In this document: positions 1 to 30,782 of the stretch, piece by piece | Position numbering within the stretch: the first letter of the stretch is position 1 | Layout of the letters: each line of letters starts with the position of its first letter | IMG/VR virus record: IMGVR_UViG_3300005289_000001 | Span: 1-30,782 of that record | Direction: 5' to 3' (one strand) | Source of the DNA: a virus | DNA: 30,782 nt | Position numbers and translations under genes: made by a program | The notes under the pieces: model-generated | Seen by the model: the letters and a program-made list of their open reading frames with translations, nothing else | Databases searched by the model: none | What the model was told of the DNA's origin: nothing

Positions 1-2
1 CA

Positions 3-776
3 TACCAAGGAGCAACGTATTTCTGCTTGGAGAGTGTAACTGGCACTGCTCCATTGCCACAAAATGCATCATGGGCATTGTTAGCAGCTCAAGGCGCTAA
101 GGGCGAGAAAGGCGACACTGGGGCACAGGGTGTTCAGGGCGTTGCTGGTCCGCAGGGGTTAACTGGACCGCAGGGTGTGCAGGGTGAGCGCGGCATAACT
201 GGTGCCACTGGCCAGCAAGGACCCAAGGGTGATACAGGCGAGCAAGGTCCAGCATCAACTTACACACTTCCAAATGCTACTGCTACAGTATTGGGTGGTG
301 TGAGAGTTGGTAGTGGTTTGTCTATTTCTACAGGACTTCTTTCTATTACGCCGAAAGAATACTTGTTTACAACAAGAAACTTAGCACAGACTTTTAATAG
401 TGTTGGAGAGACTGTCAACTTTAACTCTGGAACAATTGAAAGAGGTATATCTTACTCGTCTTCAAATAGCCAATTCACATTGAAGCAAGGAAAGATTTAC
501 AAGATTTCATTTAGCACTTCCGTAAATTTTTCTGCCGCAAATGGTTTTGTTTTGTTTGCGATGTTTAATGCTGCTACTGGAGTTCAATTGTCATCTGTGT
601 CGGCTGGATATTCTAGTATTGGTAGTGACTTTAATGAAGCTGGTAATGGTATTATGGATTTTATTTATATACCAACAACTAATATTTCTGCGTTGATTCG
701 TGTGGCGGCTATTCAGACTGGAGTAACTGCAACTATAAGGGTTGGATATACAAGTTTAACAATTCAGGAGATTTAA
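3..776 (+). CDS. Collagen-like phage structural protein, 5' end outside the window
   Basis: The reading frame is open to the left edge, so the gene begins before the window; the in-frame TTG at 27 is an unlikely start. The N-terminal part visible here (QGATYFCLES ... NASWALLAAQG) resembles short carbohydrate-binding-like modules that precede collagen segments in phage fibres. Then come 18 uninterrupted Gly-X-Y triplets, about codons 35-88 from base 3, expected to form a collagen triple helix, and a C-terminal region of about 160 residues rich in beta-strand residues, probably a trimeric jelly-roll tip. It lies directly before head-completion genes and far from the tail-fibre genes, which would suit a head fibre or capsid decoration. 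That role is inferred; a tail fibre is the alternative. A terminator follows at once. Confidence 0.8.
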   Translation, partial: YQGATYFCLESVTGTAPLPQNASWALLAAQGAKGEKGDTGAQGVQGVAGPQGLTGPQGVQGERGITGATGQQGPKGDTGEQGPASTYTLPNATATVLGGVRVGSGLSISTGLLSITPKEYLFTTRNLAQTFNSVGETVNFNSGTIERGISYSSSNSQFTLKQGKIYKISFSTSVNFSAANGFVLFAMFNAATGVQLSSVSAGYSSIGSDFNEAGNGIMDFIYIPTTNISALIRVAAIQTGVTATIRVGYTSLTIQEI

Positions 777-779
777 CAT

Positions 780-804
780 AAGCCGCTTTAATTAGCGGCT
801 TTTA
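780..804 (+). terminator. Rho-independent terminator
   Basis: An 8-bp perfect stem AAGCCGCT / AGCGGCTT (780-787 and 794-801) closes a TTAATT loop and runs into a short T tract. It sits just after the stop codon of the collagen-like gene and separates it from the connector genes. Confidence 0.85.
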
Positions 805-845
805 TTTGTGACTAAAATTAAGTAAAGCCAATTTTGGGTGTTATT

Positions 846-1254
846 ATGACTTTTTTTAGAAAAATTTAGAATGTACTTTCCAGAACTATCTGAAGCGCCA
901 GATGATAGAGTTGTATTTTTTAGTGATATTGCCAAGAACAGTATTTCTGCCAAGTATTGGGGCAATCTTTACGATGAAGGGTTATTGAATCTTACAGCTC
1001 ACTTGCTTACTTCTCGTTTTGGAAAAAATGGAAATGGCGATCCAGTAACAAACGCGCCACAAGGAGCAACAAGCAAGACCGTTGGTAAGCTATCAAAGGG
1101 CCTTGAATCTCGAAATAGTGGCATATATGCTAATGCTGGCGACTATGCTTTAACTGTTTATGGTCGGAGATATTGGGAGCTTTTACAATTAATCAAACCA
1201 ACGGTGCTGGTTATTTCTGGTGGATCTGGGTGTGCTGGAACTTTTTCAAGATGA
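846..1254 (+). CDS. DUF4054 family head-completion/connector protein (apparent 1-base frameshift near start)
   Basis: The protein from 871 onward has the DUF4054 pattern: an N-terminal FPEL motif, a helical middle with KYWGNLYDEG and AHLLTSRFG, and a C-terminal YGRRYWELL. DUF4054 proteins lie between capsid and tail genes and are thought to act in the head-tail connector. Members usually begin about ten residues before FPEL. Here ATG 846 runs into a stop after seven codons, but removing one T from the T7 tract at 851-857 gives MTFLEKFRMYFPEL, a family-like start. ATG 871 has no Shine-Dalgarno, whereas GGTG precedes 846. I therefore take 846 as the true start with an indel. The stop overlaps the next ATG (ATGA). 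Confidence 0.75.
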
Positions 1255-1409
1255 TAGATGTAAATGTAACTTTTGATGGCAGCAATATTATTGTAAATGG
1301 ATTTACTATTTACTTTAGGTGTGATAACGAGTGGATTATTGAGGGTGTTGACAGGTATTTTTTTGATATTGAAGATGCTGTAAATTACTGTTTAGAATAT
1401 AGCGGGTGA
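1251..1409 (+). CDS. Small hypothetical protein (52 aa)
   Basis: ATG 1251 overlaps the stop of the DUF4054 gene as ATGA, which implies translational coupling. The product begins MIDVNVTFDG and ends AVNYCLEYSG. It is acidic and probably beta-rich, with no recognisable domain. The frame is open further upstream to 1173, but that extension would overlap conserved DUF4054 coding sequence and gives an improbable Trp-rich stretch, so I use the coupled start. It lies 3 bp before the gp10-like gene. Confidence 0.6.
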   Translation: MIDVNVTFDGSNIIVNGFTIYFRCDNEWIIEGVDRYFFDIEDAVNYCLEYSG

Positions 1410-1412
1410 CAT

Positions 1413-1868
1413 ATGACAATATTAAAAGATACAAAATTATCAGGTCTTAGGGGTTTTATTGATCGTATTCGTGATATTGGAAAGCCAAAGGTTTTAGTTG
1501 GAGTTCCAGCATCAAAGAATAGACCTCATGATGCTGGTGGAATTTCAATGGCTGGACTTGCTGCTGTTCATGAGCTTGGTATAGGAGTTCCAGAGCGGTC
1601 TTATTTACGATCAGCTATCCTTGAGGGGAGGGGTGAATTAACCGCAACCATTGCCCAAGGAACAGTGGCATATTCTCGACAAAACAAAAAGCTTGATGCA
1701 AATTTTTATAACAATATTGGGCTATTTGGATCTAATCTTGTTAAAGCTAAAATCGCAAAAGGACCATTCACGCCACTTAAGCCGGAAACCATTAAACGCA
1801 AAGGAAGCTCTTTGCCCCTTGTTGATACTGGTGCCTTGCGTCAAGCTTTTACTTGGGAGGTTCGTTAG
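1413..1868 (+). CDS. HK97 gp10-like head-tail connector / tail completion protein
   Basis: This 151-residue protein has the signature of gp10/neck proteins: HELGIGVPERSYLRSAI around residues 53-69 and a C-terminal PLVDTGALRQAFTWEV, where LVDTGxLRxx is highly typical. Such proteins form the ring that joins the connector to the tail tube. Its place between the DUF4054 gene and the neck terminator agrees. The stop codon shares its last base with the GTG start of the next gene. Confidence 0.8.
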   Translation: MTILKDTKLSGLRGFIDRIRDIGKPKVLVGVPASKNRPHDAGGISMAGLAAVHELGIGVPERSYLRSAILEGRGELTATIAQGTVAYSRQNKKLDANFYNNIGLFGSNLVKAKIAKGPFTPLKPETIKRKGSSLPLVDTGALRQAFTWEVR

Positions 1869-2065
1869 TGCGTATAGGTTCAAATTGTTTCATTATTAGG
1901 TGTGATATTTCCAAGACAATGAAAAGGGCTTGTAAGCTTGTTGAAAAAGGAAATATTTATTATATAGTTTCAACAAAAGATGATCCAAGCGAAAAGTATT
2001 TTGTTTTACCAAATCACCTGAGAGCGCCTCTGGATGGTGAAACAAATGTAAGATTATTTGAGTAA
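1868..2065 (+). CDS. Small hypothetical protein in the connector operon (65 aa)
   Basis: I choose GTG 1868 because GGGAGG lies about 7 bases upstream and the codon overlaps the previous TAG by one base; an in-frame TTG at 1853 is less likely. The product has SNCFIIRCDI near its start and reads as a small basic-then-acidic alpha/beta protein. I do not recognise its family. Its position suggests a minor role in neck or head completion, or none in the virion. Confidence 0.6.
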   Translation: MRIGSNCFIIRCDISKTMKRACKLVEKGNIYYIVSTKDDPSEKYFVLPNHLRAPLDGETNVRLFE

Positions 2066-2074
2066 TGATATAAT

Positions 2075-2099
2075 AGCCTTCAAACATGAGGGCTTTTTT
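2075..2099 (+). terminator. Terminator-like hairpin abutting a start codon
   Basis: AGCCTTC / GAGGGCT (7 bp, one G-U pair, loop AAACAT) followed by six T and directly by ATG 2100. The right arm contains GAGGG, which is also the only good Shine-Dalgarno for the next gene. A perfect TATAAT lies immediately before the left arm (2069-2074), without a clear -35. Confidence 0.6.
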
Positions 2100-2480
2100 A
2101 TGTTAGATATATCTGAATTGCTTGATGATGAGGATTTTATTCAAACTGTCGAGTTTGGAATTGTTACCCAATCAACCGATGATAGTGGTGGTCCATTAGA
2201 AACCGAGCAAAGAGATTCTCATCCAAATACAAATGTACAGCCAGCAAGTGGAGCATCATTACAGAGGCTTCCAGAGGGTGAGAGAACAAAAGATGTTCAG
2301 CAAGTATTTACCAAGTCTTCATTTCCATTAAAGAATGGCGATTACATGTATTATGATGGTAAAAAATACAGATGCACTACCGAGGAAAATTGGAGCAAGT
2401 ATGGCTATTACGACGCATTATTTATTCGATACGAAGGATCTCAGGAAATTAATAGCCAAGGTTTTGAACCTTTCGCCTGA
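2100..2480 (+). CDS. Phage connector-region protein, unknown function (126 aa)
   Basis: ATG 2100 is preceded by GAGGG at suitable spacing; an in-frame TTG at 2058 would read through the hairpin and is rejected. The product starts MLDISELLDDEDF, has a polar Pro/Ser/Gln-rich middle, and ends with a compact segment YRCTTEENWSKYGYYDALF. Similar C-terminal segments occur in small proteins found between connector and sheath genes of DUF3383-type myophages. It overlaps the neck terminator gene by 80 bp. A role in head-tail joining is inferred from position only. Confidence 0.65.
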   Translation: MLDISELLDDEDFIQTVEFGIVTQSTDDSGGPLETEQRDSHPNTNVQPASGASLQRLPEGERTKDVQQVFTKSSFPLKNGDYMYYDGKKYRCTTEENWSKYGYYDALFIRYEGSQEINSQGFEPFA

Positions 2481-2899
2481 AAGAGTAATTGAAGCAAGCA
2501 CACAGGTTAATACCGAAGAATGGGGAACCTATGCAACTGTATTGCAAGTAACATCTACAAAACAATGGAACAAGCGTTAAATTTGATGGAGATACTGAAA
2601 CGGAGTTTGCCGAAACTCAATATACGGTAATGTATTCTGTTAATGTTATTGGCAAGAATTCAATTTTAATGGCTAATAGAACTCTACCCGTTTTTAGTAT
2701 GAATAGTATTATTAATGAGTTAAAATCATTAAATATTGGTATACTTCAAATATCTGCTGTTAGGGCTGTGCCCGTTGCTATTGATGGTGGATATGAGGAA
2801 AGAGCGCAGTTTGATCTTTTTGTAAGCCAATCAACAATAGTTAAAGAGCAATTAAATGCCGTTAATTCGGTTGAAATCCAACTCAATGTAGAGCAATGA
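2401..2899 (+). CDS. Neck terminator gp12-like (LIC_12616-type) protein, apparent frameshift
   Basis: The first half begins at ATG 2401 (GGAG about 7 bases upstream) with MAITTHYLFDTKDL and continues KVLNLSPERVIEA. The second half lies in the +1 frame: KFDGDTETEFAETQYTVMYS and later GGYEERAQFDLFVS. Together they match the usual layout and length (about 165 residues) of this family, which caps the tail at the neck. The break falls at the A4 run 2559-2562; removing one A gives the continuous STNNGTSVKFDGD. Without the correction the first part stops at 2580 and the second would have to restart at ATG 2630, which has no good ribosome-binding site. Confidence 0.7.
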
Positions 2900-2906
2900 G
2901 GTTTAA

Positions 2907-4415
2907 ATGTCATTATCATTAAATCGATTCTTTACCGTTCGATTGCCGCGCACCCCAAGCGCGGTACAGGTTCAAGACCAATCGTTAGCGGTATATGTTA
3001 CTGATCAACCTTCAGATCAGTTTATTGATAACCTATACTTGTATGCTTCAGAACAAACTGAAGTTGAGCAAATTTTTGGAACATCTAGTGAGGTAGCTTC
3101 CGCAACTAGCAAGGCTTTTTCTCATCCGTTACGCCCATCTCAGGTTATTGTTGTTTACTGGAATAAAACAGGAATAGCAATTGCATCTCGCGCAAATAGC
3201 CTAACTGCAACTGCATCACCACTGTCATTTGCAAACCTTAAGCCAACATATAATTTCACAATTACGTCTCGTAATGTAACAGAAAGCGTATCTTATGTTG
3301 CTACTGAGGCCGTTACTGATTACGATACTTTTGTTGTTGCATTAAATGATGCACTAGGCGCTTCAAGTCGTTTTGTTTTTGCTTATGCTGATGGCGTTTT
3401 TTCATTATCATCAAAAGTTGTTGGTGCTGATGTTGATACGGACAATATTCAAATTGCTGTAAATCCTTTTGACTTGAATAATATTGCGGAAGATCTTCGA
3501 TTAACCATTAATCGTGGCGTTAAAAGCATTCGTGGTATGGATGGGTCAACTCCAGATCCTCAAACTATTGTTGATTTAATCTCTCGTTTGGATGACGAGA
3601 TGCCGAACTATTACGGATTCTACAACACAGCATCCGTTACCGATCAAGAGATTGAAGATACACATGATCGATTACAGGCATCAAATAGGCCACACATTTA
3701 TGTGATGACGGCTCTTGCTGATTATTTATTAGACTTTAACCAGACAAACCCTCTTTACCGTATTGCTCAAAAGAATAGCCAAATTATGCTAGCTCAGCTT
3801 AATAAGCTTGGAGATAAGCATGCGGCAGTTCAGGCAATGGTTCAAATCTCATCTACAAATTGGGATGGGGTAAATACAGCCCAAACCCTTAAATTTAAGA
3901 CTCAAAATTCAGTACAGTCTGATGCTGGAATTACCACAACAATTGCTAATCGTGCAGATCGTTTAGGTATTAACTATTACACTGATTATGACGGGACCAC
4001 ATTCTTAGCTGAAGGTCGCACAGTTGGCACCGAGATATTCTTTGCTGACTCTACTGTTGGTCGTCATGCTTTGGCAACTCGCTTGCAGGCTGCTGGCGCA
4101 ACTCGACTTGTACAGCAACCCAAGATCCCACAAACAGATGAGGGCCAAGTAACTCTACAATCTGCATTGGTTCGAGTTCTTGAGCAGTTTGTGCGAAATG
4201 GGTTCTTGGGTCGCAATTTAACTTGGAATGGTAATGGTTTTGGTGAGCTAGTCACTGGTCAGGTTCTAGAGGCTGGATGGTACATGTTCTCCGACTCATA
4301 CACTCTTCAATCGCAATCTGATCGTGAGGCACGTAAAGCAATGCCGATTCAAGTTGCTGCCAAAGAAGCTGGCGCGATTCATAGCGCAGACATTTTAATT
4401 TACGTGGAGCGATAA
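2907..4415 (+). CDS. Tail sheath protein (DUF3383 family)
   Basis: This 502-residue protein is the contractile sheath subunit. The N-terminus MSLSLNRFFTVRLPRTPSAV, the segment QVIVVYWNKTG near residue 85, the central VDLISRLDDEMPNYYGFY and the C-terminal GWYMFSDSYTLQSQSDREAR match DUF3383 proteins, which take the sheath position in many contractile phages. Length is normal for the family. It is preceded by GAGG and followed after 3 bp by the tube gene, the usual sheath-tube order. GC-rich patches such as 2945-2965 are the only compositional oddity. Confidence 0.92.
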   Translation: MSLSLNRFFTVRLPRTPSAVQVQDQSLAVYVTDQPSDQFIDNLYLYASEQTEVEQIFGTSSEVASATSKAFSHPLRPSQVIVVYWNKTGIAIASRANSLTATASPLSFANLKPTYNFTITSRNVTESVSYVATEAVTDYDTFVVALNDALGASSRFVFAYADGVFSLSSKVVGADVDTDNIQIAVNPFDLNNIAEDLRLTINRGVKSIRGMDGSTPDPQTIVDLISRLDDEMPNYYGFYNTASVTDQEIEDTHDRLQASNRPHIYVMTALADYLLDFNQTNPLYRIAQKNSQIMLAQLNKLGDKHAAVQAMVQISSTNWDGVNTAQTLKFKTQNSVQSDAGITTTIANRADRLGINYYTDYDGTTFLAEGRTVGTEIFFADSTVGRHALATRLQAAGATRLVQQPKIPQTDEGQVTLQSALVRVLEQFVRNGFLGRNLTWNGNGFGELVTGQVLEAGWYMFSDSYTLQSQSDREARKAMPIQVAAKEAGAIHSADILIYVER

Positions 4416-4418
4416 TAT

Positions 4419-4847
4419 ATGTCGGCTTATGATCATAATTTTAGCGTATTAGCTATTGATGGTTATAGAATTACAGGCTTTGTTGATGCTGCTGATTCTA
4501 TTGCTTTTAACTACCCAAATGGAGAAGGAACCATTACTTATGGTGCTCAGGCTGGGCAATATGCATTTGTTGCTTCTGGCAATGGTAAAGCGGTTCAACT
4601 TGTATTTAAATTGCTACAAGGCCATGAAGATAACAAATTCATGCTTGAGCGATTAAAGTCGCAACGAAACTTGCGTAATCACACTCCATTAACTTGTAGC
4701 TATCAAAACATTGTAAGTGGTGATACTATTACTGCTACAGATGGTTGGATTGTTACACGTGCGGGATATGTTCGCGGTACAGCACATAACGACGGCACAT
4801 GGACAATTGAATTTGTTAATGAAAATTCTGATTACACAGGTAAATAA
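4419..4847 (+). CDS. Tail tube protein (DUF3277 family)
   Basis: The 142-residue product has the features of DUF3277 tube proteins: YDHNFSVLAIDGYRITGF at the start, a ...FNYPNGEGTITYGAQAGQYAF segment, and GTAHNDGTWTIEFVNEN near the end. It would polymerise into the inner tube beneath the sheath. It follows the sheath gene directly and precedes the chaperone gene, the canonical order. Length is typical. Confidence 0.88.
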   Translation: MSAYDHNFSVLAIDGYRITGFVDAADSIAFNYPNGEGTITYGAQAGQYAFVASGNGKAVQLVFKLLQGHEDNKFMLERLKSQRNLRNHTPLTCSYQNIVSGDTITATDGWIVTRAGYVRGTAHNDGTWTIEFVNENSDYTGK

Positions 4848-4849
4848 AT

Positions 4850-5296
4850 ATGAGTGAGAAAATTAACACCCTTGAGCTTGATGATGTTGTTTATCATTTT
4901 TCAGAAGCTGATGTTTTTAAAGCAAAAAAGAATGCTGAAATGCTTATGTCTTTGGCACGTGGTGCTTTAAAAATTAAAGGAAAAGGCGAAGGTCAGTCTG
5001 GTTTTGATGTTGATATTGATCCTGCTGAAATCCTTGCAAACCTCTCAAGCTCTGAAGCTGATAAAATTCAAGAGTTTATTTGGTCAACTGTAATGGTTGT
5101 AAAAAATGGCGAGGGTGTTAAATTTTCTTCTCAGGCTGACCGATCAATTCACCTTGGTCAATATCGCTCACATGTTTATCCTATTATCATATTTGGTGCT
5201 AAATTCCATTTTTTGGATTTTTTACCAACTGGGGGAGAATTTGCGAAAAGTATCTTTGGGCAGGCGGTGAACAAGATGGTAGCGAATCTCAAGTAG
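4850..5296 (+). CDS. Tail assembly chaperone, short form
   Basis: This 148-residue protein, starting MSEKINTLELDDVVYHF, is the unshifted product of the tail assembly chaperone locus, functionally like lambda gpG. It lies between tube and tape measure genes, where such chaperones are always found. The last 30 codons overlap a second open frame (from 5203 on) reached by -1 frameshifting; see the long form. The short form is expected to be the major product and not to be part of the virion. Confidence 0.85.
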   Translation: MSEKINTLELDDVVYHFSEADVFKAKKNAEMLMSLARGALKIKGKGEGQSGFDVDIDPAEILANLSSSEADKIQEFIWSTVMVVKNGEGVKFSSQADRSIHLGQYRSHVYPIIIFGAKFHFLDFLPTGGEFAKSIFGQAVNKMVANLK

Positions 5297-5451
5297 ATTG
5301 GTTTAAATTTGCCCCAATAATTAAAGGGTATTGCACAATGACCGAACTAAAAAACGGTGTGTATAGCCTTGATGAGTTTCTTGAATTGCATGAGGCAATA
5401 GCTGATATGGCAATAAAAGAAAAAGAGCAGATGGATCAAAATAAGACCTAG
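4850..5451 (+). CDS. Tail assembly chaperone, long form by -1 ribosomal frameshift
   Basis: The -1 frame is open from 5203 to a TAG at 5449-5451 and encodes DWFKFAPIIKGYC, then TELKNGVYSLDEFLELHEAI and a charged tail ending DQNKT. A Trp-x-x-x-x-x-P-x-x-x-G segment followed by a short helical domain is the usual second half of chaperones of this kind, functionally like lambda gpGT. Slippage at T TTT TTA (5218-5224) would give a fusion of about 200 residues. The fusion is thought to bind the tape measure protein and recruit tube subunits. The extension has no good independent start: the internal ATG at 5338 would lose half of it. Confidence 0.8.
5209..5224 (+). promoter_or_regulatory. Programmed -1 frameshift site with two slippery heptamers
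   Basis: Two heptamers of the X XXY YYZ type lie in the correct phase: T TTT TTG at 5209-5215 and T TTT TTA at 5218-5224. The -1 frame becomes open at 5203, just before them. The second is one of the strongest known slippery sequences. I see no obvious strong pseudoknot downstream. Confidence 0.75.
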
Positions 5452-5469
5452 CGCAAGCTGGGTTTTTTT
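5446..5469 (+). terminator. Rho-independent terminator
   Basis: ACCTAGC / GCTGGGT (7 bp, one G-U) with a GCAA tetraloop and seven T. The left arm includes the stop codon of the long chaperone form. An ATG follows at 5471, so the hairpin lies directly upstream of the tape measure gene. Confidence 0.75.
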
Positions 5470-5506
5470 AATGGTACAATACAAAAATAATATAAGGGTT
5501 CCTATT

Positions 5507-7108
5507 ATGGTAATTGACGAATTTTTGATTGCCCTTGGATTGAGGGTTGATAGATCAGATATCGCTGCTGCTGAGCAATTAGGCGAGGCTGTTAATGATA
5601 TTGGCGATAATGCAGATAATGCCTCTCGTGGACTTGGTCGAGCCTATGAAGCTACTGACGGATTTGTGTCTGGAATTGAAGGCGCTTTAGGCATTCTTGG
5701 ATTCTTTACTGGTGTTCTTGGTGGGATTCTTGCATCGACTCATGGTGTTATTTCCGAGCTTGATGATTTAATTAAAGATGAAAAGCTATTAACTGAAGTT
5801 ACTAAAGAGCAAGTTAGGCAAGCCAAGGCATACAATGAGTCGGTTGAGAATCTTGGAAAAAGGTTTACTTCACTGAGGGTTGAGATTGCCTTTTCATTTT
5901 TGCCAGCATTGCAGAGACTTGTTAATAATCTTGATGATTTTTTAAGAGTTAATAAGGATTTAATTGTAAATGGCCTTGTGGCTTTATTTGATATTATTAG
6001 CTCTATAGTGCAATTATTTACTAGTTTTATTAGATTTATTGATTTAATTATTGAGTCTACTTTGGGCTGGGAAAAAACACTATATCTTCTTGCTGCTGCT
6101 TTAGCTTATGTAAGACGCGCTTCTATACTTGCATTCTTCACAAACCCAGTGACATTGATCATTGCGGCTATTGCTGGTTTGCTAATCTTAATTGATGACT
6201 TTATTACATATCTTGATGGTGGTGAGTCTGAGTTTGGTGAGTTCTGGGGGGCAATGCTTGAAGGTATTGATTTGGCAATCGCTGGATGGAATAATTTTAT
6301 TGACATCGTAGCGGGTATTTTCGCCAGAATTGGGGCTTTCTTTGTTGGTCTATACCAATCTATTGTTGAGGCATTGCAGCCGATTGTGACTTTCTTTACG
6401 TCCATATTTGGGGTCATTGCTAATATCATTAGTGGATATGTTGATATCTGGTCTGGCATCTTTGGCTTCATTACTGCTGCATGGCGTGGAGATGTTGAGG
6501 GAGCGAGAGAATCTTTAGGTAAAATATTTGAAGGGTTCAAGCAATTATTTAAAGGCGTTGCCGACTTCTTTGTAACAGTTTTTGATGCTGGTGTATCAAT
6601 CGTTGTTTCGTTGTTTACAAATCTAAGTGCGCTATTTCAAGCTTACATTGATATGTGGACCAATATTTTTAATAAGATTATTGAGATTATTCCTAATTCA
6701 TTTGAATCTGCTGCTGACTTATCTAAACGTGTTGTTGTCGGTTTATTTAATTTCATTATCGGTGCTGCTAGATCATTTGTTACTGGCATTGGAAACGTAT
6801 TCTTTGTAATTACAGAATTACTTAAAGCTCCATTCAAGAATGCTTTCGATTATGTATTGAATCTATTTAATCGCTTGCCATCATTGATTGGTGGTATCAT
6901 TTCCAGATTGCCAGTGGTTGGCGCTGTATCGTCAATTGGATCAGCTATTACTAATGGTGTGAATCGTGTGACTAATAACATTGGAGGCTCTACACAGGCC
7001 ACAATCAATATTACATCACCAAACCCAACGAGTGCAGCAAATCAAACCGCTTCAGCATTAAGCAACTTACAGGCTCAAAGGAACCTAGGTGGACAGGTGA
7101 TTGCATGA
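5507..7108 (+). CDS. Tail tape measure protein
   Basis: A protein of about 533 residues with N-terminal MVIDEFLIALGLRVDRSDIA, a start typical of tape measures. Hydrophobic helices follow at about 60-85 and 185-290, then repeated amphipathic segments rich in Phe, Ile and Gly. It sets tail length; at the usual 1.5 angstrom per residue the tail would be near 80 nm, which is short. ATG 5507 has AAGGG 8 bases upstream and is preferred; ATG 5471 would add 12 residues and sits right after a terminator. No lysozyme or peptidase domain is visible. It overlaps the next gene as ATGA. Confidence 0.88.
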   Translation: MVIDEFLIALGLRVDRSDIAAAEQLGEAVNDIGDNADNASRGLGRAYEATDGFVSGIEGALGILGFFTGVLGGILASTHGVISELDDLIKDEKLLTEVTKEQVRQAKAYNESVENLGKRFTSLRVEIAFSFLPALQRLVNNLDDFLRVNKDLIVNGLVALFDIISSIVQLFTSFIRFIDLIIESTLGWEKTLYLLAAALAYVRRASILAFFTNPVTLIIAAIAGLLILIDDFITYLDGGESEFGEFWGAMLEGIDLAIAGWNNFIDIVAGIFARIGAFFVGLYQSIVEALQPIVTFFTSIFGVIANIISGYVDIWSGIFGFITAAWRGDVEGARESLGKIFEGFKQLFKGVADFFVTVFDAGVSIVVSLFTNLSALFQAYIDMWTNIFNKIIEIIPNSFESAADLSKRVVVGLFNFIIGAARSFVTGIGNVFFVITELLKAPFKNAFDYVLNLFNRLPSLIGGIISRLPVVGAVSSIGSAITNGVNRVTNNIGGSTQATINITSPNPTSAANQTASALSNLQAQRNLGGQVIA

Positions 7109-7932
7109 TAATTGATCTTATTAAGGAATACTCAAATAAAACAACTGTTGTTTCTGGTTTCTCTGTTGGCTCATTTGTCTTCGACTGCCAACTTGAGGAG
7201 TCGCATGAGTCTCGATTGACTGTTTCTGAGAATGCTTTGGAGAGTGGCGCAATTGTTGCCGACCACTCTTACTTAGAGCCTAAAACTTATTCAGTACAAG
7301 GGCTTGTTGTTTCTTACAATCCACCATCTCAACTTGCTAGAAACATTTCCAGTGACTTAAGATTATTAAAAGATCTGCCATTCTTGAATGGGATTGTGGG
7401 CCAAACCGAGCAAGCAATTGCTCGCGTTACTCGTCTTGCTGGTCAGGTTAGTAATGCGGTTACAACGGTTGCCAATGTTGCTAATCGTTTTGGTATTCAA
7501 TTACCAAACTCAATAAACTCTCTTTCCGATTCAACTCAAGACACCTTGACCCGCCAACAAAGAGCATACCAAGATCTGCTTTATATTCAGGCAAATGGTC
7601 AATTCTTAAGTATTACGAGTGGACTCAAGTCTTACAGTAATGTTCTGTTGACTGGTGTTGTTGCAAACAAGGGTATTGATGATGCGGTGACAATTGCCCT
7701 TGAATTTCGTGAGCAGTTTATTACTGAGACGCGCACGGTTCAAGGTCTTGTGGTAAATGTTCCAGCAAGACAGGCGGCACCAACATCAAAGACAGATGGA
7801 GATAAAAAAACGGGTAGAGCGAAAGATCAAGCAGCAAAACCAAAATCAAAAGGAACTGTGCAACCAGTTCAGCAGTCTGGAAATAGAAAGTCTGTTGCTC
7901 GTTCAATCGGCGACGTAATCAGGGGTTTATAA
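7105..7932 (+). CDS. Dit-like baseplate protein
   Basis: The 275-residue product has the N-terminal pattern of the Dit-like tail domain: FVFDCQLEESHESRLTVSEN, DHSYLEPKTYSVQGLVV, and later a strand-rich LKSYSNVLLTGVV ... ALEFREQF. Such proteins form the ring around the hub under the tube. The last 50 residues are Lys/Gln/Pro-rich and probably disordered. It is coupled on both sides: ATGA overlap with the tape measure and shared bases with the plug gene. Confidence 0.8.
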   Translation: MIIDLIKEYSNKTTVVSGFSVGSFVFDCQLEESHESRLTVSENALESGAIVADHSYLEPKTYSVQGLVVSYNPPSQLARNISSDLRLLKDLPFLNGIVGQTEQAIARVTRLAGQVSNAVTTVANVANRFGIQLPNSINSLSDSTQDTLTRQQRAYQDLLYIQANGQFLSITSGLKSYSNVLLTGVVANKGIDDAVTIALEFREQFITETRTVQGLVVNVPARQAAPTSKTDGDKKTGRAKDQAAKPKSKGTVQPVQQSGNRKSVARSIGDVIRGL

Positions 7933-8282
7933 TGTTCTTAGTTCCATTAAATTCAGACCCATTACAAACACAGAACTTCACTCATGAAGGTTATGACTTA
8001 ACCCTAACCACGAGATGGAACAGTGTTGTTGGATTCTGGAATATCGATTTATTTGATAATCTAAATCAGGTTTACTTAACTCAGGGTGAACCTCTTACTG
8101 TTGGCTCACCTACTGGCGTTCACCTTCAATTACCATTTGTTTTTGTACTTCTGGATGACTACGGTGTGGGAGAAGGGCCAATCAATATCAATGAGCTTGG
8201 CATTAGACTTAACGTTTATATTGTGGATAAGGACACATACAATGCAGCAATTCGGCAGAGCAATACAATTAGTTATCGGTAA
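7932..8282 (+). CDS. Baseplate plug protein (Pam3 gp18-like)
   Basis: This 116-residue protein starts MFLVPLNSDPLQTQNFTHEG and contains the typical LTTRWNSVVGFWNIDLFD followed by GEPLTVGSPTG. That pattern belongs to the small baseplate plug family known from phage Pam3. It should be all beta and sit between Dit-like ring and hub. The next gene starts 41 bp before its stop. Confidence 0.8.
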   Translation: MFLVPLNSDPLQTQNFTHEGYDLTLTTRWNSVVGFWNIDLFDNLNQVYLTQGEPLTVGSPTGVHLQLPFVFVLLDDYGVGEGPININELGIRLNVYIVDKDTYNAAIRQSNTISYR

Positions 8283-9081
8283 TGATAGAGAGTCGATTGT
8301 TATTGATGGTGGATTAACTATCTCATTTGATATAACCAAGACAATAACGGCCGAACCGAATGAGGCAACAATATCAGTTGTTAACCTTAGCCAATCAACC
8401 AGAAACTTAATTACAGAAAAGAAATACAACCGTATCTTGCTTAATGCAGGATATGGTGATGATTTGAGAACTCTTTTTGTTGGATACATTGATGATGTAA
8501 ATAACCGCAAGGAGGGCGTGGATACCACAACCGCAATGACCTGTACCGACGGTTCAATTGACTACAGAAACTCTCGAACTGCTAAAACTATTGCGGCTGG
8601 CTCAACCGATAAGGATATTGTTGGTGAAGTCCTTAAAGATATGCCGAATACAAAAGCAGGAACTCAAGAGCTTCCTAAAACGCAGCGATTGCCCCGTGGT
8701 AAGGTTTTAGTCGGAAATAGTAGAGATATATTAAAATCGGTTGCAAAGAATCAAAATGCAGATTGGAGCATTCAGGATGGCAAGCTTGTCATGTTGCCAA
8801 AGACCTCTGCACTTGCAAACAATGAAGGCTTCCTGATTGAAGAAAATACAGGCATGATTGGCAGCCCTCAAAAGACTAGTGATGGTCTTGAGGTTAGGTG
8901 CTACTTAAATAATATCTTGCGCGTAGGCCAGCTTGTTAGGGTTGTTTCTAGGCTTCAGGAATATTCTGGAGACTTTAAAATTAAACAACTTCAAATGAGA
9001 GGTAGCAATAAAGGTCAAGATTTTACGGCTATTCTTACATTACAAAACGGGGTTTACAATGAAGTAAATAAGAAGAAGTAA
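8242..9081 (+). CDS. Baseplate hub protein (gp27-like)
   Basis: I choose ATG 8242 (GGA 8 bases upstream), which gives 279 residues beginning MQQFGRAIQLVIGNDRESIV; the open frame upstream to 8086 is overlap with the plug gene. The order of strands, with AEPNEATISVVNLSQSTR, AGYGDDLRTLFVGYID and later IEENTGMIGSPQKTSDGLEV, fits hub proteins of the gp27/gpD group in small contractile phages. It should form the trimeric hub that holds the spike. The spike gene normally follows directly; here three foreign-looking genes intervene. Confidence 0.78.
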   Translation: MQQFGRAIQLVIGNDRESIVIDGGLTISFDITKTITAEPNEATISVVNLSQSTRNLITEKKYNRILLNAGYGDDLRTLFVGYIDDVNNRKEGVDTTTAMTCTDGSIDYRNSRTAKTIAAGSTDKDIVGEVLKDMPNTKAGTQELPKTQRLPRGKVLVGNSRDILKSVAKNQNADWSIQDGKLVMLPKTSALANNEGFLIEENTGMIGSPQKTSDGLEVRCYLNNILRVGQLVRVVSRLQEYSGDFKIKQLQMRGSNKGQDFTAILTLQNGVYNEVNKKK

Positions 9082-9082
9082 T

Positions 9083-9118
9083 TTTACTATTGCAAAAATA
9101 AACCAGTCATATTATGAT
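9083..9118 (+). promoter_or_regulatory. Promoter with candidate phage operator for the moron cassette
   Basis: The 14-mer TTTACTATTGCAAA (9083-9096) is the exact reverse complement of the sites at 23311 and 30514. It overlaps a -35 TTGCAA (9090-9095), followed by a 17-bp spacer and -10 TATGAT (9113-9118). The same arrangement drives early genes elsewhere in the window. Confidence 0.7.
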
Positions 9119-9126
9119 TGGTTTTT
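9101..9126 (+). terminator. Hairpin after the hub gene, overlapping the moron -10
   Basis: AACCAGTCAT / ATGATTGGTT (10 bp, one G-U, loop ATT) followed by five T. It probably terminates baseplate transcripts that arrive from the left. The -10 hexamer of the moron promoter lies inside the loop and right arm. The stem is AT-rich, so strength is uncertain. Confidence 0.55.
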
Positions 9127-9146
9127 CTTTATGAGGATGCTTAAAA

Positions 9147-9557
9147 ATGGAAAACAAAGAAGTATTTTACTGCCCAACCGATGAGGATTCTTTTGAGGAT
9201 CTTGAAGATGCAATGGAATTTATTAAAGATGTTGCAACAAATAAGGATGATGCAATAGGCTGGGTTATTGAGGTTCATGAAAATTTAAAACCATCTCACA
9301 ATAGTTTTATTGATGGCTCTTCAATAATTGAATCTTTTGCAAATTCAGCTCATGATGAATTTGGTGAATACTCAGAATCTTATTTAGAGGATGTTTTTAT
9401 CAACGATGAAAAGTGCAAAGAGCTTGAAAATTTAATATCCGATTGGATGGATAAGAATGCAGAGCAACCCAAATTCTATCAATCAAAAGGTCAAGTTGGT
9501 GTGATTATTGTTGACCAAGACTTGTTAGACAAATATGAAATAGTTATTGAGGATTAA
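9147..9557 (+). CDS. Hypothetical acidic protein, first gene of moron cassette (136 aa)
   Basis: The product starts MENKEVFYCPTDEDSFEDL and is strongly acidic, with Asp/Glu clusters at 12-22, 101-106 and at the end. It carries one Cys and no signal peptide or membrane segment. I do not recognise a family. A TGAGGA ribosome-binding site lies 10 bases upstream. It begins a three-gene unit with its own promoter inside the baseplate block and is therefore unlikely to be a virion protein. The acidity would suit a DNA mimic or inhibitor, but nothing in the sequence proves that. Confidence 0.65.
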   Translation: MENKEVFYCPTDEDSFEDLEDAMEFIKDVATNKDDAIGWVIEVHENLKPSHNSFIDGSSIIESFANSAHDEFGEYSESYLEDVFINDEKCKELENLISDWMDKNAEQPKFYQSKGQVGVIIVDQDLLDKYEIVIED

Positions 9558-9560
9558 TAA

Positions 9561-9767
9561 ATGAAAAGTAAATACGATTGGATCAATGTTCCAAATTGGG
9601 TAAATTGGATTGCAACCGATTCAGATGGAGAGGTTTGTGGTTTTGAAGAAATGCCAATTTCTTACGATGACTACATGTGGTATGGAAGAAAGCATATTTA
9701 TCTTTCATTTGTTAGGCCTGTCGATAATTGGAAAGAATCATTAGAGAAAAGACCTAGTTATATATGA
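9561..9767 (+). CDS. Small moron protein, paralogue of the gene at 29505 (68 aa)
   Basis: The protein is Trp/Tyr-rich and ends NWKESLEKRPSYI. It aligns over most of its length with the last 60 residues of the product of 29505-29876: both have D-W near the start, then N-x-x(x)-D-x-D-G, E-x-x-P, a Tyr-rich centre and a final W-K-x-SL-x-KRP. This looks like a small stand-alone phage domain of unknown function, present twice in this genome. It lies 3 bp after the preceding gene and 10 bp before the next. Confidence 0.65.
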   Translation: MKSKYDWINVPNWVNWIATDSDGEVCGFEEMPISYDDYMWYGRKHIYLSFVRPVDNWKESLEKRPSYI

Positions 9768-9777
9768 GGGCTAATAA

Positions 9778-10029
9778 ATGTCAGATCAAAAATATTATTA
9801 TTTTATGTTTTGTTATTCTTGGAGGAATGAATACAAACAAGGCGATGTTTCTTTATCTCTTGGAAAAGAAAAAAGAAATATTACAAACGGATACTTAGGT
9901 TTTGTTATGGATGAGGCGAAAGATTTAATTCATGAAAGACTTGGACATCCTCGGCATTCATTAAATCTTGTATGTACAAATATAATTTTCTTAGGGAAAA
10001 TGACAGAAGAAGAATTTAACAGTAATTAG
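9778..10029 (+). CDS. Hypothetical protein, third gene of moron cassette (83 aa)
   Basis: Starts MSDQKYYYFMFCYSWRNEY and ends KMTEEEFNSN, with GAGGG about 9 bases before the ATG. It reads as a small alpha/beta protein with an aromatic first strand and a central helix (YLGFVMDEAKDLIHERL). Similar short proteins of unknown function occur among phage accessory genes, but I cannot name the family. The unit ends at the hairpin 10047-10071. Confidence 0.6.
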   Translation: MSDQKYYYFMFCYSWRNEYKQGDVSLSLGKEKRNITNGYLGFVMDEAKDLIHERLGHPRHSLNLVCTNIIFLGKMTEEEFNSN

Positions 10030-10046
10030 AATTGAGTGATACAATA

Positions 10047-10071
10047 ACCCTATCTTACGATGGGGTTTTTT
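10047..10071 (+). terminator. Terminator-like hairpin abutting the spike start codon
   Basis: ACCCTATC / GATGGGGT (8 bp, one G-U, loop TTAC) followed by six T and ATG 10073. The right arm supplies GGGG, the only Shine-Dalgarno-like sequence for the spike gene. TACAAT at 10040-10045 abuts the left arm, the same layout as at 2069-2100. Confidence 0.65.
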
Positions 10072-10072
10072 A

Positions 10073-10723
10073 ATGCCTGAAATAAATACAACTGAGTTAC
10101 TTAACTCTCAATCAGACTCCATACAAATTCAAGTACATACTTCATTGCCAGCTCGTGTGGTTTCATTCAATCCATTAGATCAAACGGTAACTGCTGAGCT
10201 AATGATTGAGCAGCTAGGGAGAAATGGTGAGCAATTAGAGCTACCTCCATTAATATATGTTCCAGTTAAAATGTTCTCTTATGGGCCATTCATGATAACT
10301 GCTGAGCCAAAAAAAGGTGATGAAGGCCTTGTGGTTTTTAGTGAGCGGTGTATTGATGGTTGGTGGGAGTCTGGTCGAAAGTCTATTCCACTTGACATTC
10401 GCTTCCATGATATATCTGATGCTTTCTTTGATGGAGGTTACAAGTCAAAACCAAACGCTTTAACAATCGTTCCATCTTGCCTAAACATGGCTGGGCCAGC
10501 AAACTATATTCGACTTATGGAGAGTGGTCAGATTGAAATACATGGGGCTGGATTGCTTATTGATGCTCCGACTACATTTACACAACCAGTAATATATCAG
10601 GCTGGCATGACTGGAACTGGTGGCATTGGAATTACTGGACCAATTGAGACTGATACCGATTTGGTTGCTGCTGGTGTATCATTCTTGGATCATACGAACG
10701 GTGGGGAGCCGATAGACCGATGA
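10073..10723 (+). CDS. Membrane-puncturing baseplate spike (Gp138 family)
   Basis: This 216-residue protein has the OB-fold N-terminal domain of Gp138-type spikes: ARVVSFNPLDQTVTAEL near residue 28, YVPVKMFSYGPFMIT, then GDEGLVVFSERCIDGWWESG. After PRHDISDAFF-like residues (here FHDISDAFFDGG, about 115) comes a beta-helical stalk IEIHGAGLLIDAPTTFTQPV and the tip. It caps the hub and pierces the outer membrane. The usual tip motif has two His around one residue to bind metal; here it reads DHTNGGEP, so the second His is Asn. It overlaps the next gene as ATGA. Confidence 0.85.
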   Translation: MPEINTTELLNSQSDSIQIQVHTSLPARVVSFNPLDQTVTAELMIEQLGRNGEQLELPPLIYVPVKMFSYGPFMITAEPKKGDEGLVVFSERCIDGWWESGRKSIPLDIRFHDISDAFFDGGYKSKPNALTIVPSCLNMAGPANYIRLMESGQIEIHGAGLLIDAPTTFTQPVIYQAGMTGTGGIGITGPIETDTDLVAAGVSFLDHTNGGEPIDR

Positions 10724-11082
10724 AAGTTAGAAGGCTAGATAATAATCACGACTGGACATTTGGCAGTGGATTTGCAAACTACGCAACTGGAAGTGATGCG
10801 GTGCGCCAGTGTGTACAAACAATCCTATTGTCATTCAGATTTAACTGGTTTCTAGATGAAGATCATGGGATAAATTGGTTTGCTTATTTCGTTAAAAATC
10901 CAGATGTTCAGATTATGGAGGATGACATTAAGCGACATATTCTTGATGTTGAGGGTGTTGCTGAGCTTCTTGATTTGCAATTACAGCTCAACACCATAAC
11001 AAGACAAATGATAATTACTGTAAGATATACAGACATCTATAACGCAACCAAAACGGTGATAACTAGTGTTACAAATCCTTAG
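10720..11082 (+). CDS. Baseplate wedge protein, gp25 / W-like
   Basis: A 120-residue protein with the gp25-like lysozyme-related fold pattern: VRQCVQTILLSFRFNWFLDEDHGINWF around residues 28-54 and IKRHILDVEGVAELLDLQ near 80. It belongs with the J-like protein as part of the baseplate wedge, and the W-J gene pair is the conserved order. The downstream J-like gene starts inside its last codons. Confidence 0.82.
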   Translation: MKVRRLDNNHDWTFGSGFANYATGSDAVRQCVQTILLSFRFNWFLDEDHGINWFAYFVKNPDVQIMEDDIKRHILDVEGVAELLDLQLQLNTITRQMIITVRYTDIYNATKTVITSVTNP

Positions 11083-12199
11083 TACTGGATTAGAGATTGA
11101 GCGCTTAGATGCAATTCTAACGCGACTATCTCAATCAATGCGCGATATTTACGGATCAGATATTAACATTGATCCAGACACCCCAGACGGTCAAATGATT
11201 GGCATATTCTCGCAAGCATGTGCAGATATTAACGAGATTATCTCTGGCGTTTATGCAATGTCAGACCCAACAAAAGCCGTTGGTGTTTGGCTTGATATTC
11301 AGCTCAAATATGTTGGTTTGACTAGAAACCGACAAGAATATTCATATCTAAACAACGTTACAATCACTGCTACAAATGGAACCGTCATTCCTTCTGGATT
11401 TACAGTTACTGATGAAAATGGCGTTGAGTGGCAAAGCACATCTCAAGCAACTGTAACAGGATCATCGACCTCAATGCAATTTAGGTCTTCACAATATGGT
11501 GGGTTCAATATTGGATCTGGCAAAGAGCTTATACCTAAAAACATTATTTTGGGTGTTCAATCTGTAATTACAACAACCAATAGTTTACTTGGTAGACTAC
11601 AGGAGTCTGACGAGTCGGCTCTAATGAGATTCTTGCGCTCATACTCAATTAATAATCTTGATGATGCTGAGGGATTGGAAGCCTCTCTACTTTCTATTGA
11701 TGATGTTCGTGACGCAAAAGTATATGAAAACTATACAGGTTCTATTGATGCGCGAGGAGTAGAGCCTCATAGTATTAATGCTATTGTTATTGGTGGATCT
11801 GATGAAGATATAGCAAATAGAATTGTCAGAAAGAAATCATTAGGATGTGGATTGCAGGGTGCTGTTTCCGTCACAATTTTCTATAAGGGATTTGATCGAG
11901 ATGTTAGATTTGATCGATCAGAGCAAGTTGATATATCTGTTAAAATTACCGTTGTTCGCAGATCCTCTGCCATTGATGTAAATCAAGATACAATTAAAAA
12001 CGCAATTGCAAACAATCAATTTAATATTGCTGACGATGTAGTTGCTGGTTCACTTTATTGCGGAACAAACAATGAAAACTACAAAGTAAAATCAATCACA
12101 TTAAGCACATCCTCATTAACAGATCAATTGGTTATTCCTATTGGTTTGCGCCAACATGGTTTAATTTCCGCCGAGAATGTGGAGGTGACAGTTGAGTGA
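11066..12199 (+). CDS. Baseplate J-like protein
   Basis: The 377-residue product matches the baseplate J family: MRDIYGSDINIDPDTPDGQ near residue 25, MSDPTKAVGVWLDIQLKYVGL about 65-85, and the central ESALMRFLRSYS ... IDDVRDAKVYENYTG. It forms the outer wedge to which fibres attach. GTG 11066 is the start that keeps the family-typical N-terminus; it overlaps the W-like gene by 17 bp. A GGAGG before its stop serves the next gene. Confidence 0.88.
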   Translation: MLQILSTGLEIERLDAILTRLSQSMRDIYGSDINIDPDTPDGQMIGIFSQACADINEIISGVYAMSDPTKAVGVWLDIQLKYVGLTRNRQEYSYLNNVTITATNGTVIPSGFTVTDENGVEWQSTSQATVTGSSTSMQFRSSQYGGFNIGSGKELIPKNIILGVQSVITTTNSLLGRLQESDESALMRFLRSYSINNLDDAEGLEASLLSIDDVRDAKVYENYTGSIDARGVEPHSINAIVIGGSDEDIANRIVRKKSLGCGLQGAVSVTIFYKGFDRDVRFDRSEQVDISVKITVVRRSSAIDVNQDTIKNAIANNQFNIADDVVAGSLYCGTNNENYKVKSITLSTSSLTDQLVIPIGLRQHGLISAENVEVTVE

Positions 12200-12827
12200 T
12201 TATTCTAATTTAATCATTTATCAGTATGCAAAAAAGCCAAAGGCATTAGCCACAATTAATGCCATATTGAGTGAAACTGACAGAATTATTGAAAATCTAA
12301 CAGACTTAATTAATCAATGGGATATAGATCAAGCTCGCGCATTCTCTCTTGATATTATTGGCAGACGAGTTGGCGTGAGTAGAACTCTGCCAGCATTTGT
12401 ATCAAAAGGTTATCTCGGTTATTACGAGAGTATTGGTGGTCAGCCTTGGGGTCAGGGTATTTGGTACAAGCAAGGAGAGTCTACTGGCGGATCCTTGGTT
12501 TTAGGTGATGAAGACTACAGATTCTTAATTCGGGCAAAAATCTTCAAAAATTTTCAAAATGGAACTCTTGACTATGTTCTGGATGCAATGCGAAATATTT
12601 TATCAAGCGACGCAAACGTTCAGGATAACTACGACATGACAGCAACCGTATTTCTACCATTAGCATCATTGAATCCGTTACAGGCATATATGATTCAAGT
12701 AATGGATATTTTGCCGCGCCCTATGGGTGTAATGTATACTTACACTAATGCAAGTGGTCGAGAGTTTGGGTTTGATGGATTTTTTAACAGCTATGGTTTT
12801 GATGATGGCTCATTTATTGATGCGTAA
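12192..12827 (+). CDS. Baseplate DUF2612 protein (wedge, tail-fibre side)
   Basis: A 211-residue protein with DUF2612 hallmarks: QWDIDQARAFSLDIIGRRVGVSR at 44-66, a Trp/Gly-rich insertion, DYRFLIRAKIFKNFQNGT about 110, and a C-terminal DILPRPMGVMYTYT. Such proteins follow J and link the wedge to the fibres, comparable to Mu gp48. TTG 12192 is the start, with GGAGG 6 bases upstream and 8 bp overlap with the J-like gene. Confidence 0.82.
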   Translation: MSDYSNLIIYQYAKKPKALATINAILSETDRIIENLTDLINQWDIDQARAFSLDIIGRRVGVSRTLPAFVSKGYLGYYESIGGQPWGQGIWYKQGESTGGSLVLGDEDYRFLIRAKIFKNFQNGTLDYVLDAMRNILSSDANVQDNYDMTATVFLPLASLNPLQAYMIQVMDILPRPMGVMYTYTNASGREFGFDGFFNSYGFDDGSFIDA

Positions 12828-12839
12828 AGGAATTAAATT

Positions 12840-13619
12840 ATGACAATTTACGAAAGACCAAGACCTGATATTTTTGCATCTGGTGCTCCAACTTCAGAGA
12901 TACAGCCATTTCAGGCTTGGGCGCGCGGACTTGGAATTGCATTTGACGAAACAAATGGATTCCCAGAATATACTGGGTTGAATGGCCTATTTAACGCTTT
13001 AAACACATATATTAAGTATTTAGAGCAAAATGGATTTGCAGAATGGATTGATACACTTGAATATCCAGTTGGTGCTGGTGTTCGTGTTGGCTTGTCTTGG
13101 TATAGAGCAAGAACCAAAAACACAAATAAGCCACCTTCAACATCTCAGACCGATTGGGAATTGTTCTTAAATGCAAGCGCCTTGTCCTATACTGATCCGT
13201 TATATATTGAAAACAACGTAGTTAAGATTCGTGATGCATCAACAGCACAAAAAGGTGCTGTCCAGTTTGCAAACCCACAAGAAGTTACTGCTAGATCAAA
13301 TGTATCAAAAGCCATAAATCCAAGCAATGTTGGATCAACATTTGAGCAAGTAAATGGGGCGAATGGGTGGTGTAGATTACCAAACGGATTAATTATGCAA
13401 TGGGGTGTGGCATCTGTTAATTCAGACTCAAATCTAGTTGTTGCTTTGCCTAGAGAGTTTGTATCGGCATGCTATAATGCTCAAGCAACCTTAAATAGTG
13501 TTTCATTTGATGCATTTGCTGATGCTGGTTGCGGTATAACTTGGACCAGAACTCAGGTGACATTAAGAAATGGTACAGCTCAGCGAACAAATGTTTCATA
13601 CTTTGCAATAGGAATATAA
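12840..13619 (+). CDS. Short tail fibre protein with gp53-like C-terminal domain
   Basis: This 259-residue fibre has three parts: a baseplate-anchor domain (1-85, with DIFASGAP and QAWARGLG), a carbohydrate-binding-like segment SWYRARTKNTNKPPSTSQ with QTDWELF near residue 100, and a C-terminal domain from about 175 that begins GANGWCRLPNGLIMQWG. That last motif is the signature of gp53-like fibre tips that form a compact trimeric head. The N-terminal 80 residues resemble those of the adjacent tailspike. It probably binds a cell-surface receptor. Confidence 0.8.
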   Translation: MTIYERPRPDIFASGAPTSEIQPFQAWARGLGIAFDETNGFPEYTGLNGLFNALNTYIKYLEQNGFAEWIDTLEYPVGAGVRVGLSWYRARTKNTNKPPSTSQTDWELFLNASALSYTDPLYIENNVVKIRDASTAQKGAVQFANPQEVTARSNVSKAINPSNVGSTFEQVNGANGWCRLPNGLIMQWGVASVNSDSNLVVALPREFVSACYNAQATLNSVSFDAFADAGCGITWTRTQVTLRNGTAQRTNVSYFAIGI

Positions 13620-13623
13620 CTTA

Positions 13624-15825
13624 ATGCCATTGATTACAAAGCCGAATTACAATCAAGTATTCGCATCTCAAGCGCCAGATGGTGATGAGCCAGAATTTAA
13701 CAACTATCCAAGTGGATGGGGTGTTACTAGATCCAATAATGGAAAGCCAACCATTAACCAATTTAACTATGTTCAGCAAATCAGCGATTTAAAGGCGCTT
13801 TGGATATTGCAAAATGGGTCGTGTTTGCCTTATGACCCATCAATTGAATATGTTGATGGGGCACCAGTTTTGCGAGAAGGTAAGATTCAATTTAAAAATG
13901 GATCCACCTTTACGGATGCATTCAAAGAGACTCCTTATTTTTTAAAATACTTTGTTGCTGGAACAGCATATCCAATCAACTCTAGAATAATGCTAGATAA
14001 TGGTGATGAGGTTATATCAACAATTCCAAATAACACTACAGATCCAAATGTTGATCTAACGGGATGGAAAATTAATAGTAATACCATCGGTGTTTTAAAT
14101 ATTGACGAACTTAGAAAAACAAAGGGTCGCTTAAATGCTCAGTATGCAGAAACATCTGAGTATTTAAGCGGAAAGGGCTATGGTGGTGCTAGATATAAGT
14201 GGGACTCATCAAATACAGATTCTGACGATGGTTTATCTACAATAGCTGTAACTGGGGTTACTACAGGTAGATGGAAGTTACAGATAATTAATAATGTACT
14301 TCATGCAACACAAGGTGGTCTACAGGCAAATCTTTTACAAACAGATATAGTAAATCAAACAACAATACTGCAAAAGTGTATAGATTACATGGCGCTAATT
14401 GGTGGTGGTGTAGTTAAATTACCTAAGGGCCACATCTATGCACAAGCTATGGCTAAATCAAACGTTGAGGTTAGTGGTACTTTTGAATCATTTGTGACAA
14501 CTGCTGTAGGCTCAGACATTACAGCATCAAGGGCAATTGTGCAGGCTGTAAAATTTGAACATGGCACATTCTGGCATTCGACTCTTGGGAATTACACATA
14601 TTTAGTTCCTGAAAATGTGTCTGGTGCAGGCATATCTAATCTAAAGATGCTAGGTTTACAACTAAATCAATCAACATCAAATACTGGATTTGGTATTCAG
14701 TTGATAGGTGACTCATTCACAGCAAAATATGTTGAAACGTCTGGATATCGCTTTGAGGGCTTGTATATTCGAGGTAAAGATGGTGCTAGTTGTAGTAATC
14801 ATTATTTTGAGAACTGTGACTTTCAGGACGCTAGACGCAACACCGCCGCATTGGTTTATTGTCATGATGTGAAGTTTAAAAATTGCCGATTCAATCAATT
14901 AAAACCTGAATTGTCTTGGGTTTACCTATTTGATATTGAGCCAAATCCAGACACATCGGATACAGTATACAATGTTGTTATGGAAAACTGTGAGTTTAAC
15001 GCTGTTTCCAGCCCTAATGCGGAGCCAACAGTTCTTGTTAAAGAACAAAATACCCCAACAGGGTCGCCTAATGTTAAATTTTTAAATTGTCGATTTAAGG
15101 GTGTTGCTACAATTAGAAACAATTGCACAAATGGATGGAGAGATTGTATTGTTGATAATTGCGAATTTGATACTTTTGCATTTAGCACGACACTTGGGTA
15201 TACAATAATTTCTGGTAAGTTTACAAACAATAAAATGTATGGCCTTCATGCTGGTAAAGGGTTCTCTTATAATACACCAGCAACTGGAGATTTTGTTATT
15301 GAAGGTAACACATTTAATGATATTTTGTTTACAAGCAATATATTAACATCTCAAGCTAGTTTTGGGTTGAACACTTTTAATGGCACAGCTACGGTAGTTT
15401 CACCAGTTGATCGAAGAACGCTTTCTAGGCAGTATCGAGAGATTATCGATATAACGGCTCCAACTGGATCTGCATTGCCAGCATTTTATAGATCTGAAAT
15501 TAGACAAGTAAGTTTAACCACAACACCTGTGCAAATTTTAACTGCATCAATTAGAGCTGGGTTTGAAATAACTATCACTGGCTGTGATGCAAATGACGCA
15601 ACTGGTAGTAAGGCATTTGTTAAGTTATTTATCGATTCAGACAATAGCGCTAGCGTCACATCAGCCCAAGAAATTATCAATGATGCATCTCTTGGTGTTA
15701 CTTTTAGTTGGTCTGGAAGAACCCTTTCTTTATCTGCTAGAACAGCATCCGCAAATCAATTTATAATTAAAGTTGAGGGAATGTCAGCAGTAGATATTAG
15801 AAGAAATGTTACTTGGTTAATTTGA
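13624..15825 (+). CDS. Tailspike with parallel beta-helix, probable polysaccharide depolymerase
   Basis: A 733-residue protein. Residues 1-100 form an anchor related to the preceding fibre (VFASQAP, GWGV, EYVDGAPVL). Around 235-270 the run LQKCIDYMALIGGGVVKLP is the typical entry to a pectate-lyase-like helix. Successive coils follow, with NCDF, NCRF, NCEF, NCRF and NCEF at regular intervals to about 530, characteristic of stacked beta-helix rungs. The last 110 residues form a separate beta domain, probably for trimerisation. Such spikes cut capsular polysaccharide and set host range; the enzyme type and catalytic residues cannot be read directly. A terminator follows. Confidence 0.83.
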   Translation: MPLITKPNYNQVFASQAPDGDEPEFNNYPSGWGVTRSNNGKPTINQFNYVQQISDLKALWILQNGSCLPYDPSIEYVDGAPVLREGKIQFKNGSTFTDAFKETPYFLKYFVAGTAYPINSRIMLDNGDEVISTIPNNTTDPNVDLTGWKINSNTIGVLNIDELRKTKGRLNAQYAETSEYLSGKGYGGARYKWDSSNTDSDDGLSTIAVTGVTTGRWKLQIINNVLHATQGGLQANLLQTDIVNQTTILQKCIDYMALIGGGVVKLPKGHIYAQAMAKSNVEVSGTFESFVTTAVGSDITASRAIVQAVKFEHGTFWHSTLGNYTYLVPENVSGAGISNLKMLGLQLNQSTSNTGFGIQLIGDSFTAKYVETSGYRFEGLYIRGKDGASCSNHYFENCDFQDARRNTAALVYCHDVKFKNCRFNQLKPELSWVYLFDIEPNPDTSDTVYNVVMENCEFNAVSSPNAEPTVLVKEQNTPTGSPNVKFLNCRFKGVATIRNNCTNGWRDCIVDNCEFDTFAFSTTLGYTIISGKFTNNKMYGLHAGKGFSYNTPATGDFVIEGNTFNDILFTSNILTSQASFGLNTFNGTATVVSPVDRRTLSRQYREIIDITAPTGSALPAFYRSEIRQVSLTTTPVQILTASIRAGFEITITGCDANDATGSKAFVKLFIDSDNSASVTSAQEIINDASLGVTFSWSGRTLSLSARTASANQFIIKVEGMSAVDIRRNVTWLI

Positions 15826-15829
15826 TTAA

Positions 15830-15849
15830 AAGCCCTTCGGGGCTTTTTT
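15830..15849 (+). terminator. Rho-independent terminator
   Basis: AAGCCC / GGGCTT stem with a TTCG tetraloop followed by six T, four bases after the tailspike stop. A strong, classical terminator at the end of the structural block. Confidence 0.9.
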
Positions 15850-15886
15850 CTGTTATTATTAGTAAAACTTATATGGGTGTCTTGAT

Positions 15887-16195
15887 GTGGAACATTATAC
15901 TGACTATGCAATTGATTTTTTAAACAAGTATGGATCAACTATTATGGGATTAATTTTAGCTTTCTTTATGGCGTTATGGCGAACAGCAAAAGATAATGGA
16001 AAGGCAGACTGGCTAGAATCTTTCATGTGTGCTGGATTAACTCTAGGGATATCATCTGCACTATCTTATTTTAGCATGCCAGAGACGCTTGCGGTTGGTA
16101 TCGGTGCTTTTGTTGGCTACTTGGGGACCCATAAAGTTTCTCGAATTATCTCTAAAAAAATAGACACAGAGGAAAGTAAAAATGAAAATGACTAA
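15887..16195 (+). CDS. Holin, lambda-family type
   Basis: The 102-residue protein has three hydrophobic segments, about 14-31, 46-62 and 67-83, and a charged C-terminal tail ending SKNEND. The arrangement and sequence (MALWRTAKDNGK after the first helix) fit holins of the lambda-family/HP1 type. It would form inner-membrane lesions that let the endolysin out at the end of infection. The start is GTG 15887 with GGGTG upstream; an ATG two bases earlier is in another frame. The endolysin gene starts 14 bp before its stop. Confidence 0.82.
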   Translation: MEHYTDYAIDFLNKYGSTIMGLILAFFMALWRTAKDNGKADWLESFMCAGLTLGISSALSYFSMPETLAVGIGAFVGYLGTHKVSRIISKKIDTEESKNEND

Positions 16196-16790
16196 AGGCG
16201 GGTTTTCAATTTTGCGTGAATCTATTGGTCGATTAACGCAAAGTCAAGTAGATGAAATCAATTTTATTGTAGGAGAAATGGATAAAGATAAATCCATTAC
16301 TTACCCACATGGCGCATACATCCTTGCAACAACTTGGTGGGAGACTGGCAAAACCATGCTTCCAATCTCAGAGTATGGAAAAGGGAAGGGTCGGCCTTAT
16401 GGAACATGGTACAAAAATAACCAAGATAGATTGTACTCCTTCCGCAATGGGGAAAAGCGTTCGGCTTATGTGCATGAAGACTTCCCTTATTTATACTATG
16501 GTCGCGGGTATGTTCAGCTCACGTGGTTTGACAACTACAAAAAAGCATCCGATAAGCTTGGATTCAACTTCCTAGATAATCCAGACATGGTTATGAAAAA
16601 AGAGTACGCCATTAAGATTTTATTAACTGGGATGAAAGAGGGTTGGTTTACTGGTAAGAATCTTTCAGACTACATTTACCAGTCTAAAAAGGATTATGTT
16701 AATGCCCGAAGAATCATTAATGGAACCGACAAGGCGCAAGCAATTGCAGATATTGCCGTTATTTTTGAGCGCGCTTTGCGTAGCCTTTAG
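16182..16790 (+). CDS. Endolysin, glycoside hydrolase family 19 type
   Basis: A 202-residue single-domain enzyme. Residues 49-66 (ATTWWETGKTMLPISEYG) hold the probable catalytic Glu54, with Glu64 close by, and 105-119 (YYGRGYVQLTWFDNY) is the most conserved motif of the GH19 chitinase/lysozyme group. It should cleave the glycan strands of peptidoglycan. There is no signal peptide, so release depends on the holin. GAGGAAAG lies 7 bases before ATG 16182. Its 3' end overlaps a lipoprotein gene in another frame. Confidence 0.88.
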   Translation: MKMTKGGFSILRESIGRLTQSQVDEINFIVGEMDKDKSITYPHGAYILATTWWETGKTMLPISEYGKGKGRPYGTWYKNNQDRLYSFRNGEKRSAYVHEDFPYLYYGRGYVQLTWFDNYKKASDKLGFNFLDNPDMVMKKEYAIKILLTGMKEGWFTGKNLSDYIYQSKKDYVNARRIINGTDKAQAIADIAVIFERALRSL

Positions 16791-16857
16791 TGGTTGCACA
16801 GCTCATTCAATTAAAAACAATATCCATGTTACTATTTGCGTTCAGTGTGTGAATTAG
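16720..16857 (+). CDS. Candidate outer-membrane spanin lipoprotein (45 aa), overlapping the endolysin
   Basis: An ATG at 16720 in the +1 frame of the endolysin opens a 45-residue protein that starts MEPTRRKQLQILPLFLSALC. It has a basic n-region (RRK at 5-7), a hydrophobic core 9-23 and a lipobox VAFSGC with Cys26. The mature part would be only 20 residues (from CTAHS to QCVN), very short for an o-spanin such as Rz1. Its place right after the endolysin, with 71 bp overlap, is where spanins are found. No inner-membrane partner is visible. The ribosome-binding site (GAAG) is weak. Chance overlap is possible but the full signal-plus-lipobox pattern argues against it. Confidence 0.65.
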   Translation: MEPTRRKQLQILPLFLSALCVAFSGCTAHSIKNNIHVTICVQCVN

Positions 16858-16877
16858 TTGTGACATATTGGCGTTAC

Positions 16878-16903
16878 AAAGCCCCTTTATTGGGGCTTTT
16901 TAT
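16878..16903 (+). terminator. Rho-independent terminator after the lysis genes
   Basis: AAAGCCCC / GGGGCTTT (8 bp, loop TTTATT) followed by a T-rich tail. It ends the lysis operon. Confidence 0.9.
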
Positions 16904-17116
16904 TGTTTCTATATTTTCTAGTTCTGCATCTTGATGAGCAATATAAATGATTGTTTCTTAAGGAAAGAAATGTCTTTCCACATATGGTGCAAATTTTCTT
17001 TATTGATCCACAATATATACATTTTGTTACGCTGTTATGTGACATTTTTTTTCGCATGATTTTTTTAAGAAATCATATATTACAATGGCAATCACCTAAT
17101 CTAAAAGGTATTTATC
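16904..17116 (+). promoter_or_regulatory. Non-coding leader/promoter region with two inverted repeats
   Basis: No gene is visible. There are two perfect 7-bp inverted repeats: GGAAAGA / TCTTTCC (16962-16979) and ATGATTT / AAATCAT (17056-17076). TACAAT at 17081-17086 could be the -10 of a promoter for the gene at 17117; its -35 region (GATTTT) is poor, so an activator or phage-specific factor may be needed. The palindrome at 17056 lies exactly in that -35 position. Confidence 0.45.
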
Positions 17117-17962
17117 ATGCATGAGGACGAAAAAATGAACATTCAGCCTACATATCCAGCAATGGTCGCAACTGGCGGCTACGGTGATGGTCTTGGTGGT
17201 GGTGGACTTGGATTGCTTGCATTAGCTATGCTTGGTGGTCGTGGTGGCTTTGGTTTTGGTAATGATGGCTTTCGACGAGATGGCGAGGGCTGTGTGACTC
17301 CAAGTAACCTTACTGCTGGATTGGCTGGCGTTACAGATACAATCCAAAATACCAATGTTCTTACAGGTATTGGTGATTTAAAAGGCGCTGTTCCACTTGC
17401 TGAAGCACAAGTTCAATTGGCATTGGCTGGAGCACAAGCAGACATCACAAGCCAAAACATGCAGCAAACTATTGCATTGCAACAACAAGGTTTTAATGGT
17501 CAACTAGCAACTCTTCAGGGTTTTGCACAAAATGGCGATAAAATTGATGCTGTTTCAACTCAATTGGCAATTGGTCAAGGTGTTACAAATACCAATATTG
17601 AACGCTTAGGTTGGCAACTATCTGCAACTGTAAAAGATGATGGAGAAAAAACCAGAGCATTAATTACAGCAAACCAAATTGCAGAATTAAACCGTATTGC
17701 TGCTGAGCGACAAGATTTAATCAATGAACTTCAAAATGAAGGTCGCCGCCGAGATGATCGTCATAGTATCGAAATTAATATGACAAACAATCAGAATCAG
17801 CAACAACTTCAATTCCAAGCTCAGCAACAACAAATTACTAATTTGTTAGGTTGTATTCATGGTCTTGATCAAAACATCCGAGCTACGCAACAAAACGTAA
17901 ACTTTGGTGTGCAAGCTGGCGTCGGTCAAACTTCAAATGCCACTAACAATAGCGTTCGATAA
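17117..17962 (+). CDS. Gly-rich/Gln-rich phage protein of unknown function (281 aa)
   Basis: After a short start comes YPAMVATGGYG and a Gly-rich hydrophobic stretch LGGGGLGLLALAMLGGRGG (about 27-45), then a long region rich in Ala, Gln and Asn, with predicted coiled coil around 165-240 (RIAAERQDLINELQNEGRRR; QQQLQFQAQQQQITNLLG). Similar architecture recurs in small proteins of many phages, sometimes annotated as structural. ATG 17135, 6 codons later, has the better Shine-Dalgarno (GAGGA) and may be the real start. It stands alone after the lysis operon with its own leader. Function unknown; a virion or membrane-associated role is possible. Confidence 0.7.
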   Translation: MHEDEKMNIQPTYPAMVATGGYGDGLGGGGLGLLALAMLGGRGGFGFGNDGFRRDGEGCVTPSNLTAGLAGVTDTIQNTNVLTGIGDLKGAVPLAEAQVQLALAGAQADITSQNMQQTIALQQQGFNGQLATLQGFAQNGDKIDAVSTQLAIGQGVTNTNIERLGWQLSATVKDDGEKTRALITANQIAELNRIAAERQDLINELQNEGRRRDDRHSIEINMTNNQNQQQLQFQAQQQQITNLLGCIHGLDQNIRATQQNVNFGVQAGVGQTSNATNNSVR

Positions 17963-17995
17963 CTGATATTATTCTATTTATTTGTGGAATAGTGT

Positions 17996-18289
17996 ATGAG
18001 CAATATTGAGCAAACTTTAAGATCACAAGGCTGTACCGAGGAGCAAATAGCACAAGCAAAGGTGATTATTAAAAATCCTGATGCTTATGCCTATGCTATG
18101 AGGACTCTAGATTTTGCGGGCGCTTATGAAATGTGCAAACCAAAAGAAGAGTCACAAATTGATCTCAATGAGTGGTTTGGATTATTTGTTGAAGCACATC
18201 CAGAAGATGCAAAAAGTCTATCTATTGGGTTAACTAAGTTTGCAAGATTTGTTCAAAGTTCAGTAGATAAAAAGAAAGCCTCTCAATGA
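17996..18289 (+). CDS. Hypothetical protein (97 aa)
   Basis: The product starts MSNIEQTLRSQGCTEEQIAQ and looks entirely helical, with an acidic middle (IDLNEWFGLFVEAHPED) and a basic C-terminus KKKASQ. No family is recognised. It follows the Gly/Gln-rich gene by 33 bp without a terminator between, so the two are probably co-transcribed, and it ends in the bidirectional terminator. Confidence 0.65.
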   Translation: MSNIEQTLRSQGCTEEQIAQAKVIIKNPDAYAYAMRTLDFAGAYEMCKPKEESQIDLNEWFGLFVEAHPEDAKSLSIGLTKFARFVQSSVDKKKASQ

Positions 18290-18300
18290 GGCTTCTTTTT
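18276..18300. terminator. Bidirectional terminator between convergent operons
   Basis: AAGCCTC / GAGGCTT (7 bp, loop TCAAT) with a T-rich tract on the + side (CTTTTTTT) and TTTCTTTTT on the - side. It ends both the rightward gene at 17996 and the leftward recombination operon. Confidence 0.85.
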
Positions 18301-18507
18301 TTAGCTTGGTAAATCGATTATCGGCATCCAATGCGTTGCTGGCGGATCATCTTCATTGCAACACTTACCACAACCATGTGATGGTAAGAATATTGGTTCA
18401 AATCCATCATTTATTGAATATACACATTCAATAATTTTCCCATCTATATATGCCAAAACAGATTGGCTGTTATAAGGCAACTCATCATTAACACTAATCC
18501 ACTTCAT
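18301..18507 (-). CDS. DUF551 domain protein
   Basis: A 68-residue protein starting MKWISVNDELPYNSQSVLAY and ending ATHWMPIIDLP. This is the complete DUF551 pattern: W-I-x-V-x-D-x-LP at the start, VLAY, and THWMP near the end. DUF551 proteins are common in phage early operons; their function is unknown. A HGCGKCCNE segment is an added Cys-rich loop. Last gene of the leftward operon; its ATG overlaps the upstream stop. Confidence 0.8.
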   Translation of the reverse strand: MKWISVNDELPYNSQSVLAYIDGKIIECVYSINDGFEPIFLPSHGCGKCCNEDDPPATHWMPIIDLPS

Positions 18508-18710
18508 TTCCTAATCTCCTGAATTGCAAATGCTCCAATTTTATTTGCACAGTCATTATACCCAAGCTTGTAAAATGCATAAAAGCATCGCCAATGCTTA
18601 TCTATATTTTCATCTTCAAAATCAAACATATATTTATCACTTGGCTTAAACTTCATGTTAATCGCATCAACACCAATAAACCCAAGTGATTTAACAAAAT
18701 TGTCAAGCAT
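18504..18710 (-). CDS. Hypothetical protein in the leftward operon (68 aa)
   Basis: ATG 18710 (rev), with GAGG 9 bases upstream and an 8-bp overlap with the MazG-like gene, is preferred to TTG 18725. The product begins MLDNFVKSLGFIGVD and has an aromatic C-terminal half (HWRCFYAFYKLGYNDCANK). No family recognised. Confidence 0.6.
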   Translation of the reverse strand: MLDNFVKSLGFIGVDAINMKFKPSDKYMFDFEDENIDKHWRCFYAFYKLGYNDCANKIGAFAIQEIRK

Positions 18711-19216
18711 TGTAATTAGCCTCAATTGATTTAATTACACTTTCGTAAGCTGGGTCCGACTCCTTGATAAACACCCCATTGTGCATTAAACCCTTGCGAT
18801 CTTTAATGTCGTTGTATGCTATTTGGACACATTCTTTTAGGTTGTTTTTTGATTCAAAACATACTGAATCTAAAGCTTCGAGTGATTCCATTAGCGCCCC
18901 TTGTTCATCATGTCTAACAAAGTACTCTAAACATCCAGATAAATTTACAACGCCGTGCTTTATGCTACCAACACTTATTCCGCTAAAATCCAATGCATCG
19001 ACCATGCTTAAGTTTTTCTGCTTAGCCATAATAGTAAGCACTACAAACACATCACCAATATCATCACGACAATCACGTACCTTTTCCGACATTATCCGCA
19101 AGCTCGCCAAATTCACTAAATAACTTCATAGCCTGATCAATTGGTTTTGATCCTTTAATGATATTTCGATCATGTGCCCATTGTTCGATATTTTGAATTA
19201 ATTGCTCTAAGTTCAT
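18703..19216 (-). CDS. MazG-like nucleotide pyrophosphohydrolase, apparent frameshift
   Basis: Read from ATG 19216 (GGAAG 6 bases upstream) the protein starts MNLEQLIQNIEQWAHDRNII and reaches MKLFSEFGELADNVGK, the first metal-binding motif of all-alpha MazG-type NTP pyrophosphatases. It then stops at about 19073. The +1 frame continues at once with CRDDIGDVFVVLTIMA, the second motif (D-x-x-G-D). Removing one A from the A4 run (bases 19082-19085) joins them as GKVRDCRDDIGDV. The full protein would have about 170 residues. Such enzymes hydrolyse nucleoside triphosphates and in phages may modify nucleotide pools or alarmone level. As sequenced, the gene is split. Confidence 0.75.
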
Positions 19217-19218
19217 AA

Positions 19219-19368
19219 TTACTTCCACCATTGTTTTTCACGAATAGGATTAAATTTACGTTGATCTTCTGATTTGCGTTGCTGGTAATTTTTACGCCTA
19301 ATTGACTCTGTAATGTATATTGAAGCAATCAATGCCAGAGCAAGAGAAATCACCAAAAGAATGTGCAT
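19219..19368 (-). CDS. Small membrane protein (49 aa)
   Basis: Starts MHILLVISLALALIASIYIT: one membrane helix at 2-20, then a basic, polar tail (RRKNYQQRKSEDQRK) ending QWWK. Topology is probably N-out/C-in by the positive-inside rule. It ends 2 bp before the MazG-like ATG and carries that gene's ribosome-binding site in its last codons, which supports a real gene. Function unknown. Confidence 0.6.
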   Translation of the reverse strand: MHILLVISLALALIASIYITESIRRKNYQQRKSEDQRKFNPIREKQWWK

Positions 19369-19373
19369 TATAT

Positions 19374-19664
19374 TCACTTTGCCAACTCCAAGTAAGATTT
19401 TTGTCGATTTCTCATTACCTCAATATTTCCCTTCATTGTTAGATCCTCAATAAAAGAAACTCCATTATTAAACCACTGCTTTAAAAACAATTCATATCGC
19501 TGTGAGCAATACTCATTCATGCAATGGTAGTCATCGTCAGACATGGTAATCCTTGCTACCTTGCCATTTCTTTTCATGATTATGTCTTTCTTTCCGCTTA
19601 GCGAATGATCGCCGAGACTCATCCACATTACAAACGGAAAAGTTAAGCTATCTTTAATTTTCAT
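19374..19664 (-). CDS. Hypothetical protein (96 aa)
   Basis: ATG 19664 lies right at the stop of the exonuclease gene (TGATATG) and is preferred to an upstream TTG. The product begins MKIKDSLTFPFVMWMSLGDH, has a central DDDYHCMNEYCSQRYELF and a basic helical C-terminus. No family recognised. Its place after the exonuclease gene suggests a role in DNA metabolism, but nothing in the sequence shows it. Confidence 0.6.
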   Translation of the reverse strand: MKIKDSLTFPFVMWMSLGDHSLSGKKDIIMKRNGKVARITMSDDDYHCMNEYCSQRYELFLKQWFNNGVSFIEDLTMKGNIEVMRNRQKSYLELAK

Positions 19665-19665
19665 A

Positions 19666-20460
19666 TCACTTACCAAAATTTAATGTTGCTGCATACTTTC
19701 TAGCAGCTTGAACTTTAATTTTAATCAACTCTACCTTTTCTTGGTCATACCTGACAGGGTAGGTTGATATTCTGTCTTTTGCTGGCAAATCTAAAACAAA
19801 TTGCGTATGAAGGTAAACATCATCATATTTTCGTAAAAGGCTCGGTGGTGTTGGCATTAATATAAATTTAAGCTCAGCCAGATCAATGATTACAGAATCG
19901 TATTCATTATTTTCTCTTAATAGCCACATGTAGCCTAGCTGCTGCCAATCATAACCAGCATCAAGAGATTTACTTTCAATATCATCTTCAAAGTATTCCA
20001 TTGTCCAGTAGGACCAAGGACACTTAACATCTTGAATCTTTTCACCGATAATGTCAGGCTCCCCAGTAACCCAGTTGTTTGTATAGCGTATCGTATTCTT
20101 TTCAACGCTAATAAACTCTTGCTGCATAAGAAACCTGATTGCATCTTCTTCAACCATATTTCCTTTTTCTGTTTCACGACTGCCAGAAAACTTAGTAGGC
20201 GCACCATGTTTAATGCCTCTAACTATCTCCTTCACAAGTGATTTTGCAGTAGCAGACAATGTCTGCTTTTGCAATTTATCAATCTCTAAATCAAACATAT
20301 GAATAAATTCCAATTCATAATCTTCAATTTTTTTACGTTTTCTAACTAGGTCGCAATGCTTTTTCATTTGAACAATATAATCATTCATTAGTGACTCATC
20401 TATTGACCTAGCATTTCCCATCAATTTATGAAGCTGTGAGCAACGAAATATTATATTCAT
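19666..20460 (-). CDS. YqaJ-like phage exonuclease (PD-(D/E)XK)
   Basis: A 264-residue nuclease. Motifs in order: ETEKGNMVEEDAIRF at 96-110 (acidic helix with the first Glu), GEPDII at 133-138, DVKCPWS at 144-150 (the D-x-K part of the active site) and YDWQQLGYMWL at 170-180 (Q-x-x-x-Y helix). This is the lambda-exonuclease/YqaJ fold. It should degrade 5' ends of double-stranded DNA and hand single strands to RecT for annealing. It overlaps recT by 4 bp, the classical exonuclease-annealase pair. Confidence 0.9.
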   Translation of the reverse strand: MNIIFRCSQLHKLMGNARSIDESLMNDYIVQMKKHCDLVRKRKKIEDYELEFIHMFDLEIDKLQKQTLSATAKSLVKEIVRGIKHGAPTKFSGSRETEKGNMVEEDAIRFLMQQEFISVEKNTIRYTNNWVTGEPDIIGEKIQDVKCPWSYWTMEYFEDDIESKSLDAGYDWQQLGYMWLLRENNEYDSVIIDLAELKFILMPTPPSLLRKYDDVYLHTQFVLDLPAKDRISTYPVRYDQEKVELIKIKVQAARKYAATLNFGK

Positions 20461-21313
20461 AGCGATGCTACCTTTTGTCGTTGTTCTTCACTCAGTGCGT
20501 AAACAGAGCCATTTAAAGCATGCTCCTTTTTTAGTTGTCCGCCTTCAATAGCATTTAAGAATTCTGGGAAATCCTCAGCGCTAATCAATTTAGCTCCAGA
20601 AACCTCTTTAGAATCTTGATTGTCAATATAGTTAGCAACGCCGTCTACATCAATTGTTCCTTGATCAATTTCAATAGCTTTTTGCATCTCAATTGATAGT
20701 GGAGCTTGTTTTGAAAGCAATAGCTTTAAAACCGTTTTAATTGCCATGGCATCAAAATTATCCTTCCAGACTCCAAAGCCGCGCTTATACGTTTGGCTAT
20801 ATTTTTTTGCATGATCATCAATCTTTTTACGACTCATGTATAGCTCTGCGGTAAATCCATTTAGTAACTGGAAGAAAGCAACATATCCAATTGGGTTCCC
20901 TTCTGCCTCAATATTCCAATCAAATTGATATCCGTATAATGGGTCTGCTGATATCAACTGACCGTCATATACTGGAGTAGCCGCAATTCTCTTAAATTGA
21001 CCGCTACGTTGCGCTAATTGAATAAAACCTTTGTAACCTATCTGAAACTGAGCATCGTTCTTAAATGGAACGATATAAGAGAATCCAAGGTTGTTGTTTA
21101 CAGGTAAGTCAAGCGTTGCTGCCATCATTGCTGCATTAATAACACTAACAGGATCGGCATTCTTTAATGCTGGGCTATTTGCAACCTGCATAACAGATGC
21201 TAAAAATCCAGTAGACTTACTACCCAAAAGGTCTGTAAATTTTTGTTTAACCTTGTCATCTGAAACATATTGTTTGAGTGACTTTTGTTCCAGTTTGTTG
21301 CAACTTGGTTCAT
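20457..21313 (-). CDS. recT: RecT single-strand annealing protein, apparent frameshift at codon 7
   Basis: The body of the protein, from GSKSTGFLASVMQVANSPAL through AAMMAATLDLPVNNNLGFSY, FQIGYKGFIQLAQRSGQFK, and AMAIKTVLKLLLSKQAPL, is unmistakable RecT. The natural start ATG 21313 reads MNQVAT and then shifts out of frame. Adding one A to the A3 run (bases 21294-21296) gives MNQVATKLEQKSLKQYVS, a typical RecT N-terminus, and a 285-residue protein. RecT anneals complementary single strands during recombination and works with the exonuclease downstream. Without correction the first available start would lose about 30 residues. Confidence 0.88.
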
Positions 21314-21316
21314 ATC

Positions 21317-21559
21317 TTACCCTTCCAATAAATTCGCTTTAATCTTCATTAGTCTGTCGATTGTTTCATTCATATATCGAGTTCTAAATTGTTCAGAATA
21401 TTCATCACTCAACCACAATTGAATACTATCCGAGCCACGACCAACATACTGAACTTTCAACCAGCTAAAACTACGCTCAATAATGGTTTTTGAATTTGAT
21501 AATCCGATCAATTCAGATGCCAATGTTTCAATTTCTTTCTTTAATTCTTGCTCGCTCAC
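21317..21559 (-). CDS. Hypothetical protein upstream of recT (80 aa)
   Basis: GTG 21559 overlaps the stop of the lipoprotein gene (GTGA). The product begins MSEQELKKEIETLASELIGL, mostly helical, with a YVGRGSDSIQLWLSDEY middle and NETIDRLMKIKAN at the end. No family recognised. It lies 3 bp before the recT start and is certainly co-transcribed with it. Confidence 0.6.
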   Translation of the reverse strand: MSEQELKKEIETLASELIGLSNSKTIIERSFSWLKVQYVGRGSDSIQLWLSDEYSEQFRTRYMNETIDRLMKIKANLLEG

Positions 21560-21894
21560 TCTAGATTCTCCGCAACTTCTTTTTCAATTAAATTTACAAT
21601 GTTTGATACTTCTTCACTTGGCAAAACATATTTTTCTGTTTCACCATCCTCATTGAATACTTTTACATTTTTAACTTCATGAATTGTAAATTCATTCCAA
21701 GATGCATATCCATTTCCATCTTTAAAATACATAGGATCAAATTCAACTTCCAAAACCAAGTCTCCTGACTTAATTGCAGCTACATCATTTTTTAAGTCTA
21801 CCGACTCAATCTCATAAGGACCATGAATAACTGGTGTGTGATTTGTACACGCTATCATTGCTAAAGCTCCAACTAAAATCAATAATTTATTCAT
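21556..21894 (-). CDS. Predicted lipoprotein, first gene of the recombination operon (112 aa)
   Basis: The N-terminus MNKLLILVGALAMIACTNH is a signal peptide with lipobox MIAC (Cys16). The mature part is acidic and beta-rich (GPYEIESVDL, GDLVLEVEFDPMYF) and ends EKEVAENLE. A lipoprotein made early, as leader of a recombination operon, is unexpected; lipoproteins of phages with similar placement often block superinfection by acting on a receptor or DNA entry. That role is inference. It is preceded by a strong promoter and the candidate operator. Confidence 0.65.
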   Translation of the reverse strand: MNKLLILVGALAMIACTNHTPVIHGPYEIESVDLKNDVAAIKSGDLVLEVEFDPMYFKDGNGYASWNEFTIHEVKNVKVFNEDGETEKYVLPSEEVSNIVNLIEKEVAENLE

Positions 21895-21913
21895 TTATTG
21901 CCACTCCTCTATA

Positions 21914-21948
21914 TTTGCTATAGTAAAATAATAATTCAGAATTGTCAA
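21914..21948 (-). promoter_or_regulatory. Leftward early promoter with candidate operator
   Basis: On the minus strand: -35 TTGACA (21948-21943), 17-bp spacer, -10 TACTAT (21925-21920). The 14-mer TTTGCTATAGTAAA (21914-21927, + strand) covers the -10. It is the same sequence, in opposite orientation, as the site at 27787. Confidence 0.75.
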
Positions 21949-21962
21949 CTGCAAGATGTAAA

Positions 21963-21984
21963 AAATCCCCAATTAAGGGGATTT
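21963..21984 (-). terminator. Rho-independent terminator of the second leftward operon
   Basis: AAATCCCC / GGGGATTT (8 bp, loop of six) followed on the minus strand by TTTTTTAC. It lies five bases beyond the stop of the gene at 21989. T residues also flank it on the + strand, so it may work both ways. Confidence 0.8.
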
Positions 21985-21988
21985 ATTT

Positions 21989-22198
21989 TTAATATTCTTC
22001 ACACTCAATGTGATCCATTAATTTTTCTTCTATTGGTTTTCTATTCCAAGCATCAAGAACCCAATCATCTTCTTGCTCAACCAAATAATCGTTTTCATTA
22101 TCGCAATTTGCCAAAATGCTACATGCCTTCTCTGGTGTTTCTGCTTCGACTTGAAAAATTTTTGAACCACGCGTTTCAATATTAAATGTATAAATCAT
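21989..22198 (-). CDS. Hypothetical protein (69 aa)
   Basis: ATG 22198 overlaps the stop of the zinc-ribbon-like peptide (ATGA) and is preferred to TTG 22222. The product begins MIYTFNIETRGSKIFQVEAE and has PEKACSILANCDN and a C-terminus full of acidic residues. The first half looks like a short beta-beta-alpha unit. No family recognised. Last gene of the operon. Confidence 0.6.
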   Translation of the reverse strand: MIYTFNIETRGSKIFQVEAETPEKACSILANCDNENDYLVEQEDDWVLDAWNRKPIEEKLMDHIECEEY

Positions 22199-22272
22199 CT
22201 CAATCCACACCCTATACAGCAATTATTAATAAAAACTCTATACCCGCAACAAACCTTGCAAAAATCAGACAT
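22195..22272 (-). CDS. 25-residue Cys-rich, zinc-ribbon-like micropeptide
   Basis: MSDFCKVCCGYRVFINNCCI plus GCGLR: two C-x-x-C pairs (Cys5/Cys8 and Cys19/Cys22) separated by ten residues, each followed by or near Gly as in zinc knuckles of rubredoxin type. The ATG overlaps the 3' end of the HTH-coiled-coil gene and the TGA overlaps the next ATG, so the three are translationally coupled. The ribosome-binding site (GGTG, 5 bases) is weak. The size makes chance possible, but pattern and overlaps favour a gene. Confidence 0.5.
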   Translation of the reverse strand: MSDFCKVCCGYRVFINNCCIGCGLR

Positions 22273-23260
22273 ACCAACACCATAGAGCAGCAAGAATAAC
22301 AGATACAATCAAGAACCAATTCAATGATTTGGAAGTTGCATATGATGATTTAAGTGTATTAAATTCATATTTTAATGCACTGTAATTATAATTACCTTTG
22401 TTTAAATCCTGCTTCATGAATCCGATATCTCGCTTCAATTCATTAATACTTGAATCTTTTGCATTCAATAACTTAATGTCTTGATTGTGAATTTTTTCAG
22501 CCGCAATTAATTGATCGTCAAGTTTGTCAATTACAGCCTTCTGATTTTCATTCGTCTTCTGAAGATCTGTTACTTGCTTTGAATGATTGAATTTTAGCTT
22601 TTCAATTTCACCATTTAAGAATGCAACAGATGCCTTAAATTCTTTAATTTTGTTGGCCTTCTTAACAATTTCTTTCTTGCTATCGGAAAGTTTTGATTTA
22701 AGATTGTTTGATATTTCATTTGCATTTTCACGCAAAGCGTTTAACTCAGTATTAATTATTTCTTGAATTTCACTAGAATCAACATTAATTTTGATTTTAA
22801 CTTCATCTACAATTTTAGATTTATTATCATCTTGTAATAATGACAATGGTTTAAATTTTTCACGAGCAATTAAGGATTCAATTTCTTTAACCACACAAGC
22901 CTTAACCTTATCTGTTTGAGGAATTCGAAGCATCTTTCCAATATATTGACGCGACTTGCCAAGAGCTAAAGATAGATCACTATCATTCATTTTAAGCTCT
23001 GATTTTGCTTTGTTGATTAATTCAATCATTTTATTTTGCTTTCCGTATTTTGAAATAAATTCATCAAATGAATAAACAGGATATCCAACACAAGCCATAT
23101 TAAGATCACAATAAGTCCCATTCTCATAGGTTGTTACATAATCATCAACACCGCCAATAGTCATATTTCCCATTCGCGCAAATCCATTATTTTCTAAAAC
23201 TTCATAAATTTTAGGTTTTTGATTTACGGATGCTTTAATATACATTTCTTCATATTTCAT
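22265..23260 (-). CDS. HTH protein with long coiled coil and C-terminal membrane anchor (331 aa)
   Basis: Four parts can be read: an N-terminal globular region (1-75, with GFARMGNMTIGGVDDYVTTY); a helix-turn-helix region at about 78-115 (MNDSDLSLALGKSRQYIGKM); a long coiled coil from about 160 to 308, rich in Lys, Glu, Asn and Leu; and a terminal membrane helix at 313-331 (NWFLIVSVILAALWCWYV). It is divergent from a Cro-like gene and starts the leftward operon, the place of a CI repressor, yet it has no CI-like C-terminal domain. It may tether DNA to the membrane or act as an unusual regulator. I do not recognise the full-length family. GAGGAG precedes ATG 23260. Confidence 0.75.
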   Translation of the reverse strand: MKYEEMYIKASVNQKPKIYEVLENNGFARMGNMTIGGVDDYVTTYENGTYCDLNMACVGYPVYSFDEFISKYGKQNKMIELINKAKSELKMNDSDLSLALGKSRQYIGKMLRIPQTDKVKACVVKEIESLIAREKFKPLSLLQDDNKSKIVDEVKIKINVDSSEIQEIINTELNALRENANEISNNLKSKLSDSKKEIVKKANKIKEFKASVAFLNGEIEKLKFNHSKQVTDLQKTNENQKAVIDKLDDQLIAAEKIHNQDIKLLNAKDSSINELKRDIGFMKQDLNKGNYNYSALKYEFNTLKSSYATSKSLNWFLIVSVILAALWCWYV

Positions 23261-23310
23261 TTTTTTAAACTCCTCTTAAGGTAGAACCGATATTAAACTA
23301 ATTTAAAAAG

Positions 23311-23340
23311 TTTGCAATAGTAAATTTAATATTTTATCAT
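23311..23340 (+). promoter_or_regulatory. Divergent immunity-type control region with candidate operator
   Basis: Rightward: -35 TTGCAA (23312-23317), 17 bp, -10 TATCAT (23335-23340), upstream of the Cro-like gene. The 14-mer TTTGCAATAGTAAA (23311-23324) covers the -35. Because TTGCAA is self-complementary it can also serve as -35 for the leftward gene at 23260, though that -10 is unclear. Confidence 0.7.
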
Positions 23341-23362
23341 AGCTAAAACAAAGGAGGGTCTT

Positions 23363-23554
23363 ATGGACTGGAAAATTATCGTTTCTGAAGTTATGCAATA
23401 CAAAAAAATCAATCAAGGTGAGTTAGCAAAAAGAGTTGAGGCATCTGATACGTACATATCACACCTAAAGAATGGCAAGAGAGATTCACCATCTTTCGAT
23501 ATTGGACTAGCAATTGTTAAGCTCCACCCAAGAAAGAGAGAATTGCTAAAATAG
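23363..23554 (+). CDS. Cro-like HTH (XRE family) protein (63 aa)
   Basis: A single XRE-type HTH domain: MDWKIIVSEVMQYKKINQGE leads into LAKRVEASDTYISHLKNGKR, where helix 2 (GELAKRVE) and recognition helix 3 (SDTYISHLKNGK) are clear. At 63 residues it is the size of Cro proteins. It is divergent from the membrane-anchored HTH gene and follows AGGAGGG at good spacing. It is the best candidate to bind the repeated 14-bp operator. A terminator overlaps its stop codon. Confidence 0.8.
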   Translation: MDWKIIVSEVMQYKKINQGELAKRVEASDTYISHLKNGKRDSPSFDIGLAIVKLHPRKRELLK

Positions 23555-23574
23555 CCCGTTAATTCGGGTTTTTT
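23553..23574 (+). terminator. Rho-independent terminator after the Cro-like gene
   Basis: AGCCCG / CGGGTT (one G-U, loop TTAATT) followed by a T tract. The left arm begins inside the stop codon. Confidence 0.8.
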
Positions 23575-23587
23575 ATTAATAGTTATT

Positions 23588-23623
23588 TTTGCTATTGCAA
23601 AATAAATAAAGTAGTGTCAGAAT
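23588..23623 (+). promoter_or_regulatory. Candidate operator and promoter of the small early genes
   Basis: TTTGCTATTGCAAA (23588-23601) is the most symmetric copy of the 14-mer. TTGCAA at 23595-23600 with CAGAAT 17 bp later (23618-23623) may form a weak promoter for the genes starting at 23649. Confidence 0.55.
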
Positions 23624-23648
23624 GGTTTTGAATTTTACAGGTGGCAGT

Positions 23649-23798
23649 ATGATTAGGTATTTAATTGAGATTGGAACTGGTGAAGAACTTGACTATTATG
23701 CTTATTGTCTCGGCTTATCCAGAATTGGTTTAGAGTCAGATATTGACCTAAGAATTAGAGTTTTAGATTTATATGACAAGGTTTCAAGGAGTTATTAA
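23649..23798 (+). CDS. Small early protein (49 aa)
   Basis: Starts MIRYLIEIGTGEELDYYAYC and ends DLYDKVSRSY; helical and acidic. ATG 23649 follows AGGTGG at good spacing and the stop lies one base before the next ATG, whose GGAG is inside this gene. No family recognised. Confidence 0.6.
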   Translation: MIRYLIEIGTGEELDYYAYCLGLSRIGLESDIDLRIRVLDLYDKVSRSY

Positions 23799-23799
23799 A

Positions 23800-24123
23800 A
23801 TGAATGATTGGGATATCTTAAAAGCTCGCTATGGCAGCAACAGGCAGTATAAATCTAGAACTATATCGATATCAAATAGTCAAATGAATGAGTTTAAAAA
23901 TTTCCTTGTTGATTGTGGCTGTGATGTTATGACCCAGTCAAAACAAGATGAATTATTTAGATTTAAAAAGGGTAATGAGATTGGAATTATCTATGAGCGA
24001 AAATCTGGAAATTTATTAGCTCATAACATGGCCGCTGAGTTTCACAGATTAATAGGTCAGGATAGTATGGAGCTTTATTTAAAAGATCAGTATTACGCAA
24101 GATTTAAGGAGAATACAAAATGA
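23800..24123 (+). CDS. Hypothetical early protein (107 aa)
   Basis: ATG 23800 has GGAG 8 bases upstream; an in-frame ATG 23773 lies inside the previous gene and is rejected. The product begins MNDWDILKARYGSNRQYKSR and contains FLVDCGCDVMTQSKQDELFRF and GIIYERKSGNLLAHNMA, an alternation of strands and helices. No family recognised. It is coupled to the next gene by ATGA. Confidence 0.62.
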   Translation: MNDWDILKARYGSNRQYKSRTISISNSQMNEFKNFLVDCGCDVMTQSKQDELFRFKKGNEIGIIYERKSGNLLAHNMAAEFHRLIGQDSMELYLKDQYYARFKENTK

Positions 24124-24308
24124 CTAGTAAGTATAGTATTTGCTTTATGACTGGGATGTCTGGTGGTTGTGGACCATTATGCGAAGCCTTTACATCTGGA
24201 AATTGCAACGAACCACAAGAGATTTCCTTGATTCACTTGATTGAAATTCACGGTGAAGATGGCGCAAAAGATATATTAGATCTATATGAGGAGGGTACAT
24301 TTAAATGA
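24120..24308 (+). CDS. Small Cys-rich early protein (62 aa)
   Basis: Starts MTSKYSICFMTGMSGGCGPL. Four Cys (8, 17, 21, 29) in a GGCGPLCEAFTSGNC context suggest a metal site or disulfide-free zinc knuckle. The C-terminal half is an acidic helix (HLIEIHGEDGAKDILDLYE). No named family. Overlaps both neighbours by 4 bp. Confidence 0.6.
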   Translation: MTSKYSICFMTGMSGGCGPLCEAFTSGNCNEPQEISLIHLIEIHGEDGAKDILDLYEEGTFK

Positions 24309-24556
24309 GTTCACTAATTAATGATTCTTTCATGAATCCTGATCGTTTTGGCTATTCGCTTGTTCCATTTAAAGTTAGTATCGACAAGGAGCCAAGAAAA
24401 GACATTGAATTGTGGCGTATGCGTAGATCAAGCGCAAGATCAATGGGCAAGCGCACATTTATGCACACAAGAGCATGCAAGTCGTGCAATTCATTTGAAA
24501 GACGTGTTTATAACAATGAATGTTTTAATTGCTGGAAATTGGAGAAAAGTAAATGA
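24305..24556 (+). CDS. Small zinc-ribbon-like early protein (83 aa)
   Basis: The N-terminal half is polar and the centre is basic (WRMRRSSARSMGKRTF). The C-terminus has two C-x-x-C pairs, CKSC and CFNC, separated by 11 residues: a short zinc ribbon. A basic, zinc-binding small protein may bind nucleic acid. Overlaps neighbours by 4 bp, so translation is coupled. Confidence 0.62.
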   Translation: MSSLINDSFMNPDRFGYSLVPFKVSIDKEPRKDIELWRMRRSSARSMGKRTFMHTRACKSCNSFERRVYNNECFNCWKLEKSK

Positions 24557-24744
24557 TCAAAAATAAAGAAATCCAGATAATTGGAATTAGAAGTATTGTC
24601 GCCTTTATATCGAAAAACAGGGACGATTCAAAATTTATTGTTAGGGAAATTAATTGCAATGGAACCGCAAAAATACAATCACTAAGGAACATGGAATTAT
24701 TTACTGTTCCAATTTCTGATTTAAAAGTAATTACAAGCCCCTAG
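24553..24744 (+). CDS. Hypothetical early protein (63 aa)
   Basis: Starts MIKNKEIQIIGIRSIVAFIS and ends VPISDLKVITSP; strand-rich, basic N-terminal half. It could be a small SH3- or OB-like barrel, but no family is recognised. Last gene of the 23649 unit; its stop lies inside the terminator hairpin. Confidence 0.58.
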   Translation: MIKNKEIQIIGIRSIVAFISKNRDDSKFIVREINCNGTAKIQSLRNMELFTVPISDLKVITSP

Positions 24745-24754
24745 TGGGCTTTTT
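24735..24754 (+). terminator. Rho-independent terminator
   Basis: AAGCCC / GGGCTT stem with loop CTAGT and a T tract. It closes the small-early-gene operon. Confidence 0.85.
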
Positions 24755-24780
24755 ATTTGTCTTGGATTTTAAAATTATTG

Positions 24781-24808
24781 TTGACATTTACAAATATAAC
24801 CATAAAAT
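24781..24808 (+). promoter_or_regulatory. Sigma70-type promoter of the replication operon
   Basis: -35 TTGACA (24781-24786), 16-bp spacer, -10 TAAAAT (24803-24808), 25 bases before ATG 24833. Close to consensus. No copy of the 14-bp operator is seen here, in contrast to the other early promoters; the antitoxin-like product may bind here instead. Confidence 0.7.
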
Positions 24809-24832
24809 AGGTCATATATAAAGGAGTGAAAA

Positions 24833-25015
24833 ATGCAAATACTTTCTGAAAACGTTACTTGTATTTCTGAATTAAAGAAAAACCCAAGCGCAGTAAAAGG
24901 CAATATTGATACTTGTGTGCTTAGTCACAATAAGCCTGCTTACTATACCGTAAATCCATCTCGTTATGAACAATTATTGAATGCTGAAAAAAAATTGAAG
25001 GAGTTGCAACAATGA
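24833..25015 (+). CDS. Phd/YefM-family antitoxin-like protein without toxin (60 aa)
   Basis: The sequence runs MQILSENVTCISELKKNPSA, then VLSHNKPAYYTVNPSRYEQL. I-S-E-L-K-K-N-P and the V-L-S-H-N-K-P-A-Y-Y segment are hallmarks of StbD/YafN-type Phd antitoxins: a DNA-binding dimer domain followed by a toxin-wrapping helix. No RelE, Doc or similar toxin is next to it; the following gene is Cys-containing and unrelated. It may autoregulate this promoter or counter a host toxin. GGAG precedes the ATG. Confidence 0.72.
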   Translation: MQILSENVTCISELKKNPSAVKGNIDTCVLSHNKPAYYTVNPSRYEQLLNAEKKLKELQQ

Positions 25016-25419
25016 AAACAAATGCAGAAAAGTCACTTAAATTAATTATTCAAATTGAAAAGCTAAACATCGAATACAAAAAATTATCTGAAAAAATTGC
25101 AGAACATGCTTATAAGTGTTGGGATTCAAAAATAGAAGTGAGCTCACCATTTTCAACAAATGTTTCGGCCTGTTTAACAGATTGGCTAGAGAAAAAATTT
25201 GAAATTGAATATTCAAACTGCCCTGTTACTGGTAGAGAGTATGAGCATAAAAGACCATATTATGTAGCGCCATTAATGACAGAGAAAGATTGTCCACACT
25301 GTTACGCTGCTTTACAGGTAATTAAAGAGCGCAAATTATTGAAACAAAAACGTGGTCGAATTAAGGCTCAAATCACAAAACTTGCTAAACGTGAAATTTT
25401 AAAGGAATTAAATCAATGA
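25012..25419 (+). CDS. Hypothetical protein with two Cys motifs (135 aa)
   Basis: Helical ends enclose a central part with NCPVTGREYEHKRPYY and DCPHCYAALQ. The N-terminal helix (KSLKLIIQIEKLNIEYKKLS) and the C-terminal basic helix are coiled-coil-like. Cys pairs could bind zinc. Common in phage early operons of this kind as far as I can judge, without known function. ATGA overlap upstream and a 4-bp overlap with the Rha/KilAC gene. Confidence 0.62.
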   Translation: MKTNAEKSLKLIIQIEKLNIEYKKLSEKIAEHAYKCWDSKIEVSSPFSTNVSACLTDWLEKKFEIEYSNCPVTGREYEHKRPYYVAPLMTEKDCPHCYAALQVIKERKLLKQKRGRIKAQITKLAKREILKELNQ

Positions 25420-26070
25420 ACCAATTAATAAATTCAAATGTTAAAACAATGTCTAGCCTTGAAATTGCTGGATTAACAATGAAACAGCACCAGCATGTTA
25501 AACGTGATATTGAAAACATGTGTGAGCAATTACAAATAGATGCGTCCAATTTTGGACACACCTATTTAGACTCAATGAACCGAAAACAAACTGCATATTT
25601 GCTTGATCAAGATACAACAATGTGTCTTGTATCTGGTTATTCTGCGCCGCTACGCATGGCAATTATTAAGCGATGGAAACAACTTGAAGAGGAATTTTAT
25701 ATACCTAAAACATATGGAGAGGCTTTGCAACTTTGCGCTGATCAAGCTAAACAATTAGAACTTGCAGCGCCAAAAATTGAATTTGTTGAAAAGTATGTTG
25801 AGAGTGTCGGCAACAAAGGATTTCGTGAATTAGCAAAACTTTTAAAAATCAAAGAGCCAAAGTTTAGAGATTTTCTAACCGACAACAAAATCATGTATCG
25901 ATTAAATGGAGCTTTAATGGGTTATGCCAATCATATTGATGCTGGGTCGTTTTCATGTATCCACAGGATTGAGTCAGTCTGGTCATGCTTTCAATCAGTG
26001 CTTATTCACGCCTAAAGGTGTTGAATGGATTGCTGCTGAATTGGCAAAAGAAAGTGTTCGGGGGAAATAA
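25416..26070 (+). CDS. Rha-KilAC phage regulatory protein/antirepressor, apparent frameshift
   Basis: Residues 10-95 form a Rha domain (MSSLEIAGLTMKQHQHVKRD; TTMCLVSGYSAPLRMAIIKR). From about 130 a KilAC antirepressor domain begins (GNKGFRELAKLLKIKEPKFR). As sequenced the frame ends at 26015 in an atypical tail. Removing one G from GGG at 25944-25946 continues as DAGRFHVSTGLSQSG and ends FTPKGVEWIAAELAKE, the canonical KilAC end, with a stop at 26068-26070 that overlaps the next ATG. Rha/KilAC proteins act in lysis-lysogeny control, often against a repressor. Confidence 0.8.
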
Positions 26071-26891
26071 TGCATTACTACACTTTTAAGCCGAAAGACT
26101 ATATGAGCAAAACGGCTTTCTTGGAGCCTTTAGAAGATCTTGCATACAGACGTATGCTTGATCATTGTTATTTAACTGAAAAACCTTTGCCTGAAAACAT
26201 CGAAGAAATTGCAATGCTAATACGCATGCGTTCGCATACCGATAGCATTAAGATTGTATTGCATTACTTCTTCGAACTTACTGCGGAAGGTTATATTAAT
26301 GATTATGTAGTGCGTGAATTATCTGCTTATCACAGCAAATCTTTAAAGGCAAAAGCTTCTGCTGATGCTAGATGGAGTAAGAAACGTAATAAAGTTAATG
26401 ATTTATGTGGTGATAATTCGGATTGCGAAATTAATGCGAACGCATTGCAAGAAGAAAGCGAATGTAATACTAACCAACAACCATTAACCAATAACGATAA
26501 ACCAATAACGAGTATTAATAATATAGGCGATTCGGACAAGCCGAAACGTTTTGATTTTAAGAAGTCGTTAATTGAGAAAGGAGCTACTGAAGATTTAGCA
26601 ATTGCATTTATGGCAGTTAGAAAAAACAAGAAGGCAACTAACACTGAAAAAGCATTTGATCTATTCATGAATAACGTGAACAAATCAAATATGAACTTGA
26701 ATCAAGTTTTAGAAATTTGTGTTCAAAGAGATTGGAAAGGATTTGATCCTACTTGGATTCAAAATAAACAACCAAGCTACTCAACACCTCAAAGCAGACA
26801 AACGCCATCTATGGCCGATTACATGCAACAGGAAATGATGAGAGATGTTACACCTGATTACCAATACAACTACTTGGAGCATAAAGAATGA
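26070..26891 (+). CDS. Replication initiation protein with DUF1376 domain (O-like)
   Basis: The N-terminal 90 residues are DUF1376: MHYYTFKPKDYMSKTAFLEP, then EDLAYRRMLDHCYLTEKPLP. A low-complexity linker rich in Asn and Gln (about 120-160) follows, then a C-terminal domain (GATEDLAIAFMAVRKNKKAT; ICVQRDWKGFDPTW) similar to DnaT-like replication modules. Such proteins bind the origin and recruit the helicase loader encoded next. The linker is coded by 14-bp tandem repeats that may be the origin itself. ATGA overlap with the loader gene. Confidence 0.8.
   Translation: MHYYTFKPKDYMSKTAFLEPLEDLAYRRMLDHCYLTEKPLPENIEEIAMLIRMRSHTDSIKIVLHYFFELTAEGYINDYVVRELSAYHSKSLKAKASADARWSKKRNKVNDLCGDNSDCEINANALQEESECNTNQQPLTNNDKPITSINNIGDSDKPKRFDFKKSLIEKGATEDLAIAFMAVRKNKKATNTEKAFDLFMNNVNKSNMNLNQVLEICVQRDWKGFDPTWIQNKQPSYSTPQSRQTPSMADYMQQEMMRDVTPDYQYNYLEHKE
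26471..26535 (+). other. Candidate replication origin: three 14-bp iterons and an AT-rich segment
   Basis: Three tandem 14-mers start at 26471, 26485 and 26499: taaccaacaaccat, taaccaataacgat and aaaccaataacgag. They are followed by tattaataatata. The period is not a multiple of three, so the repeat is at DNA level. Iterons plus an AT-rich stretch inside the initiator gene is the layout of lambdoid origins. Confidence 0.55.
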
Positions 26892-27715
26892 TTGAACAAG
26901 AATTTCCCCGTAAATGGGCTATGGGTTTAATCGAAAAGATGCAAGGATATTTTGGGGCACGTTTTGATAACACATACCCTAAGCGAAATGGTATGTCTGA
27001 TGAGCAATATATGGAAAACTTAATTTCCATTTGTTGTGAGATTATGGAAGGCATGACACCTGATCATATTAAATTTGGATTGCAAACGATGCGGACTGCA
27101 AAGTTCTGTCCAGTGTTTACAGAATTTCGGGAATGGTGTGAGGATTACGTAAAGCAGTCATATAAGCCTAAAACGGCTGCTCTAGCCAATATTAATGCTT
27201 GGATGGGCGATTCATCAGTTTCGATCACAAACGCCGAGAGAGAGGCTTACAATCGCGTTTACGACATGTTTAATCAGCTACAGTGGGCGAATAACTACGA
27301 GAAGGCAAAATATTACGCTTTTGAGTCGTTCAAAGAGACTTATACGGAAGTGGTAAAGGAATTTATTAAGAAAGGTGAATTGCAATCTATTTGGATTGAG
27401 CCACCGAAGATTGAAAGTCGTCCAGTCGTTAAGGTTCTCAAAAAAGATTATTTGAATATATTAACCCCTGAAGACCGCCAGAATCTTGAAAATACTGAAG
27501 CGAAAGTAAAAGAGCTTGTTGCGTCTGGTATGTCACATTCATCTGCTAATTTTAGAAGTTTTAAGAGGCAATCAAAAATGAAATACAAAGTTGGTGATCG
27601 GGTTTATTTGTATGGTATCAAATATATCGTTACTGATGTGTTCCCAAGCAAAATAGAACCCTTAGACAAGGTGATGATGGAAAATGAAGATGAGGCTATA
27701 GTAATTTTATTCTGA
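26888..27715 (+). CDS. Replication protein P-like (helicase loader)
   Basis: Residues 1-100 carry the lambda-P-like pattern: MIEQEFPRKWAMGLIEKMQG, RNGMSDEQYMENLISICCEI and TMRTAKFCPVFTEFREWCED. The protein should load the host replicative helicase on the initiator complex. The last 45 residues (MKYKVGDRVYLYGIKYIVTD onward) look like an independent small barrel-type protein. The internal ATG 27578 has AGAGG 8 bases upstream, so this part may be a separate gene fused in frame, or a fusion made by a one-base error in the T-rich stretch near 27550. Confidence 0.72.
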   Translation: MIEQEFPRKWAMGLIEKMQGYFGARFDNTYPKRNGMSDEQYMENLISICCEIMEGMTPDHIKFGLQTMRTAKFCPVFTEFREWCEDYVKQSYKPKTAALANINAWMGDSSVSITNAEREAYNRVYDMFNQLQWANNYEKAKYYAFESFKETYTEVVKEFIKKGELQSIWIEPPKIESRPVVKVLKKDYLNILTPEDRQNLENTEAKVKELVASGMSHSSANFRSFKRQSKMKYKVGDRVYLYGIKYIVTDVFPSKIEPLDKVMMENEDEAIVILF

Positions 27716-27766
27716 TGATCCTGAAATTAAAAAGATCATAACCTGCAAATAATTTAAAAATTATGC

Positions 27767-27800
27767 TTGCAATGTTCTAAATTTAGTTTACTATAGCAAA
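27767..27800 (+). promoter_or_regulatory. Early promoter with candidate operator
   Basis: -35 TTGCAA (27767-27772), 16-bp spacer, -10 TACTAT (27789-27794). The 14-mer TTTACTATAGCAAA (27787-27800) covers the -10, as at 21914. A 6-bp inverted repeat ATGATC/GATCAT around 27715-27737 lies upstream without a T tract. Confidence 0.7.
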
Positions 27801-27821
27801 TATTGAAGAGGAGTTTACAGA

Positions 27822-28043
27822 ATGAATATGAAAATAGAAATCAATGAATTTCAAACGATTGTAGCTATATCTAAAGAGCTTGATCGCCTTGGTTATAAGT
27901 TGGATTTAAGATATAAAAACCCAAGAGTTGTTATTACTTGGGGTCAAAGTAAAACTTACGATTATCAGTGCGCTTTAGATGTTGCAATGTTTAATCACAA
28001 AAGATACACAACACTTGATCAACTTAAGAAAATGGAGCGTTAA
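27822..28043 (+). CDS. Hypothetical protein of the second rightward early operon (73 aa)
   Basis: Starts MNMKIEINEFQTIVAISKEL; GAGGAG lies 8 bases before ATG 27822. A helix, then two strands (YKLDLRYKNPRVVITWGQ) and a final helix suggest a compact alpha/beta fold. No family recognised. The stop overlaps the next ATG (TAATG). Confidence 0.62.
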   Translation: MNMKIEINEFQTIVAISKELDRLGYKLDLRYKNPRVVITWGQSKTYDYQCALDVAMFNHKRYTTLDQLKKMER

Positions 28044-28801
28044 TGGTGAATATTCAGGAAAGAATTGATTTAATACGTGATTCAAGAATACAGGTCTTTA
28101 CTGGCGTGAAAGACAAGCAAGAGGCTAGGGATAAATTAAATAGTGAGATTGATGAATTTCTTGCAAAAGGTGGTGAAATAAATGAAGTTCCATTGGGCCA
28201 TACTGCTTTTGGTAAAGGTGGTTTAAGCGCCAAGGTTGCTGCTGGATGGGAGCGATCACCAAATGCAATTGAGATTCATGAGACTTCAAATGAGGATATT
28301 TTGGAAAGAAATAAATCTATTTCAAAAAAACCATTTAAAGTTAAAACAGAAAGATCAAGTAGTAATAATGCAACAAAGCAGATTATACAATCGAGAAATC
28401 TAAAGCAAATTATTGCTAAATTTGGCAATGGAGATAGAAAACGATTCTGTGATTTGGTTGGTGTTTCGGTTCCAAGTTTTAATAATGTTGCACGTATGGA
28501 TGCTGTATTTTCTGATGAAAGCTTTGATAGAGTTTTATTGGTTCTTGAAACTTTTGAGTTTACGCCAAGAGTTAAAAAACCAAAATACACCAAATCAACT
28601 AATCCAGACCATCTAAGACGAACATCAGTTATTGAGGCTAGAAAGAAGGCTATTATTGATGGTAAATCTGAGTTTATGGCTGAGTGCTCAAATCATGGCA
28701 TGACAAGATATGTTTTTGAGGGTAAGTATGGTGGTAGATGTTGCGCTTGCCGTAAAGAGCAAAACTTAAAATATCGCAAAAAATTGAAAGGTGAGCTATG
28801 A
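28043..28801 (+). CDS. Putative regulatory protein with Cys-rich C-terminus (252 aa)
   Basis: The N-terminal part has the segment EIDEFLAKGGEINEVPLGHT, a short motif widespread in small phage/plasmid regulators (F-x-x-x-G-G-x-I-x-x-x-P). Residues 117-175 resemble an HTH (FGNGDRKRFCDLVGVSVPSF). The C-terminus carries ECSNHGMTRYVF and CCACRKEQN, a likely zinc site common in DNA-binding phage proteins, and a basic tail. It may be a transcription regulator or antiterminator; no firm family. GGAG precedes the ATG. Confidence 0.62.
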   Translation: MVNIQERIDLIRDSRIQVFTGVKDKQEARDKLNSEIDEFLAKGGEINEVPLGHTAFGKGGLSAKVAAGWERSPNAIEIHETSNEDILERNKSISKKPFKVKTERSSSNNATKQIIQSRNLKQIIAKFGNGDRKRFCDLVGVSVPSFNNVARMDAVFSDESFDRVLLVLETFEFTPRVKKPKYTKSTNPDHLRRTSVIEARKKAIIDGKSEFMAECSNHGMTRYVFEGKYGGRCCACRKEQNLKYRKKLKGEL

Positions 28802-28974
28802 ATCTAAAGTCAATTCGTGACAAGATTAATGGATCAGATCCGTTGAAAGAAGGTGAAACATTGCAGATGTTTATTGATGAATGGGATTATATTCACAATG
28901 AACTTGAAGCATTAAAGGCAGAAGATGAGCGTAATTATATTTCTTGTGGAGTAGTTGAAAATGAAGCACGTTGA
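28798..28974 (+). CDS. Small hypothetical protein (58 aa)
   Basis: Starts MNLKSIRDKINGSDPLKEGE by an ATGA overlap with the preceding gene and ends CGVVENEAR. Helical and acidic, with FIDEWDYIHNELEALKAED. No family recognised. Its 3' end overlaps the start of the DUF6378 gene by 14 bp. Confidence 0.6.
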   Translation: MNLKSIRDKINGSDPLKEGETLQMFIDEWDYIHNELEALKAEDERNYISCGVVENEAR

Positions 28975-29512
28975 GTATTTAGAGAAATTTGATGATGGAA
29001 CTTATCATTATTGGAAATCTGCTCCGATTGGAATTGATTTAAATAATGATAGATTTATCGAAATTCCAAATGGTTCGGATTATTATGTTAAACTAGAAAA
29101 TGGAAAATGTAATTTTTATAATTCTGATTTAATGTACTTTGATAGTCGGCTGAAAGATTTTGATAATAGTGGGGATGCATCTGTATTTATTAATTCTAAA
29201 AAATTATGGGTTAGAAATAATGATGACTTAATTGTTCATGCTGAGCTAAGTAAGGTTGATGTAACCCTATTGGAGCGCCAATCCCAATATGGATGTTTTG
29301 AAGATGTAGCTTTTGTCACTCAAGGTATTATTGATTTATTGCGTAAATGCAAATATGACAATATGCCTAAGTCGCATCAAATGGCCTTATATATGATTGC
29401 CTCAAAAATGGCTCGTTTAGTTAATGGAGATCATAATCATATTGATTCATGGCATGACATCGGCGGTTATAGCAAATTAATCGAAAATTTAATTGGTGGT
29501 GAGAGTGAATAA
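28961..29512 (+). CDS. DUF6378 domain protein (183 aa)
   Basis: The C-terminal region (about 104-178) is DUF6378: LLERQSQYGCFEDVAFVTQ, then MALYMIASKMARLVNGDHNH and IDSWHDIGGYSKL, with the strongly conserved D-S-W-x-D-I-x-G-Y. The domain is frequent in phages; its function is unknown. The N-terminal hundred residues (FDDGTYHYWKSAPIG ...) appear to be a separate beta-rich domain. ATG 28961 has GGAG 10 bases upstream; a TTG two codons earlier is possible. Confidence 0.78.
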   Translation: MKHVEYLEKFDDGTYHYWKSAPIGIDLNNDRFIEIPNGSDYYVKLENGKCNFYNSDLMYFDSRLKDFDNSGDASVFINSKKLWVRNNDDLIVHAELSKVDVTLLERQSQYGCFEDVAFVTQGIIDLLRKCKYDNMPKSHQMALYMIASKMARLVNGDHNHIDSWHDIGGYSKLIENLIGGESE

Positions 29513-29876
29513 ATTAGAATTGGCGCATGCTTTTGCTTTGCATGGAATTGATGTTGGTGTATTAAATAGCAATTATAGTCTTGATTTATTGGTTGCACAT
29601 TCTTGGCAATATGCAGACCTAATGCTTGCAGAAGATGAAAAACGCAAGGATAAAAGTTTGCCAGAAGTACTAAATGATGATTTTGTGATTGATTGGGATT
29701 ATGTATCTAAACGATACAATTATTGGGTTATGGATAAAGATGGTAAATTTTTCTGGTATGAGCGAGAGCCGCGCCGAAATGATATGGAATTTTACCAAAA
29801 CTGTGATATGTGTTTAGCTCCTGATTTTGGTTACAAAGGCGACTGGAAGAAATCATTGCGGAAGCGTCCAGAATGA
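29505..29876 (+). CDS. Hypothetical protein with a C-terminal domain shared with the moron gene at 9561
   Basis: GTG 29505 lies in the last codons of the DUF6378 gene with a GGTGGTGAGA ribosome-binding region; TTG 29493 is less likely. The protein (123 residues) starts NKLELAHAFALHGIDVGVLN after the initiator Met. From about residue 62 it has the Trp/Tyr-rich domain that ends GDWKKSLRKRPE and is alignable with the 68-residue protein of 9561-9767. Function unknown. ATGA overlap with the nuclease gene. Confidence 0.6.
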   Translation: MNKLELAHAFALHGIDVGVLNSNYSLDLLVAHSWQYADLMLAEDEKRKDKSLPEVLNDDFVIDWDYVSKRYNYWVMDKDGKFFWYEREPRRNDMEFYQNCDMCLAPDFGYKGDWKKSLRKRPE

Positions 29877-30154
29877 GAGCAGCTAAAATTGATGCAAACC
29901 AAAATGAAATAGTAGCAGCACTTAGAAAGATTGGATGTAGTGTTCAGATTCTTTCTAGTGTTGGGAAGGGATGTCCTGACATTTTAGTGGGATTTAGAGG
30001 TGAAAATTTCTTAATTGAAATTAAGGATGGCAATAAGCCCCCTTCAGGACAAAAGTTAACACCTGATCAAGTTGAATGGCATGTTAATTGGAATGGGCAA
30101 GTTAAGGTAGCAAATTCAGTTGAGCAAGCTATTGAAATTGTTACTTGCAAATAA
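29873..30154 (+). CDS. VRR-NUC/Hjc-like PD-(D/E)XK nuclease (93 aa)
   Basis: Starts MRAAKIDANQNEIVAALRKI. Glu12, Pro35-Asp36 (GCPDILVGF) and Glu49-x-Lys51 (LIEIKDG) form the PD-(D/E)XK active site; KLTPDQVEWHVNW is typical of the small phage endonucleases of this group. It probably cuts branched or recombination DNA, as small Holliday-junction resolvases do. Whole length is one minimal domain. Last coding gene before the putative RNA. Confidence 0.82.
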   Translation: MRAAKIDANQNEIVAALRKIGCSVQILSSVGKGCPDILVGFRGENFLIEIKDGNKPPSGQKLTPDQVEWHVNWNGQVKVANSVEQAIEIVTCK

Positions 30155-30172
30155 TTGTATTTTTGTTAATAT
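30145..30172 (+). promoter_or_regulatory. Possible promoter of the structured RNA
   Basis: TTGCAA (30145-30150) and TAATAT (30167-30172) with 16 bp between, spanning the end of the nuclease gene. Transcription would start near 30180, at the first hairpin of the putative RNA. No 14-bp operator here. Confidence 0.4.
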
Positions 30173-30179
30173 TGTTTTT

Positions 30180-30503
30180 GTGGAATACGCACCACAGTGT
30201 AAACAAATGACTGCCAAGAAAGTTTGGTATGGTTTAATTAATTGTATATAGCTTGGGGCATGCAATCCCGATTGATGTTAATTAAGCTTGGCATACGCAG
30301 TGCCTGACCGCCTGAAAGTAGGCAATTTAGAGAAGTGAATAAAAGCATGATAGACATGTGGAGGATTGGATACTGTCCGTGGGAGGTCGTCCACTTTGCC
30401 GAAACCCAACTCTGCCGATACATGAACAATGACACTTGTAGAAGTAGCGTAGTTGTTCACTTCATTTAAGTTTACTCCTCTGCCTCCTTCGGGAGGTTTT
30501 TTT
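30180..30503 (+). ncRNA. Candidate structured non-coding RNA, about 320 nt
   Basis: About 320 bases without a convincing gene, visibly richer in G+C than the flanks, bounded by a possible promoter and a strong terminator. Complementary segments that I can see: GTGG/CCAC (30180/30192), TTAATTAA/TTAATTAA (30234/30278), GGCA/TGCC (30290/30301), GCCT/AGGC (30310/30320), a long-range GAAGTGAA/TTCACTTC (30332/30456), and inside it GTGGA/TCCAC (30358/30390), GGA/TCC (30368/30376) and ACTT/AAGT (30434/30442). It matches no RNA family I know; it is not tRNA, tmRNA, RNase P or 6S-like. A 40-codon frame (30347-30469) overlaps it. Confidence 0.5.
30483..30503 (+). terminator. Rho-independent terminator
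   Basis: CCTCC / GGAGG with a TTCG tetraloop and seven T: a strong rightward terminator at the end of the putative RNA. Confidence 0.9.
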
Positions 30504-30513
30504 GCTTAAAATA

Positions 30514-30549
30514 TTTGCAATAGTAAAATAATTAAGTTACTATAGTTAA
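30514..30549 (+). promoter_or_regulatory. Early promoter with two candidate operator sites
   Basis: -35 TTGCAA (30515-30520), 17-bp spacer, -10 TACTAT (30538-30543). TTTGCAATAGTAAA (30514-30527), identical to the 23311 site, covers the -35. A second, weaker copy GTTACTATAGTTAA (30536-30549) covers the -10. The only promoter here with two sites. Confidence 0.72.
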
Positions 30550-30568
30550 ATAAATAGGAGGTTGTTAA

Positions 30569-30736
30569 ATGAATATTATTCAATTTTGCTGGTTGTTGTT
30601 TGTATTTCTTGGGATGTATATTTTAATATATACAAAATGGTCATTTAGTGATTATTTTACTTATAAATTATTTGCGTCATTTTTTGTATCTGGATTATTG
30701 TCTTTATATTTTATTTGTTGTTTTAACTATTTTTAA
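30569..30736 (+). CDS. Small two-helix membrane protein (55 aa)
   Basis: Starts MNIIQFCWLLFVFLGMYILI. Two hydrophobic helices, about 3-21 and 34-53, are separated by a short polar loop (YTKWSFSDYFTYK), a hairpin in the membrane. AGGAGG precedes ATG 30569. No family recognised. It is under a doubly operator-marked promoter and is therefore an early or repressor-controlled gene; a role in membrane exclusion is conceivable but unproved. Confidence 0.65.
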   Translation: MNIIQFCWLLFVFLGMYILIYTKWSFSDYFTYKLFASFFVSGLLSLYFICCFNYF

Positions 30737-30753
30737 ATTTTTAGGAGAATGAT

Positions 30754-30782
30754 GTGTTTAATTTTATTGATTCAATTAAAAA
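30754..30782 (+). CDS. Start of a gene cut by the right edge
   Basis: GTG 30754 with AGGAG about 8 bases upstream opens a frame (initiator Met, then FNFIDSIK) that runs off the window. ATG 30749, in another frame, has the Shine-Dalgarno too close. Too little is present to judge its product. Confidence 0.4.

What the first reader, a model, noticed from the sequence alone, without database searches (positions are those of the whole stretch)
22265..23260. Helix-turn-helix protein with a 150-residue coiled coil and a C-terminal membrane anchor in the repressor position
The gene is divergent from a Cro-like gene, where a temperate phage keeps its repressor. The product has a plausible HTH (about 78-115) but no repressor-type cleavage or dimer domain. 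Instead it has a very long coiled coil and a single membrane helix at the extreme C-terminus. That would hold the DNA-binding part some 20 nm from the inner membrane. It might link phage DNA to the membrane, sense membrane state, or act as partition factor. Residue patterns are seen; function is inference.
Basis: partly seen in the sequence, partly recalled or inferred. Interest (0 to 1): 0.78.

Follow-up and report, generated by a model that had tools for sequence, protein, structure and literature searches.

The report
Membrane-anchored phage repressor-like protein
A group of Acinetobacter viruses carries, where a lambda-type phage keeps its repressor, a DNA-binding protein on a long coiled stalk with its tail anchored in the cell membrane, and the same genomes hold about seven matching control sites over promoters, so these supposedly purely lytic phages may run a repressor circuit from the membrane.

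Summary
The minus-strand gene 22265-23260 encodes 331 residues: a small alpha/beta domain (1-73), a lambda-repressor-like HTH (76-135), a flexible linker, a ~150-residue helix with heptad periodicity, and one C-terminal membrane helix (313-331). The window is an integrase-less Acinetobacter myophage related to Obolenskvirus. All relatives read in full share the order HTH, coil, membrane helix (one is cut off at its contig end); 76 public phage records match the N-terminal part and 75 match the membrane tail. Within Obolenskvirus the HTH and membrane helix are under strong purifying selection; the N-terminal domain is swapped freely. New here: a multi-site operator set. The window phage has seven exact copies of a 14-bp near-palindrome (0.01 expected), six in the window, all between genes, several over promoters. 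Syntenic copies that could be aligned in a second phage carry a concerted base change, and Obolenskvirus genomes carry 4-7 copies of a third variant. The variant tracks the anchored protein's recognition helix better than that of the neighbouring Cro. Best reading: a tail-anchored operator-binding repressor. DNA binding and membrane localisation are untested. 'Temperate phage' and 'partition factor' are not supported.

The parts
22265..23260 (-). Gene for the 331-aa membrane-anchored HTH protein (phrog_14474 family, annotated 'transcriptional regulator' in Obolenskvirus)
23042..23260 (-). Residues 1-73: small alpha/beta domain, highly variable among homologues (30% mean identity within Obolenskvirus)
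   Evidence: resembles small stand-alone phage proteins
22856..23035 (-). Residues 76-135: lambda-repressor-like helix-turn-helix; recognition segment GKSRQYIGKML
   Evidence: AlphaFold; VIA-align Z 7.5; pN/pS 0.16 within Obolenskvirus
22778..22849 (-). Residues 138-161: flexible linker, low confidence
   Evidence: pLDDT < 50 at 138-160
22331..22777 (-). Residues 162-310: long helix with heptad periodicity, probable coiled coil
22268..22324 (-). Residues 313-331: C-terminal membrane helix, no tail after it (probable tail anchor, N-terminus in cytoplasm)
   Evidence: tail conserved in 75 phage records; pN/pS 0.05 within Obolenskvirus
23261..23362 (.). Divergent control region; palindromic TTGCAA (23312-23317) can serve as -35 of both promoters; conserved in Obolenskvirus
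23311..23324 (+). Operator TTTGCAATAGTAAA at the cro promoter
23290..23303 (+). Degenerate operator-like site at the gene's own promoter (better preserved in L017 and Obolenskvirus)
23588..23601 (-). Operator TTTGCAATAGCAAA after cro
27787..27800 (-). Operator over the -10 of a promoter ahead of the 73-aa gene at 27822
30514..30527 (+). Operator ahead of the small ORF at about 30570
21914..21927 (+). Operator over the -10 of the promoter (TTGACA-17-TACTAT) of the lipoprotein-like gene 21556-21894
9083..9096 (-). Operator between ORFs 8086-9081 and 9147-9557
23363..23554 (+). Cro-like HTH protein, 63 aa
25416..26015 (+). pRha/ANT antirepressor-like gene; antirepressors are annotated in several relatives

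Best explanation
A tail-anchored, lambda-repressor-like transcriptional repressor occupying the CI position of Obolenskvirus-type phages. The HTH dimer, paired by the coiled-coil stalk, binds a 14-bp near-palindrome (TTTGCWATAGYAAA here) at about seven places in the phage genome; many sites overlap a promoter -10 or -35, so binding would block RNA polymerase. The C-terminal helix holds the protein in the inner membrane with the HTH about 20 nm away in the cytoplasm, so bound phage DNA would be held near the membrane. The swapped N-terminal domain is the likely input or antirepressor-contact module. Shown: architecture (by prediction), its conservation, selection, and the operator set. Inferred: that this protein rather than Cro reads the operators, that it represses, that it is in the membrane, and what the N-domain does.
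For: Gene position and fold. Same layout in relatives and tail in 75 records. Within Obolenskvirus pN/pS is 0.16 for the HTH and 0.05 for the membrane segment. Seven exact operator copies in the 41-kb record versus 0.01 expected, all outside credible genes. In the L017 phage, the syntenic copies that aligned carry TTTGC to TTCGC or its mirror. Obolenskvirus genomes carry 4-7 exact TTTACTATTGAGAAT each; the window has none and L017 one near-match, and in the three annotated ones every copy lies between annotated genes. The operator class follows the anchored protein's helix (RPYIAKMLN versus RQYIGKMLR), while two Cro types (STAYIQWLREG and STVHIHGLATG) share the same operator. Many sites sit as -10 TACTAT with a -35 16-17 nt upstream and a start codon 33-36 nt downstream.
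Against: Window and L017 proteins have the same recognition helix (GKSRQYIGKML) but their operators differ in concert by one base; their Cro helices differ, so Cro may read that base or the sites. The Obolenskvirus genomes are closely related, so helix-operator agreement among them is not independent evidence: in effect one class change. TTTACTAT includes a -10 box, so part of the conservation may be promoter conservation. Some copies have no good -35. No integrase or ParA gives a reason for lasting repression. No experiment shows DNA binding or membrane insertion.
Confidence: 0.55

Rival explanations
1. DNA-membrane tether for replication or genome organisation: the HTH binds phage DNA and the anchor brings it to the inner membrane, as phi29 p16.7 does; any transcriptional effect is secondary.
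For: The membrane helix is the most constrained part within Obolenskvirus, and stalk length varies, as for a spacer. p16.7 is a precedent for a membrane protein that recruits phage DNA (PMC4974454). Operators are spread over the genome.
Against: Sites sit on promoters rather than clustering at an origin; the gene lies in the repressor position and shares its control region with cro.
Confidence: 0.22
2. The Cro-like protein, or another phage DNA-binding protein (for example the SutA-domain protein at 28043), reads the operators; the anchored protein has a separate role such as sensing superinfection, with its DNA target unknown.
For: The concerted one-base change between window and L017 goes with a change in the Cro recognition helix and none in the anchored protein's.
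Against: Two very different Cro recognition helices go with one identical operator within Obolenskvirus; the larger operator class change goes with the anchored protein's helix.
Confidence: 0.2
3. Evolutionary relic: a former lysogeny repressor retained without function after loss of the integrase.
For: Relatives are called strictly virulent and possibly derived from temperate ancestors (PMC10888812).
Against: Strong purifying selection on HTH and membrane helix within Obolenskvirus and retention in about 75 genomes, with operators intact.
Confidence: 0.03

Closest known systems
Obolenskvirus 'transcriptional regulator' family (phrog_14474; e.g. WCHABP12 gp29, Scipio gp52, AP22 I2GUH5)
   Same: Homologous: same HTH, stalk and C-terminal membrane helix, same divergent position next to cro
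   Different: Window protein has a longer stalk (331 versus about 253-297 aa for most), a different N-domain and membrane-helix sequence, and a different operator variant; the anchor and operators are not mentioned in the Obolenskvirus paper searched
Lambda-type CI repressors
   Same: HTH fold, position divergent from cro, near-palindromic operators over promoters
   Different: No S24 cleavage or oligomerisation domain; coiled coil and membrane anchor instead; no integrase in the phage
KfrA-type plasmid proteins (R751, RA3)
   Same: N-terminal DNA-binding head plus long coiled-coil tail; transcriptional autoregulators (PMC7821693)
   Different: Plasmid-borne, no membrane anchor reported in the passages read, no Pfam KfrA match here
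phi29 p16.7
   Same: Phage membrane protein that recruits phage DNA (PMC4974454)
   Different: Reversed order (N-terminal anchor, C-terminal DNA-binding domain; from general knowledge); works in replication, binding ssDNA and terminal protein
ToxR/CadC membrane-bound regulators
   Same: Cytoplasmic DNA-binding domain joined to one membrane helix
   Different: Those have winged helices and a periplasmic sensor domain (general knowledge); here only a few residues at most follow the membrane helix

Membership tests
phrog_14474 (Obolenskvirus transcriptional regulator) | Sequence match to the family profile | tested here: met
   E = 1e-24, residues 1-174
phrog_14474 (Obolenskvirus transcriptional regulator) | HTH, stalk, C-terminal membrane helix as in the relatives read | tested here: met
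   tail in 75 phage records
Lambda-repressor-like (Xre) HTH fold | Helical fold of the HTH domain | tested here: met
   VIA-align Z 7.5, 64 residues, rmsd 2.4 A, on POU-specific domains; other lambda-repressor-like HTH at Z 5-6; Foldseek E only 0.28 or worse
Lambda-repressor-like (Xre) HTH fold | Pfam HTH model above cut-off | tested here: not met
   best is HTH_ParB E 0.017, below cut-off
Lambda-type CI repressor | C-terminal S24/dimerisation domain | tested here: not met
   C-terminal half is one helix; no PF00717 in the phage record
Lambda-type CI repressor | Divergent from cro with operators over both promoters | tested here: met
   own-promoter site degenerate in the window; which protein binds is inferred
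Lambda-type CI repressor | Phage with integration functions | tested here: not met
   no PF00589 or PF00239 in the 41-kb record, which may be incomplete
ParB partition protein | Partner ParA ATPase | tested here: not met
   no PF13614 in the record; record may be incomplete
KfrA | KfrA head-domain sequence | tested here: inconclusive
   no KfrA family among Pfam matches to E 1; not tested by structure
phi29 p16.7-like tether | Binding of phage DNA at the membrane | not testable with these tools
   needs experiment
ToxR/CadC one-component regulator | Periplasmic sensor domain after the membrane helix | tested here: not met
   no residues follow in the window, about 3-7 in Obolenskvirus

The most novel reading that the evidence does not exclude
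A membrane-anchored phage repressor that binds about seven dispersed operators, so that repression and attachment of the phage genome to the inner membrane are one act, with a swappable N-terminal domain setting the signal that releases it, kept in phages thought to be strictly lytic.
Probability: 0.35. Interest if true: 0.85.

Novelty: new variant of a known kind. Interest (0 to 1): 0.62.

Why it matters
Phage repressors are normally soluble; a repressor built onto a stalk and a membrane anchor would join gene control to membrane state or DNA position. The finding also bears on use: Obolenskvirus phages are studied as therapeutic candidates, and one was reported to carry no repressor (PMC13377704), yet the Obolenskvirus genomes scanned keep a conserved repressor-like protein and an intact-looking operator set. 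The operators make the question directly testable.

Tried and rejected
Prophage and plasmid homologues: none in GTDB genomes by HTH or Cro peptide patterns (pattern-based, so distant relatives could be missed) and none in plasmids. Solved structures by sequence: nothing convincing. First thought that the operator reader could be settled by the conserved control region alone; the concerted base change between window and L017 argued for Cro, then the Obolenskvirus comparison argued back for the anchored protein, so it stays open. The idea that the 73-aa protein at 27822 is a free copy of the N-domain: no support. Pattern hits L030 and L039-L041 were chance matches inside a coding region, and L044 was unrelated. 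Searches for papers on membrane-bound phage repressors returned nothing relevant; these cover open-access text only. No Rfam match in the window.

Full report
What is there. The ORF 22265-23260 on the minus strand encodes 331 residues and faces a 63-residue Cro-like gene at 23363-23554 across 102 bp. AlphaFold gives a small alpha/beta domain (1-73), an HTH of four helices (77-135), a flexible stretch (138-160) and one helix from 162 to 330; residues 1-137 alone fold with mean pLDDT 86. The HTH part aligns with lambda-repressor-like and POU-specific domains, Z up to 7.5 over 64 residues, which is a middling score, and Foldseek's own E-values are not significant. The helix shows 3.5-residue periodicity beyond 99.95% of shuffles, and the last 19 residues are the only strong hydrophobic stretch. 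A dedicated coiled-coil or TM predictor was not available.

Where it comes from. The window is part of a 41,417-base virus record with an Acinetobacter Obolenskvirus-like layout. Residues 1-139 match 76 phage records, all Acinetobacter. The full products of relatives, 188-297 aa as read (some start sites are uncertain), end in a stalk and a membrane helix preceded by basic residues, which suggests a cytoplasmic N-terminus; one relative (L017) is cut off at its contig end inside the membrane helix. The tail itself is found in 75 records. The protein is annotated 'transcriptional regulator'; a search of the Brutus and Scipio paper for transmembrane, coiled, operator and gp52 found no mention of the anchor or operators.

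Selection. Within Obolenskvirus the HTH (90% mean identity, pN/pS 0.16) and membrane segment (97%, 0.05) are strongly constrained, the stalk less so (73%, 0.43), and the N-domain is near saturation (30%), consistent with exchange of modules. Between the window and Obolenskvirus the distances are large (pN/pS 0.5-0.9, near saturation), so no claim of constraint is made there.

The operator set. The control region is conserved between the window and the relatives, with a palindromic TTGCAA that can serve both promoters. Extending from it, the 14-mer TTTGCWATAGYAAA occurs exactly seven times in the 41-kb record (positions 9083, 21914, 23311, 23588, 27787, 30514, 38034) against 0.01 expected in second-order Markov simulations. 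All lie between credible genes; the site at 38034 touches only the upstream end of a TTG-started ORF whose likelier start lies further in. The pattern was chosen after seeing several copies, so the expectation is optimistic, but a looser pattern also gives 15 strand hits versus 0.57. In a second phage (L017) the syntenic copies that could be aligned carry the same base change, TTTGC to TTCGC or its mirror; the site at 9083 did not align in the stretches fetched and 30514 aligned only loosely. Obolenskvirus genomes carry a third form, TTTACTATTGAGAAT, in 4-7 exact copies per genome checked, with none in the window and one near-match in L017. In the three annotated genomes examined every copy lies between annotated genes. 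Several copies have TACTAT as -10 with TTGACA, TTGCAA or TTGCAT 16-17 nt upstream and a start codon 33-36 nt downstream; others, such as the site after cro, lack a good -35.

Who reads them. Obolenskvirus proteins share one recognition helix (SRPYIAKMLN) and one operator form, although their Cro proteins come in two quite different types. Window and L017 share another helix (SRQYIGKMLR) and related operator forms. This favours the anchored protein as reader. Against it, the one-base difference between window and L017 has no counterpart in the anchored protein's recognition helix, whereas their Cro helices differ. The Obolenskvirus genomes are close kin, so this is in effect one class change. 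In lambda both proteins read the same sites (general knowledge), and that is possible here.

Mechanism. I judge a membrane-anchored repressor most likely (0.55): the HTH dimer sits on operators over promoters, the stalk sets reach and pairing, the anchor holds protein and bound DNA at the membrane, and the variable N-domain is the input or antirepressor contact. An antirepressor-like gene is present in the window (25416-26015) and annotated in several relatives. A DNA-membrane tether in the manner of phi29 p16.7 and a Cro-read operator set are the main rivals. A partition role is unlikely without ParA, and an integrated lysogenic state is not supported without a recombinase; the record may, however, be incomplete.

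Novelty. The parts are known kinds; the combination of CI position, stalk, tail anchor and a multi-site operator set was not found described in the open literature searched. Rated a new variant of a known kind.

Noticed in passing
window 28043-28801 (+): 252-aa protein with a SutA RNA-polymerase-binding segment at residues 24-53 (Pfam E 3e-10, above cut-off): a phage protein that may bind host RNA polymerase, and a possible rival reader or partner for the promoters.
   Followed up: no
window 21556-21894 (-): Lipoprotein-like small protein (weak match to the Cor superinfection exclusion family, E 0.036) under a consensus promoter TTGACA-17-TACTAT overlapped by the operator.
   Followed up: partly
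window 30155-30513: About 360 bases without a convincing gene ahead of the operator at 30514; no Rfam match.
   Followed up: partly
window 24833-25015 (+): 60-aa antitoxin-like protein (phrog_2268, E 1e-9); no toxin partner was identified.
   Followed up: no
L048 27843-28430 (phage LZ35): An HNH endonuclease gene sits beside cro on the opposite strand in some relatives, so this control region may be a target of homing-type insertions.
   Followed up: no
L045, within ORF 750-1094 (G000 just past the window end): A short run of unknown bases (X residues in the translated ORF).
   Followed up: no
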